From assembly GCF_007748035.1 (NCBI RefSeq), contig NZ_CP036278.1, forward strand, positions 682,001-746,000: a stretch of 64,000 bases of DNA. The letters are read 5' to 3'. Below the pieces are notes generated by a model that was not told the origin of the DNA, ran no database searches, and saw only the letters and a list, made by a program, of their open reading frames with translations. The position numbers and the translations under genes were made by a program. Position 1 is the stretch's first letter. Every line of letters begins with the position of its first letter. This document shows, one piece after another, positions 1 to 64,000 of this stretch. This DNA comes from Aeoliella mucimassa. GTDB taxonomy: Bacteria; Planctomycetota; Planctomycetia; Pirellulales; Lacipirellulaceae.

Positions 1-1560
1 GATTGCGGTTGCTGACCCTCGGGCTGCTGACCGTTGGGGTCGTTGTTGCTGGAGGCTTGCTCGTTGCCTTGGCCTTGGCGGCTGGTCGAGCCGTTGCCGC
101 GCTCGTCGCCCGACTCGCCAGTTTGGCCATCGGCGGTTTCGCTATCTCCGCCTCGCTTGCCAGTTTCGCCGGGACCACGGTCGCCCGATTGTCCCGCACC
201 TTCGTCGGCGGCCTGGTTTTGCCCGGCGCTGCCGGTGCCCTCGTGGGGTGACTCTTGGCCGCCACCTTTTTCGCCGCCGCCGGCGCGATCGCCACCTTCT
301 TCGCCGCGGGAATCGCTTTCGTGCTTGCTATGCCCGGGCGTGCCGGCTTCCGACTCGTCGGTGTTTTGATCCTCGCTCGAGTCTGGACGCTTGCCGCGTT
401 GTTGCATCTCGCGCTGGGAGTCGGGGGAGCCATCGGGCTGGCTGTCGCTACCGCCGCCGGCTTCGCCCGAAGCGTTCCGCTCCTCGCCGCCGTCGGACAT
501 GCTCTCGGCGTCGGGCTCTTTGCCCGATGCCTGGCCACCCTCGGCCTCGGGGGTGTCGGCCTTGGAGTCGGCGCCGGTCCCTTCGGCCTGCTGGTCGTTC
601 TTGGTGCCTTGCTGGCCTTCGCTCTCTCCGTTGGAGTTGGCATCCTGCGATTCGGACTCGCCGGTTGACTGCTGTGAGTCGCCCGACGACGATTGTTCAG
701 GCTTTTGTTGGTTGGTCGTTCGCTCGCTGCTGTTGTTTTGGGGGTTACCGCTCTCCGAATCGATTTCGCTCGGAGCGTTGGGGTCGGCGTCGCCTTCGCG
801 TTGGCCGCGGGTTGCGTTCTGGCGTTCGTTTTCGGTCAGGCTGCGGCTGATTTTCTCGAACGCTTCGGCGTCGTTGCTGCCATCGCTGGCGGTCGGTTTC
901 GATTCGCCACCTTCGCCGGTGTTGCCGGGTTGGGCCTGACTACGATTGCCTTGGCCCGCGTTGTAGTCGGAGTTCTCGCCCGCTTGCCCGTCGGCTTGAT
1001 TGCCACCGGTGGCGGAGGAGTCGCCCTCGTTGCCCGCTTCGCTCCCTTGGCCGGTCGCTCCGTTTTCGCCGCTGGCGGAGTCGTTTTGCTGCTGACCGTT
1101 GTTGCCTTGCTCGTTTTCGTTGCCTTGCATTCCATTGCTGGAGTCTTGCTGGCCGCCTTGGGGGTCGTTCTGGTCCGACTTGCCGGCTTCGCCATTTTGG
1201 TTGCCCGACTCGCCGTTTTGCTGTTCGCCGTTTTGCTCACCATTCTGCTGATCGGCGTTGCCCGGTTGGTTCTCGGCACCTTGGTTGTCGGCCCCCTGTT
1301 GGTTGTTAGCCCCCTGTTGGTTGTTTGCAGAGTCGCCGGAGTTACCCGCTTCGCCTGCTTCGCCCTGGTTGCTGTTCTCGCCGTTCTGGCCGGACTCTCC
1401 GTTTTGGCCAGACTCGCCGTTCTGACCGTTTTCGCCATTCTCGCCAGGCTGCGAGTCGTCGTTCGGCTGACCTTCGCCCGCTTGCCCGGCGTCGGGTTGT
1501 CCTTCGCCACGCTGGCCGTCGCCATTTTGATTGTTGTCGTTCGGCTGATTGTTGTCCTGA
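1..1560 (-). repeat. Low-complexity coding repeats (Gly/Asn/Gln/Glu/Ser)
   Basis: About 1.5 kb at the 3' side of the DUF4175-like gene consists of degenerate short repeats. They encode units such as GQNGES and NQQGAN, for example around 1270-1325 and 1375-1440. They keep the reading frame and are rich in Gln and Asn codons, so this is coding repeat, not a separate element. Confidence 0.8.
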
Positions 1561-3188
1561 GGATCGCCGACCACGTAGAACAGCTTCCGCTCGCTCGTCG
1601 TACGATTCGCTTGCGGCGTTCGCACGTCGGTGGCTTCGGCCCAGTACTCCACGATGTCGCCGGGCTGCAGCTTTAGCTCGGCGGGGCTGAACTCCCATTT
1701 GGCGGCCAAACGCCCTTCGTGCCGCGCGTTGAGCAGCGACTCGACGTGCACCTGGCTGCCATTCTGCTGCTTCGTGAACTGAAGCGTTACGGTTTTGAGT
1801 GCGAAATCGGGATCGTGGGCCTCGACGGCAATTGATACCACTTCGTTCATCTGCACTTCTTGCGCGCGAGCTTCGGGCTCGACGATCGCGACTTCCGGGG
1901 CGTAGTCGGGCAACACCTCGAGCGTGTGCTGCGGCGGATCGCTGTTGGTCAGGCCTTCGGTGCTGGTGTACCGCAGCATGTAGCTAGTGGTGCGAATCGA
2001 CTGGCGGTCGCCCTCGAGCGAGAGATTGATGCCACCGCGGGCGGTGTCGCCTTCGATCACCATGCGAAGGTCGGGCTTGCCGTCGGACGACAGGTCGATG
2101 TCGGCCGATTTAATCGGCGTGTTCGCCTGGGCGTGCACGGTGACTTTGGTGCCTTCGATTGCGCGGATGTCGCCGCGGTGTTCGATCTCGCGATCGACGT
2201 AGCCAGTGTAGTCGGGGAAGTCGTAGTAGACGCTTGCCACGCGAATCGTGGGAGCGGTGAGCACGTGAATGGGATAGTCGATGCTCCGTCCATCGCCAGC
2301 CAGCACTCGATAGTTCATATCTTGATCGATGCCTGCCAGCCCGGTGGTTCCGCTCTTGCCAGGCAAGAGAGCCTGGTAGTGACCCGCGTCGTCGACCAGT
2401 TGCATCGCAATGCGCTGATCGAGCAGGTGACCATCGGCGGTGTCGAACGACAGCTCGACCAACTCACCTTCGCGTAGCCCGCTGACGTGAGCATGCACTT
2501 CGAGTGTATTGCCTTGCACCACTTCGGCCGCACCGGGATCGACATGATCGATCCGCACCCGGCTCGGCGCGGCAATGTTGGCCCATGGCATCAGCACTCG
2601 CGCGGCAGTGGTCCACGAACTCTTCGGCGACAGCACCGAGTAGCCTGCGAACAGCACGACGATTCCCAGCAGCACGTACCCTAGCTTCACTAGCACTGAG
2701 CGGTCGACCGACCCTTCGATCGGCGTTTGCGACAATCGCTGTGCGGCTTGCTCTTCCAAAGTGCCATACACGGCCGACGGCATTTGTTTCTTCATGCCAC
2801 GGAACAGCAGGAAGTTGACCAAACTGTTCTTGAGTGTGGGATGTTCCCGCTCGATCGCGTGCGCCGCGTAGGTGGGATTGATCGGCTGCACGAGCAATGG
2901 CCATACATGGCGAACCAGGTAGTAGCCGCCGCTGCCCAGCAGCGCGGTAAACAGTAGCAGTCGCCCGAACAGCCCCAGGCCTTCAGCGGTGAGCCAATGT
3001 TCGATCACCGCTGAGGTTAGCAGCATCGCGAGCAGCCCGATGGTCAGCACCAGCAGCGACTGCACCAGATCGATCCGTTTGACGGTTCGCCGGGTCCGCT
3101 CCACCTGCTGATCGATGTACTTGTCGTACTCAATGTAGTCGACCTTGGACTTCGGGCGGGGGGTCGCGGGAGTTTGCAGGGTAGACAT
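1..3188 (-). CDS. DUF4175-like giant membrane protein with low-complexity tail (3' end beyond window)
   Basis: The frame opens at an ATG at 3186-3188 (MSTLQTPATPRPKSK) and stays open to the window edge, giving at least 1062 residues. Two hydrophobic segments at about residues 42-67 and 71-92 and a third near 150 anchor the N-terminus. A large extracytoplasmic part with beta-rich, Ig-like stretches follows to about residue 530. After residue 540 the protein is almost only Gly, Asn, Gln, Glu, Ser and Asp, with repeats such as GQNGES. This layout matches the large DUF4175-type proteins of planctomycetes, often found near MoxR/DUF58 genes; those would lie beyond the left edge. Function is unknown; a cell-envelope role is inferred. 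It diverges from lpxK across about 190 bp. The open frame on the opposite strand is a shadow of the biased codon use. Confidence 0.8.
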   Translation of the reverse strand, partial: MSTLQTPATPRPKSKVDYIEYDKYIDQQVERTRRTVKRIDLVQSLLVLTIGLLAMLLTSAVIEHWLTAEGLGLFGRLLLFTALLGSGGYYLVRHVWPLLVQPINPTYAAHAIEREHPTLKNSLVNFLLFRGMKKQMPSAVYGTLEEQAAQRLSQTPIEGSVDRSVLVKLGYVLLGIVVLFAGYSVLSPKSSWTTAARVLMPWANIAAPSRVRIDHVDPGAAEVVQGNTLEVHAHVSGLREGELVELSFDTADGHLLDQRIAMQLVDDAGHYQALLPGKSGTTGLAGIDQDMNYRVLAGDGRSIDYPIHVLTAPTIRVASVYYDFPDYTGYVDREIEHRGDIRAIEGTKVTVHAQANTPIKSADIDLSSDGKPDLRMVIEGDTARGGINLSLEGDRQSIRTTSYMLRYTSTEGLTNSDPPQHTLEVLPDYAPEVAIVEPEARAQEVQMNEVVSIAVEAHDPDFALKTVTLQFTKQQNGSQVHVESLLNARHEGRLAAKWEFSPAELKLQPGDIVEYWAEATDVRTPQANRTTSERKLFYVVGDPQDNNQPNDNNQNGDGQRGEGQPDAGQAGEGQPNDDSQPGENGENGQNGESGQNGESGQNGENSNQGEAGEAGNSGDSANNQQGANNQQGADNQGAENQPGNADQQNGEQNGEQQNGESGNQNGEAGKSDQNDPQGGQQDSSNGMQGNENEQGNNGQQQNDSASGENGATGQGSEAGNEGDSSATGGNQADGQAGENSDYNAGQGNRSQAQPGNTGEGGESKPTASDGSNDAEAFEKISRSLTENERQNATRGQREGDADPNAPSEIDSESGNPQNNSSERTTNQQKPEQSSSGDSQQSTGESESQDANSNGESEGQQGTKNDQQAEGTGADSKADTPEAEGGQASGKEPDAESMSDGGEERNASGEAGGGSDSQPDGSPDSQREMQQRGKRPDSSEDQNTDESEAGTPGHSKHESDSRGEEGGDRAGGGEKGGGQESPHEGTGSAGQNQAADEGAGQSGDRGPGETGKRGGDSETADGQTGESGDERGNGSTSRQGQGNEQASSNNDPNGQQPEGQQPQ

Positions 3189-3377
3189 ACTGGAAGATAA
3201 GCGTGGGTTTAGGCGGTTCGACAGCTGACCGTCGGCACCGGGGGCTCGCTGGGCGGCGATAGCCCTCGGGTGCGTTACTTCTTATTATACGATTCTTCGG
3301 CCCGGCGGCTCGTAATTCCGCAGTGGGGCCGTTTTCTGCCTATTTTGACAAAATTTGCCCCTTTGCTACCGCTTCTG

Positions 3378-4448
3378 ATGCAGCCTACTGATTTTTACGA
3401 ACTTGTGAGCGGACGCCGTAGGGGGGTATGGCCGGCGATGTTACGCACCGGGCTGCGAATCGGCGAGTTCGCCTACACGCAGGGGGTCGCCTACCGAAAT
3501 CGCCAGTTCGACCGCGGCGGCGACGCGGTGCAGTCGGTCGATGCCCCGGTGATCAGCGTCGGCAACCTCACGCTCGGCGGCACCGGCAAGACTCCCATGG
3601 TCAAGTGGATCGCTCGCCGGCTCCGCGAGCAGTCCTGGCGGGTCGCCATCCTCAGTCGCGGCTACGGAGCGGTCGAAGGAGCGAAAAACGACGAAGCACT
3701 GGAGCTCGAACAGTCGCTGCCCGACGTGCCGCACTTGCAGTCGCCCGATCGGGTGGCGATCGCCCGCACCGCCATCGAGGAACTGGAGAGCCAGGTGCTG
3801 CTGCTCGACGATGGCTTTCAGCACCGCCGATTGGCTCGCGACTTGGACATCGTGCTGCTCGATGCAACACAGCCATTTGGCTTCGACCACGTCTTTCCGC
3901 GGGGCATGCTGCGGGAGCCAGTGCAAGGGCTCGCCCGGGCGGACGTGGTTTGCCTGAGCCGGGCGAATCTCATCGGCCCCGACGAGCGGGAAGCCATTCG
4001 AGCTCGAGCAGCGAAGCTGGCACCCGGGGCGAGTTGGTGTGAGGTGTCGCATGCTCCCGCGATGTTGCTCAATTCGCTCAGCGAGGAGCAGCCACTAGAC
4101 ACTTTGCGCGACGCGCGGGTATTCGGCTTCTGCGGCATCGGCAATCCGGCCGCGTTTCGCCAAACGTTGGAATCCGCGGGGGCGAACGTCGTGGGGTGGG
4201 CCGAACTACCAGACCATCATGCTTACACCAGCGACGACGTCGCTCGACTAATTAGTGAGATAGAAAAGTCGGGCGCCGAACTGGCCATCTGCACGCAGAA
4301 AGACCTGGTGAAGCTGCGAGTGCCAGAACTGCAAGTAATTCCGCTGTGGGCCGTGGTGGTCGAAATCGAGTTTCTCGCCGGCGAAGCTGAGATGCTTGGT
4401 CATCTTACTTCGCTGCAAGTGACCGAGTCGCCCGATTTGGACGATTAG
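3378..4448 (+). CDS. lpxK: Tetraacyldisaccharide 4'-kinase (lipid A biosynthesis)
   Basis: LpxK phosphorylates the 4' position of the lipid A disaccharide at the inner face of the cytoplasmic membrane, the sixth step of the Raetz pathway. The ATG at 3378 gives 356 residues beginning MQPTDFYELVSG, close to the family norm. An upstream in-frame ATG at 3270 would add an unlikely leader. The P-loop GGTGKTP lies near residue 68 after ISVGNLTLG, and the family motif LLDDGFQHRRL lies near residue 140. The stop overlaps the 3' end of the convergent histidine kinase by 4 bp. Its presence shows that the organism makes lipid A and has a Gram-negative type envelope. No other lpx gene is in view. Confidence 0.95.
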   Translation: MQPTDFYELVSGRRRGVWPAMLRTGLRIGEFAYTQGVAYRNRQFDRGGDAVQSVDAPVISVGNLTLGGTGKTPMVKWIARRLREQSWRVAILSRGYGAVEGAKNDEALELEQSLPDVPHLQSPDRVAIARTAIEELESQVLLLDDGFQHRRLARDLDIVLLDATQPFGFDHVFPRGMLREPVQGLARADVVCLSRANLIGPDEREAIRARAAKLAPGASWCEVSHAPAMLLNSLSEEQPLDTLRDARVFGFCGIGNPAAFRQTLESAGANVVGWAELPDHHAYTSDDVARLISEIEKSGAELAICTQKDLVKLRVPELQVIPLWAVVVEIEFLAGEAEMLGHLTSLQVTESPDLDD

Positions 4449-7144
4449 ATGCTCGATCCGTGGTGGATCGGCTCGACGTACTCGAGTTCGTCAAACTCAA
4501 AGTCGGTCGAATCTTCATTGGGCAGCCAAATCGTGATCGCGGTCCCTTTGCCCAGTTCGCTTTCGATCTCAATGCGGCCCTTGTGTTTCTTGACGACTAC
4601 GTCGTAGCTGATGGCCAAGCCTTGCCCGGTGCCTTTGCCCACTTCCTTGGTCGTGAAGAACGGGTCGAACGCCCGCTGCTGCACTTCGGGGCTCATCCCA
4701 CACCCGGTGTCGCGAACACGAATCTTAATGCCATCGGATTCTTGCCAGCTGGCCACTTCGATGTGTCCGAGTTCGTGAGAGTGTTCGGCTTCCATCCGAT
4801 CGGCAATCGCATCGGTCGCATTCACCAGCAGGTTGAGGAACACCTGATTCATTTGGCTTGAGAGCAGCGGCAAGCAAGGTAGTGACTCGTCGAGGTTCAA
4901 ATCGAGAGTTGCATGGTACTTCCAGCGGTTTTTCGATACCGTGACCGCGTTGCGAATCATGTCGTTCACGTCCATGCTCATCCGTTCGGCGGAGCCCGGA
5001 TGCGACATCGACTTCATGGCTCGCACCACCTCGACTACTCGCGAAGCGGCTTCGGCCGACTCCACGATGGCTTCCAGAGTGTTCTGTCGCAGTTTCTGGT
5101 AGTTATACTTCTGCTCGAGTTCTTGCAGTCTGGACTCTCGATCGTGGTCGCTCATGTCGTGAGACTGCAGTGCTTCGCGGTAGGCATCGGTCACGCTGAA
5201 CAGATTGGTACAAATCTCGCTCAAATACTCCACGTTGGTCACGACGCACTGCATCGGTGTATTAATTTCGTGTGAGATGCCTGCGGCGAGTTGCCCGATC
5301 GATTCGAGCTTCTGAGCTTGCGCCAGTTGTTGCTCGAGTTTCATGCGTTCGCTTAGGTCGGTCACAAAAGCGACAAACACCTTGCGATCTTCAAACGTAG
5401 CGCAGTGCACCTTGATGTGTACCGAATAATCCGAGCCGTCTTTGCGTCGATGCCGACCAGTGAAGCTCTTTTCGAACACGTCGCCATCGACGACCGACTC
5501 CATTCCTTGAGTAAAGTGCTCCTGGGAAAAGTCCGGATTGACGTCCGAAGGAGTCATGGTGAGCAGTTCTTCGCGGCTGTATCCGACTGCTTCGCAGGCC
5601 CCATCGTTTACTTCGACGAATCGCAAGGTTTTCGGATCGACAATATAGATCTCTTGTGGCGCTTCCTTGATCAGTTGCCCAAAAGCGGTTGCTTTGCGTT
5701 CGGCTTGAATGCGGGAGGTAATATCGCTTTCGATCGCGATAAAACCGGTGACTTCGTTGTCGTCGTTGGTGAGGGGTTGAACTTCGAGGTCAATCCAGTA
5801 CTCACGGCCAAACTTATTGCGATTTAGAATCTCGCCATGGTAGCCGAGTCCCTTGGTGACCGCTTCGCGGAGCTCAGCAATCGTCTGAGGATCGGTTTTT
5901 TCGCACTGCAACAAACGCCCTGGAACTTCTCCTTGGACTTCTTCGAACGTGAACCCGGTAATGCGAGTAAAGCCTTCGTTGACCCACACGATTTGCCGAT
6001 TTGCATCGGTGATGATGACCCCATTGGTCGTGCGTTCAGCAACCATGGCCAGCCGCCGAATCTCTTCGGTCATGTGGTTCGCTAAACGTTCCGCGTTGGC
6101 AATCTCTCGCTGATGTGTAAGCAGGGTGTAGCTCAGTAGCAGTGTGACAAAGGTGCCGCCGAGGCCGAGTACCCAGGCCAGAGTGGTGCTGGCATAGGCA
6201 AACTTCGTAGTTGGAGTGATGTTGGCCGACCAGTCCTGGTCCCCTAGTCGAAGATGAACCAGATGATTGAGACCGAGCGTGTTCTTAGCTTGCTGGTTAG
6301 TAGCGGTTTCAAAGATTAGTTCGGCTTGTTTGCTGGTTCCATTATAGAGCTGGATATCCAGCTCTTGATCTGTCACCTTGGTAAGCTGGCTGAATACACG
6401 CTCTGAAACCAACGGCATGAACACCCAGCCTTCGGTGCTGGCAACGCGATCTTCCGGTGTATGAGGACGCACTCCCGATTTCCAATAAGGCAGCATGATT
6501 AGAAAACCACGCTGCATGGCTGCATCGACTTCCTCGGTAGGCTCTAAGTAAAGATGGATCGGCCCCGTGAGGGTTGCCTGATTGTTCATCATCGATTGCT
6601 CGGCTGCCCTTCGACGTGCCGGATGCGATCCGATGTCCAGACCAATAGCATGCAAGTGCTTTGTCTCTGGAAAAACGTAGTCGACAACCATCAGGTCGTC
6701 GGTTAGCGCTGATTCCAGAGGTGAAGCATCAGGAAAAGGCACGATGTCGAAATTGACCATGCCATCCTGATGTTTCTTGTTGATAAACGCCTGGATCTGG
6801 TCCGGTGAGTTGGGGACTCGGGCGATACAACCAATGCCGATGGAACCCGGGAATTCTGCTTCGAGATTGACGAATTTGCAGACCTGCCGAAACTCGTCTC
6901 GAGTCACCGATTCACTACCACCAAACAGCAGCTGTAAGCTTTGCAGCCCATGCCCGTAGTGTGCGATCCGCTCTTGGATATGCGTACAGGCCTGATTCGA
7001 GAGCCGATCGAAGCGAGAGTGATTCTTCCGCTTTATATTGTCGAGTTCGTGCCATACACCGAACACCGTTGCGGTGATCCCTCCCAGCAGGACGAGCAGC
7101 GCAGGAAGGCTGCGGATCCATGATCTCGGAAATTGCCACATCAT
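4445..7144 (-). CDS. Membrane hybrid-sensor histidine kinase: CHASE, two PAS, HisKA, HATPase
   Basis: About 899 residues. The ATG at 7144 is chosen because AAGGAG lies 7 nt upstream; a longer TTG start at 7162 lacks this. Order: N-terminal membrane helix, extracytoplasmic CHASE domain (about 80-290, with GCIARVPNS and GSHPARRRA), a second helix (LAWVLGLGGTFVTLLLSY), a short linker, PAS1 (VAERTTNGVIITDANRQIVW), PAS2 (APQEIYIVDPKTLRFVEVN), HisKA with the phospho-acceptor in AAGISHEINTP, and a HATPase with the G box near GKGTGQGLAIS. There is no receiver domain and no response regulator nearby, so it is an orphan kinase. The CHASE ligand is unknown; in other organisms such domains bind small molecules such as cytokinin-like compounds. 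Confidence 0.9.
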   Translation of the reverse strand: MMWQFPRSWIRSLPALLVLLGGITATVFGVWHELDNIKRKNHSRFDRLSNQACTHIQERIAHYGHGLQSLQLLFGGSESVTRDEFRQVCKFVNLEAEFPGSIGIGCIARVPNSPDQIQAFINKKHQDGMVNFDIVPFPDASPLESALTDDLMVVDYVFPETKHLHAIGLDIGSHPARRRAAEQSMMNNQATLTGPIHLYLEPTEEVDAAMQRGFLIMLPYWKSGVRPHTPEDRVASTEGWVFMPLVSERVFSQLTKVTDQELDIQLYNGTSKQAELIFETATNQQAKNTLGLNHLVHLRLGDQDWSANITPTTKFAYASTTLAWVLGLGGTFVTLLLSYTLLTHQREIANAERLANHMTEEIRRLAMVAERTTNGVIITDANRQIVWVNEGFTRITGFTFEEVQGEVPGRLLQCEKTDPQTIAELREAVTKGLGYHGEILNRNKFGREYWIDLEVQPLTNDDNEVTGFIAIESDITSRIQAERKATAFGQLIKEAPQEIYIVDPKTLRFVEVNDGACEAVGYSREELLTMTPSDVNPDFSQEHFTQGMESVVDGDVFEKSFTGRHRRKDGSDYSVHIKVHCATFEDRKVFVAFVTDLSERMKLEQQLAQAQKLESIGQLAAGISHEINTPMQCVVTNVEYLSEICTNLFSVTDAYREALQSHDMSDHDRESRLQELEQKYNYQKLRQNTLEAIVESAEAASRVVEVVRAMKSMSHPGSAERMSMDVNDMIRNAVTVSKNRWKYHATLDLNLDESLPCLPLLSSQMNQVFLNLLVNATDAIADRMEAEHSHELGHIEVASWQESDGIKIRVRDTGCGMSPEVQQRAFDPFFTTKEVGKGTGQGLAISYDVVVKKHKGRIEIESELGKGTAITIWLPNEDSTDFEFDELEYVEPIHHGSSI

Positions 7145-7740
7145 GCGCCGGCTCCTTGGCAAGCGAATACTTGCATTAGAAGTCGGTGGTAGGGGAGTAA
7201 CTTACCGGCGTTACTATTCCCGCAGCTATCATGACACTCTGTAACATTTCCCTTGGCATCATGCTGCGCATGTGTGAAGCGGTGTTTTGGTAGTTGAAGT
7301 AACACGGTTTGCCCCACCGATTAATTGCGTAACTTTGTGTGCTGGCTGGAAGATTGGGTATCTTCCCCCCGGGCCAGACGCTCAGTTGCTTGCAAAGAAA
7401 GCTAGCGTGCCCCGCAGGTTCGCGAATGCGAAAACTGCTGCTCCACCCACTTTGCCCCCGGTTAGGGGTCCCCTAATCGGTACCGCCCGCAAGACCGACG
7501 GGGTTCAGAAAAGGCCACTATTCGTCTAGCTGATCGCTGTCGACTAATGATTTGTCAGGCCGCAGCCGTCGGGCGAATACGGGACCAGAGTGCTAGCACT
7601 CCCGCGACTGCTCTTGCCAGCGGGTGGGATATTCGCGACCATCCCCCGCGCTACTGTATAGCCAAGAAATAAAGGGCGGCATCCGTGCCGCGGGCTTGTT
7701 AACCTTCCGTGCAAGGTCTCCAGCACTCTGGTCTCCTGAT
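7145..7740. other. Non-coding spacer between divergent kinase and lipoprotein genes
   Basis: About 600 bp with no convincing gene. An interrupted inverted repeat, GGGAGTAAC (7193-7201) with GTTAC...TTCCC (7210-7221), lies about 50 bp upstream of the kinase and could be an operator. A 12-bp inverted repeat is listed separately. The spacer must hold the promoters of both flanking genes, but I cannot place them with confidence. Confidence 0.5.
7583..7733. repeat. 12-bp inverted repeat in the leader of the lipoprotein gene
   Basis: GACCAGAGTGCT at 7583-7594 is exactly repeated in inverse as AGCACTCTGGTC at 7722-7733, the second arm ending 7 bp before the lipoprotein start codon. In a transcript the long-range pairing could cover the ribosome-binding region. 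This is seen directly; the regulatory meaning is inference. Confidence 0.45.
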
Positions 7741-8574
7741 ATGCGTGTTTCGTTCGTTACCCTGTCAACTATTTCGCTGGGCATCTTGCTGCTAGCAGGT
7801 TGCCAGGGATTGCCTTCGAACGAACCTGCCTGGATCGCGACCGAGCCGGTGATGGTTGCCCCGAACGGGCCGGTGATCGTTTCGCCCACGCCGACCATGG
7901 CGCAGCCTGCTGGAGTGCCTGGGTTTCCTGAGCCGATGGCCAACGCGCCGACCGTGTTCGCAGGCCCCACGCCCAACAGCGGTACAGCCATCGCCCCGCA
8001 GCTTGGTCTGCCTGCGTCGGAAACGGTGAGCTCCGCATTGCCGAACCCCATGAAAGTGCCGGTAAACAATCACGACTACGCCTGGGATCAGGTGGTCGAC
8101 GTCGTGGCCGACTACTTTCCGATCGCGTACGAGCAACGCGTACACATCGACCAGCAGCTCTGGACCGAAGGCCGCGTTGAGACGCCCTATCAGGTCGGAG
8201 CCACGTTGTTCGAGCCGCACCGGAAGGATAGCGTCGGTTCGTTCAATAAATGGCAAAGCACGCTGCAAACCATTCGTCGCAGGGCGGTGGTTCGTGTGGT
8301 GCCTGAACCCGATGGCTACCTAATCGACTTGCAGGTGGTCCGTGAGCTGGAAGACTTGCCGCAGCCCGAGCGGGCGACCGCCGGCGCTGCTTCGCTGCGT
8401 AACGACAGCTCGCTACCTTCAGCTGCCCGGGCGCCGGTGAGCCGCACGAAATGGTCGTCGGTGTGGATTCCGCTGGGACGCGATACTCCGCTCGAGCAGA
8501 AGATGCTCGCAGAGATTCGCGACCGCCTGGCCGATGTGCCGCGCGGTACGATGTCGGTCACGCCAACCCAGTAA
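7741..8574 (+). CDS. Hypothetical lipoprotein
   Basis: 277 residues from the ATG at 7741. The N-terminus MRVSFVTLSTISLGI followed by LLAGC is a typical lipoprotein signal with the lipid-modified Cys near residue 20. Residues 30-100 are rich in Pro, Ala and Thr, a flexible spacer. The conserved-looking core starts at NHDYAWDQVVDVVADYF and continues to the C-terminus, without any motif I can name. An upstream in-frame ATG (7624) would bury the signal peptide and is rejected. It converges with the small histidine kinase, 23 bp apart. Function is unknown; location at the inner leaflet of the outer membrane or the cytoplasmic membrane is inferred. Confidence 0.8.
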   Translation: MRVSFVTLSTISLGILLLAGCQGLPSNEPAWIATEPVMVAPNGPVIVSPTPTMAQPAGVPGFPEPMANAPTVFAGPTPNSGTAIAPQLGLPASETVSSALPNPMKVPVNNHDYAWDQVVDVVADYFPIAYEQRVHIDQQLWTEGRVETPYQVGATLFEPHRKDSVGSFNKWQSTLQTIRRRAVVRVVPEPDGYLIDLQVVRELEDLPQPERATAGAASLRNDSSLPSAARAPVSRTKWSSVWIPLGRDTPLEQKMLAEIRDRLADVPRGTMSVTPTQ

Positions 8575-8597
8575 CACGTGCGTGCTCTTGGAGGTAA

Positions 8598-9404
8598 CTA
8601 CACCCCGAGGGCGACCACTGGTTGCGAGGTGGGATTCGAGGCTGCTTCCGATGCCACTGGCAACCGCAGCGTGAACGCGGTTCCGCGTCCCACGGTGCTG
8701 GCAACGCGAATCCGCCCGCCATGGGCTTCTACGATCTCTCGGCAGGCAGCCAGTCCCAGACCGGCTCCACCTTTGCCCGACTCGTCGGGACCGCGCTTCG
8801 TGCTGAAGCCACGTTCGAAGATCTTTGGTAAGCTCGCCGCGTCGATGCCGCTGCCGGTGTCGCGCACGGTGAGTTCCACAAGCGGAGCCTCCGGTTCGTG
8901 CGACAGTTTGATCAGCACCTGCCCTCCGTTCGGCATCGCCTGACGGGCGTTGGTGAGCAGGTTGAGCAGCACCTGCTGAATCTGATTGCCGATCACCATG
9001 GCCTTCGGCACTTCGGCAAACTCGCGTTGCACTGCGACTCGGTACTTCGACAGTTCGCGTTCGAGCAGCACCAGCGTTTCGTCGATCAGCTCGGAGAGGT
9101 TCGTCGGAGCCGGATCGTTCGATCGGTTCCGCGCCAAACCGAGCACGCTGTTGGTGATCTTATTCGCCCGCTCGGCCGCGCCCATGATCTTCTCGAGCGC
9201 TTTGGTGCGGGTTGGTTCGTCTTTGTGACGCAGCCCCAGCTTGGCGTAGTTCAGGATGGTGGTCAGCACGTTGTTGAACTCGTGAGTCGTGGTACTGGCA
9301 AGTTCACCGAGCGCGGCCATGCTCTGCGACTCACGCAGCTCCTCTTGCAGTAGTTTGACTTGCTGCTGGAGTTCACTGGCGGTTACCGAATCGCCGCTGT
9401 GCAT
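8598..9404 (-). CDS. Small soluble histidine kinase (NtrB-like core)
   Basis: About 268 residues without any membrane segment or sensor domain. A short coiled coil (ELQQQVKLLQEELRESQS) precedes a HisKA helix with the acceptor His in STTTHEFNNVLTTI. A HATPase follows, with N box NLLTNARQAMP, G1 box DTGSGID and G2 box GKGGAGLGLA. The ATG at 9404 is preceded by GGAG at 7 nt spacing and preferred over a GTG at 9422. The HEFNN form of the phosphorylation motif is typical of NtrB-like kinases. No response regulator is adjacent. A perfect 16-bp palindrome lies 24 bp upstream. Input is probably through a partner protein binding the coiled coil, which is inference. Confidence 0.85.
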   Translation of the reverse strand: MHSGDSVTASELQQQVKLLQEELRESQSMAALGELASTTTHEFNNVLTTILNYAKLGLRHKDEPTRTKALEKIMGAAERANKITNSVLGLARNRSNDPAPTNLSELIDETLVLLERELSKYRVAVQREFAEVPKAMVIGNQIQQVLLNLLTNARQAMPNGGQVLIKLSHEPEAPLVELTVRDTGSGIDAASLPKIFERGFSTKRGPDESGKGGAGLGLAACREIVEAHGGRIRVASTVGRGTAFTLRLPVASEAASNPTSQPVVALGV

Positions 9405-9427
9405 TGCATTCTCCACTTTCACTTTTT

Positions 9428-9443
9428 TACGACCCGGGTCGTA
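9428..9443. promoter_or_regulatory. Perfect 16-bp palindrome upstream of the small kinase
   Basis: TACGACCCGGGTCGTA is an exact palindrome 24 bp before the chosen kinase start, a typical position for a repressor or activator site. In RNA it would fold as an 8-bp stem without a loop, so a DNA operator is more likely than a terminator. The binding protein is unknown. Confidence 0.4.
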
Positions 9444-9628
9444 TCCTTAAACTTCACTTCGTCGCCGACGGTTCGCCTAGCTTTCCTGGCCTTAGTCTGT
9501 CGCCAAGATTACCTGACAGGTCGGGCTTCGCTTGTTTTTTCGCTGTCGAACAAGCCCCTACAACAACCTATCGTCGGTGCCGTGGGGCGAACTCAAGGAC
9601 ATCGCGGCAGAATCCAATCCGCGCTACG

Positions 9629-10372
9629 TTACACGTCCTGATGTAGCCGAGTGGCCAGGTGATCAATTTGTCCTTTGAGGTTTGCCATCAACAGCGTAGG
9701 GCTTGCGCCGCGTGCTAGTTCGCCGTAGAACACGCTCGAGCCGCCTGCTTGCCGGGCGATGATCGCCTCGGCGGTGCGCCCGACTTCGGCCAGGTCCTGT
9801 TCGATGTCGATCAGCCGCCGAGTTGCCAGCCGGCTGTTGTTCCACAAACTTGTCAGCACGCGTATCAGTCCGGCGATCAACAGGGCCTGACCTGCCAGGG
9901 CGACACCGACGCCCCATTGCCAGAACCCGTTGTCCTCGCCGAACAGTCCCATGCCCATCAGGCCGACACCGCCGGCTACTAGGCCGAGACCGACCGACAC
10001 CGCGAACCAGGCGAACCACTGCATGCGGTAGTCGGCTGGTCGCTTCATCAGTTTCTTGCGACGAGTCGACTTGGTCGACGGATAGTTACGCTTCGATTGG
10101 TCGGTGCTGGGCACCGCAGTCATGTCGAGCCAGTGAATCGCGTCGTCGCTGGCAGTGCGTTTGCCCGCTGCTAGCGGCGTACGCAGCGAGCGGCCGATGT
10201 GGCGCATCCGTCGCTCCGAGTGCCAGTCGTCCGACGCCTCGGCTACCAACACCGGCTCGGCCACCTTGCTAGCGGTGCGAGCACTCGCATGACCACAACG
10301 AGGGCAAGCACCGGGCACGCCCCCTTCGGTCGATATCGCTGGTACGTCCTGACCACATTGCTGGCACCACAT
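9629..10372 (-). CDS. Zinc-ribbon membrane protein, hypothetical
   Basis: 247 residues from the ATG at 10372 (MWCQQCGQDVPA); the longer frame from 10414 adds an unlikely leader. Cys pairs CQQC and CPRC in the first 30 residues form a zinc ribbon. A basic stretch (STRRKKLMKR) precedes two membrane helices, WFAWFAVSVGLGLVAGGVGL and the segment starting WQWGVGVALAGQALLIAGLI. A cytoplasmic helical tail ends with QIDHLATRLHQDV. The N-terminus of the MWCQQCG type is common in planctomycetes. It follows mqnE in the same direction after about 100 bp, so it could be the last gene of that transcript. Function unknown. Confidence 0.75.
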   Translation of the reverse strand: MWCQQCGQDVPAISTEGGVPGACPRCGHASARTASKVAEPVLVAEASDDWHSERRMRHIGRSLRTPLAAGKRTASDDAIHWLDMTAVPSTDQSKRNYPSTKSTRRKKLMKRPADYRMQWFAWFAVSVGLGLVAGGVGLMGMGLFGEDNGFWQWGVGVALAGQALLIAGLIRVLTSLWNNSRLATRRLIDIEQDLAEVGRTAEAIIARQAGGSSVFYGELARGASPTLLMANLKGQIDHLATRLHQDV

Positions 10373-10474
10373 AGTCGCGCAATCCTTCGCGTCGGAGTCG
10401 ATAGGGAATCTCACTTAGGCTATCGACCCACCGGCCTGCGAAACTTTGACGATTCTGCGGGCTGGGTAGCACTG

Positions 10475-11620
10475 CTAGGCGTTCGCGGTAATCGCTTGCC
10501 CGGTTTGCCAACCTTCGCTGCTTCGCTCCACGCGATGGTACAAGGTGTCGCGCTCAATCGGGTCGCGGCCCGCCTCGCGGATCACCTGTTCGATATCCCC
10601 GACGGACATCACCTCGGGAGTGGTCGCCCCCGCGTCGTGATAGATCAGCTCGTGACGCACGGTGCCATCGATGTCGTCGGCTCCGTAGGCCAGGGCCACC
10701 TGGGCGGTGCCGATGCCGAGCATGATCCAGTACGCCTTGAGGTGGGGGAAGTTGTCGAGCATCAATCGGCTCACCGCCATCGTGCGGAGATCGACCAGCG
10801 CCGACGGGCGCTTGATGTTTCGCTCGGCACCCAGCTTGGTGTTCTCGGGATGAAATGCTAGCGGGATGAACGTCTGGAAGCCGCCGGTCTCGTCCTGCAG
10901 CTCGCGCAGGCGAATCAAATGGTCGATGCGATGGTACGGCTGCTCGATGTGACCATACAGCATGGTGCTGTTGGTCTTTAGCCCCAGCTCATGGGCGGTG
11001 CGATGCGTCTCGAACCATCGCCGGCTGTCGGCTTTGTGTTCGCAGATGTGGTTCCGCACTTCAGGGTGGAAGATCTCGGCACCGCCGCCCGGCATGCTCC
11101 CCAGTCCCGCTTCCATCATGTCCTCAAGCACCCAGCGAACGTCTTTCTTCGTCAGCCGGCAGAACCAGTCGATCTCAACCGGCGTCCACGCTTTCAGGTG
11201 CAGCGTGGGGTAAGCCGTATGCAGCACCTCGACCACCCGGCGGTACCAATCGTACTTGGCCTGGTGATGCAGACCGCCGACGACGTGCATCTCGGTGCAG
11301 CCGTTGTCGATGGCTTCCTGCCCGCGGGCGAGCACCTGCTCGTCGTTCATCCAGTAGCCCTTGGCCTCGCGCAGGTCGCTACGGAACGCACAGAACGTGC
11401 AGCGGTACACGCAGATGTTCGTGGGATTGATGTGCGTGTTGATGTTGTAGTAGGCCGCGTTGCCGTTCTTCCGCTCACGCACCAGATTGGCCAGCTCGCC
11501 CAGCTCGGGCAGCGGCACCTCGGGCGATTCGAGCACCAGCCCGTCGTCGGCGGAAAGCCGCTCGCCGGCTTCCACTTTTTCGCGAATCGGTTTCAGCAGG
11601 GGGGAAGTCGTTTGAAGCAT
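10475..11620 (-). CDS. mqnE: Aminofutalosine synthase (radical SAM, menaquinone)
   Basis: MqnE joins the enolpyruvyl compound made by MqnA with a SAM-derived adenosyl radical to give aminofutalosine, an early step of the futalosine route to menaquinone. 381 residues. The radical SAM cluster motif CVYRCTFC gives Cys70, Cys74 and Cys77. Family features include YYNINTHINPTN just before the cluster, EMHVVGGLHH and the GGGAEIFHPEVR region. Similarity to MqnC exists, but the length and the HINPTN segment fit MqnE better. All other menaquinone genes of the window (menG, ubiX, mqnP) lie upstream in the same orientation, separated by insertions. mqnA, mqnC, mqnD and mqnL must be elsewhere. Confidence 0.92.
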   Translation of the reverse strand: MLQTTSPLLKPIREKVEAGERLSADDGLVLESPEVPLPELGELANLVRERKNGNAAYYNINTHINPTNICVYRCTFCAFRSDLREAKGYWMNDEQVLARGQEAIDNGCTEMHVVGGLHHQAKYDWYRRVVEVLHTAYPTLHLKAWTPVEIDWFCRLTKKDVRWVLEDMMEAGLGSMPGGGAEIFHPEVRNHICEHKADSRRWFETHRTAHELGLKTNSTMLYGHIEQPYHRIDHLIRLRELQDETGGFQTFIPLAFHPENTKLGAERNIKRPSALVDLRTMAVSRLMLDNFPHLKAYWIMLGIGTAQVALAYGADDIDGTVRHELIYHDAGATTPEVMSVGDIEQVIREAGRDPIERDTLYHRVERSSEGWQTGQAITANA

Positions 11621-11795
11621 GGCAGTTTGTGAAGTTCGGTGTTTCGCCGCGAGCCGCCATCGCGGCGTCGGGCTGATTCAGCAGCGTATCTCGTCGCAAC
11701 TCGACGCCCATTTCCACCGCCGCTGCAGGTTCCCCCCCTCGCGAGTAGGGGGCAAGCGTGTGCGGCAAATGGGGGCAGCGGATCGGTTGGTCGAG

Positions 11796-11956
11796 ATAGT
11801 TTCCCACCGAATAGATTCCCAGCTCTGGGAAACACGATTCGATGGGTAAATTCTTACGCGGCTCTCGTTCGAAGTAAGTCGTGTACTGTTAAGCGTTTAC
11901 GCGGATGGGTGTCGACGCAAGTCAAAATTCAATTTTCCCACGTGGGAATCTATTTT
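11796..11956. repeat. Palindromic repeat cluster A (ATAGATTCCCA / TGGGAAA family)
   Basis: ATAGTTTCCCA at 11796-11806, ATAGATTCCCA at 11811-11821 and TGGGAAA at 11826-11832 form one unit. About 100 bp on, a perfect 14-bp palindrome, TTCCCACGTGGGAA (11935-11948), is followed by TCTATTTT. The same words recur at 45902-46129. Copies sit only in spacers, which suggests a dispersed hairpin element or a binding-site family. Confidence 0.6.
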
Positions 11957-12124
11957 CGCGGGTTCGTATTATAGCCGCCAGGTCCACTTTGGCGCATCCC
12001 GTCCCCTGGGCGGGACGCGACGGACCGGGGAGCCGAAGGATTGGTGTACAAATAGTCATGCAGCTATTAGACCAAACCAGCGGCCATTTTCAAGAAAAAT
12101 CTGGCCCGCTGAGGCAACTGTTTC

Positions 12125-12170
12125 GGGAACACTAATCTCCGCTGATCGACGCTAATCGCCGGTGCGGCGG
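12125..12170. repeat. Direct repeat whose twin is split by the IS5-family insertion
   Basis: The segment starts GGGAACACTAATCTCCGC and continues to about 12170. Joining the flanks of the IS (12803-12812 and 13663-13703) recreates the same sequence with one mismatch over the first 34 bases. The repeat is older than the insertion and its uninterrupted copy serves as a reference for the empty site. Confidence 0.7.
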
Positions 12171-12200
12171 GGGGGAGGTTGGCGGAGCAGACTAACCTCG

Positions 12201-12737
12201 CTAGTTGATGGTTACGTCGTATAGGAGTTCTAAGTTCCCTTGGCACACAGGGCAGTGGTACTCGTCTTGCTGATTGCGGAAGATCGGCCAGCGTCCGTCT
12301 AGCGTGGGATGCTCCAGCGAGATGAGGCTTCCGCTGTTTTGGCAATAATGGCACGAGAGCGATTCGAGTGGTCGGTGACCGGGCCAGGTGTCGATCGTGA
12401 GCCAATCGTCTTCGCCGAATGGCCACACGTATTCCCCCAAGATGGCAGAATTTTCCGATTGCTCGGAAGGGTCGCTGAAATCGCGGATCGGGCCAGGGAG
12501 CGCCCGATAGGTAGTGACTCCTTGGTGAACGACTTCGCCCGCACTTGGTTTTCTCAATTCCAGCCAATGCATGGTACCACAGTCGATGCAGACAAGCCGG
12601 TTCGTGTGGCCACTGACATCCCAGTAAGTGTACTGGCCGATTTCAAACACCAACGGACAACTTGAGCAGCGAAAGGCCTGCATGGGAGCACCACGAAAAG
12701 AAGCTGTCGAGTGAACTAGATTCCAAACGGACTGCAT
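12201..12737 (-). CDS. Multi zinc-ribbon hypothetical protein
   Basis: 178 residues from the ATG at 12737; a second ATG at 12683 would start right before the first Cys pair (MQAFRCSSC) and is a good alternative. Four CxxC pairs are visible: CSSC, CIDC, CHYC and CPVC. They fit two zinc ribbons, one at each end, joined by a Trp- and acid-rich middle (EYVWPFGEDDWLTIDTWPG). There is no signal peptide or membrane helix, so it should be cytoplasmic. It lies between mqnE and the IS5-family element. Nothing links it to menaquinone except position. Function unknown. Confidence 0.7.
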   Translation of the reverse strand: MQSVWNLVHSTASFRGAPMQAFRCSSCPLVFEIGQYTYWDVSGHTNRLVCIDCGTMHWLELRKPSAGEVVHQGVTTYRALPGPIRDFSDPSEQSENSAILGEYVWPFGEDDWLTIDTWPGHRPLESLSCHYCQNSGSLISLEHPTLDGRWPIFRNQQDEYHCPVCQGNLELLYDVTIN

Positions 12738-12812
12738 TGTAACACGATAATCCGTTCCGTCGGCAGATCGCAGCGACTGGCGAGTTCGGACGTAGTACGG
12801 TTGGGAACACTA

Positions 12813-13660
12813 GGTCGTGTTGACATTCATGCCAAGCTGATCATGAGTGACGCCAGGCAGAGGAATCCATCGTAGTTTCGATCAGTTTTATCGTATCGTG
12901 TAGCGACCCTACGGTAGTGTTTTAACCGGTTGAAGAACCGCTCCACGACATTTCGGAGTTTATAGCGTGTGCGATCGTACCTTTTCTGTCGAAACCCACG
13001 GCGAGTCGGAATCACCGGCTTCGCGCCTTGGCGACGAATCTGATCGCGAAACCAATGGCAATCATACCCTTTGTCGGCGACGACGTATTCGGGAGTTAGT
13101 CCTTCCAGCAGCGTTTCTGCTTGGTGCATGTCGTGTCGGTTGCCACCCGTCAAAGTCAGACGAACCGGGCGGCCATCGCCCGTTACCGCGGCGTGGACTT
13201 TCGTTCCCCAACCTCCGCGCGAGCGGCCCATGGCTTCGCCACCGAGCCCCCTTTTACGCCCGCTGCGTGTTGATGGGCTCGGACCGTTGTCGAGTCGAGT
13301 AGCAAGTGCTCCAAGTCGGGCTCTTCGCCCAGAGTCTCCAAGACTTGCCGCCAGACGCCACGCTTGCACCATCGATTGAAACGCTGAAATACCGAATTCC
13401 AAGGGCCAAAGCGAGTGGGAAGATCGCGCCACGGCGCGCCTGTGCGGGCGATCCACAACACCGCGTTCACGAACCGACGATTGCTCGCCGCGGTTCGACC
13501 GGGATCGCCGGATTTGCCAGGCAAATGGCCTCGAATCTTCAACCATTGTTCGTCTGTCAGTTCGTGCCGTCGCATCTATTCGCTCCTCCATGAGCAGGTA
13601 GGGGACGACACCGTGATACCATTTCGACAAAATCTACGCTACATAAATGTCAACACGACC
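12813..13660 (-). mobile_element. IS5-family element (IS427-like), 848 bp, with TA target duplication
   Basis: The left end GGTCGTGTTGACATT (12813-12827) is the exact inverse of AATGTCAACACGACC (13646-13660). Both ends are flanked by TA (12811-12812 and 13661-13662), the 2-bp duplication typical of the IS427 group. The element carries one two-frame transposase on the minus strand. The empty site can be rebuilt from the repeat copy at 12125. The ends and the transposase look intact, so it is probably recent. Confidence 0.92.
12827..13575 (-). CDS. IS5-family (IS427-like) transposase, made by -1 frameshift
   Basis: Frame A starts at 13575 (MRRHELTDEQWLKIRGHLPG) and carries the first catalytic Asp in LLLDSTTVRAHQ; it ends at 13183. 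Frame B (-1) continues from about 13250 with GLGGEAMGRSRGG, the second Asp in VVADKGYD and the Glu in VERFFNRLKHYRR, ending at 12827. The two join at a run read as GTA AAA GGG GGC (13247-13257), where a slip at AAA gives the fused product, as known for this group. The stop codon touches the terminal inverted repeat. It mobilises only its own element; it has no role for the neighbours. Confidence 0.88.
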
Positions 13661-13838
13661 TAATCTTCGCTGATCGACGCTAATCGCTGTCGCGGCGGGG
13701 GTATTGGGCGGTGCCCCATGAGTCTCTGCGGACTCGGCGTCTCTGCGTGAGAATGTAGTTGGGAGCAAACGCGGTTTGAGGGGAATGCGAATCTCCGCCA
13801 ATCACTGGTGCGAGAGTTTGGTTCTGCAGCCGCTCGCG

Positions 13839-14018
13839 TTAGAACTCAAAGCCACCTTGGTAGGTGGGGGAGCGGCGTTTTTGTTCGCGGGGTTTCTCGC
13901 CCCGGCCGCTGATGGCTTTGGTGAGGGCGCCGTCCCATACGTTCAGCCGATTCCACGAGCACCCCGCTTGCGAGGTGGCGAATGCCAGCATCAGGCCGAG
14001 GATCAGGAGTTTTCGCAT
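13839..14018 (-). CDS. Small lipoprotein, hypothetical
   Basis: 59 residues from the ATG at 14018 (MRKLLILGLMLAFATS), with a lipobox-like SQAGC near residue 20 and a short basic mature part (RGEKPREQKRRSPTYQGGFEF). The longer frame from 14087 would place the signal peptide inside. It lies just downstream of the SGNH hydrolase gene in the same direction, 145 bp away. Such very short lipoproteins are common in planctomycetes and have no known role. Confidence 0.65.
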   Translation of the reverse strand: MRKLLILGLMLAFATSQAGCSWNRLNVWDGALTKAISGRGEKPREQKRRSPTYQGGFEF

Positions 14019-14163
14019 GGGGTGCCTTGCCGCGTAGGAGTACAGGTGCGAGAGAGTAGCGATTGCGGCGAACTGGCACAATGCCAACCTGTCGCAGCAA
14101 AAACGCCGTGTTTGCGGCAGTGCTCTGGAGTCGGCGGTGCGGACCCTGCCAACCCACGCGGAA

Positions 14164-15024
14164 TCATGGCTCCGGGTACGCAGGAGCGATCAGCTGCCAG
14201 ACGCAGTGGGCCATGCGTTGATGCCCCGCCTGGGAGAGGTGAATGGTATCGAGGGTCGCATCGCTGCCCGCCAGGATCGAGAGGAACACCCGCTTCGGGA
14301 CAAGCTTTACCTGGTGCTTGGCTGCTAGCTGGCGTTGGATCCGCCCGTACTCGTGATAGAACGGCGGCAGCGGCAGCTCTAGCATCATCACCTGGCGATC
14401 GTCGGCTGCCAGGCTGGCGAGCAAGGCATCGAGCGTCGTGGCAAACTTGGCCGGCGACGTGGAACCGAGGATATCGTTGCCGCCGATTTCGACGACGACC
14501 ACCGGAGCCGAAATCGGATGCTCCGCGACCCGTTTGGTGGCCGACTCAGCGGTCTCGCCAACGTGCGAAATGTCCTGCACGTCGAGTCGGTGCTCGCGAG
14601 CCAGCACTGCCGGCCAGGTTTCGGCGGTCTCGTCGCTGCCGACGCCAGCGGTCACCGAGTCGCCGATGATGGCGATCGCTCGCGAGCCGACCGGGTGGAG
14701 CGTCGGTGTCAGGTGATAAGGCAACTCGATGGCGATGGCCACCAACCAAACGATTGCCATCGCCCATCGGATCGGGCGCTGCCAGGTCGGTTTCCAGCGA
14801 CTGGCCATCCAACCCATCGTGATCAGTCCTGCAATGGCGTAGAACCAGTAGGGGAGCGGAGTCGAGGAGATCGCAATGGCCATCAGCCCCAGCACCCCGC
14901 ACAGCACCGTGACACGACGCACCCTCGGACGCTTGGCCCCCGATGTCCCCACCGCGAGCAACAGTAACGCGACACCGGAGAAGAACGCATGACCGCTGGC
15001 GATGTGATAGACGAGAGGATTCAT
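14164..15024 (-). CDS. Membrane-anchored SGNH/GDSL-type hydrolase
   Basis: 286 residues. Three to four hydrophobic helices (residues about 8-110) form an N-terminal membrane part, followed by an SGNH hydrolase domain. Block I is AIIGDSVTAG with the nucleophilic Ser, block III is VEIGGNDILG and block V is DTIHLSQAGHQRM with the Asp-His pair. Such enzymes cleave ester bonds in lipids or acylated sugars. The substrate is not evident. The active site probably faces the outside of the cytoplasmic membrane, which is inference. A strongly folded element (15121-15240) lies about 100 bp upstream, in what would be its leader. Confidence 0.82.
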   Translation of the reverse strand: MNPLVYHIASGHAFFSGVALLLLAVGTSGAKRPRVRRVTVLCGVLGLMAIAISSTPLPYWFYAIAGLITMGWMASRWKPTWQRPIRWAMAIVWLVAIAIELPYHLTPTLHPVGSRAIAIIGDSVTAGVGSDETAETWPAVLAREHRLDVQDISHVGETAESATKRVAEHPISAPVVVVEIGGNDILGSTSPAKFATTLDALLASLAADDRQVMMLELPLPPFYHEYGRIQRQLAAKHQVKLVPKRVFLSILAGSDATLDTIHLSQAGHQRMAHCVWQLIAPAYPEP

Positions 15025-15120
15025 GTGGGCCGAGGCGAAGGAGGAGGTAGCCCTCTCAGTTCAGCCCCGGGGTTCACCGGTTTTAGGATTTGTCTTGGAG
15101 AATAGACCAGTACGAGGTAA

Positions 15121-15240
15121 GATGAAGCGAAGCACGTGGGTTTGGACCCCACTTCCATGGGCTTTGGACGCTCACATGTTCGGTTGCAGCCGAACATGCC
15201 GTGGAAAACAGTTCTAAATTGCTGTGCTTCTTACTTCATC
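15121..15240. ncRNA. Strongly folded 120-bp element, candidate structured RNA
   Basis: Nested complementarity is nearly complete. P1a is GATGAAG (15121-15127) with CTTCATC (15234-15240); P1b is GAAGCAC (15129-15135) with GTGCTTC (15224-15230). Inside, P2 is GTGGG (15136-15140) with CCCAC (15148-15152) and a 7-nt loop; P3 is TTCCATGG (15153-15160) with CCGTGGAA (15199-15206), one G-U pair; P4 is CATGTTCGG (15175-15183) with CCGAACATG (15190-15198). A single-stranded stretch remains at 15207-15223. I recognise no known family. Either strand can fold. On the minus strand it would be in the leader of the SGNH hydrolase; a hairpin-type mobile element is an alternative. Confidence 0.5.
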
Positions 15241-15257
15241 AGCTAATCCAACCTTGT

Positions 15258-15668
15258 CTAGTAAGTGACCTGAGCCATGGCACCAAGTGCCTCTTGATTG
15301 CTCATAATATTGTTGGGGCGATGCGACTCAATTGCAGCTTCTAATCTCTTGATTAATTCAGTGGGGTCATAGCAATTAGACCTTCCTTTGCGGAAGACTC
15401 GCTTGATGATCCCCTTTTTTTCGAGCGTGGAGAGCCTGGCACGTAGCTGGCTTACACTCAGTCCCATTTCTTCTGCTAGCTTGCTGACTGATGGAAATGG
15501 AAGATTCTCATCCCACTTTCGGGCCATGATATGGACTAACAGCATGGCCTCAGTTGGCGTGATTCCCAGTTGAGCGTAGTGTCGGAGAAAACTCATCGGA
15601 ACTGCAGAGAACCCAGCCGCGGCAATCTGTGGTGACCATCTGTTGCTAATTGAAAATTGATCATTCAT
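15258..15668 (-). CDS. Winged-helix DNA-binding protein (plasmid/mobile-element type)
   Basis: 136 residues from the ATG at 15668 (MNDQFSISNRWS); the longer frame begins with a TTG inside the repeats and is less likely. The core is a winged helix: FPSVSKLAEEMGLSVSQLRA is the helix-turn-helix and LEKKGIIKRVFRKGRSNCYD the wing. Its middle (ITPTEAMLLVHIMARKWDE) resembles the HTH_36/DnaD-like domains found near replication or mobilisation genes. No replicase or relaxase is beside it. Four iteron-like direct repeats start 78 bp upstream and may be its binding sites. The base composition is AT-richer than the flanking menaquinone genes, a sign of transfer. Confidence 0.7.
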   Translation of the reverse strand: MNDQFSISNRWSPQIAAAGFSAVPMSFLRHYAQLGITPTEAMLLVHIMARKWDENLPFPSVSKLAEEMGLSVSQLRARLSTLEKKGIIKRVFRKGRSNCYDPTELIKRLEAAIESHRPNNIMSNQEALGAMAQVTY

Positions 15669-15745
15669 GGTGAGTGCATTGAACTCGCAAAAAAGTGGAT
15701 CGTCAACCCTATAAACAGGAATATATACATTGTATCTATTAAACA

Positions 15746-15843
15746 ATTGATTTCCGGCGGGGTGTGTTATTGATTTCCGGCGGGGATGTCTTCTTGGAAT
15801 CCGGCGGGGTTTTAGGGTTTAGTGTTATTGTTTTTCGGCGTAG
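15746..15843. repeat. Four iteron-like direct repeats (TTGATTTCCGGCGGGG type)
   Basis: Copies are at 15746-15762, 15769-15785, 15793-15809 (diverged: TTGGAATCCGGCGGGG) and 15827-15843 (more diverged). Spacing is 23, 24 and 34 bp, about two to three helical turns. They all point the same way and lie just upstream of the winged-helix gene. They can be operators or iterons bound by that protein, or the multi-repeat end of a lost IS21-family element, whose ends carry similar repeated words. The spacers are far too short for CRISPR. Confidence 0.65.
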
Positions 15844-16102
15844 TAACCTGTGGTTTCAGGTGATGGTTTTGCGAACTGTATTCGGTGTCGCGCATGTAGA
15901 AACGGCTTCTTAGTACTGATAACTCACTGCAGAATGCAAAGCCCGTGAGAGAGAGGGTATCACCTGTCAGGGAACCAGGAGGTTGCAATTGCTGGGCTAA
16001 TTGCAGGCCACATTGACCTTAACGTGATAGCCGTACCGTCATTGCGTAACGAGAAACAGTGATTTCACCGGGATGAATCCCGGGGCTATGAAACGATGAT
16101 CT
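15844..16102. other. Spacer with small hairpins
   Basis: No gene seen. CCGGGATGAATCCCGG at 16059-16074 is a perfect 6-bp stem with a TGAA loop, a short REP-like hairpin that sits 29 bp past the mqnP stop. TGCAATTGC and GCTAATTGCA near 15985-16006 form a weaker hairpin. The hairpin could end mqnP transcripts but lacks a T-run. Confidence 0.4.
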
Positions 16103-17155
16103 CTAAACCACGAGCAAGTCAACACAAGTGACCACCAGCAGGCCGATGCTGATGATCGCGTTCACGTGGAAGAAGGCCAGGTTCACGCGGGCGAGGTCGT
16201 TGGGTTTGACGAGCCAGTGTTCGTAGATCAACAGCAGCGCGACCGCGGCGATGCCGGTGAAGTAGACCGTGCCGAGCGGTGGGTAAACCGTCGGCAGCGC
16301 GGCGAGCAGCAGCACGGTGCCAGCGTGGCAACCGGCCGCGAGTCGCAAAGCCCCGTGCAGGCCGAGCCTCACGGGAACGCTATGCAACTTGGCGGTGCGA
16401 TCGAACTCGAAGTCCTGGCAGGCGTACAGGATGTCGAATCCTGCGACCCACAATAGCACCGCACCGCCAAGTGTGAGCGGGGCGATTAAATCGCTGGGGG
16501 ATTGCAGTACCACTTCGCCGCGAATGGCGATCCACGCGGCCACGGGGCTCATGGCGAGCGCCGCACCCAGCCAAAAATGGGCGAGCGACGTAAAGCGTTT
16601 GGCCAGGCTGTAGCCGCACAGCCACAGCAGCACGGGCACGCTCAGGTAAAGCGGTAAGCGGTTGGGCAGGAACAGCAACGTCGAGGCGATGAAACCAACC
16701 ACGCACACCACGGCAAACGTGGTGACCTGGGCGACGCTCAAGATGCCCGCCGGCAAGTGCCGCCCCGCGGTGCGAGGATTGCCGGCGTCGATTTTGCGGT
16801 CGACCAACCGGTTGAACGCCATGGCCGCGCTGCGGGCAAACACCATGCACAGCAAGATGCCGAGGAGTTCTTGCCAGCGGATGGATTCGAAGAGGCCTTG
16901 GGTTCTTTCTAGTGCTGTCGCTCCTTGCAGAAATTCATCATCTGAAGTCACCTTAGCGTTTCCAATGGGGAAACGCATCGAGTATCTTCCAAATACGATA
17001 TGAGTGCTGTAATTCGGCTCTCTGGCAATCGATGGATACTGGCTAACTGCTCGCAGCCACCACGCCATCACCGCACTCATCATGGCAAAGGGCAGCGCGA
17101 ACAGCGTGTGGCTGAAGCGGATGAGCGACAGGAGGTGGGCGAATGTCTTAAACAA
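16103..17155 (-). CDS. mqnP: UbiA-family prenyltransferase (1,4-dihydroxy-6-naphthoate/menaquinone type)
   Basis: This membrane enzyme attaches the polyprenyl tail to the naphthoate headgroup; in a futalosine organism that is the MqnP step. 350 residues with about eight membrane helices. The first Asp-rich motif is NRLVDRKIDAGNPRTAGR and the second YACQDFEFDRTAKLHSVP, both needed for Mg-diphosphate binding. FALPFA near residue 19 is typical of the family. Residues about 37-88 form a hydrophilic, AT-richer insertion (SQYPSIAREPNYS to ALERTQGLF) between helix 1 and the first motif that I do not expect in this family. It follows menG-ubiX in the same direction, but an IS4-family element now separates them. 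Confidence 0.9.
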   Translation of the reverse strand: MFKTFAHLLSLIRFSHTLFALPFAMMSAVMAWWLRAVSQYPSIAREPNYSTHIVFGRYSMRFPIGNAKVTSDDEFLQGATALERTQGLFESIRWQELLGILLCMVFARSAAMAFNRLVDRKIDAGNPRTAGRHLPAGILSVAQVTTFAVVCVVGFIASTLLFLPNRLPLYLSVPVLLWLCGYSLAKRFTSLAHFWLGAALAMSPVAAWIAIRGEVVLQSPSDLIAPLTLGGAVLLWVAGFDILYACQDFEFDRTAKLHSVPVRLGLHGALRLAAGCHAGTVLLLAALPTVYPPLGTVYFTGIAAVALLLIYEHWLVKPNDLARVNLAFFHVNAIISIGLLVVTCVDLLVV

Positions 17156-17217
17156 GTTTGAGCCTTAAGGTTTTCCAATGCGGATTGCGGCCGGGCAACG
17201 GATTGCTTCGCTTGTGT

Positions 17218-18750
17218 GTGCCACTGGCTTTGCCCATTACTGTCCGGAGTTCGGTTCTTTGCATTCCGGGAGTGTTGCGCGGCGTCTTATGATTGCATGG
17301 ATTGGCTTACGCGATCAAGACTCGCCGCCTTTTTCCTTTCACATTGCGCAGGCGGCAGCGTGAGAATCGCGGCCGAGTGGCAGCGTCTCTAAGTCGATTG
17401 CTGTTTCTTTTTCTCGCTCCGCCGCGCGGCCGACTGCCGGGCCAGTTCGTTCTGACGTTCTCGCTCGCGGAGGATCGGCAGGATCTCTTCCAGGGTTGCC
17501 GCCCCGCGGCCGACCTGTCCCATTAGGGCGAACAGGTACTTGCTCGGTCGATAACCGGTGTGCAGGTACATCAGCAACACGGCAATGACCGCCACGTAGA
17601 AGTGCGTTTGCACCCCTTCGCTTGCGTGGCTGATCAAGTGTCCGAAGTTCGCAGAGCTCTTCAGCCACCGAAAGAACAGTTCTACTTGCCAACGATAGCG
17701 ATACAGCATGGCAATCACGTGCGCCGGTACATCGAGCAGGTTGGTGATCAACCGCAGTTGCGACGGTTTTCCCTTTTCTTCGCAAGCGACGATGACTTCG
17801 CGAAGCTGCACTCGGGGAACTCGATGTCGGCTCGGATTCGAAGACTTGAAATGTCCCACTCCATCGCTGAGCACGCCGGCCGCTTTGTCTTTTTCGGTGA
17901 GTTCGCGACTTTTCACTTCCCGCAGCGTGGGCGAATTGCCCCCCGCTGGGCGATAACGAGCCACGAAGTGCGATTGCAACGCGTGTGTGTCGTCGTAGTG
18001 CGCTGCCAAGAGCGCGAAACTCATGAAGCCGCGGTCGTACAGATAGATACGACCGGGCTGCAACCGTTCGATGGCTGAATCGGCCTCGCTCTGGCCAGGG
18101 GATGGAATGACGATTGCCTCGGGAAGCCACGTGCTCACCGGCAAATGGACATCCACCCGCGCTCGATGCTTCTTCGCCCCATGATTGTTCGTATTGCACA
18201 TGGCCCAGGCGACTTCGGCCACGGCCGGGAGAAACGTGCCATCGACGGCCACGGTCTGCTGGAGCAGTTCGTCGAGATCGTCGTCACCTATCGATTGCCG
18301 TTTTGACTTGCGGGCAAGTTGCCGGCGGAGGGCATCGAGAATCGGCTGCAATCGCTCGGGGTCGGCCAGTTGATTGAAGTCTGAGAGCGTACTTCTAGTG
18401 ATCTTGCGAATCGAAAGGTGTTTCTGAGCCTGTACCGTTTGGCTGAAATCTTCGATGGTTCGCAAACTGCGGATGGTGGGATTGAAGAACGCCAGCAGGT
18501 AGGCTACGAACACGTCATCGAGAAATAACTTGCGATTACCGTGGGCGTCTTCCGAGCGGAGTTGTTTGAGAAACTTCTCCAAAAGCCGGACATACTTCCC
18601 CCCAATGACCTGCTCGGGCCACACTGGTAGCTCGTCTTTAGCAACTCGCTGGGAAGGCATGGACTATGTCGTACCACACCACTCCCCACCGCGCAAGTTC
18701 AGAATCGGTTAAGATTAATTCCGGACAGTAATGGGCGGAGCCAGTGGCAC
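17218..18750 (-). mobile_element. IS4-family insertion sequence, about 1.53 kb
   Basis: Imperfect 34-bp terminal inverted repeats lie at 17218-17251 and 18717-18750, matching at 31 of 34 positions; both start GTGCCACTGGCT and contain GCCCATTACTGTCCGGA. Between them is a single transposase gene. I see no clear target duplication. The outermost 12 bp resemble repeats common in these genomes, so the true ends could be a few bases further in. It separates ubiX from mqnP. Confidence 0.85.
17389..18660 (-). CDS. IS4-family transposase
   Basis: 423 residues, full length for the family. The DDE catalytic set is visible: VAVDGTFLPAVAEV carries the first Asp, IYLYDRGFMSF the second, and the Y(2)R(3)E(6)K signature is YRWQVELFFRWLK with the catalytic Glu. 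The N-terminal part (IEDFSQTVQAQKHLSIRKI) is the usual DNA-binding region. The Arg-rich, Gln-rich tail is unstructured. The frame is intact, so the element may still be active. Confidence 0.93.
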   Translation of the reverse strand: MPSQRVAKDELPVWPEQVIGGKYVRLLEKFLKQLRSEDAHGNRKLFLDDVFVAYLLAFFNPTIRSLRTIEDFSQTVQAQKHLSIRKITRSTLSDFNQLADPERLQPILDALRRQLARKSKRQSIGDDDLDELLQQTVAVDGTFLPAVAEVAWAMCNTNNHGAKKHRARVDVHLPVSTWLPEAIVIPSPGQSEADSAIERLQPGRIYLYDRGFMSFALLAAHYDDTHALQSHFVARYRPAGGNSPTLREVKSRELTEKDKAAGVLSDGVGHFKSSNPSRHRVPRVQLREVIVACEEKGKPSQLRLITNLLDVPAHVIAMLYRYRWQVELFFRWLKSSANFGHLISHASEGVQTHFYVAVIAVLLMYLHTGYRPSKYLFALMGQVGRGAATLEEILPILRERERQNELARQSAARRSEKKKQQST

Positions 18751-18814
18751 CCGGGGGTGTTCCGATCGCTTGGCGATTCATTCCGCCATCAGCAATCCGA
18801 ACTCTGCATTCCAT

Positions 18815-19495
18815 TCATTCGCTGCCCCAGCGTTTGGTGAGTCCGTTGTCGACCTCCAGTTGGTCGAGAATGCGGGCGACGATGAAGTCGACCAGATCCT
18901 TGACCGTCTCGACGCCTTGATAGAAGCCGGGCGAGGCGGGCAGCACGATGGCACCGGCCTCGGTCGCGCGGCGCATGTTGTCGATCGCTGGCAGCGACAG
19001 GGGCGTTTCGCGGGGCATCAGCACCAGCCGGCGGCGCTCCTTCAGGTGTACTTCAGCCGCGCGTTGAATCAAATTGCCCGCCATGCCGGCCGCGATGGCA
19101 CTGAGCGTGGTGCCCGAGCAGGGGCAGACGACCATGCCGCCGGTGAGGAACGAGCCGCTGGCCATGGGGGCCATAAAATTGCGGTAGTGATAGTAGTGCA
19201 ACTTACCCCGGCGGACGAGTCCGCTGCCGAGTACGTTGGAGTCGCCGGTCGAGACTTCGGTGAGTTCGGCCAGCGTGTTGCCGCCCGTTGAGCGTCCGGC
19301 GCCAAGTAGCAGCGTGTCGGCGGTGAAGTCGTCGAGGTCGATGTGCAGTTCGAGTTCCTGGCGAATCACTTCGCGCCCCGAGGGACTGATCGACAGGTGT
19401 ACGTCGCGCCCCGCGGACAGCAGCACCTCGACCAGTCGCACCGCATAGGCCGCGCCGCTGGCGCCGGTGATTCCAACTACGATGGGTCTATTCAT
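18815..19495 (-). CDS. ubiX: Flavin prenyltransferase, UbiX/MqnM type
   Basis: The enzyme makes prenylated FMN, the cofactor that UbiD-type decarboxylases need; in the futalosine pathway it would serve the decarboxylation after prenylation (the MqnL/MqnM pair). 226 residues. Family motifs are GITGASGAAYAVRLVE at the N-terminus, ASGSFLTGGMVVCPCSGTTL with the flavin-binding Ser and Cys region, RRLVLMPRETPLS and the C-terminal PASPGFY. The start overlaps the end of menG by 4 bp (ATGA), so the two are translationally coupled. No UbiD partner is in the window. The IS4-family element lies just downstream. Confidence 0.93.
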   Translation of the reverse strand: MNRPIVVGITGASGAAYAVRLVEVLLSAGRDVHLSISPSGREVIRQELELHIDLDDFTADTLLLGAGRSTGGNTLAELTEVSTGDSNVLGSGLVRRGKLHYYHYRNFMAPMASGSFLTGGMVVCPCSGTTLSAIAAGMAGNLIQRAAEVHLKERRRLVLMPRETPLSLPAIDNMRRATEAGAIVLPASPGFYQGVETVKDLVDFIVARILDQLEVDNGLTKRWGSE

Positions 19496-20262
19496 ATCGA
19501 TTCGCCCTGATCCGCAACGCCCGATTCCTTCGCTGTTTTCGTACCTACATACAATGTAGCGATGCCGAAAGTCATGGGAAAGAAACGTACGTTACTCAGG
19601 CCTGCGGCTTGCATCCGTGCGGCCAGGGCTTCGTACTGAAGGAACTCGCCGACGCTCTCTGGCAAGTACTCGTAAGCGGCCGAGTTGTTACGCATCAGCA
19701 GTTGCCCAATGCGAGGCAGCACGTTGCGGAAGTACCAGCCGTACATCGCTTTGAGCGGCTGACGCCTGGGCGTGGTAAACTCGAGCACCGCGACCTGCCC
19801 GCCCGGTTTGCAAACGCGCACCATCTCGGCGAGTCCTTGGTCGGTGTCGGCGACATTCCGCAAGCCGAACGCGACCGACACGATCTGGAATGTATCGCTC
19901 TCAAGCGGCAAGTGTTGGGTGTCGGCTTCGATGAAGTCGATGCGACTGGTGCTATCGACGCCTTGGCTCTTCGACTCGCCGAGTTCGAGCATCTCGTGGC
20001 AAAAGTCGGTTGCCACGATCGGCACCTGCTTGCCGCTCGCCCGATCGAAGGCAAACGCCAGGTCGCCGGTGCCGGTGCAGACATCGAGAATCGGCCCCGC
20101 GGTGGGCTGCGGGCGGAGCTTCCGCACGGTGCGCCACCGCCAGTAGCGGTCGACGTTCATGCTGAGCAGGTGATTCAGGAAGTCGTACCGCGGGGCGATT
20201 TCGCCAAACATCCGGCGAACGCGAGCGGAGGACTTATCGACAGGAGTAGCGAGGTCGGGCAT
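19492..20262 (-). CDS. menG: Demethylmenaquinone methyltransferase
   Basis: The last menaquinone step: SAM-dependent C-methylation of demethylmenaquinone. 256 residues. The UbiE/MenG signature YDFLNHLLSMNVDRYWR is near residue 28. The SAM motif ILDVCTGTGDLAFAF follows, then IEADTQHLPLESDTF and the second signature VAFGLRNVADTDQGLAEM. Because the organism carries mqnE, menaquinone rather than ubiquinone is the expected product, so menG is preferred over ubiE. It is the first gene of the minus-strand run and overlaps ubiX. About 140 bp separate it from the divergent comB gene, a likely shared promoter region. Confidence 0.93.
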   Translation of the reverse strand: MPDLATPVDKSSARVRRMFGEIAPRYDFLNHLLSMNVDRYWRWRTVRKLRPQPTAGPILDVCTGTGDLAFAFDRASGKQVPIVATDFCHEMLELGESKSQGVDSTSRIDFIEADTQHLPLESDTFQIVSVAFGLRNVADTDQGLAEMVRVCKPGGQVAVLEFTTPRRQPLKAMYGWYFRNVLPRIGQLLMRNNSAAYEYLPESVGEFLQYEALAARMQAAGLSNVRFFPMTFGIATLYVGTKTAKESGVADQGESI

Positions 20263-20403
20263 AGGGCGGATAATACTTGCGAATCACGACCGCACGAACA
20301 TCGCCAACGGCGCTGATTCGTGCTGTGGTGGTTCCTTATAAACGGAGGGGGAATACAGTCTAATAGAACCTCAATTGCTTAAACCTTCTATGGTACGTTA
20401 GTC

Positions 20404-21156
20404 ATGCCGAAGCTCTCCGTCCATTATTTGCCTCAGTTTGTGGCCGAACACGAGCTGGCCGATGCGGTGGTGGTAGTGATCGACCAGTTGCGGGCGTCGA
20501 GCACGGTTTGCCATGCCCTGGCCGCCGGAGCGGTCGAAGTCCGCCCGCTGGTCGAGGTCGACGCGGTGCTGCGGGAGGTCGACGGGCAGGAGCGCTCGCA
20601 GGTGCTGCTCGGCGGCGAACGCGGCGGCAAACGCATCGAGGGCTTCGACCTGGGGAACTCGCCGGCTGAATATACGGCCGACGTGGTATTCGGCAAGCGA
20701 ATCTACTTTACTACCACCAACGGCACCCGAGCCATCAACCACGCCCGGCTCGCCTCGCGGGTGCTGATGGCCGCGGCCTGCAACTTGTCGGCCGTGGTCG
20801 ATGAGCTAGCCGACGAGAACGTGGTGCACCTGCTATGTGCGGGAACCGGCGGGCACGTGTCGCGCGACGACCTGCTCGTGGCCGGCGCGCTGGCCCACGA
20901 GTTCTCCGCCCGCGGCGACTGGCGGCTGAACGAAGGGGCCCAGGCCACCCGCGGCGAATGGCAGGAACTGCTGAACGCGGCCGCCGCGTTTGGGCGATCG
21001 ACCAGCGAGCAGCTGGCCCTCGAACTGCAGAACACCCCCGGCGGTAAGAACCTGATGGCCATCGGCCACGACGACGACCTGGTAATCTGCGGCGACATTG
21101 ACAGCCGACCGGTGGTGCCCGAACTCGATCGCTCAAGCGGGTGTCTCGTTCTGTAG
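20404..21156 (+). CDS. comB: ComB-like 2-phosphosulfolactate phosphatase
   Basis: ComB removes phosphate from 2-phosphosulfolactate in coenzyme M synthesis of methanogens; bacterial homologues are common and their role is often unknown. 250 residues. Family motifs are VVVIDQLRASSTVCHALAAG at the N-terminus, LGGERGGKRIEGFDLGNSPA, and FTTTNGTRAI, all metal- and phosphate-binding elements. LLCAGTGGHVSRDD completes the signature. Neither ComA nor other coenzyme M genes are near, so a sulfolactate-related role is open. It diverges from menG and precedes the glycyl-tRNA synthetase gene by about 170 bp. Confidence 0.88.
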   Translation: MPKLSVHYLPQFVAEHELADAVVVVIDQLRASSTVCHALAAGAVEVRPLVEVDAVLREVDGQERSQVLLGGERGGKRIEGFDLGNSPAEYTADVVFGKRIYFTTTNGTRAINHARLASRVLMAAACNLSAVVDELADENVVHLLCAGTGGHVSRDDLLVAGALAHEFSARGDWRLNEGAQATRGEWQELLNAAAAFGRSTSEQLALELQNTPGGKNLMAIGHDDDLVICGDIDSRPVVPELDRSSGCLVL

Positions 21157-21325
21157 GGTGCTGCCATGCAGCACAGAATCCCGCAAAGCGGTGCGTTGCT
21201 GGCACCTTGCAGGTCGCACCAGAAGTGATTGCGTGCACGGAACGACCCTCGCCGCACTGCGGAAGTCGCGTTAGAATGCGAGTTTTTCGCCCCTCTTTTA
21301 ATTGCCCCCGGTCCGAGGCTTCCCA

Positions 21326-23026
21326 ATGGATATGGAAAAGATCGTTTCGCTGTGTCGCCGTCGTGGATTCTTGTTCCAGTCGAGCGAAATCTATGGCGGA
21401 CTGAACGGATTCTGGGATTACGGGCCGCTGGGCGTCGAGCTGAAGCGGAACGTCAAAGAGGCGTGGTGGCGCGACATGGTCTCGCAGCACGACGACATGA
21501 GCGTCATCCCCGGGGCCCCCAGCACCTATGAGATGACTGGCCTCGACTGCACGATCATCATGCACCCGCAGGTGTGGAAGTGTAGCGGCCACTTCGATTT
21601 GTTCTGCGACATGATGCAAACCTGCCGCCAGTGTAAGAAGCTTGTTCGGGCCGATCATGTTCAGGACATGCTGAATAATGCTGATTGGACCAATTCCTTT
21701 GCCGCCGAGTGCTTTGTCACTCGCCCAGACGGGGGAGCTACTTTCGACAGTGGAGCCGCCTTGCGTTGGGCGAAGCATCGCAAGTTTGGTAGAAGACTTT
21801 CCCCAGGATTGGCTTTGGTGCGAAATCCTGAAGTTACCATGTCGTGGTTAGCAGAGGATGTGGAGAACGGAACCGCCGGCGAGTTGACACTGTCCCTGGT
21901 CCTTAGCTACATGGCTACCGAGCAGAAGAATCAAACCGGATTGCAGATGCCATGTCCCCACTGTGGAGGCGATCTGACGGAACCTCGCGAGTTCAATTTG
22001 ATGTTCGAGTCGTATGCTGGAGCCATCAAGAGCGAAGATAACCGAGTTTTCCTCCGCCCCGAAACGGCTCAGGGCATCTTCGTGAACTTCAAGAACGTGG
22101 TCGACAGCACCCGGGTCCGCATTCCGTTCGGCATCGCCCAGGTTGGTAAGAGTTTCCGCAACGAGATCACGCCGCGCAACTTTACGTTCCGCTCTCGTGA
22201 GTTCGAGCAGATGGAGATCGAGTTCTTCTGCCATCCCGACACCTCGAAAGAGTGGTACCAGTACTGGCGCGACCGCCGGTTCCGGTGGTACATCGAGCAC
22301 GGCCTGGCCGAAGGGCGGTTGCAACTGCGCGACCACGATCCCGACGAGCTGAGCCATTACTCGACCGGCACCGCCGACATCGAATACGCCTTTCCGTTCC
22401 TGGCAGACGGAGAATTCGGCGAGTTGGAAGGCATCGCCCACCGCGGCGATTTTGACCTTCGCAGCCATATGGAAGGTAAGCTCGATCCAAAGAGCTGCCC
22501 GCTCGAGGTTGAACTCGGCGAAGATGGCAAGCCGAAGTACAAAGGCTCGGGCCGCGACCTGACCTATCGCGATGATTTGACCAACGAGCGGTTCACCCCG
22601 CACGTGATTGAACCCTCGGCCGGCGCCGATCGGGCGACGCTCGCCTTCATGTGCGAAGCCTACACCGAAGACGAGCAACCCGACGAAAAGGGCAAGATGC
22701 AGACCCGCACGGTCATGAAGTTCCACCCGCGGCTCGCGCCGGTGAAAGCGGCCGTGTTCCCGCTGGTCAAAAAGGACGGCATGCCCGAAGTGGCCAAGGA
22801 CCTGTACAAGGCCCTCAAGGCGAAGTTCCCCGTGTTCTACGACGAGAAGGGGGCCGTCGGCCGCCGGTACCGTCGCCAGGACGAAGCGGGCACCCCGTAC
22901 TGCATCACCGTGGATGGCGACACCCTGACCGACAACACGGTCACCCTCCGCGACCGCGACTCGCTCGAACAAATCCGCATCAAGCTCGACGACGTGGTCG
23001 ACGAAATCGAATCGCGGATTGGGTAA
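21326..23026 (+). CDS. glyQS: Glycine--tRNA ligase (dimeric, class II)
   Basis: Charges tRNA-Gly. 566 residues from the ATG at 21326 (MDMEKIVSLCRRRGF); an upstream ATG at 21302 is less likely. Motif 1 lies around FQSSEIYGGLNGFWDYGPLG; motif 2 is FRNEITPRNFTFRSREFEQME; a C-terminal anticodon-binding domain starts near APVKAAVFPLVKK. A zinc-ribbon-like set CRQC (residues 100-103) and CPHC (210-213) is split by about 100 residues. This insertion is AT-richer (21650-21960) than the rest; an insertion at this place is known in the family. This is the single-chain type, not the alpha-beta GlyQ/GlyS type. Confidence 0.95.
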   Translation: MDMEKIVSLCRRRGFLFQSSEIYGGLNGFWDYGPLGVELKRNVKEAWWRDMVSQHDDMSVIPGAPSTYEMTGLDCTIIMHPQVWKCSGHFDLFCDMMQTCRQCKKLVRADHVQDMLNNADWTNSFAAECFVTRPDGGATFDSGAALRWAKHRKFGRRLSPGLALVRNPEVTMSWLAEDVENGTAGELTLSLVLSYMATEQKNQTGLQMPCPHCGGDLTEPREFNLMFESYAGAIKSEDNRVFLRPETAQGIFVNFKNVVDSTRVRIPFGIAQVGKSFRNEITPRNFTFRSREFEQMEIEFFCHPDTSKEWYQYWRDRRFRWYIEHGLAEGRLQLRDHDPDELSHYSTGTADIEYAFPFLADGEFGELEGIAHRGDFDLRSHMEGKLDPKSCPLEVELGEDGKPKYKGSGRDLTYRDDLTNERFTPHVIEPSAGADRATLAFMCEAYTEDEQPDEKGKMQTRTVMKFHPRLAPVKAAVFPLVKKDGMPEVAKDLYKALKAKFPVFYDEKGAVGRRYRRQDEAGTPYCITVDGDTLTDNTVTLRDRDSLEQIRIKLDDVVDEIESRIG

Positions 23027-23073
23027 CATGCGAGGTGTGTGATATTCCTCCAAGTGTGCGGAGAGGCAAGCGT

Positions 23074-23640
23074 TTATTTTGGCATTCTGGAAGCGAGTGT
23101 TCTTAACCCCGTTATCAATACATTGAAACTGTGTGAAGAATTAGTCCCGTCCAGTTTCAAGTGCGGGGATATAGCTCTCGAACCGGCCACCTTTTGGTAT
23201 TGCGGTGCTATCTTTGCAAGCTCTTCTGACGGGCGGGAAATGGTGTCAGGGGTTCGGAATTTCGCTCGGTTTTGCTCTCGTGACAATTTAGGAACACCTA
23301 GGCCCGTTTCGACGGCCGAAAGGTCGCCGAGATAGAAGCTCTCGAGTTCGTGGCAAGCGATCCGAACCAAAGAGTCTGGCCGTCGAGCGTTTTCAAGCTT
23401 CTCCTTTAGACCCTGCTTGATCTGTATGCAATTTCCGCTGTCCTGATCGCGTAGCACAACAAAAGAGGTGTCTGGCATCTGCCAATTTCGTACACGACGT
23501 TCAAGACGCTTATCCAGATCTTGCTTACCTTCAAAAACCATGAATTTAGGTGTGATGTTCGAGGGCAGTATCTGAGGCAGTATGCCCTTAAGCATTTCCT
23601 CGGCAGAGGGTTCCTCTAGTAGGAAAACCAGCATGCTCAT
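23074..23640 (-). CDS. DUF4276 protein (Toprim-like), partner of an AAA ATPase
   Basis: 188 residues. The N-terminal MSMLVFLLEEPSAEEML contains conserved-type Glu (residues 9, 10, 14), and FVVLRDQDSGNC carries an Asp-x-Asp pair (65, 67). Together they fit the metal-binding Glu and DxD of a Toprim nuclease fold. LVRIACHELESFYLGDL is the DUF4276 hallmark. The start overlaps the ATPase stop by 4 bp (ATGA), so both are made together. Coupled ATPase plus Toprim pairs resemble a split OLD-type nuclease. A defence role is inference. The pair is AT-richer than its neighbours, as expected for a transferred module. Confidence 0.75.
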   Translation of the reverse strand: MSMLVFLLEEPSAEEMLKGILPQILPSNITPKFMVFEGKQDLDKRLERRVRNWQMPDTSFVVLRDQDSGNCIQIKQGLKEKLENARRPDSLVRIACHELESFYLGDLSAVETGLGVPKLSREQNRAKFRTPDTISRPSEELAKIAPQYQKVAGSRAISPHLKLDGTNSSHSFNVLITGLRTLASRMPK

Positions 23641-24827
23641 TGAGGATCCACTCCCGTGAAGAGCCCTTCCTTCCAGAGATATCCCATTTGATCTCCATCT
23701 TCCATATATGCAGCGACTTGCTTGTCATCGCTAGCCCTTTTTATATGAGAGTAACCCTCTTCTTTGACAAGCCAAAAGACTTCTTCGAGCTTTACTGCAT
23801 TCAGAAAGTCAGGCGAGTGGGTCGAGACAAAAACTTGACCACCACGATTTGCATAATTACGGAACTCTTCTGCCAATTCCCAAAGCAAGCGTGGGTAGAG
23901 TTGGTTTTCAGGTTCTTCAACACAGAGTAGAGGGTGAGGAGACGGATCGTACAAGAGCACGAGGTAAGCAAACATCTTTATCGTGCCGTCCGAAACATAC
24001 TTATCAATAAATGGGTCTCGAAACGAACCATCTCGAAACTTAAGTAAGAGTCTCCCATCGGCAGTTGACTCCGTCTTGATCTCACCGATTCCAGGAACGC
24101 GATTCTTCATAGCAGTAGTGATTTGCTTGAAGATCTTGGGGTGGTTCTCGTAAAGGTGGTTAGCTACGAGTTGTAGATTGTCACCAGAGTCAGAAAGATG
24201 ATCGTAGTACCCAGCAGCATCTTTGCTGCCTCGTGCCATGTTTATGTGGAAGTCGGAGATATGCCAGTTTTCGATTAACTCACGGAAGGCGTTTGCCGCT
24301 TTGAATCGTTTGAACTGCCCAATGCCTTTAATGGCAAGCATATCTGGGCTATTCAGTGTTTGTTCTTCACGATTGAGATCATCCTCTGTCTTGTCAAAGT
24401 CTTCTTCGTTTGTTACCGCGTATCCTTGCCCCTTCTGGAAATCAAGGAAATGGTAGGGAGAGCCATGCCTTCCACGTTTGTAACGCAGTACTTCTCTATC
24501 TATTCTTGGTTTGTCGCGATGATTGCTGATCTCAAGCAAATAGGTGACGAGGCGATCAGCGCCTGTGATAGTAAGTCGAAATTGCAGTTCAATATAAATG
24601 GATTGATCTTCGGCCCCTCGTGAAACTACCTCGCGAAAACCACCTCGACTTTGAAGAGCTCGCGTGACATTGTAAGTCAGGCAGTCTTTGAGGAATCCAA
24701 AGACATCGAACAGGGTCGATTTTCCAGTGCCATTTGCTCCAACGACCACACAGAATTCGGGTACGTTGGTCATTTCGATATCTCGAAACGCTCTGTAGTT
24801 TCTCAGTCGAATGGTCTCGACTCGCAT
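23637..24827 (-). CDS. AAA ATPase of the ABC/SMC-like OLD type (AAA_21)
   Basis: 396 residues from the ATG at 24827 (MRVETIRLRNYRAFRDIEM); a longer frame from 24893 lacks support. Walker A is GANGTGKST (30-38). The ABC-like signature region is YVSDGTIKMFAYLVLL, Walker B is PLLCVEEPENQLYP, and the H-loop is FVSTHSPDFLNAV. The order matches AAA_21 proteins that limit or guide a nuclease partner. The middle (about 90-270) is a helical insert. It is coupled by overlap to the DUF4276 gene. Its likely work is to drive the partner's nuclease action on invading DNA; that is inference from known OLD and Gabija systems. Confidence 0.85.
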   Translation of the reverse strand: MRVETIRLRNYRAFRDIEMTNVPEFCVVVGANGTGKSTLFDVFGFLKDCLTYNVTRALQSRGGFREVVSRGAEDQSIYIELQFRLTITGADRLVTYLLEISNHRDKPRIDREVLRYKRGRHGSPYHFLDFQKGQGYAVTNEEDFDKTEDDLNREEQTLNSPDMLAIKGIGQFKRFKAANAFRELIENWHISDFHINMARGSKDAAGYYDHLSDSGDNLQLVANHLYENHPKIFKQITTAMKNRVPGIGEIKTESTADGRLLLKFRDGSFRDPFIDKYVSDGTIKMFAYLVLLYDPSPHPLLCVEEPENQLYPRLLWELAEEFRNYANRGGQVFVSTHSPDFLNAVKLEEVFWLVKEEGYSHIKRASDDKQVAAYMEDGDQMGYLWKEGLFTGVDPQ

Positions 24828-25074
24828 AGGACACCCAAAATTGCTAGTGGGGTACGAAATAACCGCCCGCTTTGTTGTGTTAGCTATGAGCACTAATAAT
24901 TTGGATACTTGTTAGACTCACAAGGTCTCCAACTGCACTACAACTACAGCTTATCATAGCAATTTATGGGAGAAGTGTAGAGGTGGTGCGACAACGAGGG
25001 CCAGGGAGTATGGCAACAGGGAATTTCCGTCACCTCCTGGTAGAAGCGCCCCTTCGGGGCGATCGCATGCGCAC
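24828..25074. other. Spacer upstream of the AAA/DUF4276 pair
   Basis: AT-rich spacer with no gene. It should contain the promoter of the pair. A GCCCC-TTC-GGGGC hairpin at 25048-25060 lies close to the terminator of the sugar dehydrogenase gene. Confidence 0.4.
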
Positions 25075-25120
25075 AAAAAATCCCCCGCAACTGGTGAGCT
25101 TGCTCATCGGCTGCGGGGGA
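25075..25120 (-). terminator. Rho-independent terminator of the sugar dehydrogenase gene
   Basis: On the minus strand, TCCCCCGCA (complement of 25112-25120) pairs with TGCGGGGGA (complement of 25081-25089) and is followed by a run of six T (25075-25080). It lies 13 bp past the stop of the dehydrogenase gene. The 22-nt loop contains a further small hairpin. Confidence 0.85.
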
Positions 25121-25132
25121 TTGGTCTTTCGT

Positions 25133-26551
25133 TTATTGCCGGATCGCGCGGCCTTGGTTGGTTAGCTTGAGCACCACGTCGGGCTTGTTGAGGATCACAT
25201 ACACCGAGCCGTCGGGGCCGCATTCGACGTCGCGCACTCGGCCGGCGTTTTTCAGCAGTAGCTCTTGGTGCAGCACGCGGTCTTCGTCTACCACCAAGCG
25301 GCGAAGCTCTTCGTGGCCCAGGCCGGTGACCAGCAGGTTGTTTTCCCACAGCGGGAACGCGTCGCCGGTTACGAAGTCGGCCCCGCACACTGCGATCGAT
25401 GGTACCCAGTACAGCACGGGTTGCTGAGTGCCTTCGAGCGTCAGGTCTTCGGAGATGATGGTGCCGTTGTAGTCGATGCCGTAGGTGCTTTTGGGCCAAC
25501 CGTAGTTCTTAGCCGGGTAGATGATGTTCACTTCGTCGCCACCCATCGGGCCATGTTCGGTTTCCCAAATCAGCCCGGTGGTGGGGTGCACTGCCAGGCC
25601 TTGGGGGTTGCGATGGCCGTAGCTGTAAACCGTGTTGAGTCCCTCGCTACCATCCGCGTAAGGATTGTCGTCGGGAATCGAACCGTCGGGATTCACCCGG
25701 TGGATCTTGCCGTTGGGTTGCTTGGTGTCCTGCGCGCGTTCCATGGCCCCGCGATCGCCGACCGAAACGAGCAGGTGCCCTTCGTGGTCGAACGCCAGGC
25801 GGCTGCCGTAGTGGAAACGCGTAGTCGAGTACGACGACGGCGGGCAGCTGAACACCACCTCTTCTTCGACCCACTTGTGGTCCTTGAGCTTGCCGCGGAC
25901 CACGCGAGTCATGGCGGGAGCGTCGCGATTGTTGCCAGCCAGCGAATGCGTGTAGGCCAGGTAGACCCAGCCGTTTTCGGCGTAGTTGGGATCGGCTGCG
26001 ACGTCCATGTAACCACCCTGGTTAATCGGTAGCGTCTCCGGGGTGCCTTCGATCGGATCGGGATGCAGCTTGCCATTGATGACAACCCGCAACCGGCCTG
26101 GGCGTTCGGTAAGTAGCGCGGTCGAGTCGTCGAGGAAGATCAGGCTCCATGGGGTATCGATCCCGTCGGCAATCCACTTTTCGACCCCAACGTCGTAGTG
26201 ACGGGTGAGCAGCTTCTCGGGCATCGGCGGTGGTTCGATGCCGGCCTGGTTTTGGGCGTCGCGAATGTACTTTACCAGGCCTTGGATTTCGGAGTCCGAC
26301 AGCACCTTGTCGTAGTCGGGCATGCCGACCGAGGAGATGCCGTACTTAATGTTACGCGTGAGGTCGCCATCGCCGCGACCAAACTGCCAGATGCCATCGA
26401 CCATGCTCTGGGCGTTGCCGCCGGTCAGGTCTTTGCCATGGCACTGGGCGCACCGTTGTTGGTAGATGGCGTCGATCGACGACTGGGCGTACAAGTTGCC
26501 AGCCAGCGTGGCGAGCAACACGAGCGAGAGCAAGCGAAACACGTGGGACAT
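25133..26551 (-). CDS. Cytochrome c / PQQ-dependent sugar dehydrogenase fusion
   Basis: 472 residues from the ATG at 26551, with a signal peptide ending near LYAQS. The first 100 residues are a class I cytochrome c: CAQCH binds haem and VGMPDY supplies the distal Met. Then comes a six-bladed propeller of the soluble aldose dehydrogenase (YliI-like) type, with DTPWSLIFLDD, SVGDRGAMERAQD, SYGHRNPQGLAVHP and EHGPMGGDEVNII. Such enzymes oxidise aldoses with PQQ in the periplasm and pass electrons to a c-type cytochrome, here fused. No PQQ synthesis gene is in view. Monocistronic, with its own terminator. Confidence 0.88.
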   Translation of the reverse strand: MSHVFRLLSLVLLATLAGNLYAQSSIDAIYQQRCAQCHGKDLTGGNAQSMVDGIWQFGRGDGDLTRNIKYGISSVGMPDYDKVLSDSEIQGLVKYIRDAQNQAGIEPPPMPEKLLTRHYDVGVEKWIADGIDTPWSLIFLDDSTALLTERPGRLRVVINGKLHPDPIEGTPETLPINQGGYMDVAADPNYAENGWVYLAYTHSLAGNNRDAPAMTRVVRGKLKDHKWVEEEVVFSCPPSSYSTTRFHYGSRLAFDHEGHLLVSVGDRGAMERAQDTKQPNGKIHRVNPDGSIPDDNPYADGSEGLNTVYSYGHRNPQGLAVHPTTGLIWETEHGPMGGDEVNIIYPAKNYGWPKSTYGIDYNGTIISEDLTLEGTQQPVLYWVPSIAVCGADFVTGDAFPLWENNLLVTGLGHEELRRLVVDEDRVLHQELLLKNAGRVRDVECGPDGSVYVILNKPDVVLKLTNQGRAIRQ

Positions 26552-26611
26552 GGACAGATTCAATTTCGGGGTTGAAGAATCGTGAACGCGGGCGGCCCAG
26601 CCAATGGCGGG

Positions 26612-27550
26612 CTATTCTAACAGCAGGCCATCGCTGCGGTTGCCATAGCGACGGTGAATTTCGGGATCGATATCGTAAGCAATCAAACGCACCGAACTAT
26701 CGGCGAACGCAAAATAGCAGCCAGCCGTGTGGGAGCTGCCGAATTGCTTGTGCCCGGCCGTCTGGCCGTCGACCGCTGGCGGCAAATCGAGCGAGGTGTA
26801 GCGAGCGGTGTCGTTGCCATGACCAAGAAACGCGTGTTGGTCGTCGCCCCAGTCGGAGCCTTCGATGAGGCATCGCTTCTCGCCGACCAGGTAGGTATCG
26901 GAGGTGCCATCGGTGATGCGGGCCAGGCGAATCTCGCTGCGGGGGTAAAATATTCCTGTCGCGTCGGCGGTGTTTTTCCAGTCGTACACCCCATTTTCGG
27001 CATCCGCGAGAGTCTCGGGGCCAAGGTCCCCAATCACCAGGTCGCCTGCATTGGCTCCGTAGTCGGTCTTGAACACCATTTCGGCGGGCTCGGCGTTGCG
27101 AACCTCGTGCGACCCGCCGTAGGGGTAGAGCCCCAGCGCGCGGCGACTTGGGCAATTAAGCGAAGCAATCGGGGTGCTGGCGACCTCGGCCGCGAGCACT
27201 CGCTTCTGCTGTTCGCTGGCTCCTCGGCCGAGTTGATTGAGCGAGGTCTGTTCGAGATACGGCAAAATGCAGAACGCCCACCCGCCTGGTTGCCGCCGGC
27301 CGCTACCGCGATCGGCATCGCCGGTCCACACGTAACCCCACCCGCCTGAGGGTAAGTGTCCCTGGGCGTCGTTGTGCGAATGCATGGCAATGGCCACCTG
27401 TCGCAAGTTGTTTTGGCAACTGGCCCGCCGGGCCGCTTCGCGAGCCGACTGCACCGCGGGAAGAAGCAAAGCGACCAAAATACCGATGATGGCAATCACC
27501 ACCAGCAGTTCAACGAGCGTAAAGCCACGCGATTGTTGGGCGTTGGTCAT
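26612..27550 (-). CDS. DUF1559 protein with type IV pilin-like N-terminus
   Basis: 312 residues from the ATG at 27550 ([16 protein letters not shown]); a longer frame from 27784 is rejected because the prepilin cleavage site must lie near the start. [20 protein letters not shown] is the class III signal for the prepilin peptidase, with Glu at +5. The DUF1559 domain follows, with RRASCQNNLRQVAIAMHSHND, and ends with HFGSSHTAGCYFAFADSSVR-like features. These proteins are multiplied in planctomycetes, often dozens per genome; they are secreted or surface-bound and their role is unknown. A second one begins at 63799. Confidence 0.9.
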   Translation of the reverse strand: MTNAQQSRGFTLVELLVVIAIIGILVALLLPAVQSAREAARRASCQNNLRQVAIAMHSHNDAQGHLPSGGWGYVWTGDADRGSGRRQPGGWAFCILPYLEQTSLNQLGRGASEQQKRVLAAEVASTPIASLNCPSRRALGLYPYGGSHEVRNAEPAEMVFKTDYGANAGDLVIGDLGPETLADAENGVYDWKNTADATGIFYPRSEIRLARITDGTSDTYLVGEKRCLIEGSDWGDDQHAFLGHGNDTARYTSLDLPPAVDGQTAGHKQFGSSHTAGCYFAFADSSVRLIAYDIDPEIHRRYGNRSDGLLLE

Positions 27551-27844
27551 ACAGGCAAAGCACGGTGGGAGGGAGGTCCGCGCAGCAAGGGGAGGGGAGT
27601 GGGACGGCCAGAGTATAGTGGATTGCCAAGCTGGTCGCCACAACATTGCCGGCAAACAGCCGAGGGACTCGTTTTGCTTGCCATTTACCGATTGTTTGCG
27701 ATAATTCCCGTAGTGCAGGCCGCGCGAGCATATTGTGTTCATTCCTATGAATGCGGTACTTGAGTGCTTCACGCAGCAAAACACTTCAGCTCGCTGTTGT
27801 GTGCTCTACAGTTTGATCGACATTCGCGCAACGGAGGGTTTGCG

Positions 27845-28867
27845 ATGCAAGGTTTTTGGCGATCGCTATTCATGGCGGTGCTTCTTGTGGGGAGTGCTGA
27901 CGTTGCGCCTGCTCAACTCATTCGCACTGCGCCCGATATCAAACCGCCGGCTAATTATCAGCCGGGCACGGGGGTCGATCGCAATGGCATCATGCGTCGT
28001 CCCTCCACGAGTCGCACCACCAACTACGTGGTGCCTGGCGGTGGGTATTACTATGGCTGGTCGCCAGGCGGCTATTACTACTATGGCGATAGCTACTACT
28101 ACGGCCGCCGCTACTATTGCCCTTATTGTGGTAGCCGCTGGTGCAACGGTTCCTGCTACTACAATCGCGGCCCGATTGTGTTACCACCCGCTGCGGTGGA
28201 TGGTGGGCAGTTGTTTGGTCCGCGGGCGGCTCAGAACTTTCTCGGCGTAGGCAACAACAATGCCAACAACAATAACAATGCTGGCGGCGGCAACGTCGCT
28301 GGGGCTGGCATTCCGGCCGCGCCGGCAGTTCCTCCTCCGGTAAGCAATCCCACGGCCCGCGCCCAGGCATGGAAGTTCGTGGAGTATGGCGATCGTCACT
28401 TCAAGAAGGGTAACTATCGCGAAGCGGCCGAGCGTTACGAGAAAGCCAGCGGACAGGCGGCCGACATCGCCGACGTTTACTTCCGCCAGGCGTTTGCCGA
28501 GCTGGGACTCGCACACTACTCCGAAGCGGTATCGGCCACCCGGCGCGGGCTGTCGCTCGACTCCACCTGGCCCGAGTCAGGCTTTGTGCTCGAAGAGCTT
28601 TACCCCGACGCCGAGGCGAAGCGGGCAGTCTTTCGGCAACTGCATACCTACTTGAACGAACATGAGCACGACGCCGACGCGCGGTTCATGCTGTCGGTGC
28701 TGCAGCACTTCGATGGGCAAACTGCCGCGGCCGAGGTGGGATTCCGCCGAGTGGTCGATCAGCTTGGCCCCAACACTCCCGCGCTGGTGTTCTTGCCTCC
28801 GCCGGAAGTGGCCCAGCAACCTCAGCCGGCCGCCGAAGCCGATGCAGCCGAGGCCATTCGCGAGTAG
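27845..28867 (+). CDS. Secreted Tyr/Gly-rich protein with TPR-like C-terminus
   Basis: 340 residues from the ATG at 27845, which has GGAGG 7 nt upstream; the longer frame from 27764 is rejected. A signal peptide (MQGFWRSLFMAVLLVG to VAPAQ) is followed by a Tyr/Gly-rich stretch (GGGYYYGWSPGGYYYYGDSY) and a Cys-rich CPYCGSRWCNGSC. An Asn run comes next. From about residue 170 to the end there are TPR-like helices (EYGDRHFKKGNYREAAERYE and IADVYFRQAFAELGLAHY). It probably acts outside the cytoplasm as a scaffold or envelope protein, inferred from its build. It is divergent from the DUF1559 gene and converges with nadD, 7 bp apart. Confidence 0.8.
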   Translation: MQGFWRSLFMAVLLVGSADVAPAQLIRTAPDIKPPANYQPGTGVDRNGIMRRPSTSRTTNYVVPGGGYYYGWSPGGYYYYGDSYYYGRRYYCPYCGSRWCNGSCYYNRGPIVLPPAAVDGGQLFGPRAAQNFLGVGNNNANNNNNAGGGNVAGAGIPAAPAVPPPVSNPTARAQAWKFVEYGDRHFKKGNYREAAERYEKASGQAADIADVYFRQAFAELGLAHYSEAVSATRRGLSLDSTWPESGFVLEELYPDAEAKRAVFRQLHTYLNEHEHDADARFMLSVLQHFDGQTAAAEVGFRRVVDQLGPNTPALVFLPPPEVAQQPQPAAEADAAEAIRE

Positions 28868-28874
28868 CGCGTAA

Positions 28875-29489
28875 CTAATTCGGCAGCAGGTAGAGTTGCT
28901 GCTGCTCGATGTACTGCCAGACCTCGGCGGGAAGCATCGATTGCACGTCGTCGCCGCTGGCGATCCGCTCGCGGATGGTGCTACTCGCCATGTGCATGGC
29001 CGGCATATCGACCATCGAGGCTTGCAGCTCGGCGACGCGCTGCTCGCTGGCCACCGGCAACAACGCACGGAAGTCGGGTGCGGGCTCGCCCGCCCGGGCG
29101 ACCACCAGCGGGGTGGCCAGTCGCAAGATCTCTTGCGGCTCGCGCCAGGTCGGGAAGTCGCGTAGCGAGTCGGCCCCCAGCATGAAGAACAGCTCGTCGT
29201 CGGGCCGCAACTGATGCACGCAGCGGAGGGTATCGGCCGTGTAGCTCACTCCGCCGCGGTCGAGTTCGATGCGGCTCACCTGCCAGGTCGGTTCGGCCTG
29301 GGTCGCCAGCTCAAGCATCGCCAGGCGGTGTTCGTCGGTAGCGTGTGGCCCCGATTTCTTGAACGGCTGCGTCGCGGCTGGCATGAACCATACCTCGTCT
29401 AACGCGGCTTGCTGCTGGCAACATTCGGCCAACTGCAGATGCCCGAGGTGCACCGGATCGAAACTTCCGCCAAACAAACCAAGACGCAT
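28875..29489 (-). CDS. nadD: Nicotinate-nucleotide adenylyltransferase
   Basis: Adenylates nicotinate mononucleotide in NAD synthesis. 204 residues from the ATG at 29489 (MRLGLFGGSFDPVHLGHL), where the nucleotidyltransferase motif GGSFDPVHLGH lies right at the start; the longer frame from 29621 is rejected. SYTADTLR and FMLGADSLRDFPTW are family motifs, and the ISSTxIR-like site near the C-terminus is MASSTIRERIASG. It converges with the Tyr/Gly-rich protein gene and diverges from priA. Confidence 0.95.
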   Translation of the reverse strand: MRLGLFGGSFDPVHLGHLQLAECCQQQAALDEVWFMPAATQPFKKSGPHATDEHRLAMLELATQAEPTWQVSRIELDRGGVSYTADTLRCVHQLRPDDELFFMLGADSLRDFPTWREPQEILRLATPLVVARAGEPAPDFRALLPVASEQRVAELQASMVDMPAMHMASSTIRERIASGDDVQSMLPAEVWQYIEQQQLYLLPN

Positions 29490-29656
29490 AGCTGAGCAGT
29501 CGCAATTCAGGGGTCGGGGGACAGGGCAGAATGGTTTATGATTGCGGAACAACGGAACCGACTCAAGCGCTCGCCCGCCAAGGGGAGCCTGGCCGGACGC
29601 TCCGGCGGTAAAAACTCCCACGACGTTGGCACTTTCCCCTCCCTCGACGCGCTCCC

Positions 29657-31942
29657 ATGGCCCAGCAGCAGAACTTGTTCGATACCACCCCGCCGGCGTG
29701 GGAGCTTGACGATGCCGAAACCAAGCTCGTTGCGCGGGTGGTGCTCTCGACCGGCCCGACCGGCGAGTTCGACTACCTGGTGCCGGAGAACTTCGCCGAC
29801 GAACGACGCCCCGAGATGCTGGTTGAAGCGGGTCGGCGGGTGCAGGTGCCGCTGGGGCGGGGCAATCGACCCGTGGTCGCCTACTGCACGCAGGTGGGGC
29901 TCGAACCGGTCGCTGGCCGGCGGCTCAAGCTACTGGCCGCGGTGCTCGACACGTCGCCGCTGCTTACCCCGCGAATGCTGGAGCTCGGGCGGTGGATCGC
30001 CGAGTACTACCTGACTCCGCTCGGGCAGGTGCTCGAGGGCATCCTTCCGGCCGGCGTCCGCGGCAAGGCTGGCACCCGCGAGACCACGCTGTTCTCGGTC
30101 CCCACGCGAGTGTCGGCCAACTTCACGCGACTCGACCTGCCGGAGAAGCAAGCCAAGGCGCTCATGGTACTGGCAGCCAGCAGCAAACCGCTGGCGATGA
30201 AACAATGGATGGCCAGGGCCGAGTGCACCGCCGCGCCGATCAACGCGCTGCGGAAGAAAGAACTGGTCGAGTCGCGCGTGGAACGTATCGATACCGACCC
30301 GCTGCTCGAAGAAGAAGTCGAACGCCGCGCGCCGCACGAGTTGAACACCGAGCAGGCGGCCGCGCTGCATACGATTGCCGATGCGCTCGAATCGCGCGAG
30401 CAGCAAACCTTGCTCCTGCATGGCGTTACCGGTAGCGGCAAGACCGAGGTCTACATCCAAGCCATCGAAAAGGTGGTGAGCTACGGCCGGCAGGCCATCG
30501 TGCTGGTGCCCGAGATCAGCCTCACTCCGCAAACGGTCGGCCGGTTTCGCGAGCGGTTCGACAACGTCGCGGTGCTGCATAGTCATCAGAGCGACGTCGA
30601 GCGGCATCGCCAGTGGAAACGCATCGCCGCCGGTGGAGTGCAGGTGGTGGTCGGCGCCCGCAGCGCGATCTTCGCCCCCACGCCCCATTTGGGACTGGTG
30701 GTGATCGATGAGGAACACGAAACCTCGTTCAAGCAGGACACCGCCCCGCGGTACCACGCGCGGCAAGTTGCCATCCAGCGAACCAAGATGGATCGGGTGC
30801 CATTGATTCTTGGCAGCGCGACCCCTTCGCTCGAAACCTGGCACGCGGCCAAGGCCGGCGAGTACCGACTGGTGACGCTCGAGAATCGCGTGTCGGATCT
30901 GCCGCTGCCGACCGTGCGGGCGGTCGACTTGCGCGATATGGATCATCGTCACAATCGCGGGGCGATCAGCCGACCGCTGTACCAGGCGATGGGAGTCGCG
31001 CTCAACGATGGCGGGCAGGTGATCCTCATGCTCAACCGCCGGGGCTACTCGACGCACGTGCAATGCCCCTCGTGTGGGTTCGCCCTCAAGTGCCCGCAGT
31101 GCGACGTATCGATGGTTTACCATCGCGCGGCCAATCAGGTCACGTGCCATTGGTGCGACTACACCGAGCTACCGCCGACCTACTGTCCTGAATGCAAGGA
31201 TGCCAACATTCGCTACGGTGGACTCGGCACCCAGAAGCTCGAGGCCGAAGTCCGCGCCCGGTTCCCCAAAGCTCGCGTACTGCGAATGGATACCGATAGC
31301 ATGCGCCGGCCGGGCAGCCATGAGCAGGCGCTCGACTCCTTTCGGGCGGGCGAGGTCGACATCCTGCTCGGCACGCAGATGATTGCCAAGGGGTTGGACT
31401 TCCCCAACGTCACCCTGGTCGGCGTGATTAATGCCGATACTGCGTTGCACTGGCCCGACTTTCGGGCGTCGGAGCGAACGTTCCATCTCGTCACCCAGGT
31501 GGCCGGCCGCACCGGGCGCGGCGACCGCGGCGGGCGGGTGCTGGTGCAGACCCTCTCGCCCGACCACCCAGCGATCGTGGCCGCCATGCAGCACAATTAC
31601 CGAATGTTTGCCGACAACGAACTGCCCGACCGCGAAATGCTAGGCTACCCGCCATTTGGGCGGATGGCCCGCGTCGTGGTCCGCGGCAAGAACGAGGAAG
31701 TGGCCCAGGCCGTGGCCAGCGGCTTTGCCGAGCAGATGCAAGCCACGGAGTCGGGCGGGTCGGTCATCGGTCCGGCCCCGTGTGCGATAGCCAAACTTCG
31801 CGAGTATTATCGCTTTCATTTGCTGATCAAGGCCGGCAGCATCGAACAGCTGCACGCCACGCTGGCCCCGCTGGCAGGCAAGCTCAAGCTGCCAGACGAC
31901 GTGCAGTGGATCGCCGATATCGACCCGATCGATATGATGTAG
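29657..31942 (+). CDS. priA: Primosomal helicase PriA
   Basis: Restarts stalled replication forks by loading the replicative helicase. 761 residues. The N-terminal DNA-binding part begins ARVVLSTGPTGEFDYLVPE. Walker A is GVTGSGKTEVYIQAI, the DEEH box is LVVIDEEHETSFKQD, and the zinc-binding region has CPSCGFALKCPQC and CHWCDY with CPEC. The helicase C-terminal motif is RVLRMDTDSM and VAGRTGRGDRGG. The gene is complete. It is divergent from nadD by about 170 bp and lies in a plus-strand run with a sensor kinase, rnhA and recG, two of which also serve DNA repair. Confidence 0.96.
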   Translation: MAQQQNLFDTTPPAWELDDAETKLVARVVLSTGPTGEFDYLVPENFADERRPEMLVEAGRRVQVPLGRGNRPVVAYCTQVGLEPVAGRRLKLLAAVLDTSPLLTPRMLELGRWIAEYYLTPLGQVLEGILPAGVRGKAGTRETTLFSVPTRVSANFTRLDLPEKQAKALMVLAASSKPLAMKQWMARAECTAAPINALRKKELVESRVERIDTDPLLEEEVERRAPHELNTEQAAALHTIADALESREQQTLLLHGVTGSGKTEVYIQAIEKVVSYGRQAIVLVPEISLTPQTVGRFRERFDNVAVLHSHQSDVERHRQWKRIAAGGVQVVVGARSAIFAPTPHLGLVVIDEEHETSFKQDTAPRYHARQVAIQRTKMDRVPLILGSATPSLETWHAAKAGEYRLVTLENRVSDLPLPTVRAVDLRDMDHRHNRGAISRPLYQAMGVALNDGGQVILMLNRRGYSTHVQCPSCGFALKCPQCDVSMVYHRAANQVTCHWCDYTELPPTYCPECKDANIRYGGLGTQKLEAEVRARFPKARVLRMDTDSMRRPGSHEQALDSFRAGEVDILLGTQMIAKGLDFPNVTLVGVINADTALHWPDFRASERTFHLVTQVAGRTGRGDRGGRVLVQTLSPDHPAIVAAMQHNYRMFADNELPDREMLGYPPFGRMARVVVRGKNEEVAQAVASGFAEQMQATESGGSVIGPAPCAIAKLREYYRFHLLIKAGSIEQLHATLAPLAGKLKLPDDVQWIADIDPIDMM

Positions 31943-31989
31943 GCAGGTTTTTCCCGGCATTTGGCCACTTGAGAGCAGCGGTTCTGCGG

Positions 31990-32019
31990 TTGGCTCGAAT
32001 CTGGTTCGTACCCTACAAT
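31990..32019 (+). promoter_or_regulatory. Possible sigma-70 promoter of the haem-c sensor kinase
   Basis: TTGGCT (31990-31995) and TACAAT (32014-32019) are 18 bp apart, near the optimum, and lie about 80 bp before the kinase start. The -10 word TACAAT recurs before two other genes (50276 and 35068). Sequence match only. Confidence 0.35.
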
Positions 32020-32098
32020 TGACGGGTGACCCGATGGCGACTGTTCATCCGATCCCCCGCCCAACCTCCCGATCCTGTAACCTCGTTCGACCCCCGGC

Positions 32099-33958
32099 TT
32101 GTCCTACTCCACCTTCAAACGCGTGTTCGGCGAATCGAGCCTCGAGCGGAAATGCCGCTGGTGGTTTGGTATCTCGTTGGGTTTGCTCATCTTTCTGAGC
32201 TTCTACACCTACGGTGCGTTCGCCAAGAAGATGATTTACAAGCAGAACCGCGAACTCGGTCGCCAACTGGTGCACGAGGCCTACGTGGTAGCTCACGAGG
32301 ACTTTCTGAGTCGAAGCAATAGCCATGTCAATTCGGGTAGCACCACCGGCGAGGTGAAAGAAGGGGACGAGTACGACGAATACGACGAGATCATGAGGGC
32401 CGGCCAGCGGTACGGGCGGCGCGTGCGATGGGCAGCCATCTTTCCGCCGCACGACAACGAGCTAAACCCGCCCCAGCCAGGGCTCGAACAGCGTTTGATG
32501 GATAAGTACCTCAGTGTAGTGCTGCCCCCCGACTCGCCGAGCGGCGAAGAGGGCACCGAGGCGGCAGCCGCCGCGCCGGAAGAGGAAGTACTGCCGGACG
32601 AAGCCGAACCGTACGACCACCTGGTTACGGTCGACGGTACCGAGCTCTATCGCTACTACTACCCCATCTACGCCCGGGCGGAGTGCGTCGACTGCCATCG
32701 TTGGATGGGCGACAGCCGCCGACAAACGCTGCAGGAAGGCGAGCTGCTGGCGATCATGCAGATCTCGTTCGACAACGGCCCCACCGCGCAGAAGATTGCC
32801 ACGGGCAAGGCGATTCTCTGGACCGCGGCCATCATCACCGGCTTCCTGTCGATGTTCATGCTATGGGCGGTCGTGCGGTACGTGATCGTCAAACCGGTCA
32901 AGCATCTTCGCGACGTCAGTAACGCGGTTCGCGAAGGCGATGTCGACCAGCGGGCCGAGATCTACACCGGCGACGAGTTCGAAGAACTGGCCGCCGCGTT
33001 CAACCGCATGGTCCGCCAACTGCTGCGTCAGCGCGACGAACTGACCGAAGTGAATAGCGAGCTGGATGGCAAGCTCGACGAACTCGCGCAGGCCAACATG
33101 CGGCTGTACGAGATGAACCGCATCAAGAGCGACTTCCTCGCGACGATGAGCCATGAGCTGCGGACTCCGCTCAACAGCATTCTCGGCTTTAGCGACGTGC
33201 TGCAGGACATCGATTCGCTCAACGACAAACAAAAGCGGTACGTCGGCAACATTCGCCGCAGCGGATCGATGCTGCTCGAGATGATTAACGACATTTTGGA
33301 CCTCGCTAAGATGGAGAGCGGGCGGATGGACGTTCGCCCCACCGAGTTCCGCATCGAGTCGATCATCTCGTCGCTCTGCGACATGGCCCGCCCGCTGGCC
33401 GAGAGCAAGAACATCGATATCGAAAGCCACTTCGAGCGCGACCTGCCGATGCTCGAGCAGGATCAGGCCAAGGTGCAGCAGATTTTGAACAACCTGCTCT
33501 CGAACGCCATCAAGTTCACCCCCGACGGCGGCCGCATCATCCTGTCGGCCAATAAAGATCACTCCGGCATGCTGGCCGTACGGGTCGAAGACACCGGCAT
33601 CGGCATCAGCGAGGCCGATCAGCAACTGGTGTTCGAGAAGTTCCGCCAAGGCACGGCCGTGCTCCCCGGCGGCGACGCCATGACCCGCGAACACTCTGGC
33701 ACCGGACTCGGCCTGTCGATCGTGCGCGAGCTATGTCGATTGCTCGGCGGCGAAGTCACCCTGTCGAGCGTCGTTGGCAAAGGGAGCACGTTCACGGTCA
33801 CGCTCCCCTGGACCATCGAACCAATGAGCGACATGGACGCCGCGCTCAAAGAGCAAGTCGCCGCACTCCACCGCCCCCACGCCGGCGACTACATGGCCCC
33901 CGGCGGCGAAGACAACAACGCCAAAGTCGACAAGCCAACCCCAGTCGACGCAGGATAG
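32099..33958 (+). CDS. Membrane histidine kinase with a periplasmic c-type haem sensor domain
   Basis: 619 residues starting at TTG (no in-frame ATG lies before the first membrane helix). A helix near residues 22-43 leads into an extracytoplasmic domain ending in a DUF3365/Tll0287-like part with ELYRYYYPIYARAECVDCHR. C196-V-D-C-H200 is a haem c attachment site. A second helix (about 233-255) is followed by HAMP, a coiled coil, HisKA with His352 in MSHELRTPLNS, and a HATPase (NLLSNAIKFTPDGG, GTGLGLSIV). The sensor probably detects redox state, oxygen or NO through haem. An acidic, low-complexity stretch at about 145-170 separates the two halves of the sensor. No response regulator is adjacent. 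Confidence 0.88.
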   Translation: MSYSTFKRVFGESSLERKCRWWFGISLGLLIFLSFYTYGAFAKKMIYKQNRELGRQLVHEAYVVAHEDFLSRSNSHVNSGSTTGEVKEGDEYDEYDEIMRAGQRYGRRVRWAAIFPPHDNELNPPQPGLEQRLMDKYLSVVLPPDSPSGEEGTEAAAAAPEEEVLPDEAEPYDHLVTVDGTELYRYYYPIYARAECVDCHRWMGDSRRQTLQEGELLAIMQISFDNGPTAQKIATGKAILWTAAIITGFLSMFMLWAVVRYVIVKPVKHLRDVSNAVREGDVDQRAEIYTGDEFEELAAAFNRMVRQLLRQRDELTEVNSELDGKLDELAQANMRLYEMNRIKSDFLATMSHELRTPLNSILGFSDVLQDIDSLNDKQKRYVGNIRRSGSMLLEMINDILDLAKMESGRMDVRPTEFRIESIISSLCDMARPLAESKNIDIESHFERDLPMLEQDQAKVQQILNNLLSNAIKFTPDGGRIILSANKDHSGMLAVRVEDTGIGISEADQQLVFEKFRQGTAVLPGGDAMTREHSGTGLGLSIVRELCRLLGGEVTLSSVVGKGSTFTVTLPWTIEPMSDMDAALKEQVAALHRPHAGDYMAPGGEDNNAKVDKPTPVDAG

Positions 33959-33963
33959 GTGGA

Positions 33964-34037
33964 TTTATGATTGATGAAGGATGATTTATGATGGACTTGT
34001 CATTCATCAATCATAAATCACCAATCATAAATCACTC
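33964..34037. repeat. AT-rich inverted and tandem repeats before rnhA
   Basis: TTTATGATTGATGAA (33964-33978) is the exact inverse of TTCATCAATCATAAA (34003-34017), and the word AATCATAAATCA recurs directly at 34009-34020 and 34023-34034. The block ends 3 bp before the rnhA start codon. It contrasts with the GC-rich flanks. A stem with 15 pairs and a 24-nt loop could end the kinase transcript or hide the rnhA start. Confidence 0.7.
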
Positions 34038-34040
34038 CAT

Positions 34041-34487
34041 ATGATTCATCTCTACACCGACGGCGGTTGTTCTGGTAATCCTGGCCCGGGGGGCTGGGCC
34101 TTTCTCATGCGGCACGTGCCGACCGGCAAAGAGATGGAAGACTCCGGCGGCGAGCCCGAAACCACCAACAATCGCATGGAACTCACCGCGGTGGTCATGG
34201 GACTCTCGGCCCTCAAGCGGCCGAGCGATGTCGAACTGTTTACCGATAGCGTCTACGTTGGCAAAGGCATGAGCGAGTGGATGCCAAAGTGGAAAGCCAA
34301 CGGCTGGCGACGCCGCGAAGGCAAGAAGTGGGCCGAGGTGAAGAACGTCGACCTCTGGCAAAAACTCGATGAACTGTTGCAGCAGCATCAGGTCACCTAC
34401 ATCCGCGTGGCCGGGCATAGCGGGCATCCCGAGAACGACCGCGTCGACGAACTGGCCGTGGCCGCTTATCAAAAGTACCTGAAGTAG
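34041..34487 (+). CDS. rnhA: Ribonuclease HI
   Basis: Cleaves RNA in RNA-DNA hybrids. 148 residues. The catalytic carboxylates are visible: Asp in IHLYTDGGCSGNPGPGGW, Glu in NNRMELTAVV, Asp in ELFTDSVYVGKG and Asp in HSGHPENDRVDELA. Length is typical. No Shine-Dalgarno sequence is visible because the AT-rich repeat runs up to the start codon. It is followed by about 590 bp of non-coding sequence and then recG. Confidence 0.96.
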   Translation: MIHLYTDGGCSGNPGPGGWAFLMRHVPTGKEMEDSGGEPETTNNRMELTAVVMGLSALKRPSDVELFTDSVYVGKGMSEWMPKWKANGWRRREGKKWAEVKNVDLWQKLDELLQQHQVTYIRVAGHSGHPENDRVDELAVAAYQKYLK

Positions 34488-34752
34488 CTCGCCCACTGCG
34501 GGGTAGCGATTCTGCGTTTCTGAGTTCTTCCGGCCGCAATGAGCGTTGCGGATCGCGATGTCCGTTGCTTGACTGCGCTCTGGCTATCCCCTTAGTCTCT
34601 CCCCCCAATTCTCTCCCGCTAGTCGCGACTTTGTCGTGGAATTTGGCCACTAGATGTGGTAGTGTACAGGTGTGCTGGTGATGCCCGTGGGGATCGCTGG
34701 TGCGGTGTGCTGCGCGTGGCAGAACCAACCGCCAACATCGAAAGGAGACAAA

Positions 34753-34932
34753 GTGAGCAAAAAACCGTTGACAACAGGGTGGGGCGAAATCGACACAGCG
34801 GCATCGCGGCCCGGTGCGCCATACCTCGGTGAACGTAGGGTTTCGTGCGAATTGCCGGACCGCTCGCCAGAAAATAAAGCCCCCACGATTGCGTTTGGGG
34901 CTTTTGGGGGCAAAATCCAGGGGGTCGGCTAG
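34753..34932 (+). CDS. Possible small protein of 59 residues
   Basis: GTG start with AAAGGAGA 4-11 nt upstream, giving MSKKPLTTGWGEIDTAASRP and ending with AFGAFGGKIQGVG. The ribosome-binding site is the main support. The 3' half overlaps a terminator-like hairpin, which argues against translation. I do not recognise it. It is just as likely that the reading frame is chance. Confidence 0.3.
   Translation: MSKKPLTTGWGEIDTAASRPGAPYLGERRVSCELPDRSPENKAPTIAFGAFGGKIQGVG
34876..34905 (+). terminator. Terminator-like hairpin AAAGCCCC...GGGGCTTTT
   Basis: AAAGCCCC (34876-34883) pairs with GGGGCTTT (34897-34904), followed by only one more T. The loop is 13 nt. It could end a transcript from rnhA or the small ORF. 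The short T-run lowers confidence. Confidence 0.45.
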
Positions 34933-35079
34933 CTCGCTTGGCTTTCGCAGCTTCCCTTGCTTTCCACTTTTCCCATTGCTTCCCACAACAGCCTTTGCTT
35001 CGCTGGCCAGACGATGACCACCGCAACGCGGTAGGCGACACAACTGCCAGCCAACCCGGCGACTCACTACAATGCGGCT

Positions 35080-37170
35080 ATGACCACACCTGTTCAAATC
35101 CTGGCTACCCCGGTTGCCGAAGCCGTCGACGTGCGGCCGCCGCTCAAGCGGCCGCTGGCGAAGCTAGGACTACGAACCGTGCGCGACGTGCTGTTCAACT
35201 TTCCTCGCGACTACGAAGACCTGAGCGACCTCCGCGGCATCGAAGCGTTGGAAGAGGACGTGCTGCAAACGGTTCGCGGTACCGTAGAGGAAGTCGATAG
35301 CCGGAGCATTGGGTTTGGCAAAACCCGCGTCGGGGTGCTGATTGCCGATCGGGGGTTCCAGCTCCGGGCGACCTGGTTTAACCAGCCGTTCATGCGCGAC
35401 AAGTTCAAAGTCGGCGATCGCGTGCAGTTTTCGGCCAAGCCGAAGCAGCGGGGAGGTCGCTGGGAGATGACCCACCCGCACACGGTATGGCTCGGCGACG
35501 AGTTTGCCGAGGCCGACCAGCAATCGTCGACGAGCGAGCTGCAGCCGGTCTACTCGCTGAGCGACGGGATCACGCAGTTCCACATGCGTCGCATCGCTGG
35601 CAAGATCGTGTCGGAGTTCGCCGAGGTGCCCGACGAGGTCTTCTCGGCCGAGCTTCTCGCGAAGTACAAGTTGCCCACGATTCACGAAGCACTCAAAGCG
35701 ATTCACCTGCCAGAGAATCGCGAACAGGTAGAGCAAGCCCGCCGGCGATTCATCTTTCAGGAGTTGTTCGTGCTGCAACTGGCCCTCGCAGCCCGGCGTC
35801 ATCAACAGCGGGTGAACTTCACCGCGCCGGAGTTGCCGGTCACCGCGCAGATCGACGCTCGCATCTCGCGGCTGCTGCCGTTTCAGTTGACCGCAGGGCA
35901 ACGGGAAGCGGTCGAGCAGATCGCCGACGACCTGTCGACGACCACGCCGATGAATCGGTTGCTGCAAGGCGACGTCGGCAGCGGCAAGACGTTGGTCGCG
36001 GTCTACGCGCTGCTGGTGTGCGTCGCCCACGGATACCAGGCCGCGCTGATGGCCCCCACCGAAATCCTCGCCCGCCAGCACAGTCACACGCTCGAGAAGC
36101 TGCTCGATCAAAGTCGGGTGCGATACCAGCTATTGGTCGGGGGACTGAAGCCGAACGAACGCCAGGAAGTGCTGCGGCAAATGGTCGAGGGGGAAACCGA
36201 TTTGGTGATCGGCACCCACGCGCTGCTGCAAGAGAAGGTGCAGTTCAAGAACCTCGGCCTGGTGGTGATCGACGAGCAGCACAAGTTTGGGGTCGAGCAG
36301 CGGGCGTCGCTCCGCCGTGGCGATCGCTCGCCGCATTACCTGGTGATGACCGCGACTCCGATTCCCCGCACGATGGGCATGACCCAGTTCGGCGACCTCG
36401 ACGTGTCGACGCTGCACGACATGCCCCCGGGCCGGCAGCCGGTCACTAGCTACGTGGTCGGCCCCGGCGAGCGGGAGCGATGGTGGGAGTTCACCCGCAA
36501 CAAGCTTCGCGAAGGTCGCCAGGCGTTTGTCGTTACGCCGCTGGTGGAGGAGTCGGAGAACATCGCCGCCACGAGCGTCGACCAGGCGTTCGAGCAACTC
36601 ACCAGCGGCGAACTGGCCGACTTCCGGGTCGACATCCTGCACGGCCGGATGACCCCTGCGGAGAAGGACGAAGTGATGGAGCGGTTCCGCCAGGGCGAGA
36701 CCCAGGTGCTGGTCGCGACCACGGTGATCGAAGTGGGGGTCGACGTGCCGAACGCGTCGATGATGATCATCGCCTCGCCCGAGCGGTTTGGCATCGCCCA
36801 GTTGCATCAGCTGCGCGGCCGCGTGGGTCGAGGGAAGCACGCGGGGTTCTGCGCGGTGCTCGTAGACGACGAAACCAGCGACGACGCCCGCGCGAGGCTG
36901 CAAAAGTTTGCCGACACGCACAGCGGGTTTGAGCTAGCAGAAGTCGATTTTGCGATCCGCGGGCCGGGCGACCTGTTTGGCACCCGCCAGCATGGACTGC
37001 CACCATTGCTAGTAGCCGACCTGGTGCGCGACGGCGACGTACTCGTCGACGCCCGCGATGCGGCGATCGAACTCTTCCAGGCCGATCCTGGTTTGTCGAG
37101 CCATGCGAAGCTTCGCTCGCAGATGCTTCGCAAGTATGGGGACGCGCTCGACCTGTCGGACGTCGGCTAA
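35080..37170 (+). CDS. recG: ATP-dependent DNA helicase RecG
   Basis: Branch-migrating helicase that regresses stalled forks and processes Holliday junctions and R-loops. 696 residues, normal length. The N-terminal wedge domain includes GLRTVRDVLFNFPRDYED and an OB fold. Walker A is QGDVGSGKTLVAVYAL, the DExH box is LVVIDEQHKFGVEQR, motif III is VMTATPIPRT, and the C-terminal motif is IAQLHQLRGRVGRG. It forms a repair cluster with priA and rnhA. Nineteen bases after its stop begins the leader of the next operon. Confidence 0.96.
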   Translation: MTTPVQILATPVAEAVDVRPPLKRPLAKLGLRTVRDVLFNFPRDYEDLSDLRGIEALEEDVLQTVRGTVEEVDSRSIGFGKTRVGVLIADRGFQLRATWFNQPFMRDKFKVGDRVQFSAKPKQRGGRWEMTHPHTVWLGDEFAEADQQSSTSELQPVYSLSDGITQFHMRRIAGKIVSEFAEVPDEVFSAELLAKYKLPTIHEALKAIHLPENREQVEQARRRFIFQELFVLQLALAARRHQQRVNFTAPELPVTAQIDARISRLLPFQLTAGQREAVEQIADDLSTTTPMNRLLQGDVGSGKTLVAVYALLVCVAHGYQAALMAPTEILARQHSHTLEKLLDQSRVRYQLLVGGLKPNERQEVLRQMVEGETDLVIGTHALLQEKVQFKNLGLVVIDEQHKFGVEQRASLRRGDRSPHYLVMTATPIPRTMGMTQFGDLDVSTLHDMPPGRQPVTSYVVGPGERERWWEFTRNKLREGRQAFVVTPLVEESENIAATSVDQAFEQLTSGELADFRVDILHGRMTPAEKDEVMERFRQGETQVLVATTVIEVGVDVPNASMMIIASPERFGIAQLHQLRGRVGRGKHAGFCAVLVDDETSDDARARLQKFADTHSGFELAEVDFAIRGPGDLFGTRQHGLPPLLVADLVRDGDVLVDARDAAIELFQADPGLSSHAKLRSQMLRKYGDALDLSDVG

Positions 37171-37173
37171 TCG

Positions 37174-37269
37174 TAAGGAGGAGTCATTCGTGGAACTCAA
37201 CGAAAGGAGGTACTAGCATTGCAATCGACCAGCGAGCGGATATCCGCTGCTAGCGGCGGTATTCGTTGA
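37174..37269 (+). promoter_or_regulatory. Tandem Shine-Dalgarno sites with two mini-ORFs (leader)
   Basis: TAAGGAGGAG (37174-37183) precedes a GTG (37190) that opens an 8-codon ORF ending TAG at 37216 (VELNERRY). Inside that ORF, AAAGGAGGT (37203-37211) is a second, perfect anti-16S match that precedes a TTG (37219) opening a 16-codon ORF ending at 37269. Translating the first would block or recycle on the second site. GCGGATATCCGC (37236-37247) is a perfect palindrome in the second ORF. This is a plausible leader for the operon at 37379. Function inferred. Confidence 0.4.
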
Positions 37270-37378
37270 CCAATCCTCAAGGCTTACCTAACCGGAACCG
37301 ATAGTACGGATGAGGAACCCTTTGGGCCGACCGCGCCTGGGGTGATGTGATCACCGCCATTCACAGGGACGCTGGCAA

Positions 37379-38446
37379 GTGAGCAACGCGACGAAAAACA
37401 ACGAGCAAGGCCTGATTCAATCCACCGAGCTGGAATTACCTCCGGTGCTAGCACGGGTACCTTGGCTTGCCAAGGCGAGCCAGCCAGCCGCACCGGCTCC
37501 GATCAGCGAGCCCGCCGCGCCGGCGATCGATGCCTCGCTGTTCCAGCCGCACAGCGTGGTCGCCATGCCCGAACTGGGAACGACCGACTACGTGGATCGG
37601 GCGCCGAAGTACCGGTTCGATCCGCCGCAATCGCCGCAAGCCAGTCACGAGGCCATGCAGCCGCAACCTGCTGCGACGACCGCTGCTCCAGAACAACCAA
37701 CGACCACCCCAGCGGACACCCCCACGGCCAAAACCATCACCCGAACAGCAGAAAACGAGACCGAAAAAAACGTGGTCACGCACCTGCGGTTCGACAAAGC
37801 CGTAGGCGCCAGCACCGAGCCGGTGGTCGAGCAACCCGAAGTGGTGGAAGCCGATACGCACGAACCCTCGACCTGGCACACGATTGTGTCGCTGGTCGAT
37901 AACGCGATTCGCCAGTATCACCGCGTGATTGTGTTGGTCGCTTTGCTCACCGCCGCAGGCCTGATGATGCTGATGCTGCAAGGGCAGGGTAGTTCGTCGG
38001 AGCCAGCGGCAACTAGCAATGAGGCCAACGCCGATAAAATCGCCTCGCAGCCCGAGGAGCTTGATCTGTCGAGCATTCCTCCCCTGCGAACGGACGACGC
38101 CGACCAGATGATCGCCGTCGTGCGTGGTCCACAATCGCATTCGCGAAACCAGTCGACCGAAGTCGAGTCGGTACCACCGAGTGGGCCGATTCCGCTGGAG
38201 CCGATTGTTCCGCAGAACGAACCGATCGTCCACGATACGAACGCTGTTGGGCCGAACCACATCCAAAACAACACGCCTGCACCGCAGCCGAACGAAGGTC
38301 CCGGGGAGCCAGCAGGTGGGTATCCTGTGACGAGGGTCTTCAACGGACCGCCAGCTGTTGCCAACCAACCGACCACAACCGGACAAGCACCGCGGATTGC
38401 CCGCCTACCAGGGCACCTGCTACCTGTGAACGAAGAGAGGCAGTAA
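37379..38446 (+). CDS. Single-TM hypothetical protein with Pro/Thr/Gln-rich flanks
   Basis: 355 residues from a GTG at 37379. Residues 1-165 are low-complexity, rich in Pro, Ala, Thr and Gln, probably cytoplasmic. One membrane helix (VIVLVALLTAAGLMMLMLQ) lies at about 182-200. The rest is an extracytoplasmic, disordered tail ending PGHLLPVNEERQ. The stop overlaps the start of the next gene in TAATG, so the two are coupled. Together with the ATPases downstream it looks like a membrane anchor or adaptor, as the transmembrane activators of BY-kinases are. No domain is recognised. Confidence 0.7.
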   Translation: MSNATKNNEQGLIQSTELELPPVLARVPWLAKASQPAAPAPISEPAAPAIDASLFQPHSVVAMPELGTTDYVDRAPKYRFDPPQSPQASHEAMQPQPAATTAAPEQPTTTPADTPTAKTITRTAENETEKNVVTHLRFDKAVGASTEPVVEQPEVVEADTHEPSTWHTIVSLVDNAIRQYHRVIVLVALLTAAGLMMLMLQGQGSSSEPAATSNEANADKIASQPEELDLSSIPPLRTDDADQMIAVVRGPQSHSRNQSTEVESVPPSGPIPLEPIVPQNEPIVHDTNAVGPNHIQNNTPAPQPNEGPGEPAGGYPVTRVFNGPPAVANQPTTTGQAPRIARLPGHLLPVNEERQ

Positions 38447-39378
38447 TGAGCACGAACAAAGCCTTTATCGATGCCTACAACACCGCCAGCCGTCCGAAAC
38501 CGCTGACAACGCCTGCGGTTTCGTCGGGCGATACCGCGGTAATGTTCAGCGCGAGTGAATTGGTGCTGGCCGATGCGTTCGACATGCCGTACTTGTCGGA
38601 CGAAGCGGCCGACGACTCGGCGCCCGAAACCGCCGTGGCAACCGAAACCAGCGAACCCGCCGAATCGCCAGCGAAACGCAAACCGCTTTCGCAAGTGCGG
38701 GCCGAAACCTTGTTCGGACTGCGGAAGGATGCTTCGCACGCACGTGGATCGTCGAAACCCAATTGGCCGCTCGTGTGTCAGCAGGTGCTGGCGCGGTCGG
38801 CCGATAAGTTCGACGCGGTACTGCGTAAGCTGCCAAACGAATCGCCGAGCACGCTCGTGGGCCTCGTCGGGGCGAGTTCGCCATCGGGCTGCTCGACCGC
38901 TGCGATTTGCCTGGCGCTGCGAAGTTCGGCACTCGGCTACAACACGCTGCTGCTGGATGGCAATCTGGCGAAGGCCGGACTGGCCGAGCAGTTGGAAGTC
39001 ACTCGCTACTCGTCGTGGATCGACAAGCTGCTGGCTGGCGACAAGATCGAGTCCGCACTGCTGCAGGGCGATGTGTCGGGCGTCGATTTGCTGTTGGCCA
39101 AGCCGATGATCGGCGGCGAACTGGAGCCCAACTCGCGGTTCCGTGCATCGCTGGCCGCCGGGGTGCTGCGTCGTAAGTATCATCGCGTGGTCATCGACTT
39201 CGGCGCCGCGGTCGTTCCGCAGTCGGGCCTGGCTGCGGATCTAGCGGCTGCCTTAGGAGTCGATTACTTGTTGGCCACCGCGGCACCTTCGACCACCGAG
39301 CACGACCTGGCGCAAGCCGTGGTGTCGCTCGACCAATTCGGGTTGAAGCTGGCCGGCGTGATTGAAGCGACTGTTTGA
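38446..39378 (+). CDS. Degenerate BY-kinase/ParA-like P-loop protein
   Basis: 310 residues. The first 130 are low-complexity and acidic. The C-terminal half has the CpsD/CapB fold: LVGLVGASSPSGCSTAAICL takes the place of Walker A (142-151) but lacks the Lys and Gly-Lys-Ser/Thr pattern, and NTLLLDGNLAKAGL replaces Walker A'. HRVVIDFGAAVVPQSG corresponds to Walker B. With the key Lys replaced by Cys it probably does not hydrolyse ATP normally. There is no Tyr-rich tail. It overlaps the membrane gene and lies 43 bp before the ExeA-type ATPase. A role in controlling polysaccharide export is inference. Confidence 0.7.
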   Translation: MSTNKAFIDAYNTASRPKPLTTPAVSSGDTAVMFSASELVLADAFDMPYLSDEAADDSAPETAVATETSEPAESPAKRKPLSQVRAETLFGLRKDASHARGSSKPNWPLVCQQVLARSADKFDAVLRKLPNESPSTLVGLVGASSPSGCSTAAICLALRSSALGYNTLLLDGNLAKAGLAEQLEVTRYSSWIDKLLAGDKIESALLQGDVSGVDLLLAKPMIGGELEPNSRFRASLAAGVLRRKYHRVVIDFGAAVVPQSGLAADLAAALGVDYLLATAAPSTTEHDLAQAVVSLDQFGLKLAGVIEATV

Positions 39379-39421
39379 TTGAGCCGGGACAACTTCGACA
39401 CCTCCACTTGCGAGCAACCTC

Positions 39422-40246
39422 ATGTACCTGGAACACTGGCAACTTGCCGACAAACCGTTTGAGCCCGCCGCCGACGAGCGGTTTTACTTTGCTTCGCAAA
39501 CCCACCAGGGAGCGATGCTCAAGCTTCGCTACGCGCTCGAAAATGGTCGCGGCGCAGCGCTCATCGCTGGCCCGAGCGGGGTCGGTAAGACATTGTTGGT
39601 CGAGCAGTTGCTCGCCCAGTTGCCGGCCAGTTTTGTGCCGGTCGTGCACCTGGTATATCCGCAGATGCCCGCTCGCGAGATGCTGGCCTACCTGGCTGCC
39701 CGCATTGCCCCGAACGAAGATCCCCAGGGATTGACTCCGAGCGTGGATCAAAGCTGGCGGCGGCTCGAAGAGTCGCTGCAAGGCGCGGCCGAACGAGACG
39801 AACGCCCCGTGGTGGTGGTCGACGAGGCTCACCTGCTGGAAGACGCGGGGACGCTCGAAACGGTTCGGCTGCTGCTCAACCTGCAGCAGCATGGCTCGCC
39901 GCTGCTGTCGATCGTGATGGTGGGGCAACCGCCGTTGCTGTCGACGCTTAGTCGCACGCCGCGGCTGGAGGAGCGACTCGACATCTCCGCGTTGGTCGAA
40001 CCACTTACCGTCGACGAAACCGCCAGCTACCTGCAGCATCGCCTGGCAGCAGCCGGAGCGGAACGCAACGTGTTGACCGACGGAGCGGTCGACACCCTGC
40101 ATCAGCTCGCCCACGGCGTGCCGCGGCGGCTCAACCGACTCGGCGACCTGGCGTTGCTCGTCGGCTACGCAAATGGGGCGTCGATGGTAGATACCGAACT
40201 CGTAAGGTCGGTCGCCAACGAGCTGGCCTTCGCCCGGGCGGCCTAG
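39422..40246 (+). CDS. ExeA/GspA-type AAA ATPase
   Basis: 274 residues, beginning MYLEHWQLADKPFEPAADER, a classic ExeA-family opening (YxxxxxLxxxPFxxxPD). Walker A is AGPSGVGKTLL (50-57), Walker B is RPVVVVDEAHLL, and sensor 1 is SIVMVGQPPL. The C-terminal lid begins RRLNRLGDLALLVGYANG. In secretion and exopolysaccharide systems (for example the XrtA-linked ATPase) such proteins pair with a membrane-bound BY-kinase; here the degenerate kinase is the neighbour. It is the last gene of the three. A peptidoglycan-binding domain of full ExeA is absent. Confidence 0.85.
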   Translation: MYLEHWQLADKPFEPAADERFYFASQTHQGAMLKLRYALENGRGAALIAGPSGVGKTLLVEQLLAQLPASFVPVVHLVYPQMPAREMLAYLAARIAPNEDPQGLTPSVDQSWRRLEESLQGAAERDERPVVVVDEAHLLEDAGTLETVRLLLNLQQHGSPLLSIVMVGQPPLLSTLSRTPRLEERLDISALVEPLTVDETASYLQHRLAAAGAERNVLTDGAVDTLHQLAHGVPRRLNRLGDLALLVGYANGASMVDTELVRSVANELAFARAA

Positions 40247-40381
40247 CTCTCGCCGCTTTGCTATCCTGTGAAAATTGCCGCAAAACCAAGTGATTCGTAC
40301 AACCCGATCGTAGTGAGATCGGTGGTCCGTGGGTAAAATCGACCGTTTGTGTTGATTTTTCCTGCCTTCGCAGAGACCACC

Positions 40382-42724
40382 ATGCCCCGCCTGCTGCTGT
40401 CGTTTTTCCTTCCCTTGGCCTTGATGTTGCTCGCCTCCCCGAGCAGTTGCCTTGGGCAGCTTCGCGTGGTGACCTATAACACGCTGCAGGGGCCGAACCC
40501 AGGATTCTCGACGGTGATTCAGGCCATCGGCGAAGAGTCGTACAGCGGCTTTGCGAAACCGGTCGACGTGCTGTTGCTGCAGGAGCAGAACAGCATTACC
40601 GCTTCGGGCGGTAGCACGCAGCAGATCGTTAACATCCTGAACGGAATCTACGGAGCCGGCACCTACGCGAGCGGAGTCGAGTCGGGCGGCCCGAGCTATT
40701 CCGACATCCGCCAGACGGTGGTCTACAACACGCAAACGGTCGAGCTGATCGACGAGCTGGCGTTCGGCTCTTCGAGCCAGGCCCGCGACACCATGCGGTT
40801 TCAGCTCCGCCCGGTAGGCTACGACGAGTCGGCCGACTTCTACGCGTACAACAGCCACTACAAGGCCAGCCAGGGCGGCAGCAACGAGTCGCAGCGTTTG
40901 GCCGAAGCGGTCTCGATTCGCAATAACTCCGACGACCTCGGCCAGGGAACGCATGCCATCTACGCAGGCGACTACAACATGTATACGTCGAGCGAGCCTG
41001 CTTTCCAGGAGCTTATCTCCGCAGGCAATGGGCAAGCGAACGATCCGGTGAATCAGGTCGGCAACTGGCACAACAACTCCAGCTACGCCCGCTGGCACAC
41101 CCAGAGTCCCTGCGAAAACGACTGCTCCGCGGGCTTTGCCAGTGGGGGAATGGACGACCGATTCGACTTTCAGCTCGTGACCGGCGAGTTCCTCGATGGC
41201 GAAGGTCTCTCTTACATCACGAACAGTTACCACACGTTTGGCAACAATGGCAGCACCTACAACGACGCAGTGAACGTTGGCAACACGATTACCTTCGACG
41301 GAATCACTTCGTTCAGCAAGACCACGGTGTTGAATGCGCTGGAGAGCGCGAGCGATCACCTGCCGGTAGTGGCCGACTACCAGCTTCCTGCGATGATGCA
41401 GGCCGAACTCGCCGCGGCGGTGCCCACGGAGCTTGGCCAGGGCGAGTCGTACAGTCTCGACCTCTTGGTGCGGAACGCAGCTAACGTGATTCACACGCTG
41501 GGAGCCGACGAGCTGAACTTCACTTACACCACGACTGGCGACCTGTTGGGCGGCGGAGCCGGCACCGCCTATGCACTTAGTTCGGACCTGAGCTTCCCGA
41601 TCTCGTTCAACACTACGACGCAGGGGGCGAAGTCGGGAGAGATCATCGTGTCGACCAACAGCCAGTCGGCGGCCAATCCCTACATCACGATTCCCATCAG
41701 CTTCCAAGTCGGTGAGGGCAATGGCAATCCTGATCCGGACCCCGATCCAGACCCCACGACCGATGGCATCATCGCCCGCGCGCTCTATCCCACCATGGCC
41801 GACGATAAGAACGTGCTCGGCTTTCAGTTCGGGGCGAACACGGTCGGCGAGGCCAGCATCGGCGGTAGTTCCGACGCCCGCATGCTGAACTTCTCGAGCG
41901 CCGACGATCTGTTCGGCATCGTCGATCGCAACGACAATCCAGCGTCGAGCGTGCTCGACGATTCGACCCTCGGCGGCGACTCCATCGGCATCATCCAATC
42001 GAGCGACTACGGCAACTTCTTTGGGGTCGCCGATAGCATCAACGATCAAAACACCGGGCCATTGTCGGCTGAGTGGACGTTCGATATCTCCGAAGTCGTC
42101 GGTGATCTGACGTTGTCGATCGACATGGCTGCGATGGGCGATTTCGAGTCGAATAATGATTCCTATCAATTCGATGTCTCTCTCGACGGAGGGGCCTATT
42201 CCACGGTGTTTGCATCGGTGATCGACGAAGCCGGCTCGCAAACCTACGAGTTCGAAAGCGGCGCAACCAGCAATCTCAGCGATCCAGTAACGGTTAATGG
42301 AATTACCCTTAGCAACGTGTTTCATACTTTTACCGAATCTCTCGATCTGGTTGGCGATCAACTCACGCTCCGGTTCACCGCGTCTTCCGACGGGGGGAGC
42401 GAAGCGTTCGCGTTTCGTAATATCTTGCTCGAAGGGCTGGTTGCCCAAACCCTTACCGGCGACTACAACGGCGACGGCCACGTGGATCTGGCCGACTACA
42501 CACTCTGGCGCGACTCGCTCGGCGCGACCGTCGATCCCGGCACCGGGGCCGATGGCGATGGCAACGGGCTCGTCGATGCCGGCGACTACGCCGCTTGGAA
42601 GAGCCACTTCGGCCAATCCATCAACTCCTCTAGCGTCGGGTCGCAACCGGTGCCCGAACCCAATACACTGTGGCTACTCGCGATGGCTGTTGTTGGCCTC
42701 GCTTTGCGGCAACGTAACTCCTGA
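40382..42724 (+). CDS. Secreted endonuclease/exonuclease/phosphatase-fold protein with dockerin-like and PEP-CTERM tail
   Basis: 780 residues from the ATG at 40382; a frame from 40349 is rejected because it hides the signal peptide (LLLSFFLPLALMLLASPSS). Residues about 20-340 are an EEP domain with RVVTYNTLQ, LLLQEQNS, AYNSHYKAS, YAGDYNMY and SDHLPVVADY, that is, the metal-binding and catalytic stations are kept. A beta-sandwich part and a linker NPDPDPDPDPTTD follow, then a jelly-roll-like domain. The end has two Ca-binding-like repeats (GDYNGDGHVDLADYTLWRDS and a second DGDGNGLVDAGDY) and PEPNTLWLLAMAVVGLALRQR, the PEP-CTERM sorting signal. It is exported and processed by an exosortase. Substrate unknown. 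Confidence 0.88.
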   Translation: MPRLLLSFFLPLALMLLASPSSCLGQLRVVTYNTLQGPNPGFSTVIQAIGEESYSGFAKPVDVLLLQEQNSITASGGSTQQIVNILNGIYGAGTYASGVESGGPSYSDIRQTVVYNTQTVELIDELAFGSSSQARDTMRFQLRPVGYDESADFYAYNSHYKASQGGSNESQRLAEAVSIRNNSDDLGQGTHAIYAGDYNMYTSSEPAFQELISAGNGQANDPVNQVGNWHNNSSYARWHTQSPCENDCSAGFASGGMDDRFDFQLVTGEFLDGEGLSYITNSYHTFGNNGSTYNDAVNVGNTITFDGITSFSKTTVLNALESASDHLPVVADYQLPAMMQAELAAAVPTELGQGESYSLDLLVRNAANVIHTLGADELNFTYTTTGDLLGGGAGTAYALSSDLSFPISFNTTTQGAKSGEIIVSTNSQSAANPYITIPISFQVGEGNGNPDPDPDPDPTTDGIIARALYPTMADDKNVLGFQFGANTVGEASIGGSSDARMLNFSSADDLFGIVDRNDNPASSVLDDSTLGGDSIGIIQSSDYGNFFGVADSINDQNTGPLSAEWTFDISEVVGDLTLSIDMAAMGDFESNNDSYQFDVSLDGGAYSTVFASVIDEAGSQTYEFESGATSNLSDPVTVNGITLSNVFHTFTESLDLVGDQLTLRFTASSDGGSEAFAFRNILLEGLVAQTLTGDYNGDGHVDLADYTLWRDSLGATVDPGTGADGDGNGLVDAGDYAAWKSHFGQSINSSSVGSQPVPEPNTLWLLAMAVVGLALRQRNS

Positions 42725-42734
42725 GCACCTGGAT

Positions 42735-43427
42735 ATGACACCTAGCGACTCCAGTTTTTCCCTTGCCGAAAATGCGGTGACGCTCGACGAAGATCGCTCG
42801 CGTCGCTGTGGTTTTCCCGAGGTGATTTACGCCGAGGGCAAAACGGTCGAGGCCGTTCAGGCCATCGTCGCTCGGTTGCTCGAACAAGGCGAGCGGGTGC
42901 TGGCGACACGGGTATCGGCCGAGCAAGCGGCCGAACTGGTGCCGATGTTTCCGCAAGCCCAGTACAACCAGCTCGGTCGCACGCTGCGGGTCGACCCTGA
43001 GGGGACGAGCCAGGCAGCTATCGGGCATGTGGCCGTGATTACGGCAGGCACCAGCGACCGTCCCGTGTCCGAAGAGGTGCGAGAGACCCTCGGCTGGATG
43101 GGCGTGCAAGTTACCATGATTTACGACGTCGGCGTCGCCGGCCCTCACCGGCTACCGAGTCGGCTGGCCGAGTTTGAATCGGCCGACGTGGTGGTCGTCG
43201 CTGCAGGCATGGAAGGTGCCTTGCCGAGCGTCGTGGGTGGGTATGTTGGTTGTCCTGTGATCGCGGTGCCGACCAGCGTTGGCTACGGGGCCAGCCTCGG
43301 CGGTATTGCCGCGCTGCTCTCGATGCTCAATAGCTGTGCGGCCAACGTGACGGTCGTGAATATTGATGCTGGGTTTAAAGCAGGCTACCTGGCGGGATTG
43401 ATCGTCAACAAAATCCACGCCAAGTAG
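42735..43427 (+). CDS. larB: Nickel pincer cofactor carboxylase LarB
   Basis: LarB carboxylates and hydrolyses nicotinate adenine dinucleotide in making the nickel-pincer cofactor of lactate racemase. 230 residues from the ATG at 42735; an in-frame extension into the upstream gene is rejected. The PurE-like core has AVITAGTSDRPVSEEVRETL, VVVVAAGMEGALPSVVGGY and PVIAVPTSVGYGASLGGIAA. It starts 10 bp after the PEP-CTERM gene. larA, larC and larE are not near. In many bacteria larB is part of a wider set of orphan pincer enzymes. Confidence 0.92.
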   Translation: MTPSDSSFSLAENAVTLDEDRSRRCGFPEVIYAEGKTVEAVQAIVARLLEQGERVLATRVSAEQAAELVPMFPQAQYNQLGRTLRVDPEGTSQAAIGHVAVITAGTSDRPVSEEVRETLGWMGVQVTMIYDVGVAGPHRLPSRLAEFESADVVVVAAGMEGALPSVVGGYVGCPVIAVPTSVGYGASLGGIAALLSMLNSCAANVTVVNIDAGFKAGYLAGLIVNKIHAK

Positions 43428-43456
43428 CGTTGCTTTCGGCTGCTAAAGTCGCAGGG

Positions 43457-45763
43457 TTACCACTGGTAGACCTGCCCATCGAGTTTCACGATCACTGGAT
43501 CGTCGATCGACAGGTATTGGTTCACGTGGGTTCCGTGCTGCGAAACAAGGTCGAAGTACTCGCGGCTGTAACGCTCAATATGCTTCGCGTTCTTCTGATC
43601 GGCTTCGCTGAGCGACGAATCGACCCAGTTGTCGCCTTGGCGGAAGAACGTCTTGCGGCCGCGTAGCAGCATGTTGTCGGCCACCACCGCGCGGTTCGAC
43701 CGGTTGTCGTTCCACACGCCGTTGCCATAAAACAGCCCGCGATTCAGCTTTTCTCGCTCGACACCCGACAGTCCTGCGTCGAGCCGGTCCGAAAAACCAT
43801 TGAGCGAACTCAGGTCGGCCTGCGGAGCCATCTTGAAGTTCGCCTTCGCTGCGCGTTGATTGAAACCATACTCCCCTTGCGCTTGTGAGAGCGACGCTCC
43901 CGCGATTTCGCTGCTGAGTCGCCGGTTGGTCGCAGTCTCGGTGTAGCGGGCGGTCGTTTCGTCGGCCAGGTAACTGGTGTACTGGGTGACGATGCCATGC
44001 TTCGTAGCAATCGCGATTAGCTCGTCGAGCAGTTCCTTGTTACTGCCATGCAGATCGATTTCGTCAATCAGCTCGCCCACTCGGCGGGCGGCCCACAGTT
44101 TGGCGATAAACGCGTTGGTGTCGTCGCTGCTATGTTCCTGGAGTTTCGCAGGGAAGTCGTACGTTTGCTCCTTGCCAGCCACGGTGCCGGAGAGCGTTAC
44201 CTTCGCGTCGCCCGGCTTCGCGTAGCGGCCAACAATCACCGCCTGGTCGCCGGCAAACAGGTCGAACACCCCGGCCGGGTAGGTTCGCGTGATCATCGGG
44301 CCATCGGTCTCGCTGGCTCCTTCCACATCGACTGCCAGCTTCACGTCGGTCAGCACGGGGGTTCCGATGCGTCGGTAGAGCTTGCTCACGCTCGCTTCGA
44401 TGTCTTCGTCGGGACGCACGTATTCGCTTTGCCCGAAGTTGGCGCTTACCAATCGATCGAGCAGGCGGCTGTTGACGTCGAAGCCAACGCCGAAGCTGAA
44501 GATCCGCGCCCGCACTTGATTCGCTTGCTTCGCCAGATCAACAATCTTGGCCTCGTTCGTCTCGCCGGCGGTGGGAAGCCCGTCGGTCAAGAATACCAGG
44601 TACGTTGGCCGGCTCGAGTCGTTTAGCATGCCCATCGCGCGATCGAGCGCGCCGGAGATGTTGGTACTACCGCCTGCGAACAGACCTTCGACGAACCCGA
44701 TGGCCGCATCGCGCGTTTCCGGCGTGCACTTCTCCAGCTCAGGACGGAACGTTTCGATCTCGCTGTCGTAAGCAACGATGTTAAACGTGTCGCCTTCGCG
44801 AAGATTGTTGAGCACGAACTTGGCTGCCCCCTTCGCCTGGGCGATTTTCTCGCCGGTCATGCTGCCGGAACGGTCGACGACGAACAACACCGTCTTGGCG
44901 GGCGGTTGCTCGTCGGGCGTGGGAATCTTGGGACTTGCCAGCAATAGGAAGTAGCCCGCATCGTCTTTGTCGGGGCGATAGCTCACCAGGCTCGCTCCCA
45001 CGCCTTGCGGGGTCGCATCGTAGAACAAGCGGAAATCACTAGTTGGAATCGCGTCCTTTTCTTCGTAGGTGACCACCGCGTGGTGATCGCCTGATCGTTT
45101 GATGTCGACCGCCTGCGAAGCAGAGTAAACGTTTTTGATCGGCTCGCTGCTTTCGATCGCCACGGTGACCTTCAGCGAGTCGATCGTTCCGCTGGTGTAC
45201 CGTGCGGTGCGGAGCGGCAGCAAAAAGTCGGTGAGCCCCTGCGATTGCGGGCAGACCTGCGTGTACCGCAGCGTGACCGTGCGTTTCGCGCCCGCAGGCA
45301 CGGGAAACACACTGGTGCGGAACATGCCGGTGCCGAGCCATTCGAGCAGGGCCGGGTCCTGATTCTTGCGAACTGTCTCTTCATAGATTTTTCGGGCTTC
45401 GTCGGCCGATAGCACTTTGCCTTCGAACTCCTGGCCGTCGACCATCAAGGTGAGCTTGTCGATCGCTCCGTCGTACGGCAGCGGAAACACGAAGGCGACT
45501 TCCATTTGCCGACTGCCGGTGTTCTGGAACGTCTGGCTCATGCCGACCTGGGCGATCTGGTCGTGCAGCTCCACGTTCACGTCGATGCTATCAATCTTGT
45601 AGCTACTCTCCGGCACCTGCGGCCGCGGCACAAACGGGCGCGGCAACGGAACATGCCGGCCGCTGTTGACGTCGACCAGCAGCCCTTGTCCGCGAGCGAC
45701 CCCCAGCAAGCAGAACATGGCGACCATAGAGAGAATAGGCAGCACACCAATGGCACGACGCAT
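43457..45763 (-). CDS. Secreted VIT and von Willebrand A domain protein
   Basis: 768 residues from the ATG at 45763, which has AGGAG 7-8 nt upstream. A signal peptide (MRRAIGVLPILSMVAMFCLL) is followed by a VIT domain (YKIDSIDVNVELHDQIAQVG, FPLPYDGAIDKLTLMVDGQE), then a VWA domain with an intact MIDAS start, VLFVVDRSGSMTGEKI, and a second station FLTDGLPTAGET. The end is a mostly alpha-helical region with an unknown role. Bacterial VIT-VWA proteins resemble inter-alpha-trypsin inhibitor heavy chains; binding of metal-dependent ligands outside the cell is likely. It converges with larB, 29 bp apart. Confidence 0.9.
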   Translation of the reverse strand: MRRAIGVLPILSMVAMFCLLGVARGQGLLVDVNSGRHVPLPRPFVPRPQVPESSYKIDSIDVNVELHDQIAQVGMSQTFQNTGSRQMEVAFVFPLPYDGAIDKLTLMVDGQEFEGKVLSADEARKIYEETVRKNQDPALLEWLGTGMFRTSVFPVPAGAKRTVTLRYTQVCPQSQGLTDFLLPLRTARYTSGTIDSLKVTVAIESSEPIKNVYSASQAVDIKRSGDHHAVVTYEEKDAIPTSDFRLFYDATPQGVGASLVSYRPDKDDAGYFLLLASPKIPTPDEQPPAKTVLFVVDRSGSMTGEKIAQAKGAAKFVLNNLREGDTFNIVAYDSEIETFRPELEKCTPETRDAAIGFVEGLFAGGSTNISGALDRAMGMLNDSSRPTYLVFLTDGLPTAGETNEAKIVDLAKQANQVRARIFSFGVGFDVNSRLLDRLVSANFGQSEYVRPDEDIEASVSKLYRRIGTPVLTDVKLAVDVEGASETDGPMITRTYPAGVFDLFAGDQAVIVGRYAKPGDAKVTLSGTVAGKEQTYDFPAKLQEHSSDDTNAFIAKLWAARRVGELIDEIDLHGSNKELLDELIAIATKHGIVTQYTSYLADETTARYTETATNRRLSSEIAGASLSQAQGEYGFNQRAAKANFKMAPQADLSSLNGFSDRLDAGLSGVEREKLNRGLFYGNGVWNDNRSNRAVVADNMLLRGRKTFFRQGDNWVDSSLSEADQKNAKHIERYSREYFDLVSQHGTHVNQYLSIDDPVIVKLDGQVYQW

Positions 45764-45901
45764 CACATGTCTCCTGATAAGCGGGGAGCGATTGAAGCAG
45801 CTACCGATATAGACGAGCCACCTCGGACGAAAGTTCCCAGAACTTCTGAACCCTCGCTAACCAGATTCGATCCGGCGAAGTGAATTGATTCCTAACGCTG
45901 G

Positions 45902-46129
45902 GCAAATAGATTCCCAATTTTCCCACCGATGGGAAAATTGAATCTCCGCCCACGCTACAAAACCAGTGGTTTTCGCGCCCGAATAGATTCCCATTTCCCA
46001 AAACGCATCGAGTGGGAAACTATTTTTACGCTACGCACTTATCGCAAGTCGTTATTGGCTATGAAGTTACATCAACACCTCCGCGATAGTTGCCCAAAAT
46101 AGATTCCCATGGGTGGGAAACTATTTTTG
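45902..46129. repeat. Palindromic repeat cluster B (ATAGATTCCCA / TGGGAAACTAT family)
   Basis: CAATTTTCCCA (45915-45925) and TGGGAAAATTG (45930-45940) form a perfect 11-bp stem with a 4-nt loop. AATAGATTCCCA (45982-45993) pairs with TGGGAAACTATTTTT (46013-46027). AAAATAGATTCCCA (46097-46110) pairs with TGGGAAACTATTTTT (46115-46129). The same words occur at 11796-11956. All copies are in spacers. Confidence 0.75.
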
Positions 46130-46581
46130 GGAGGCGAGTTTGGATTGCGGATTTCGGATTGGGGAATGCGGAATGCGAATATGTCATCTTGAAGGAGCTT
46201 CCGGCGACCGAAAGATCTAGCCTACCGCTTACAGCCTAGAGCCTACAGCTTTGCCACACGCGCAGCAGTAAACGCCCACACAACCGAAGATTCGCTTGCG
46301 CGTCGCCAATAGTTGGACATTAAGACAAACATCACATCTCCAAAAGCCTCCAATCACTAATAAGCCAACAGCCGATAGCTGAAAGCCGACAGCCTAAATA
46401 GCATGTTCATTAGATCACTGTGGGTGGCCATTTCCCAGCGAAAAGTGTGGAGATACTGGGAACCGCAATGCCATGCGAATTTCACCCTCGCATCTCCAGG
46501 GGAAGGGGGGGTGTGGTAGAACAGCACGAAAGCTCCTCCGCCAAGGGAGCGACGACTTGTTGAAGCAGGACGGATGGTCGA
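46130..46581. other. AT-rich spacer without a recognisable gene
   Basis: About 450 bp after the palindromes and before the small membrane protein gene. It holds short direct words (AGCCTA/AGCCTACAG near 46217-46253 and AGCCGACAGCC near 46385) but no reading frame with support. Confidence 0.4.
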
Positions 46582-47100
46582 ATGAACCACGATCAATGCT
46601 TGAAGGTTATGGAGCGCATCCGCGTGGCCGGCCTGTATCCGAGCGGGTACTTGTTGGTATCGCTGGCCTTATTGGTAAGCCTGCCTTTCGCCTACCTCCT
46701 GCAACCCGGTTGGTCCATCATCGCGGTTTTGTTGTTCTGCCTGAGCCAAGTCGTGGTGGTCTGCCAAGGGGCTGGGATCGTCGTGTCGTGTGGCTGGGTT
46801 CGACACCTCGGCAAATTGCGACGCTATGGACTTTACCTCGTCGCGTACGGCGTAGGTTCCCTGGTGGGAGTGTTCTGGCTAGCGGCTCTGGCCACGTTTG
46901 GCGGACCACCTCGTGACCAGGTTCCCCTGTTTCTTGCCAAGCTCTGGTTGGTTGCGGTTGTTTGTAGTATTCCTCCAGCAGTTTACCTTCGACGCCGGGG
47001 TGTTGTTTTTCGTTCGCAACTCAAAGAGTGGGAGCAGAGCACAAAGGAAACCAAAGTCAATTCAGAAGACGAAGGCAATCGCGATCGCTCATCGCAGTGA
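46582..47100 (+). CDS. Small membrane protein, hypothetical
   Basis: 172 residues, four hydrophobic segments: YLLVSLALLVSLPFAYLLQP, IIAVLLFCLSQVVVVCQGAG, YGLYLVAYGVGSLVGVFWLA and LWLVAVVCSIPPAVYLRRRG. The C-terminal tail (KEWEQSTKETKVNSEDEGNR) is charged and cytoplasmic. It starts MNHDQCLKVMERIRVAGLYPSG. No family is recognised. It sits alone between the palindrome cluster and the PEP-CTERM gene. Confidence 0.55.
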   Translation: MNHDQCLKVMERIRVAGLYPSGYLLVSLALLVSLPFAYLLQPGWSIIAVLLFCLSQVVVVCQGAGIVVSCGWVRHLGKLRRYGLYLVAYGVGSLVGVFWLAALATFGGPPRDQVPLFLAKLWLVAVVCSIPPAVYLRRRGVVFRSQLKEWEQSTKETKVNSEDEGNRDRSSQ

Positions 47101-47205
47101 TGCAGCGGCGAGCCTGCTTTTCAAGACCGACGCCGGAGTGCGATCATGCCTATCGCTACATAGTCAGCCGCGCCGGCCGATGCGATTGTCACTACTCTAA
47201 GAAAG

Positions 47206-47910
47206 CTACTTGGCCACGCGAACAACAGTTGCGGTTCCGCAAACGACAGCAATGCATAGTAGTGACAAAGAACTGCACTCGGGGACCGCCTGCGTGTTGC
47301 GATACAACCACATGCCGGTTGTGTCGGAACGAGAGAGTTCGCTTGCGTAGCCAAATACGAGTTGTGCTTGGGATGAATCGGATGGAGAGGGGGAGTAGTT
47401 GTACATAAGGTTTGCCAGCAATCGATCATCCAGGCTGGTAGGCTCCAGCGAGAGTGTGCTGCTGAGCCCAAACAAATAAGCACTGCTGCCGATCGATCCA
47501 ATGGGTTCACCTCGGGCATAAGTTGGGCCCAAGAGGCCCATTAAGCCACCCACTGGCACCGCATTCGTCGCAAACTCGGAGGTGGAAGTATCTACCCCAG
47601 CCGACATGGCCAAGGAGAGGATGTCTTCGGTGGTTGCTGCTGTGAATCCCTCGAGCCGGCCTCCAGGTTCCAGTTCGGCAAGCAGATCGCGTTCGTAGTC
47701 AAAGGAGAACGAGTCGTCTGGTGCTCGTTTACCTAAGTCGATGGTGAGAGACTCCGTGAGATCGAGCCATTCTCTGTGGTGGATGTCGTCGAAGGTCAGC
47801 AGCCCATCTCCTGGGGCAAGCCAGTCGCGTTCGGTGACAGCAGCCGACGCGAGACTGCAAACAGCAAGAACTACGACACTCGCGGCGATTCGCACGAAGT
47901 AGTGATTCAT
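47206..47910 (-). CDS. PEP-CTERM-like secreted protein
   Basis: 234 residues. A signal peptide (VRIAASVVVLAVCSLASAA) is followed by about 180 residues without a named domain. The C-terminus, AVPECSSLSLLCIAVVCGT followed by ATVVRVAK, is a PEP-CTERM sorting signal with a VPE motif, a hydrophobic helix and a basic end; the Pro-Glu-Pro of the consensus is here Pro-Glu-Cys. It would be processed by an exosortase and attached to or released from the envelope. Composition is AT-richer than the core genes. Confidence 0.7.
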   Translation of the reverse strand: MNHYFVRIAASVVVLAVCSLASAAVTERDWLAPGDGLLTFDDIHHREWLDLTESLTIDLGKRAPDDSFSFDYERDLLAELEPGGRLEGFTAATTEDILSLAMSAGVDTSTSEFATNAVPVGGLMGLLGPTYARGEPIGSIGSSAYLFGLSSTLSLEPTSLDDRLLANLMYNYSPSPSDSSQAQLVFGYASELSRSDTTGMWLYRNTQAVPECSSLSLLCIAVVCGTATVVRVAK

Positions 47911-48111
47911 TCCACCACCAGTGTTGCATTGTGAGAAGAGAGTATGTTTGCCCGATCACGAAGCAGAGCTCTTCGTTCCATTGTCGTGCAAAATACTGAT
48001 GGATGCAACCATCGCAAGGAAATAGCGGGAAGAATCGCAGCCAAGTGGGCACTGGCGAATTCCGCAGGACTAATCGCTACCCTAGAGTATTCTCTGAGTT
48101 TCGACAGGCAT

Positions 48112-48450
48112 TTACACCCTTATTCGGTCCAGCAATTGATGGTCCGGCTGAATGCGTGAATCGGCTTTTGAGGTCTTCATGCGATAAACGTCGTACCACA
48201 CCTCTTCGTCGGAGCATTCCACTCCGAGCTTGATCATGTCGGCGATTCCCAGGAACTGAAAGGCCGTGTCAGATCCAGCGGCGTTCTTGAATACGTACTC
48301 CGCCTTATTGCCCATTCTTCTTGCCCGGGCAATGGCCTCCTTGGGGCCGCGAGCTTCGAACGTAACGATCCGCTCTTCAAACTGAGCAATAGTCGATTGC
48401 TGGGCGACGTCGTAATAAAACAGCAGTTTGGCTGAATAGCGGTTTGCCAT
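48112..48450 (-). CDS. DUF4288-like small protein
   Basis: 112 residues from the ATG at 48450 (MANRYSAKLLFYYDVAQQ); a longer frame from 48489 is less likely. The pattern ERIVTFEARGPKEAIARARRMG and FQFLGIADMIKLG, CSDEEVWYDVYRM matches DUF4288, a small alpha-beta domain of unknown role that is often part of polymorphic toxin or immunity loci. No toxin is seen beside it. Cytoplasmic. Confidence 0.6.
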   Translation of the reverse strand: MANRYSAKLLFYYDVAQQSTIAQFEERIVTFEARGPKEAIARARRMGNKAEYVFKNAAGSDTAFQFLGIADMIKLGVECSDEEVWYDVYRMKTSKADSRIQPDHQLLDRIRV

Positions 48451-48685
48451 TGGAAACCTCGAATAAGACGGTTGATAGCTCCGGGCCACTCAGGAGGGTT
48501 GCATGATGTCCGGGCTCCATTTCCATGCGTTTACCACCATGTTCTACCGTGAATGGCGATAACAGTGAAACGCCGGGGGCAGGGAGATTTCCCAAGGCCG
48601 GTTTGGCGAACACGCAGGTTGCTTACCGAGTACACGCCAAGTTGCCGGCGGGGACATCCGAAATGGGTGGTCAGCAGCAATGCAA

Positions 48686-49189
48686 TTACGGAGTAGCCGG
48701 TTTGGCCCCGCAAAACACGATTCTTCCATTATGGATGGTTGTTGCTCCCAGGTGCTCGAATGTGCTGGGGGAGTTCTCAAATCCAGCATGGCCGGTAGTC
48801 TTCGCAGAAAACAACCATGTGGGAGTCAAGTTGACGACATAGCTCTTGCCATCGAAATCGAGCGTGCCGGGAACTAAGGTGGCGTCGTAGTCCTTGAAGT
48901 CGGTGCTCTCGACCGTGTGTTTGCCAGAGAAGTCTTTTAGAAATGTCTTGCCCAGGCTTGCTCTCACCAAGATAGCTTGGAGTTCTTTGGGGGTTCCTTC
49001 AAAGTAAAACAGCTTCTGCATCGCTTCAGGGTCATTCTCTTCAAATGCCCTTGTGAAATCCGAAGCAAACAATTGCTGCATCTCTTCCGTCGACAGCTTT
49101 TTATCGGTAGCTGTTTCTGATTGGCAGCCTTGAGCTGCGATAAGCAACATAAGTGCCATGCTGCAAAGCATGAATCGGTTGTCGGTCAT
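48686..49189 (-). CDS. Hypothetical lipoprotein
   Basis: 167 residues. MTDNRFMLCSMALMLLIAAQGC is a lipoprotein signal with Cys near residue 22. The mature part begins with a helical, acidic segment (LSTEEMQQLFASDFTRAFEE) and continues into a beta-rich domain (DATLVPGTLDFDGKSYVVNL). No family is recognised. The IS5-family element begins 31 bp upstream of its start codon and must have cut it off from any native promoter further upstream. Confidence 0.7.
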   Translation of the reverse strand: MTDNRFMLCSMALMLLIAAQGCQSETATDKKLSTEEMQQLFASDFTRAFEENDPEAMQKLFYFEGTPKELQAILVRASLGKTFLKDFSGKHTVESTDFKDYDATLVPGTLDFDGKSYVVNLTPTWLFSAKTTGHAGFENSPSTFEHLGATTIHNGRIVFCGAKPATP

Positions 49190-49220
49190 TGATTCAGTCC
49201 CAATAATTGTTGCTTCTGAG

Positions 49221-50112
49221 AACGTGTTTTAAAATTCACTTTTCCGCGCTGGCCAGTCTTTTCGACATGAGGCTGATCATGGCGACGTAGGTGATGGCTT
49301 CGCTGGAGGCGGTTGTTTTTTCGTAGTCCTTGCTGTTCCGTCGATGTCGGGCCAGCCAGGCGAAAGTTCGTTCCACGATCCATCGCTTCGGCAATACCAC
49401 AAACCCTTTTAGGCCGACTGGCCTGAGCACCGTTTGTAGAATCCAACCAAACGTTTCCCAGGTCCAATCGGGCAACCCTGATCGACCGTACGCGAAGTCG
49501 CCAAACACAATCTTGATTCGCTTGAATTGCTCGCCCAGCTTGTCCATTACCCATTCGGCTCCGTCCTGGTCCTGCCAATCCGCGCTATGAACGACTATCG
49601 CGAGCAACAATCCGAGCGTATCGACCGCCACATGACGCTTGCGGCCCGTGATTTTCTTGGCCGAATCGTAGCCCCTTTCTTCACCTCCTTCGGCCGTGCG
49701 AACCGATTGGCTGTCGATGATCGCTACCGTGGGTGTCGACTTCTTGCCTGCCGCTTTGCGTGTTTTGGCTCGCAACGCATCATGAATCTTCTGCCACGTG
49801 CCATCATTTCTCCAACGCCAGAAGATGCCGTAAACCGTACTCCAATTCGGAAAGTCCTTAGGCAGCATCCGCCACTGGCAGCCCGTGCGGACGACGTACA
49901 AGATCGCGTTGATGATCCGCCGGCGGTCAATCGGACGACGTCCGAACTGCGAACGTGCTGGCAACAACTGACGAAGCAATTGCCATTGTCGATCGGTGAC
50001 ATCACTGCCATACTTCCTTTCCGTTTTCATGCTACGGCTCCTTCCTCAGGCTGCTAACCAAAAGAGGGAGCCGTAGCTGTTTTTCTTTAATCAGGCAATT
50101 TCAAAACACGTT
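49221..50112 (-). mobile_element. IS5-family element, 892 bp, flanked by CTGAG repeats
   Basis: The left end AACGTGTTTTAAAATT (49221-49236) is the inverse of the right end at 50097-50112 (AACGTGTTTTGAAATT), 15 of 16. The element is flanked by CTGAG at 49216-49220 and 50113-50117, a likely 5-bp target duplication. It carries one intact transposase gene. Recent insertion is likely. Confidence 0.9.
49236..50030 (-). CDS. IS5-family transposase
   Basis: 264 residues, single frame. N-terminal DVTDRQWQLLRQLLPARSQ and RRIINAILYVVRTGCQWRML are the usual DUF4096-type region. DDE stations are VAIIDSQSVRT, VFGDFAYGRSG and WIVERTFAWLARHRRNSKDYE. It is unlike the IS427-type enzyme at 12827, which is made by a frameshift. 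The start is ATG at 50030. Confidence 0.93.
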   Translation of the reverse strand: MKTERKYGSDVTDRQWQLLRQLLPARSQFGRRPIDRRRIINAILYVVRTGCQWRMLPKDFPNWSTVYGIFWRWRNDGTWQKIHDALRAKTRKAAGKKSTPTVAIIDSQSVRTAEGGEERGYDSAKKITGRKRHVAVDTLGLLLAIVVHSADWQDQDGAEWVMDKLGEQFKRIKIVFGDFAYGRSGLPDWTWETFGWILQTVLRPVGLKGFVVLPKRWIVERTFAWLARHRRNSKDYEKTTASSEAITYVAMISLMSKRLASAEK

Positions 50113-50253
50113 CTGAGAGTGGCACCAACGGCTAAACGCCCGGATGTATGTAGATATCCTAACGCCGGTGTGCCATTCGTGCTTTATTGCCACTCGAACG
50201 AATCTAACCCGTTTTCGCCGATCGTCCAAATACCCCCCGATAGTTCCCCTCGC

Positions 50254-50281
50254 CTGACGAATGTCCGCGTCGTGCTACAAT
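50254..50281 (+). promoter_or_regulatory. Possible promoter of the O-methyltransferase gene
   Basis: CTGACG (50254-50259) and TACAAT (50276-50281), 16 bp apart, lie about 40 bp before the start codon, just beyond the IS. Sequence match only. Confidence 0.4.
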
Positions 50282-50322
50282 GAGGGCGGAATAGAAACTC
50301 ACCCGCTTGGAAGGATCTTGCG

Positions 50323-50991
50323 ATGACCACGCTTACTTCGGAAAAAATCGCTCGCTTGCTCGAGGCGTTGTATGCCGACGCGGCGAACAATCCTCCGCCG
50401 TCGCGGGAGGCGGGGCCGCAGATTTTGAGCGGGCTGAGCGCTCGCGAGTTGTATCACATGATGCGTCAGGTTTACATGGCGATCGATGCCGACTTTGGTC
50501 AGCTGCTCTACACGCTGGTCCGCGCGTCGGGGGCTCGCGAGATCGTCGAGTTCGGCACCAGCATGGGGGTGAGTACCATCTACCTCGCTTGCGCGCTTCG
50601 CGACAACGGCGGCGGGCATCTGATTACCACCGAGTTCGAGGCCGAGAAGATCGAGCGGGCGCGGAAGAATCTCTCCGATGCGGGCTTGGTCGACCTGGTA
50701 GAGTTTCGCGAAGGGGACGCGCTCGATTCGCTCAAGAGCGACCTGCCCGAGAGTATCGACTTCGTGTTTCTCGACGGGGCGAAGGAGATGTACCTCGACG
50801 TGCTGAAACGGATCGAGCCCAACATTCGAGCAGGCGGCCTGGTGGCCAGCGACAACACCGACCACGACGGGCTCGACGAGTTTCTCGCTTATCTACGCGA
50901 CACCCAGAACGGCTACCTGCATTCCGAGTTCACCACCACGCGAGGCGACCGCAGCAGCGGCCACGCGGTTTCGATGCGGTGCGGAGCGTAA
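50323..50991 (+). CDS. SAM-dependent O-methyltransferase (catechol type)
   Basis: 222 residues. The class I SAM fold has motif I EIVEFGTSMGVSTIYLACAL and the acidic motif FVFLDGAKEMYLDVL, and the metal-binding-type Asp pair in ASDNTDHDG. This fits the O-methyltransferase family 3 group (COG4122), which includes caffeoyl-CoA and catechol O-methyltransferases. The acceptor is unknown. GGAAGGATC about 10 nt before the ATG could be the ribosome site. It lies upstream of a second methyltransferase in the same direction. Confidence 0.85.
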   Translation: MTTLTSEKIARLLEALYADAANNPPPSREAGPQILSGLSARELYHMMRQVYMAIDADFGQLLYTLVRASGAREIVEFGTSMGVSTIYLACALRDNGGGHLITTEFEAEKIERARKNLSDAGLVDLVEFREGDALDSLKSDLPESIDFVFLDGAKEMYLDVLKRIEPNIRAGGLVASDNTDHDGLDEFLAYLRDTQNGYLHSEFTTTRGDRSSGHAVSMRCGA

Positions 50992-51155
50992 CGCGACTTT
51001 CCGAAGAGGTCGTTGCAGTCGATGTCGGGTAGAGGTGAACCGCAGGTTCTTCTCAATGTTTTCCCGTGGCCCCACTATTTTCGAGGGGGGCTGCTGATCA
51101 CACTGTAGGGGACTCCCCTCCTCTCTGCGCACTTCGAACGTTGGCTGCTGCTCTG

Positions 51156-51938
51156 ATGCAAGAAATCATTCAAGACAATCTCTACAACTACCCAAAGTAC
51201 TACGACTTGGTGTTCGGTTCCGACTGGGCCGCGGAGGTCGCGTTTCTCGAGGCCGCTTTTGCCAAGCATGGCAACGGCAAGATCAAGCGTTTGTTCGAGC
51301 CGGGGTGCGGTACCGGGCGGTTGATGTATCGCCTGGCGAAGCTCGGATACGACGTGGCCGGCAACGATCTGGCCGAGCCGGCGGTCGACTACTGCAACGA
51401 CCGGCTCGAGCAGCATGGGTTTCCCCGCACCGCCGAAGTGGGCGACATGTGCGACTTTCGGGTGAAACGCAAGTTCGATGTTGCGTTCAACATGATCAAT
51501 ACGTTTCGCCATTTACCCTCCGGCGACCACGCCCGCCGGCACCTGGAGTGCATTGCCGGTTGCCTGAAGAAGGGGGGGCTGTACTTCCTGGGGCTGCACC
51601 TGACCCCCACCCGCGGCGAACCGATGGACGAGGAGCATTGGTCGGGTCGGCGGGGGAATTTAACGGTTTTGTCGCGTGTGTGGACCGTCGAGCGGAATCT
51701 CCGCAAGCGGGTCGAGCGGGTGAGGATGAGTTTTGACGTTTATACGCCAACGCGTATGTTTCGGCTGGTAAATTGTGCCGATTTTCGAACCTACACGGCG
51801 CGTCAGATGGCCGATCTGATTAGTAGCGTACCCCAGTTTCGTGTGGTCGAGATGTACGATTTCGCCTACAACATCGACCGACCGGTTAAAATAGATCCGG
51901 AAACTGAGGACGTGGTTTACGTATTAGAGAAAACCTAG
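51156..51938 (+). CDS. Class I SAM-dependent methyltransferase
   Basis: 260 residues from the ATG at 51156 (MQEIIQDNLYNYPKYYDLVF); an earlier ATG at 51066 is rejected. Motif I is LFEPGCGTGRLMYRLAKLG; post-I is GNDLAEPAVDYC; motif II is KFDVAFNMINTFRHL and motif III is CLKKGGLYFLGLHL. The YDxxF N-terminus and the general length fit the Methyltransf_25-type. It lies 19 bp upstream of the next gene, likely co-transcribed. Substrate unknown. Confidence 0.85.
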   Translation: MQEIIQDNLYNYPKYYDLVFGSDWAAEVAFLEAAFAKHGNGKIKRLFEPGCGTGRLMYRLAKLGYDVAGNDLAEPAVDYCNDRLEQHGFPRTAEVGDMCDFRVKRKFDVAFNMINTFRHLPSGDHARRHLECIAGCLKKGGLYFLGLHLTPTRGEPMDEEHWSGRRGNLTVLSRVWTVERNLRKRVERVRMSFDVYTPTRMFRLVNCADFRTYTARQMADLISSVPQFRVVEMYDFAYNIDRPVKIDPETEDVVYVLEKT

Positions 51939-51957
51939 TTCAGCCCACCGATACCTC

Positions 51958-53256
51958 ATGAACGTGATGGCCGACAAACCGACCGTGGTGGAAGACTCGC
52001 ATCGCGAGTCGTTGGTCGCGTTCCTGGAGTTCGCCGTCGAAGCGGTGGGAGTCGCCCAGTCGCAAGAGGGCGACTTGGTGACGCTCGAGTTCAATCACCG
52101 CGAGCATCCTGCCTGGCCGCGGCCGTATCAGGTGCGTGTTTCGGTAGCGACCGACTCGGCGGATTTGCCTCGCCGAGTGGTGCCAGCCACCGAAGGCATC
52201 GCCTGGCTGTGGAAGCTCGCCCAACTCGAACGCGGCGCGCTGCTCGCTCGCCCCGCCTCGCAACCCGAGGCCGTGCACGAGATCACCCGCGCGCTGTTCG
52301 AAGCCTATCAAGTGGATGGGGGGCAGATGCATCTGGCGGGCTGCCGGATCAACGAGGTTCCCTTCCTTCGCGTTACCGAACTCGCGACCGACGACCCTGC
52401 ACAAGTAGTGCACCGTTTCTACAACGCCGAGATGCAACCGGTGAGCGACGACGAGGTCGCCTCGCTCGGGCTGGCCGAGGTGGTACCGCTCGGCAACCAT
52501 CCCACGTCGTTCACGCGCTCCGCGGTGCATGTTCTGGTGAATCAGATCGAAGAGGCCATGCCAGGCGTGGTGGCCGCTACGGTAGTGATCGCCAAGCGGG
52601 CGGAAGGGGCCATTCAATTCGAAATCGGCGAACAGTGCGCCCAGGTGTCGTTTAACGACTGGACCCGTTCGCTGTCGGCTCCGCCGTTTCGGTGTGCAGC
52701 CAGCGGGCGAGAGACATTCCACCTGGCAGCGCTCGAAGATGGGCGCATCGTCGCGGCCGAGGCCATTGCCGAATGCGAACACACCGGCACCCGCGTGCTG
52801 GATTCGGAATTAGTGACCTGCACCAGCACCGGCAAACGGGTCGATCCCGAAATCACCAGCCGTTGCGCGGTAAGCGACAGCGTGTTGCTGACCGACGAGA
52901 TGGCAACCTGCAAAACGTGTGGCCAGCAGGTGAGCCCCGCGGTGCTCGACGCTGGCAGTTGCCAGGCGTGCCGCGAGTTGCCACTCGCCCGAGCGACCGA
53001 CGAACTCATTGCTCCGCTCCTCGAGCGTTATCCACGCTTGCAGCAGTACGGTAAGTTTCGCGCCGGCCAGTGCGGCGGCGTGCTCCGCGTAATGGCCCAC
53101 GGCTGGTGGCGACGCTTGTTGTTGGCGGTGCCGAGCGACGAGTCGCAGCCGATGCACCTTGCCATGCGGCAGGGACTCGCGGGTGGTTGGGAGCAGGTGC
53201 CCGAGGCCGACTGGCCGCAGTTGCTTGGCCAACCGTCGGACGGGGCAACCGAGTAG
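51958..53256 (+). CDS. Hypothetical protein with repeated cysteine knuckles
   Basis: 432 residues; ATG at 51958, another in-frame at 51967. The N-terminal 250 residues have no named domain. From about 265 to 345 there is a run of at least four repeats of the form C-x(n)-TG-x-x-x-L/V-x-x-x-x-x-x-C, for example CEHTGTRVLDSELVTC, CTSTGKRVDPEITSRC and CKTCGQQVSPAVL. They resemble treble-clef or rubredoxin-like zinc knuckles. No membrane helix or signal is present. It is probably co-transcribed with the methyltransferase. Function unknown. Confidence 0.7.
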   Translation: MNVMADKPTVVEDSHRESLVAFLEFAVEAVGVAQSQEGDLVTLEFNHREHPAWPRPYQVRVSVATDSADLPRRVVPATEGIAWLWKLAQLERGALLARPASQPEAVHEITRALFEAYQVDGGQMHLAGCRINEVPFLRVTELATDDPAQVVHRFYNAEMQPVSDDEVASLGLAEVVPLGNHPTSFTRSAVHVLVNQIEEAMPGVVAATVVIAKRAEGAIQFEIGEQCAQVSFNDWTRSLSAPPFRCAASGRETFHLAALEDGRIVAAEAIAECEHTGTRVLDSELVTCTSTGKRVDPEITSRCAVSDSVLLTDEMATCKTCGQQVSPAVLDAGSCQACRELPLARATDELIAPLLERYPRLQQYGKFRAGQCGGVLRVMAHGWWRRLLLAVPSDESQPMHLAMRQGLAGGWEQVPEADWPQLLGQPSDGATE

Positions 53257-53289
53257 CCGCGTTGTTAGCGGTGCTTGTACCCAATCAAT

Positions 53290-55377
53290 CTAGTTCGCGA
53301 CGGTCTTCTCCGCGGGTACTTCGGTAGCGATACCACCGGTGGCAAGCTCTACGTCGCGCTGTTGTCCTTGCCAGTTTACCGAGATCCGCCCACCTTCGTG
53401 CGTGGGATCGCAAAGCAGCAAGCGATCGTCGGCGACCATCGCCAGGCAGGGGCGATCGACTGCTAGTCGCAGCTGACCATCGATCTCCAGCTCGCCCGGC
53501 GCGAAGAAGGCGGCCATCGTCGCACCCGTGTGCAACTCAATCGCTTGGCAATCACGGCTGTTTTGCAGCACGGTCCAAGGTGGGTTGCTGGTGAGCTGGT
53601 CGAGTCGCTCCTGGCTGGCGTCGAGCACGATCGCGTAGCCCGCGGCGGTTGGCTCGGCCGCGTGCGGCAGGGTGACCTGCAGCATCGGCAACCGGACCGG
53701 TTCGCTCTGGTCGCGATAGACTTGGTTGATCGACGCCCACGTGCCCGATTGCTCCGCGGCCTGGCAATCGAGCCGTGTGTCGCCGAGCGCCAGGTAGCCG
53801 ACAGAGTGATGCAGCACGCATTGCACGTTGGGTTGCGTACCACCACTGGAGTCGAGCGAAGTCCACGCCCCGCCTGGTTGCTTTAGCGACAGCTGCCCGC
53901 GGTAACGACACTGGTCGACCGAGGTCGTCATCGCCCCACAGTCAGCGGCGACTTGCCAGCCGCTCATCAGGCAGATCACCACGTCGTCGGCGAAGAACCA
54001 GCTCTTCCGCACGCTGAACGCCAGGGCCTCGCCCTCGCGGTCGCGGCGGTAGTCCATCGCGGTCATGCCGGTTTGCCCATGGCTGATGCCCCCGACGAAT
54101 GGCAACTTGTGCTGCTGTCGATCGCCTTCGGAGGTCGTGATGCCAGGCAGTAGATTCCAGTCGAGCACCGGCTGCGTTTCGCAATACTCCGCTCCATCGC
54201 GGAGGATGTAGAGGTCACCCGAGTGTAGGTAGGGCACCCCTTTGAGGTTCTCGCGATTGATCGACTCGGTGCGCCGGGTGCGGGTGGAGAGTGTCTTCAG
54301 AAAGAACGTCCCCGCGGGGCGATGGTGGGCGGTGAAGTCGGCCACCGGGAAATGGCGATGCCCCACTAGCGGTTCGGCGGTCGATTCCAGGCGGGCCAGG
54401 TAAAGTTCGAGTTCCGATTGTTGGCTCGGGTCGACCTCGATCCACAGCCGGAGTTGCTTCCGCAGGTCGCCGAGGGTGTGTTGATTCCGGCGGCTGATCT
54501 GACGATCGAACGTGCTGGACGACACGTAGATGCCGCGCGACATCCACTGCGTTCCTTCGAGCAGGTAGTTGGTGATCATCTGCCGCTTATCCGCGGGGAT
54601 CTCCCAGGGAGTGTCGCGCAGCTGCCAGGCGATCGGCACTACCACGTCGAGGAACGCCCGCCCGTAGCCGAACGTATGGAGTCGCGCGCCATGTTGGAAG
54701 AAGCTCCAATCGGTTTGAATGCACTCGTTCTGTCCCACGGTGATCGCGCTAAACAACCGGGCGGCCGCCTTGGCCACTTGCGGCTCGTTGCCTGCCAGGC
54801 ACCCATGATGCATCGCGATCTCGGCGCTCCAGGTGAGGTTCGCGCCGGTGCCAGCGACACGATGCTGGCCAATGACCTCGAGCACCTCGGTGCGGAGCTC
54901 TCCGGTCAGTTGCTCGTGGTGCAGCACCGCAATGTCGCGCATCTCGCGGGGGATGCCGATCTCGTTGTACCACCAGTTGGGGCATTGGTACCGCTTGGCG
55001 ACCCAGTGCTCGAGCCCCGCCCGGGCCGCGTCGGCCACCGCGGGGTCGTGATAGTAGGGGTGTCCCTCGGTGTGGTAAGCCAGCACCAACTGCCGCACGT
55101 GGTACAGGTGCTCGCGCGGCTTCCAATTGGCGGCCGAGCGATCGGTGTAATCGACGTCGGGCCAGCGGCCATCCGGCAGGAGAGTGTCGAGGGTCTGCTT
55201 GACCACCGCCGGGCTCGGCGCTCGGTGGTTGAGCAGCATCTGGCGATAGCGGGTGATGACCAGGCGGAGGTTTGCGTTCGTCTGGTCCGCGGGCTCGGCC
55301 TGCACCGTAGCGGATGCCAGCAGCAGGAACCCGCATGCGAGGATCGTCAGCAGGGGATTGGTCGTCGAAGTCGTCAC
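53290..55377 (-). CDS. Secreted polysaccharide lyase, family 8-like
   Basis: 695 residues from a GTG at 55377 preceded by GGAGG at 6 nt; an ATG at 55398 without such a site is the alternative. A signal peptide (LLTILACGFLLLASATVQA) leads into an alpha/alpha-toroid with NWWYNEIGIPREMRDIAVL and DWSFFQHGARLHTFGYGRAF, the stations that carry the catalytic Asn, His and Tyr of hyaluronate, chondroitin AC and xanthan lyases. A beta-sandwich region follows (YLHSGDLYILRDGAEYCETQP, GYLALGDTRLD). It would cut acidic polysaccharides by beta-elimination outside the cell. No transporter or sulfatase is beside it, so it is an orphan. Confidence 0.8.
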   Translation of the reverse strand: MTTSTTNPLLTILACGFLLLASATVQAEPADQTNANLRLVITRYRQMLLNHRAPSPAVVKQTLDTLLPDGRWPDVDYTDRSAANWKPREHLYHVRQLVLAYHTEGHPYYHDPAVADAARAGLEHWVAKRYQCPNWWYNEIGIPREMRDIAVLHHEQLTGELRTEVLEVIGQHRVAGTGANLTWSAEIAMHHGCLAGNEPQVAKAAARLFSAITVGQNECIQTDWSFFQHGARLHTFGYGRAFLDVVVPIAWQLRDTPWEIPADKRQMITNYLLEGTQWMSRGIYVSSSTFDRQISRRNQHTLGDLRKQLRLWIEVDPSQQSELELYLARLESTAEPLVGHRHFPVADFTAHHRPAGTFFLKTLSTRTRRTESINRENLKGVPYLHSGDLYILRDGAEYCETQPVLDWNLLPGITTSEGDRQQHKLPFVGGISHGQTGMTAMDYRRDREGEALAFSVRKSWFFADDVVICLMSGWQVAADCGAMTTSVDQCRYRGQLSLKQPGGAWTSLDSSGGTQPNVQCVLHHSVGYLALGDTRLDCQAAEQSGTWASINQVYRDQSEPVRLPMLQVTLPHAAEPTAAGYAIVLDASQERLDQLTSNPPWTVLQNSRDCQAIELHTGATMAAFFAPGELEIDGQLRLAVDRPCLAMVADDRLLLCDPTHEGGRISVNWQGQQRDVELATGGIATEVPAEKTVAN

Positions 55378-55571
55378 CGGTTTCCTCCCATCGCTCATGC
55401 GGTCGTGGTGACTGCAATGCCTTGCACTAGGGGAATGCAGGCGATGCAGCCAGTTTGCCGATGCAACCAGCGTAGCGCGGCGACGAGGCGGTTGCCAGTC
55501 GCTTGGCTCAGCGACCCGCGGGAGTTCGGCGGCCAGAGAGCAATAAGCTGAGGCTTCGAGCGTCTGCAGGC

Positions 55572-56105
55572 CTACGACCGCGGGGCGGTGAGGAACAGCC
55601 CCAGCCCGATGAGAATCAGCACGCCGCCGCTGGAGAAGAGTGCGTACACGACGTTCAATGCCGCTTCGCGGCGATCCTCGTAGAAGCCTTTGACATCGAC
55701 CTCCGGTGGTTTGAATCCGCCGTCTTCGAGCGACATCTCGAAATTGATCCAAAATCGGTAGAGATCGCTGCTCGAAGCGTCTTCCAGTTGCTTCGCGAAA
55801 TTCTGCTTGGCCAGTTCCGCACTGTAGACCGGCACCGTCGGCAGCACGCTCCAGCGTTGCACGCCGATAGCGACGAGCAGCACCCCCAAAAGGAGTAGGC
55901 TCGAAGCTACGGCTTTACGAACCGACCAGTTGGCACCGGGGGTCTCGACCGCATCGGATTCTTCGAGGGGAAGCTCGCGAAGCTTGCGGAGCGGGGGAGC
56001 TTTGAGCTCCGCCCCACATTGGCAGCGAATTTCGGTACCCGCCTGGTGCACGCCGACCGGAATCTGGGCACCGCACTGGCAGGGAACTAAGTATCTGTCG
56101 GCCAT
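55572..56105 (-). CDS. Zinc-ribbon and two-TM hypothetical protein
   Basis: 177 residues from the ATG at 56105 (MADRYLVPCQCGAQIPVGVHQA); the longer frame is rejected. The N-terminal ribbon has CQCG and CQCG pairs. A linker with PLRKLRELPLEESDAVE precedes two membrane helices, AVASSLLLLGVLLVAIGVQ near residue 75 and VLILIGLGLFLTAPR at the end. The middle (LAKQNFAKQLEDASSSDLYR) is extracytoplasmic. This build recurs in planctomycetes. Function unknown. Confidence 0.7.
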   Translation of the reverse strand: MADRYLVPCQCGAQIPVGVHQAGTEIRCQCGAELKAPPLRKLRELPLEESDAVETPGANWSVRKAVASSLLLLGVLLVAIGVQRWSVLPTVPVYSAELAKQNFAKQLEDASSSDLYRFWINFEMSLEDGGFKPPEVDVKGFYEDRREAALNVVYALFSSGGVLILIGLGLFLTAPRS

Positions 56106-57140
56106 GGCTATTGGGAATACCTGGGGAAAATCAGGGCAGGGGGCGGATAAGGCCGAAGCAACAAGGCGAACCAGGGGCCGCTCGTAGGCGTAAGAGTCTG
56201 CAGTGGCAGGGTTTGGAGCGCGTCGGTGCGGCAACCTCCATACTACAGAGAATCTGCTGAGAATGTAGCTTGTTTTTACCTTTTTGCCTATGGACCGGGT
56301 GGTTTGGGTGTTTACAATTATTAGGACCGGCCAATCACTCGACAGATTTGCGTCTGTCGGTATCGGTTTGGTACCTCCCGGTGTTCGCTAGCTTGCAAAA
56401 GTTGGCGATTCTCATGGACGAGGCCAGTCGGCATGCTTGTGCAAGCATGCGTCCGCTGGCGGACCGGGTCGTAAGTTGTTGTACGCAAGAAAACTGGCGG
56501 GTGATGTTGATTACTTCGCGGAGCCTTTCTCATAACGTGGCTCGCGGCGCCGCCCCCGGTCGATGTACATAACTTGCGGATCGAATTTTAGAGGTCAGGG
56601 GATCACTCGCCGCCACTGCTGCCCGGGCGTTGTGTGTTGATTCCAGTGTCGAGTTGACTATCGATTAGCTGATCCAAAAGGTTTACCTAGTTGATAGCAG
56701 TGAGTTGCTTTACCCAAATTGAAACCACAAGCAACTTCAGTGAACTCGGATGGGATGAGCAGGCCTGAGCAGATTCACAAACCATGATCCTTTCACGAAA
56801 CATTTACGCAAGTTGAAAGTTTCGCGAAGCAGGATAGCCCGCCAACGGTTTAAGTGGCAGAGATGCGAATGTTTACCTTAGTAGAACTTTTTTCCAAATA
56901 CGTGGTGAAAAAAGCCGCGCCTTGGATGAGTGTTAATATTGAAAGGTGCCAGTTACCTATGCAGGTTTCGAGAGCACCTTCGCGTTGGGGACTACAGCGA
57001 CAGCCTGTGTACGCCAAAGTGCCGCAGCGGGTTGTTCATTCATAAATAAGTGGTCGCGTGCTAGTTGTGGTAGGTGCCTTGCTAGAGAGGCATCAGGCCG
57101 GTTCGCGTCAGCAATCGTTTCATAGGTAGGAGCCTGAATC
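56106..57140. other. Long non-coding spacer upstream of the sigma factor gene
   Basis: About 1 kb. No gene is supported; a 63-residue frame at 56854 has no ribosome site and no family. It contains a cluster of hairpins at 56340-56464 (listed) and an 8-bp inverted repeat AGTTGCTT/AAGCAACT at 56703-56736. The promoter region of the sigma factor gene must be within it. The length is unusual for this otherwise compact genome. Confidence 0.5.
56340..56464. other. Cluster of four hairpins, candidate regulatory RNA
   Basis: CGACAGA/TCTGTCG (56340-56346 and 56353-56359), GGTA/TACC (56359-56375), GCATGCTTG/CAAGCATGC (56431-56439 and 56442-56450) and GTCCGC/GCGGAC (56451-56456 and 56459-56464) follow each other, the last two with no gap. 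A -35-like TTTACA with an AT-rich stretch lies about 20-30 bp before the first. This could be a small RNA or protein-binding region. No known family matched by eye. Confidence 0.35.
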
Positions 57141-58721
57141 TTGTACGACTCTTTGCTCGATCATACTCTCGAAGACGACTCGGATGTCTCCAGCGAGGAC
57201 GTAACGCAATTGGCTGGTCACCTCAATTCGTCGAAAGACGATGATGGGGAAGACGAGGATGGTGTGCGCGTTGTTTCGTCATCCGGCAACGACAATGTCG
57301 ATCCCGATAGTGACGACGAAGAAGGCCTGCTCGATGGCATGGAAAACGACTCCTGGTCGGACGATCCCGTCAGGATGTATCTCACCCAGATGGGCGAGAT
57401 TCCGTTGCTCACGCGTAAGGAAGAAATCTCACTCGCCCGCCGGATCGAAAACACCCGAGCTGCGTTCCGCCGCAAGTTGCTGGCCTGCGACTACGTGATC
57501 CGTAGCGCGGTCAAAGTGCTGTCGCGCGTCCACCGCGGCGAGTTGCCGTTCGACCGTACCGTGCAGGTGTCGGTGACCGATCGGTTGGAAAAAGACCAGA
57601 TCATGGGCCGCATGCCGCACAACCTGCGGACGCTCGAAACCCTGCTGGAGCAGAACGTGGATGATTATCGCGTGGCCACCAGCAAGTCGTACAAAATGAC
57701 CGAACGTCGTGCGGCTTGGAAGCGTTTGAGCCGCCGTCGTTGTCGTGCGGTGCGGTTGGTTGAGGAACTCGGCCTGCGTACCCAACGCATCGAGCCGATG
57801 ATCGATACCCTGGCTCAATTCAGCGAGCGGGTCGATCAGCTGCAGGCGGAAATCGCCCAGATGAAGAAAGATCGCCGCTCGCCGGAGGATCGCAAGCCGC
57901 TGGTCACCGAGTTCCGTAACATTCTTCGCACGCTGCAAGAAACCCCCACGAGCCTTCGCCACCGGGTAAACGACCTTCGCGAAGTCTACGCTCGCTACCA
58001 GAAGGCCAAGCGTGGTCTTTCGGAAGGTAACTTGCGTTTGGTGGTGTCGATCGCCAAGAAGTACCGCAACCGCGGTCTGTCGTTCCTCGATCTCATTCAG
58101 GAAGGCAACGCCGGCCTGATGCGGGCGGTCGACAAGTTCGAATACCGCCGTGGCTTCAAGTTCTGTACGTACGCCACGTGGTGGATTCGTCAGGCGATCA
58201 CTCGCGCCGTAGCCGACCAAAGCCGCACGATTCGTATCCCTGTGCACATGGTCGAAACGATGAGCCGCGTCCGCAACGTGTCGCGGATGTTGCTGCAGCG
58301 GTTGGGCCGCGAGCCGACGCTCGAAGAAACCGCACGGGCTGCAGATTGCACCGTGGAAGAAGCTCGCCGGGTGTTGGCCATGAGCCGCTACCCGATTAGC
58401 CTCGACCGCCCCGTGGGCAATAGCGAGGACAGCCACTTCGGCGACTTGCTGCCCGACGGCGGAGCCGAAAGTCCCGCGATTGGTGCCGCTCAAGAGATGC
58501 TTCGCAATCGCATTACCGAGGTGCTCAAGACCCTCAGCTACCGCGAACGCGAAATCATCAAGCTTCGCTACGGCCTCGGCGATGGCTACAGCTACACGCT
58601 CGAAGAAGTCGGCCACATCTTCAAAGTGACCCGCGAGCGTATCCGCCAGATCGAAGCCAAAGCGGTCCGCAAGCTTCAGCAACCCAGCCGCAGTGCCGAA
58701 CTGCTCGGGTTCCTGGACTAA
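57141..58721 (+). CDS. rpoD: Primary RNA polymerase sigma factor
   Basis: 526 residues from a TTG start with AGGAG about 9 nt upstream ([13 protein letters not shown]). Region 1.2 is [19 protein letters not shown] roughly 200-residue helical non-conserved segment follows. Region 2 is [20 protein letters not shown] and [18 protein letters not shown] (2.3/2.4). Region 3 carries [11 protein letters not shown], and region 4.2 is [20 protein letters not shown]. The gene keeps all parts of a group 1 sigma factor except a clear region 1.1. It directs housekeeping transcription. Strong terminator downstream. Confidence 0.95.
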
Positions 58722-58789
58722 TCTTGCGACGATTCAGCAACCGAAGGACTCCGCACGAGAGTGCCTTCGGCCAGTAGAATACGACCCAG

Positions 58790-58827
58790 AGCCCCCGCCC
58801 GAGCGAAAGCCAGGCGGGGGCTTTTTT
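58790..58827 (+). terminator. Rho-independent terminator of the sigma factor gene
   Basis: AGCCCCCGCC (58790-58799) pairs perfectly with GGCGGGGGCT (58813-58822), followed by six T (58822-58827). A further hairpin CCGAAGG/CCTTCGG at 58741-58770 lies before it. Confidence 0.92.
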
Positions 58828-58857
58828 GTTCGAAGATTCCAATCAAGGGATAGAGGA

Positions 58858-59810
58858 ATGGCTCGGTTCAAAAACGTGGTACTACTGACCTTGCTTGCAA
58901 TTTGCGCTGGGTGTGGTCAGAGTGAGCCTCAGCAGAAAAGCGTCGACGTCGTAGCGAAGCGGCGCAACGCGATGCGGCAGAATGCTTTCGTCGAAGCTCG
59001 CAAGCACTTCACCACCCAATTGATCCAAGAGGTCAAGATCGACGAGCCGGTGGATCAGCCACCGGAGGGGGTGTTCGACGTGGTAAGCTATCCCAGCCCG
59101 CTGGGCAAGATGGCCGCTTACGTGACGCCCGACTTTGAAGATGGCAAGAAGCACCCAGCCATCATTTGGTTAACGGGGGGATTCAGCAACAGCATTGGTG
59201 CAAATGCTTGGTATCCCAGCGAGCCTTCGAACGATCAGTCGGCCATGCAGTATCGCAGGAGGGGATGGTGATGATGTACCCTTCGCTGCGCGGCGGCAAC
59301 GAGAATCCCGGCTATGTTGAAACCGTTTATGGCGAAGTCGACGACGTGATCGCGGCCACCAAGTGGCTTAAGACCCTCGACTACGTGGATACCGACCGCG
59401 TCTATCTGGGAGGACACAGCACCGGCGGTACCCTGGCTTTGTTGGTCGCGGCCGCGTGCGACGAGTACCGCGGGGTGATTGCTTTTGGGCCAATCGACGA
59501 CGTGCGGGGCTATGGTCCCGACTCGTTGGCATTCGACTTCGACGATCTCGACGAAGCGACCATGCGGGCGCCGATCTGCTGGTTGCATTGCATCAAGAAT
59601 CCCACGTACGTGATCGAAGGAGCCGAAGGGCGTTCGAACGTCGATTGCTTGAAGACCATGGAAGAAGCCAGCGAGAACCCACTCATCAAATTCGTGCCAG
59701 TCGAAAGGCACGACCACTTCAGCACGCTCGCCCCGCTGAATCGGGTGATCGCCAAGCAGTTGGTGAACGACACCAGAAAGAGCTTCGAACTCGATCTGCA
59801 GGTCGAGTAA
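58858..59810 (+). pseudogene. Secreted alpha/beta hydrolase lipoprotein, split by a one-base frameshift
   Basis: Part 1 from the ATG at 58858 has a lipoprotein signal (LLTLLAICAGC) and the first strands of an alpha/beta hydrolase (FDVVSYPSPLGKMAAYVT and PAIIWLTGGFSN), ending at TGA 59269-59271. Part 2 carries MVMMYPSLRGGNENPGYV, the nucleophile elbow LGGHSTGGTLAL and the His near VERHDHFSTL. Adding one G in the run near 59257-59264 restores one frame. Yet the altered run reads AGGAGGGG just before ATG 59265 and the stop overlaps ATG 59271 (TGATG), so part 2 may be re-initiated. Sequencing error is the other explanation. Confidence 0.75.
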
Positions 59811-59833
59811 GATTGGTCGCAGGGGACGAAGCG

Positions 59834-60220
59834 ATGGACGAGATACTACTCGCTTGTAGCGGCGAAGGGGCACCGGCCGCGATGGCTTTGGCCACTACGA
59901 TTGGTTGGTACTGTTTTGCGGTTGATGCCATGCTGCTGCTCGCCATCGCCGGACGGTCTGTTCGCTCGGGCGTTAAGAAGCTGGCAAGCGGAATCTTCGT
60001 CGCCTTGCTGCTGGTACATCCCGCCTGGACCGTGAGTGCGATTCACGGCGACTGCGGCATAGAGAAGGAGATCCTATCCCTTCTCTCCACTGGCTTCGCG
60101 CTGGGGGTCTACATCGTCGCGGTCTGCTTCTTCCGCTCGCCAAAAATCACGGCTGTAGAGCCCACTGGTGCAAAGGTGGTTACCAGTGAGGAGAATCCCT
60201 ATCGCTCGCCTGGCGACTGA
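59834..60220 (+). CDS. Small membrane protein with NPYxSP end
   Basis: 128 residues from the ATG at 59834 (MDEILLACSGEGAPAAM). Three hydrophobic segments (MALATTIGWYCFAVDAMLLL, ASGIFVALLLVHPAWTVSAI and LSLLSTGFALGVYIVAVCFF) are followed by a tail ending EENPYRSPGD. A closing NPYxSP is frequent in planctomycete membrane proteins. Function unknown. It starts 23 bp after the hydrolase fragment. Confidence 0.65.
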   Translation: MDEILLACSGEGAPAAMALATTIGWYCFAVDAMLLLAIAGRSVRSGVKKLASGIFVALLLVHPAWTVSAIHGDCGIEKEILSLLSTGFALGVYIVAVCFFRSPKITAVEPTGAKVVTSEENPYRSPGD

Positions 60221-60295
60221 GCTAGTAAGGTTTTAAGATAGAAACCTATACTTGGGGAAATTCCCGATCCGCCGCGGTTTTTTCCCTGTCTGACC

Positions 60296-61498
60296 ATGCC
60301 TGCAAAAACCACTTTCCCCTCCAACAAAGGCGCCGGCTGCGCTTTCCTGTTTCTGCTTCCGTTTGGCGGGGCTGGGGTCGTGATGATTGTGCTGGCCCTA
60401 TGGACCTTGTGGGATTGGCAACTGATGCAGTCGTGGGAAGCGACCCCTGCGACCTTGTTGTCGTTGGACTTGCAGCAGAGCGACGAGTCGACTCGCATCC
60501 GTGGCGAGTACGAGTACACGTTCGACGGTCACCAATACCAAAGCACGCGGATTGCCATCGACGAAATGGCCGACAACATCGGCGACTACCAGCGTCGACA
60601 TTACAAAGAGTTAAAGCAAGCTAAGCAGGCGGGGAAGACCGTGACTGCTTACGTGAACCCCAGTGATCCCAGTCGTGCGGTGCTGCTTCGCGATCTGCGA
60701 TTGGAGATGGTCGCCTTCAAGGCCGGCTTGGGGGGTATCTTCGGAGTGATCGGCATCGGCGGCATCCTTATGGTCTGGTTCAACAGTCGGAAGGTCAAGC
60801 AAGAGGCACTCATCGCCAGTCGCGCGCCCAACGAGCCATGGCTCTGGCGAAGCGATTGGGCCGATGGCCGCGTGGTGGTCTCCGGCTTCTGGCAATTCTT
60901 CGCGATGTTGGTGCTGGCAGTCATCATGAACCTGATTTGCTGGGTCGCCATCTACGCGAAGCTGCAGGACAACCGCCAGCCATCGACCGTGGTCTGGATC
61001 TTTCTGTCGTTGTTCGCGATGGGAAGTATCGCGCAGGTAGGCTACACGGTCATTTGCTTCTTTCGCTGGCGACGATTCCCCGAGGCCTCGTTCCGCCTCG
61101 CCCGCGTGCCTGGGGTGATCGGCGACAAACTGGCAGGCGTCTTGCTGTTACCGGGAGTTGTGCGACCCACAGAGGGATTTCACATGCAACTGCGGTGCTC
61201 TCGTCGCGTTCGGCGTGGAAAGAACACAACCCATCTCACGCTGTGGGAACAAAAGCAAACCATCGATCAAACGCTCGACGACAATAACTTCGAAGAGACC
61301 GCGGTGCCGGTAGTGTTCGAACTGCCGCCAGACGTCGAGCCGAGCGATCCTCATGCCAGGAATCCCGTGCGATGGGTGCTGAAGGTAACCGCCAACCTGC
61401 CCGGCCCGAATGCGAACTTCGAATTCGAGGTGCCAGTGTTTGCTGTTGATTCGGCGTTAACCGGGGAAAGTTTCCAGCAGGATGGAGCGGAGTCGTAA
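60296..61498 (+). CDS. DUF3592 membrane protein
   Basis: 400 residues, ATG at 60296. Helix 1 (FLFLLPFGGAGVVMIVLALW) leads to a DUF3592 domain with WEATPATLLSLDLQQ, EYEYTFDGHQYQSTRI and VTAYVNPSDPSRAVL, typical for the family. More helices follow (GLGGIFGVIGIGGILMVWF, FFAMLVLAVIMNLICWVAIY, VWIFLSLFAMGSIAQVGYTV), then a large soluble part with beta strands and Cys. Role unknown. Plus strand, separate from its neighbours. Confidence 0.8.
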   Translation: MPAKTTFPSNKGAGCAFLFLLPFGGAGVVMIVLALWTLWDWQLMQSWEATPATLLSLDLQQSDESTRIRGEYEYTFDGHQYQSTRIAIDEMADNIGDYQRRHYKELKQAKQAGKTVTAYVNPSDPSRAVLLRDLRLEMVAFKAGLGGIFGVIGIGGILMVWFNSRKVKQEALIASRAPNEPWLWRSDWADGRVVVSGFWQFFAMLVLAVIMNLICWVAIYAKLQDNRQPSTVVWIFLSLFAMGSIAQVGYTVICFFRWRRFPEASFRLARVPGVIGDKLAGVLLLPGVVRPTEGFHMQLRCSRRVRRGKNTTHLTLWEQKQTIDQTLDDNNFEETAVPVVFELPPDVEPSDPHARNPVRWVLKVTANLPGPNANFEFEVPVFAVDSALTGESFQQDGAES

Positions 61499-61589
61499 TG
61501 GGCAAGCTTCGTCGCTGCTCGACAGCTTGCCTATAGTATCCATAGAATAGAGGTAGTTGATTTATCCTTCTAAATGTAGGACCTTTCCG

Positions 61590-61808
61590 ATGCCCGATTG
61601 GCGAACATTAGCGGAAGTCGAACAGCAGACAGGCCTTGTGTCTGGCGAGTGGGTGTTCCGAGGAACTCGGGTGCCTGTAGCGGCGCTGTTTGAAAACTTG
61701 CGAGATGGAGCGACAATCGAGCAGTTTATCGAGTGGTTTCCCGGTGTCACTCTTTCTCAGGTGCGGGCGGTGCTAGACTGCGAAGCATCCACAGCACATG
61801 CGGGATGA
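61590..61808 (+). CDS. DUF433 antitoxin
   Basis: 72 residues from the ATG at 61590 (MPDWRTLAEVEQQ). The core GEWVFRGTRVPVAALFENLR and TIEQFIEWFPGVTLSQVRAV is the classic DUF433 helix-turn-helix pattern. Its stop overlaps the start of the next gene (ATGA), as is typical of toxin-antitoxin pairs. It should bind and neutralise the DUF5615 partner and repress the operon. Confidence 0.85.
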   Translation: MPDWRTLAEVEQQTGLVSGEWVFRGTRVPVAALFENLRDGATIEQFIEWFPGVTLSQVRAVLDCEASTAHAG

Positions 61809-62128
61809 CCATGAAGATCCTCTTTGATCAAGGGGTTCCTGTTCCTCTTCGCAAAAGTCTACTAGACCATCAAGTGGTCACCGCTTATGAGCTTGGTTGG
61901 TCCACGCTGAAAAATGGTGAGCTGCTGGCTGCCGCGGTAGCACAAGAGTTTGAGGTGATGGTAACCACCGATCAGAATCTTGAGCATCAACAAAAGATAG
62001 CGATCCTGCAGCTGGCCATCATCGTCCTGCCCACTACCGCCTGGCCCACACTATCGAAGCACGTAGACAAAATTGCAGAGACGATCAATAACTGTCAGTT
62101 GGGTAAGGTACTAAGAGTCGAGTTCTAA
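61805..62128 (+). CDS. DUF5615 PIN-like toxin
   Basis: 107 residues from the ATG at 61805, overlapping the antitoxin gene; another in-frame ATG at 61811 is possible. MKILFDQGVPVPLRKSLLDH carries the first PIN-type Asp, and FEVMVTTDQNLEHQQKI has the second Asp-rich site. The fold is that of the Mut7-C/PIN-like RNases. A role as an endoribonuclease toxin is inferred from family knowledge. Confidence 0.85.
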   Translation: MTMKILFDQGVPVPLRKSLLDHQVVTAYELGWSTLKNGELLAAAVAQEFEVMVTTDQNLEHQQKIAILQLAIIVLPTTAWPTLSKHVDKIAETINNCQLGKVLRVEF

Positions 62129-62149
62129 CAGTCAGAAATCTTCCCCCCC

Positions 62150-63364
62150 ATGCTTCCATTCTTCCAAGCCGCTTGGCATACGACGCTCGAACTTGCTCCC
62201 TGGCTCTTGCTCGGAGCCTTCGTTGCGGGGTTGATGCACGTGTTGTTGCCGCGCGACTTTGTGCGGCGCCAACTTTCGGGGCGGGCCGGGGTGGCCAAGG
62301 CGGTAGCGCTCGGGGTGCCTTTGCCGCTTTGTTCGTGCGGTGTGATTCCCGTCGCGGTGAGTCTCCGCGAGCAGCAAGCCAGTCGCGGGGCGACGGTCGG
62401 TTTTCTCATTTCCACTCCGCAGACCGGCGTCGACTCGATTCTCGTGAGCGGGGCCATGCTTGGCTGGCCATTTGCCTTGTTCAAAGTCGTGGCCGCGCTC
62501 GTTACCGGGCTGATCGGCGGCTGGGTAACCGACGCGGTAGAGCCCAAGTCCAACGAGTTGCCTGTTACCCGTCCTAACTCGGCGGCCGGCGCGAAGCATC
62601 GCGGCTGGCGCGACTTGGTCGAGCACGCACTCGAAATACTGCAATCGATCTGGGGGTGGTTAGTCGTTGGCGTACTGCTGTCGGCTGCCATCTCGACGTT
62701 GGTCCCCAACTCGGTGCTCACGGGACTGGCAGCGTATGGAGGGCTGGCTGCCATGGCGTTTGCGTTGGTGGTGTCGTTGCCGCTGTACGTCTGTGCGACC
62801 GCGTCGGTGCCAATTGCTGCCGCGCTGGTAGCGGGTGGTTTGCCCCCTGGAGCGGCGCTGGTATTCCTCATGGCCGGCCCTGCGACCAACGCGGCGACGA
62901 TCGGCGCGGTGAAGCGGACCCTCGGCGGTCGCGGGCTGACCGTCTACTTGTCGACCATTGTCGTCGGTAGCATGGCCGCGGGATTGTTGTTCGATCAGGT
63001 GCTTAGCGCCAGCAGCATGACCGAACACCTGCACGAGCACCCGGCCACCTGGTGGAACGTGACAAGCGCTGTTGTGCTGTTGCTCTTGATCGTCTGGTTT
63101 GCGGTGACCGACCTGAATCGCAAGTTGCTAAGCAGCCGTCCCATCGCTAGCGATATGGATGCAACGACCACCACGGTTCCGCTGGTGGGCCTGTCGTGCC
63201 AGAACTGCGTGAACAAAGTGGAGTCGAGTCTCAATAGAGACCCCGAGGTCCAGCAAGCCCGCGTCACGCTCGAACCGCCACAAGCGGTGGTTGCCGGCGA
63301 GGTGAGTCGCGAGCGGATTCAAGAGATCGTCGAGGCGGCCGGTTTCGGAGTAGGCGAATCGTGA
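62150..63364 (+). CDS. Permease (YraQ/SO_0444 type) fused to an HMA domain
   Basis: 404 residues. About eight membrane helices carry the family words PLPLCSCGVIPVAVSL, GFLISTPQTGVDSI and the second half motif MAGPATNAATIGAVKR. The C-terminal 70 residues are a heavy-metal-associated domain: VPLVGLSCQNCVNKVESSL has a CxxC (Cys-Gln-Asn-Cys). The permease family moves metal or metalloid ions, including Cu, Zn and organoarsenicals. The HMA domain would hand over the metal. It lies 21 bp after the toxin gene. A cobalamin riboswitch follows downstream, so this gene is not under its control. Confidence 0.85.
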   Translation: MLPFFQAAWHTTLELAPWLLLGAFVAGLMHVLLPRDFVRRQLSGRAGVAKAVALGVPLPLCSCGVIPVAVSLREQQASRGATVGFLISTPQTGVDSILVSGAMLGWPFALFKVVAALVTGLIGGWVTDAVEPKSNELPVTRPNSAAGAKHRGWRDLVEHALEILQSIWGWLVVGVLLSAAISTLVPNSVLTGLAAYGGLAAMAFALVVSLPLYVCATASVPIAAALVAGGLPPGAALVFLMAGPATNAATIGAVKRTLGGRGLTVYLSTIVVGSMAAGLLFDQVLSASSMTEHLHEHPATWWNVTSAVVLLLLIVWFAVTDLNRKLLSSRPIASDMDATTTTVPLVGLSCQNCVNKVESSLNRDPEVQQARVTLEPPQAVVAGEVSRERIQEIVEAAGFGVGES

Positions 63365-63464
63365 TTCGTTTCTCACTCCAATCCAAGCGGTAAACCCATT
63401 CTTTGCCAATGATGCGTTGGGCGTCGGGTTTACCCAATTGACGCGATCCAACCACGGGAGTAGA

Positions 63465-63670
63465 CTCGCAGGTGTTGCGATGGTGGTCGATCGTGCCGAA
63501 GGCTTGGCCGATCGACGTACAGGGAACTCCGGTGCAATTCCGGGACGGCCCCGCCGCTGTGACCGAGTAACATTTCGCAAGTCGTTTCTTTTTGCCATTG
63601 CCCGAAAATACGCGGGCGAGAAGGCGTGACTTGGAAAGCTCGGGAGTCAGAAGACCTACCACCGCGAAGT
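63465..63670 (+). ncRNA. Cobalamin riboswitch
   Basis: The conserved core is clear. AGGGAACTCCGGTGCAATTC (63521-63540) is followed by CGGGACGGCCCCGCCGCTGT (63541-63560), the B12-box side, and ends with GGAGTCAGAAGACCTACC (63643-63660). Order and spacing fit adenosyl- or hydroxocobalamin aptamers. It is on the plus strand and about 130 nt before the DUF1559 gene. A hairpin with arms GCAG..CGACTG and CAGTCG..CTGC (63673-63702) follows, without a T-run, so translation control or an anti-SD is more likely than termination. Confidence 0.92.
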
Positions 63671-63798
63671 ATGCAGAACCGACTGCGAGGGACAGTCGCT
63701 GCGTAACAATCGTTAGGAAAGCGCCCGTGGCACGTGCTCTTTGCATCGGACCTTGTTCCGGTGGCAATGCGCGCGGAGCTTACGTTCGCTCAAAGGTC

Positions 63799-64000
63799 AT
63801 GCCTCGGTACGCGGGCTTTACATTGGTTGAATTGCTGGTGGTGATTGCCATCATCGGCGTGCTGATTGCGCTGCTGCTGCCAGCCGTGCAAGCGGCTCGC
63901 GAAGCGTCGAACCGCGCCGCGTGCAAGAACAACCTCCGCCAGCTCGGCATTGCCATGCACGGCTTTCACGACACCAAGGGGCATTTCCCCCGTGGCGGCG
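63799..64000 (+). CDS. DUF1559 protein with pilin-like N-terminus (cut by the window end)
   Basis: The ATG at 63799 opens a frame to the window edge, so far 67 residues: [20 protein letters not shown] and then [16 protein letters not shown], the class III prepilin signal of the DUF1559 family. [20 protein letters not shown] matches its first conserved block. Upstream sits a cobalamin riboswitch in the same orientation, so the gene should respond to B12. The rest of the gene and any B12-related neighbours are outside the window. Confidence 0.9.

Follow-up and report, generated by a model that had tools for sequence, protein, structure and literature searches.

Two adjacent genes occupy the minus strand between glyQS and a glucose/sorbosone dehydrogenase gene within the window, by which we mean the whole 64-kb stretch of DNA that was analyzed. 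The gene for an ATPase (24827 to 23637) comes first and is followed by the gene for a DUF4276 protein (23640 to 23074); glyQS ends at 23026 in convergent orientation, and the dehydrogenase gene (25133-26563) lies on the minus strand. The features of the locus are as follows.

23074..23640, minus strand: gene for a DUF4276 protein, 188 aa, ATG start (open reading frame; PF14103, E=1.1e-15; PADLOC PDLC04143, E=7.9e-79)
23637..24827, minus strand: gene for an AAA_21 / SMC-Rad50-PtuA-type ABC ATPase, 396 aa, ATG start (PF13304, E=1.1e-28; PDLC04144, E=3.2e-218)
23637..23640, minus strand: 4-bp ATGA stop/start overlap of the ATPase and DUF4276 genes (read from the sequence)
23027..25133, no strand: variable slot from glyQS to the glucose/sorbosone dehydrogenase gene (alignments to congeners break here)

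An earlier note on this DNA had placed the pair beside glyQS, with an overlap of 4 bp, two separate chains and no third gene. All of this was borne out: the ATGA overlap likely brings translational coupling, the ATPase and DUF4276 proteins are encoded by two open reading frames here and are also separate in all 80 relatives, and a scan of 10 nearby genes (encoding UbiA, a DDE transposase, UbiX, UbiE, ComB, GlyQS, the dehydrogenase, a DUF1559 protein, NadD, and PriA) gave zero PADLOC matches at E<=1e-10. The window copy is thus solitary among housekeeping genes and outside any defense island. The mechanical open reading frame of the ATPase extends to a GTG at 24893; the ATG at 24827 was taken as the start because homologs begin at that ATG. 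The host genome (6.6 Mb, single contig) contains one DUF4276 gene and one match to this ATPase model.

Identity of the pair and motifs of the ATPase

Both proteins match the component models of HEC-01 in PADLOC, the ATPase over profile positions 1-395 of 395 and the DUF4276 protein over residues 1-185, so that the two models are matched by two adjacent, overlapping genes. Other PADLOC models retrieved with the ATPase (AriA, AbiLi, and mad3) are far weaker, and the PADLOC matches of the DUF4276 protein are confined to HEC-01 models. The subunit names seem to be swapped in the models matched here (PDLC04143, DUF4276, is HEC-01A and PDLC04144, the ATPase, is HEC-01B); in the other HEC-01 models seen (PDLC04174-04206), A is the ATPase and B the DUF4276 protein. 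HEC-01 stands for Hma-embedded candidate 1 in PADLOC-DB 2.0.0 and, according to citing papers, belongs to the candidate systems put forward by Payne et al. 2024 (doi 10.1101/2024.01.29.577857); HEC-05 and HEC-06 of this series are described as functional. Our literature search found no test of HEC-01, the preprint of Payne et al. itself lying outside the literature covered, and no paper mentioning DUF4276; a structural assignment may exist beyond that literature. By these strong matches the pair is a further member of a catalogued candidate system. The earlier proposal of a split OLD-type defense module is well supported and loses its novelty in kind, as PARIS was already known and the pair is catalogued as HEC-01.

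The ATPase matches AAA_21 with 101.6 bits (cut-off 27) and AAA_15 with 69.7 bits (cut-off 32.1), whereas DUF4276 is the sole Pfam match of the small protein. The Pfam title of AAA_21 led us to consider an AbiE-type toxin-antitoxin system; this candidate was rejected, as Pfam finds neither an AbiEi antitoxin nor an AbiEii nucleotidyltransferase domain in the two proteins. The assignment as an AAA_21 ATPase with Walker A, Walker B and an H-loop, made initially from the letters, is upheld by Pfam, PADLOC and alignments of relatives.

24717..24740, minus strand: Walker A GANGTGKS, ATPase residues 30-37 (G30, N32, G35, and K36 invariant in relatives)
23982..23993, minus strand: ABC signature-like SDGT, ATPase residues 279-282 (invariant in relatives)
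23913..23930, minus strand: Walker B LLCVEE, ATPase residues 300-305 (E304 and E305 invariant in relatives)
23811..23825, minus strand: H-loop STHSP, ATPase residues 335-339 (H337 invariant in relatives)

The Walker A pattern GxNGxGK (residues 30-36) and the Walker B core EEPEN (residues 304-308) are invariant or nearly so among relatives, and SDGT presumably represents the ABC signature motif. The AlphaFold2 model of the ATPase (pLDDT 90.5) aligns with PtuA, SMC, and Rad50 heads at Z scores of about 20, and Foldseek ranks PtuA of Septu/retrons first. The model thus predicts an SMC/Rad50/PtuA-type head of the ABC-type dimerizing kind. Since such heads dimerize, ATP-dependent assembly is expected from knowledge of the family.

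Predicted fold and metal site of the DUF4276 protein

As modeled by AlphaFold2 (mean pLDDT 97.4), the small protein has a beta-alpha-beta-alpha-beta-alpha-beta arrangement followed by helices. Foldseek places the C-terminal region of Burkholderia pseudomallei (Bp) OLD at rank 1 (E 5.4e-3, probability 1.00), and VIA-align identifies the OLD C-terminal entries 6nk8, 6njv, 6njx, and 6njw with Z scores of 10.0-11.4 and 166-168 aligned residues, the top match being 6nk8 (Z 11.4, 166 of 188 residues). The first unrelated folds are lumazine synthases, at Z scores of 8.2 and lower. An uncharacterized Pyrococcus protein, PH0156 (2p62), reaches Z 10.0, as high as some of the OLD entries, and could be a relative whose structure is already solved.

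The Toprim domain is recognized by an invariant Glu, by a Gly that follows strand 2 and by a DxD motif, and the metal-binding and catalytic residues of Bp OLD are E400, E404, D455, D457, T506, E508, and K562 (Schiltz et al., PMC6755086). Counterparts in DUF4276 were assigned by their order and spacing in the predicted model, those for E98/E100 and K150 being proposals.

23614..23616, minus strand: E9, Toprim glutamate after strand 1 (strand 2-8), counterpart of Bp OLD E400 (invariant)
23440..23448, minus strand: DxD motif D65-x-D67 at the end of strand 3 (strand 58-65), counterpart of Bp OLD D455/D457 (invariant)
23341..23349, minus strand: E98-L-E100 directly after strand 4, proposed counterpart of Bp OLD T506/E508 (metal B) (invariant)
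23191..23193, minus strand: K150, proposed counterpart of Bp OLD catalytic K562 (YQK motif at least 90% conserved)

All 84 sequences compared share E9, D65, D67, E98, and E100, and G38 of the family follows strand 2. K150 lies 50 residues past E100, where the equivalent spacing in Bp OLD is 54. By order and spacing, conserved counterparts can be proposed for every listed Bp OLD residue except E404, whose counterpart is apparently missing, position 13 of DUF4276 being an alanine (Ala13).

In sequence comparison, hhalign of DUF4276 against OLD Toprim and DUF4435 sets placed the motifs in register but gave scores of 18-24, while reversed or unrelated controls reached up to 27. Because these profile-profile scores are no better than those of controls, the proposed homology of DUF4276 and OLD rests on fold and motifs. 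When the PDB was searched by sequence alone, using the DUF4276 protein and its profile of 84 sequences, nothing meaningful came up, and AriB was absent from the results of two PDB searches made with DUF4435 domains; the link between AriB and the OLD Toprim is itself a weak HHpred match (E 0.02; PMC9122126). The structure prediction that the earlier note had proposed for the 188-residue protein returned a Toprim-like fold with OLD C-terminal regions as its closest matches, in keeping with that note's reading of the motifs as those of a Toprim nuclease, and the proposed counterparts of the OLD metal-site residues are conserved with the exception of that of E404. We regard the DUF4276 protein as a predicted OLD-type Toprim nuclease domain with a helical region, for which fold and motifs suggest nuclease activity.

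Relatives, insertion site and genomic context

A scan of a genome collection with the DUF4276 profile matched at least 509 stretches from many phyla. In all 80 loci kept among these matches the ATPase gene lies directly upstream of the DUF4276 gene (76 partners found automatically and 4 by inspection of open reading frames), and the overlap is exactly 4 bp in 50 of the 79 relatives measured, most other lengths reflecting the choice of the most upstream start codon. Among viral contigs, a query with the single DUF4276 sequence found none and an alignment query found three, each with both genes; the ATPase gene comes first in all 80 genome and 3 viral loci. A search of an annotated phage collection found no DUF4276 relatives at E 1e-5. 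The pair also occurs on plasmids of cyanobacteria, Meiothermus, Rahnella, and Pseudomonas.

Among the matches listed, the best genome match to the window DUF4276 protein is from a planctomycete, and a tree of the ATPase gives the window protein a further planctomycete sequence as its sister. The four labeled planctomycete rows nevertheless require four separate placements, so that host taxonomy is not closely followed; the tree comes from a quick search, and placement counts of such trees are no proof of transfer. A mirror-tree comparison of ATPase and DUF4276 gave a significant correlation, on which we do not lean because it is weak (r 0.19). One HEC-01A copy of the order (G307:C432:6816-7376) contains an in-frame TAG and is probably a decayed gene.

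The pair has a GC content of 0.471, compared with 0.593 +/- 0.036 for windows of equal length in the 64 kb, of which only 1 in 623 is as AT-rich; its GC3 is 0.45-0.51, against 0.68-0.84 for the neighbors. An AT-richness remarked on at first reading is thus apparent in both measures. The neighboring genes glyQS and dehydrogenase are also adjacent in two congeners (G001 and G003), and BLASTN alignments to these loci (L138 and L139) end at 23025-23027 and resume at 25134-25158. In G003 (L139) the slot is empty, with about 50-75 bp between glyQS and the dehydrogenase gene, whereas in G001 (L138, 2117-3914) it is filled by a DUF1559-like gene and an open reading frame resembling an IS200-type (REP-associated) transposase. 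As the L138 slot holds other genes, insertion at this site may have happened repeatedly in the genus. DUF4276 is absent from all three congeners sampled and from nearly all family members; across the order, 20 of 196 genomes have any DUF4276 match, and under half of these 20 are strong. This patchy presence, together with a site that is empty or differently filled, argues against the conserved core context, without variation between strains, that the earlier note had named as counting against its proposal. We conclude that the pair was gained by horizontal transfer.

A search of the insertion flanks found no target-site duplication and no flanking repeats. A DDE transposase gene (PF01609; 17389-18660, minus strand) lies about 4.4 kb from the pair, and nothing was found that links the two. 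Just downstream of the dehydrogenase gene is a strong inverted repeat (25079-25122, 21-nt arms, 86%), likely a terminator that would separate this gene from the same-strand pair.

Several relatives sit inside known defense operons. Four loci (L030, L041, L047, and L084) have it between HmaB and HmaC, and two (L071 and L080) have it with a partial Hma. It is found between PglX and PglZ of BREX in a Marinamargulisbacteria bin (L032, 4817-6576), between type III Mod and Res in two loci (L056 and L101), downstream of a type III methyltransferase in L104, in L063 with a DrmD-like helicase on one side and a type III methyltransferase on the other, and next to ZorE in L095. In view of the BREX and zorE copies (L032 and L095), HEC-01 is embedded in several defense systems and not in Hma alone. 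On a Meiothermus plasmid the pair is within a type I R-M operon. Of two further plasmid copies, one, a prophage copy from Rahnella, is located between an antitermination gene and the lysis genes, a usual accessory position, and the other is on a conjugative plasmid. Many other copies are solitary among unrelated genes, and most immediate neighbors elsewhere are not defense genes. We give these named embeddings and no fold enrichment because the PADLOC comparison of near and far neighbors, which covered the 25 most frequent families, is too coarse. The defense-island association suggested for the pair is seen where it is embedded in Hma and BREX operons or in restriction operons of type I and type III, and does not extend to the window copy.

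Proposed function and comparison with known systems

We consider it probable that the pair is a defense module with a Toprim-type effector, its defense role suggested by context and the nuclease by fold and motifs. The ATPase would act as sensor and scaffold, translationally coupled to a separate OLD-type Toprim nuclease, and its oligomers may restrain or position the Toprim protein, as in PARIS and OLD. A phage-derived cue would alter the ATPase so that the Toprim protein is released or activated; this protein would then cut nucleic acid by two-metal catalysis involving E9, D65, D67, E98/E100, and K150, and the cleavage would halt phage replication, while the host cell would probably be arrested or die. 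In this scheme we infer that the effector is catalytically active, that the two proteins form a complex, what the trigger is, that the target is either tRNA (the PARIS case) or DNA (the OLD and Gabija case), and that infection is abortive.

Two narrower accounts are sub-cases of the defense-module reading and differ in what is cut. A PARIS-like abortive infection, in which DUF4276 is a tRNA (RNA) nuclease freed from the ATPase by a phage anti-restriction protein, would agree with a gene order and split like those of ariA-ariB, with the match of the ATPase to AriA models (E 1.8e-26), with the cleavage of tRNA-Lys by AriB (PMC12409363), and with the resemblance of the DUF4276 ELES motif to the ELES/EVEN-type motifs of DUF4435 domains. 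However, Pfam at E<=1 does not identify the effector as DUF4435, the AriA match resembles that to a generic AAA_21 model, and the motif likeness is without statistical support, and we consider this account rather unlikely. That the ATPase instead gates nicking or degradation of phage (and host) DNA by a Toprim domain, in the manner of OLD or Gabija, is favored by the closest fold, that of the C-terminal region of class 2 OLD; the likeness takes in the helical part, which supplies metal B ligands and the lysine. Fold likeness does not reveal the substrate, however, as AriB, with an RNase M5-like catalytic site, cuts tRNA, and no helicase partner adjoins the pair; we regard DNA cleavage as possible and hold it with some doubt.

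Outside defense, two overlapping mobile genes, often on plasmids, with an AAA_21 domain titled "putative AbiEii toxin, Type IV TA" in Pfam, might be read as a toxin-antitoxin pair kept by addiction, but the title is historical, and in the analogous PARIS system single deletions are non-toxic and a toxin-antitoxin mechanism was excluded (PMC9122126), which makes this improbable. The least probable reading is a housekeeping nuclease for DNA repair or chromosome maintenance, of the SbcCD/Rad50 or RecF/OLD kind. The SMC/Rad50-like ATPase head, the placement of the window copy beside glyQS and near priA, and a reported cell-cycle role of an archaeal OLD ATPase (PMC12796447) would suit such a nuclease; it is difficult to reconcile with absence from congeners and patchiness in the order, an empty site in a congener, foreign GC3, and the occurrence of the pair on plasmids, in prophage contexts, and within operons for restriction, BREX, and Hma.

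Within the preferred defense-module reading, we tentatively suggest, at somewhat less than even confidence, that HEC-01 forms its own split OLD class distinct from PARIS, with a separate Toprim family, a near-complete metal site, and its own trigger and target. HEC-01 is one of many catalogued candidate defenses, and with its DUF4276 subunit assigned to the OLD/Toprim nuclease fold, what was a domain of unknown function becomes an enzyme that can be tested, for which catalytic residues are named and a clear comparison with PARIS is at hand; whether the target is tRNA or DNA, and what the release cue is, would bear on the evolution of split and fused ATPase-Toprim systems.

Among catalogued systems, HEC-01 shares the two-gene layout, a near end-to-end match and relatives between HmaB and HmaC, and the window copy differs in lying outside Hma, between glyQS and the dehydrogenase gene. 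PARIS is a proposed class 4 OLD system. It is a known split ATPase/Toprim system (AriA/AriB; PMC9122126, PMC10568477), in which AriA holds AriB until a phage trigger frees it to cleave tRNA (PMC12409363). PARIS likewise has an ABC-type ATPase gene, of the same general ATPase kind, followed by a separate Toprim effector gene. Its detection rule calls for a DUF4435 partner (AriB, PF14491) at a score of at least 27 bits (PMC9122126); the window ATPase has the AAA_15/AAA_21 assignment expected of a PARIS ATPase, but its partner is DUF4276 (PF14103) and not DUF4435. OLD proteins of class 1 and class 2 (GajA of Gabija) also combine an ATPase with a Toprim and helical domain, and the class 2 C-terminal region is closest to the predicted DUF4276 fold (Z 11.4); they differ in being single polypeptides, the counterpart of OLD E404 is Ala here, and unlike Gabija, the window pair has no UvrD-like helicase gene beside it. 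Septu and retron PtuAB are two-gene systems of an ATPase and a nuclease, and the ATPase head is closest to PtuA by Foldseek, but the partner of PtuA is an HNH protein (PtuB), whereas here it is a Toprim-like DUF4276 protein.
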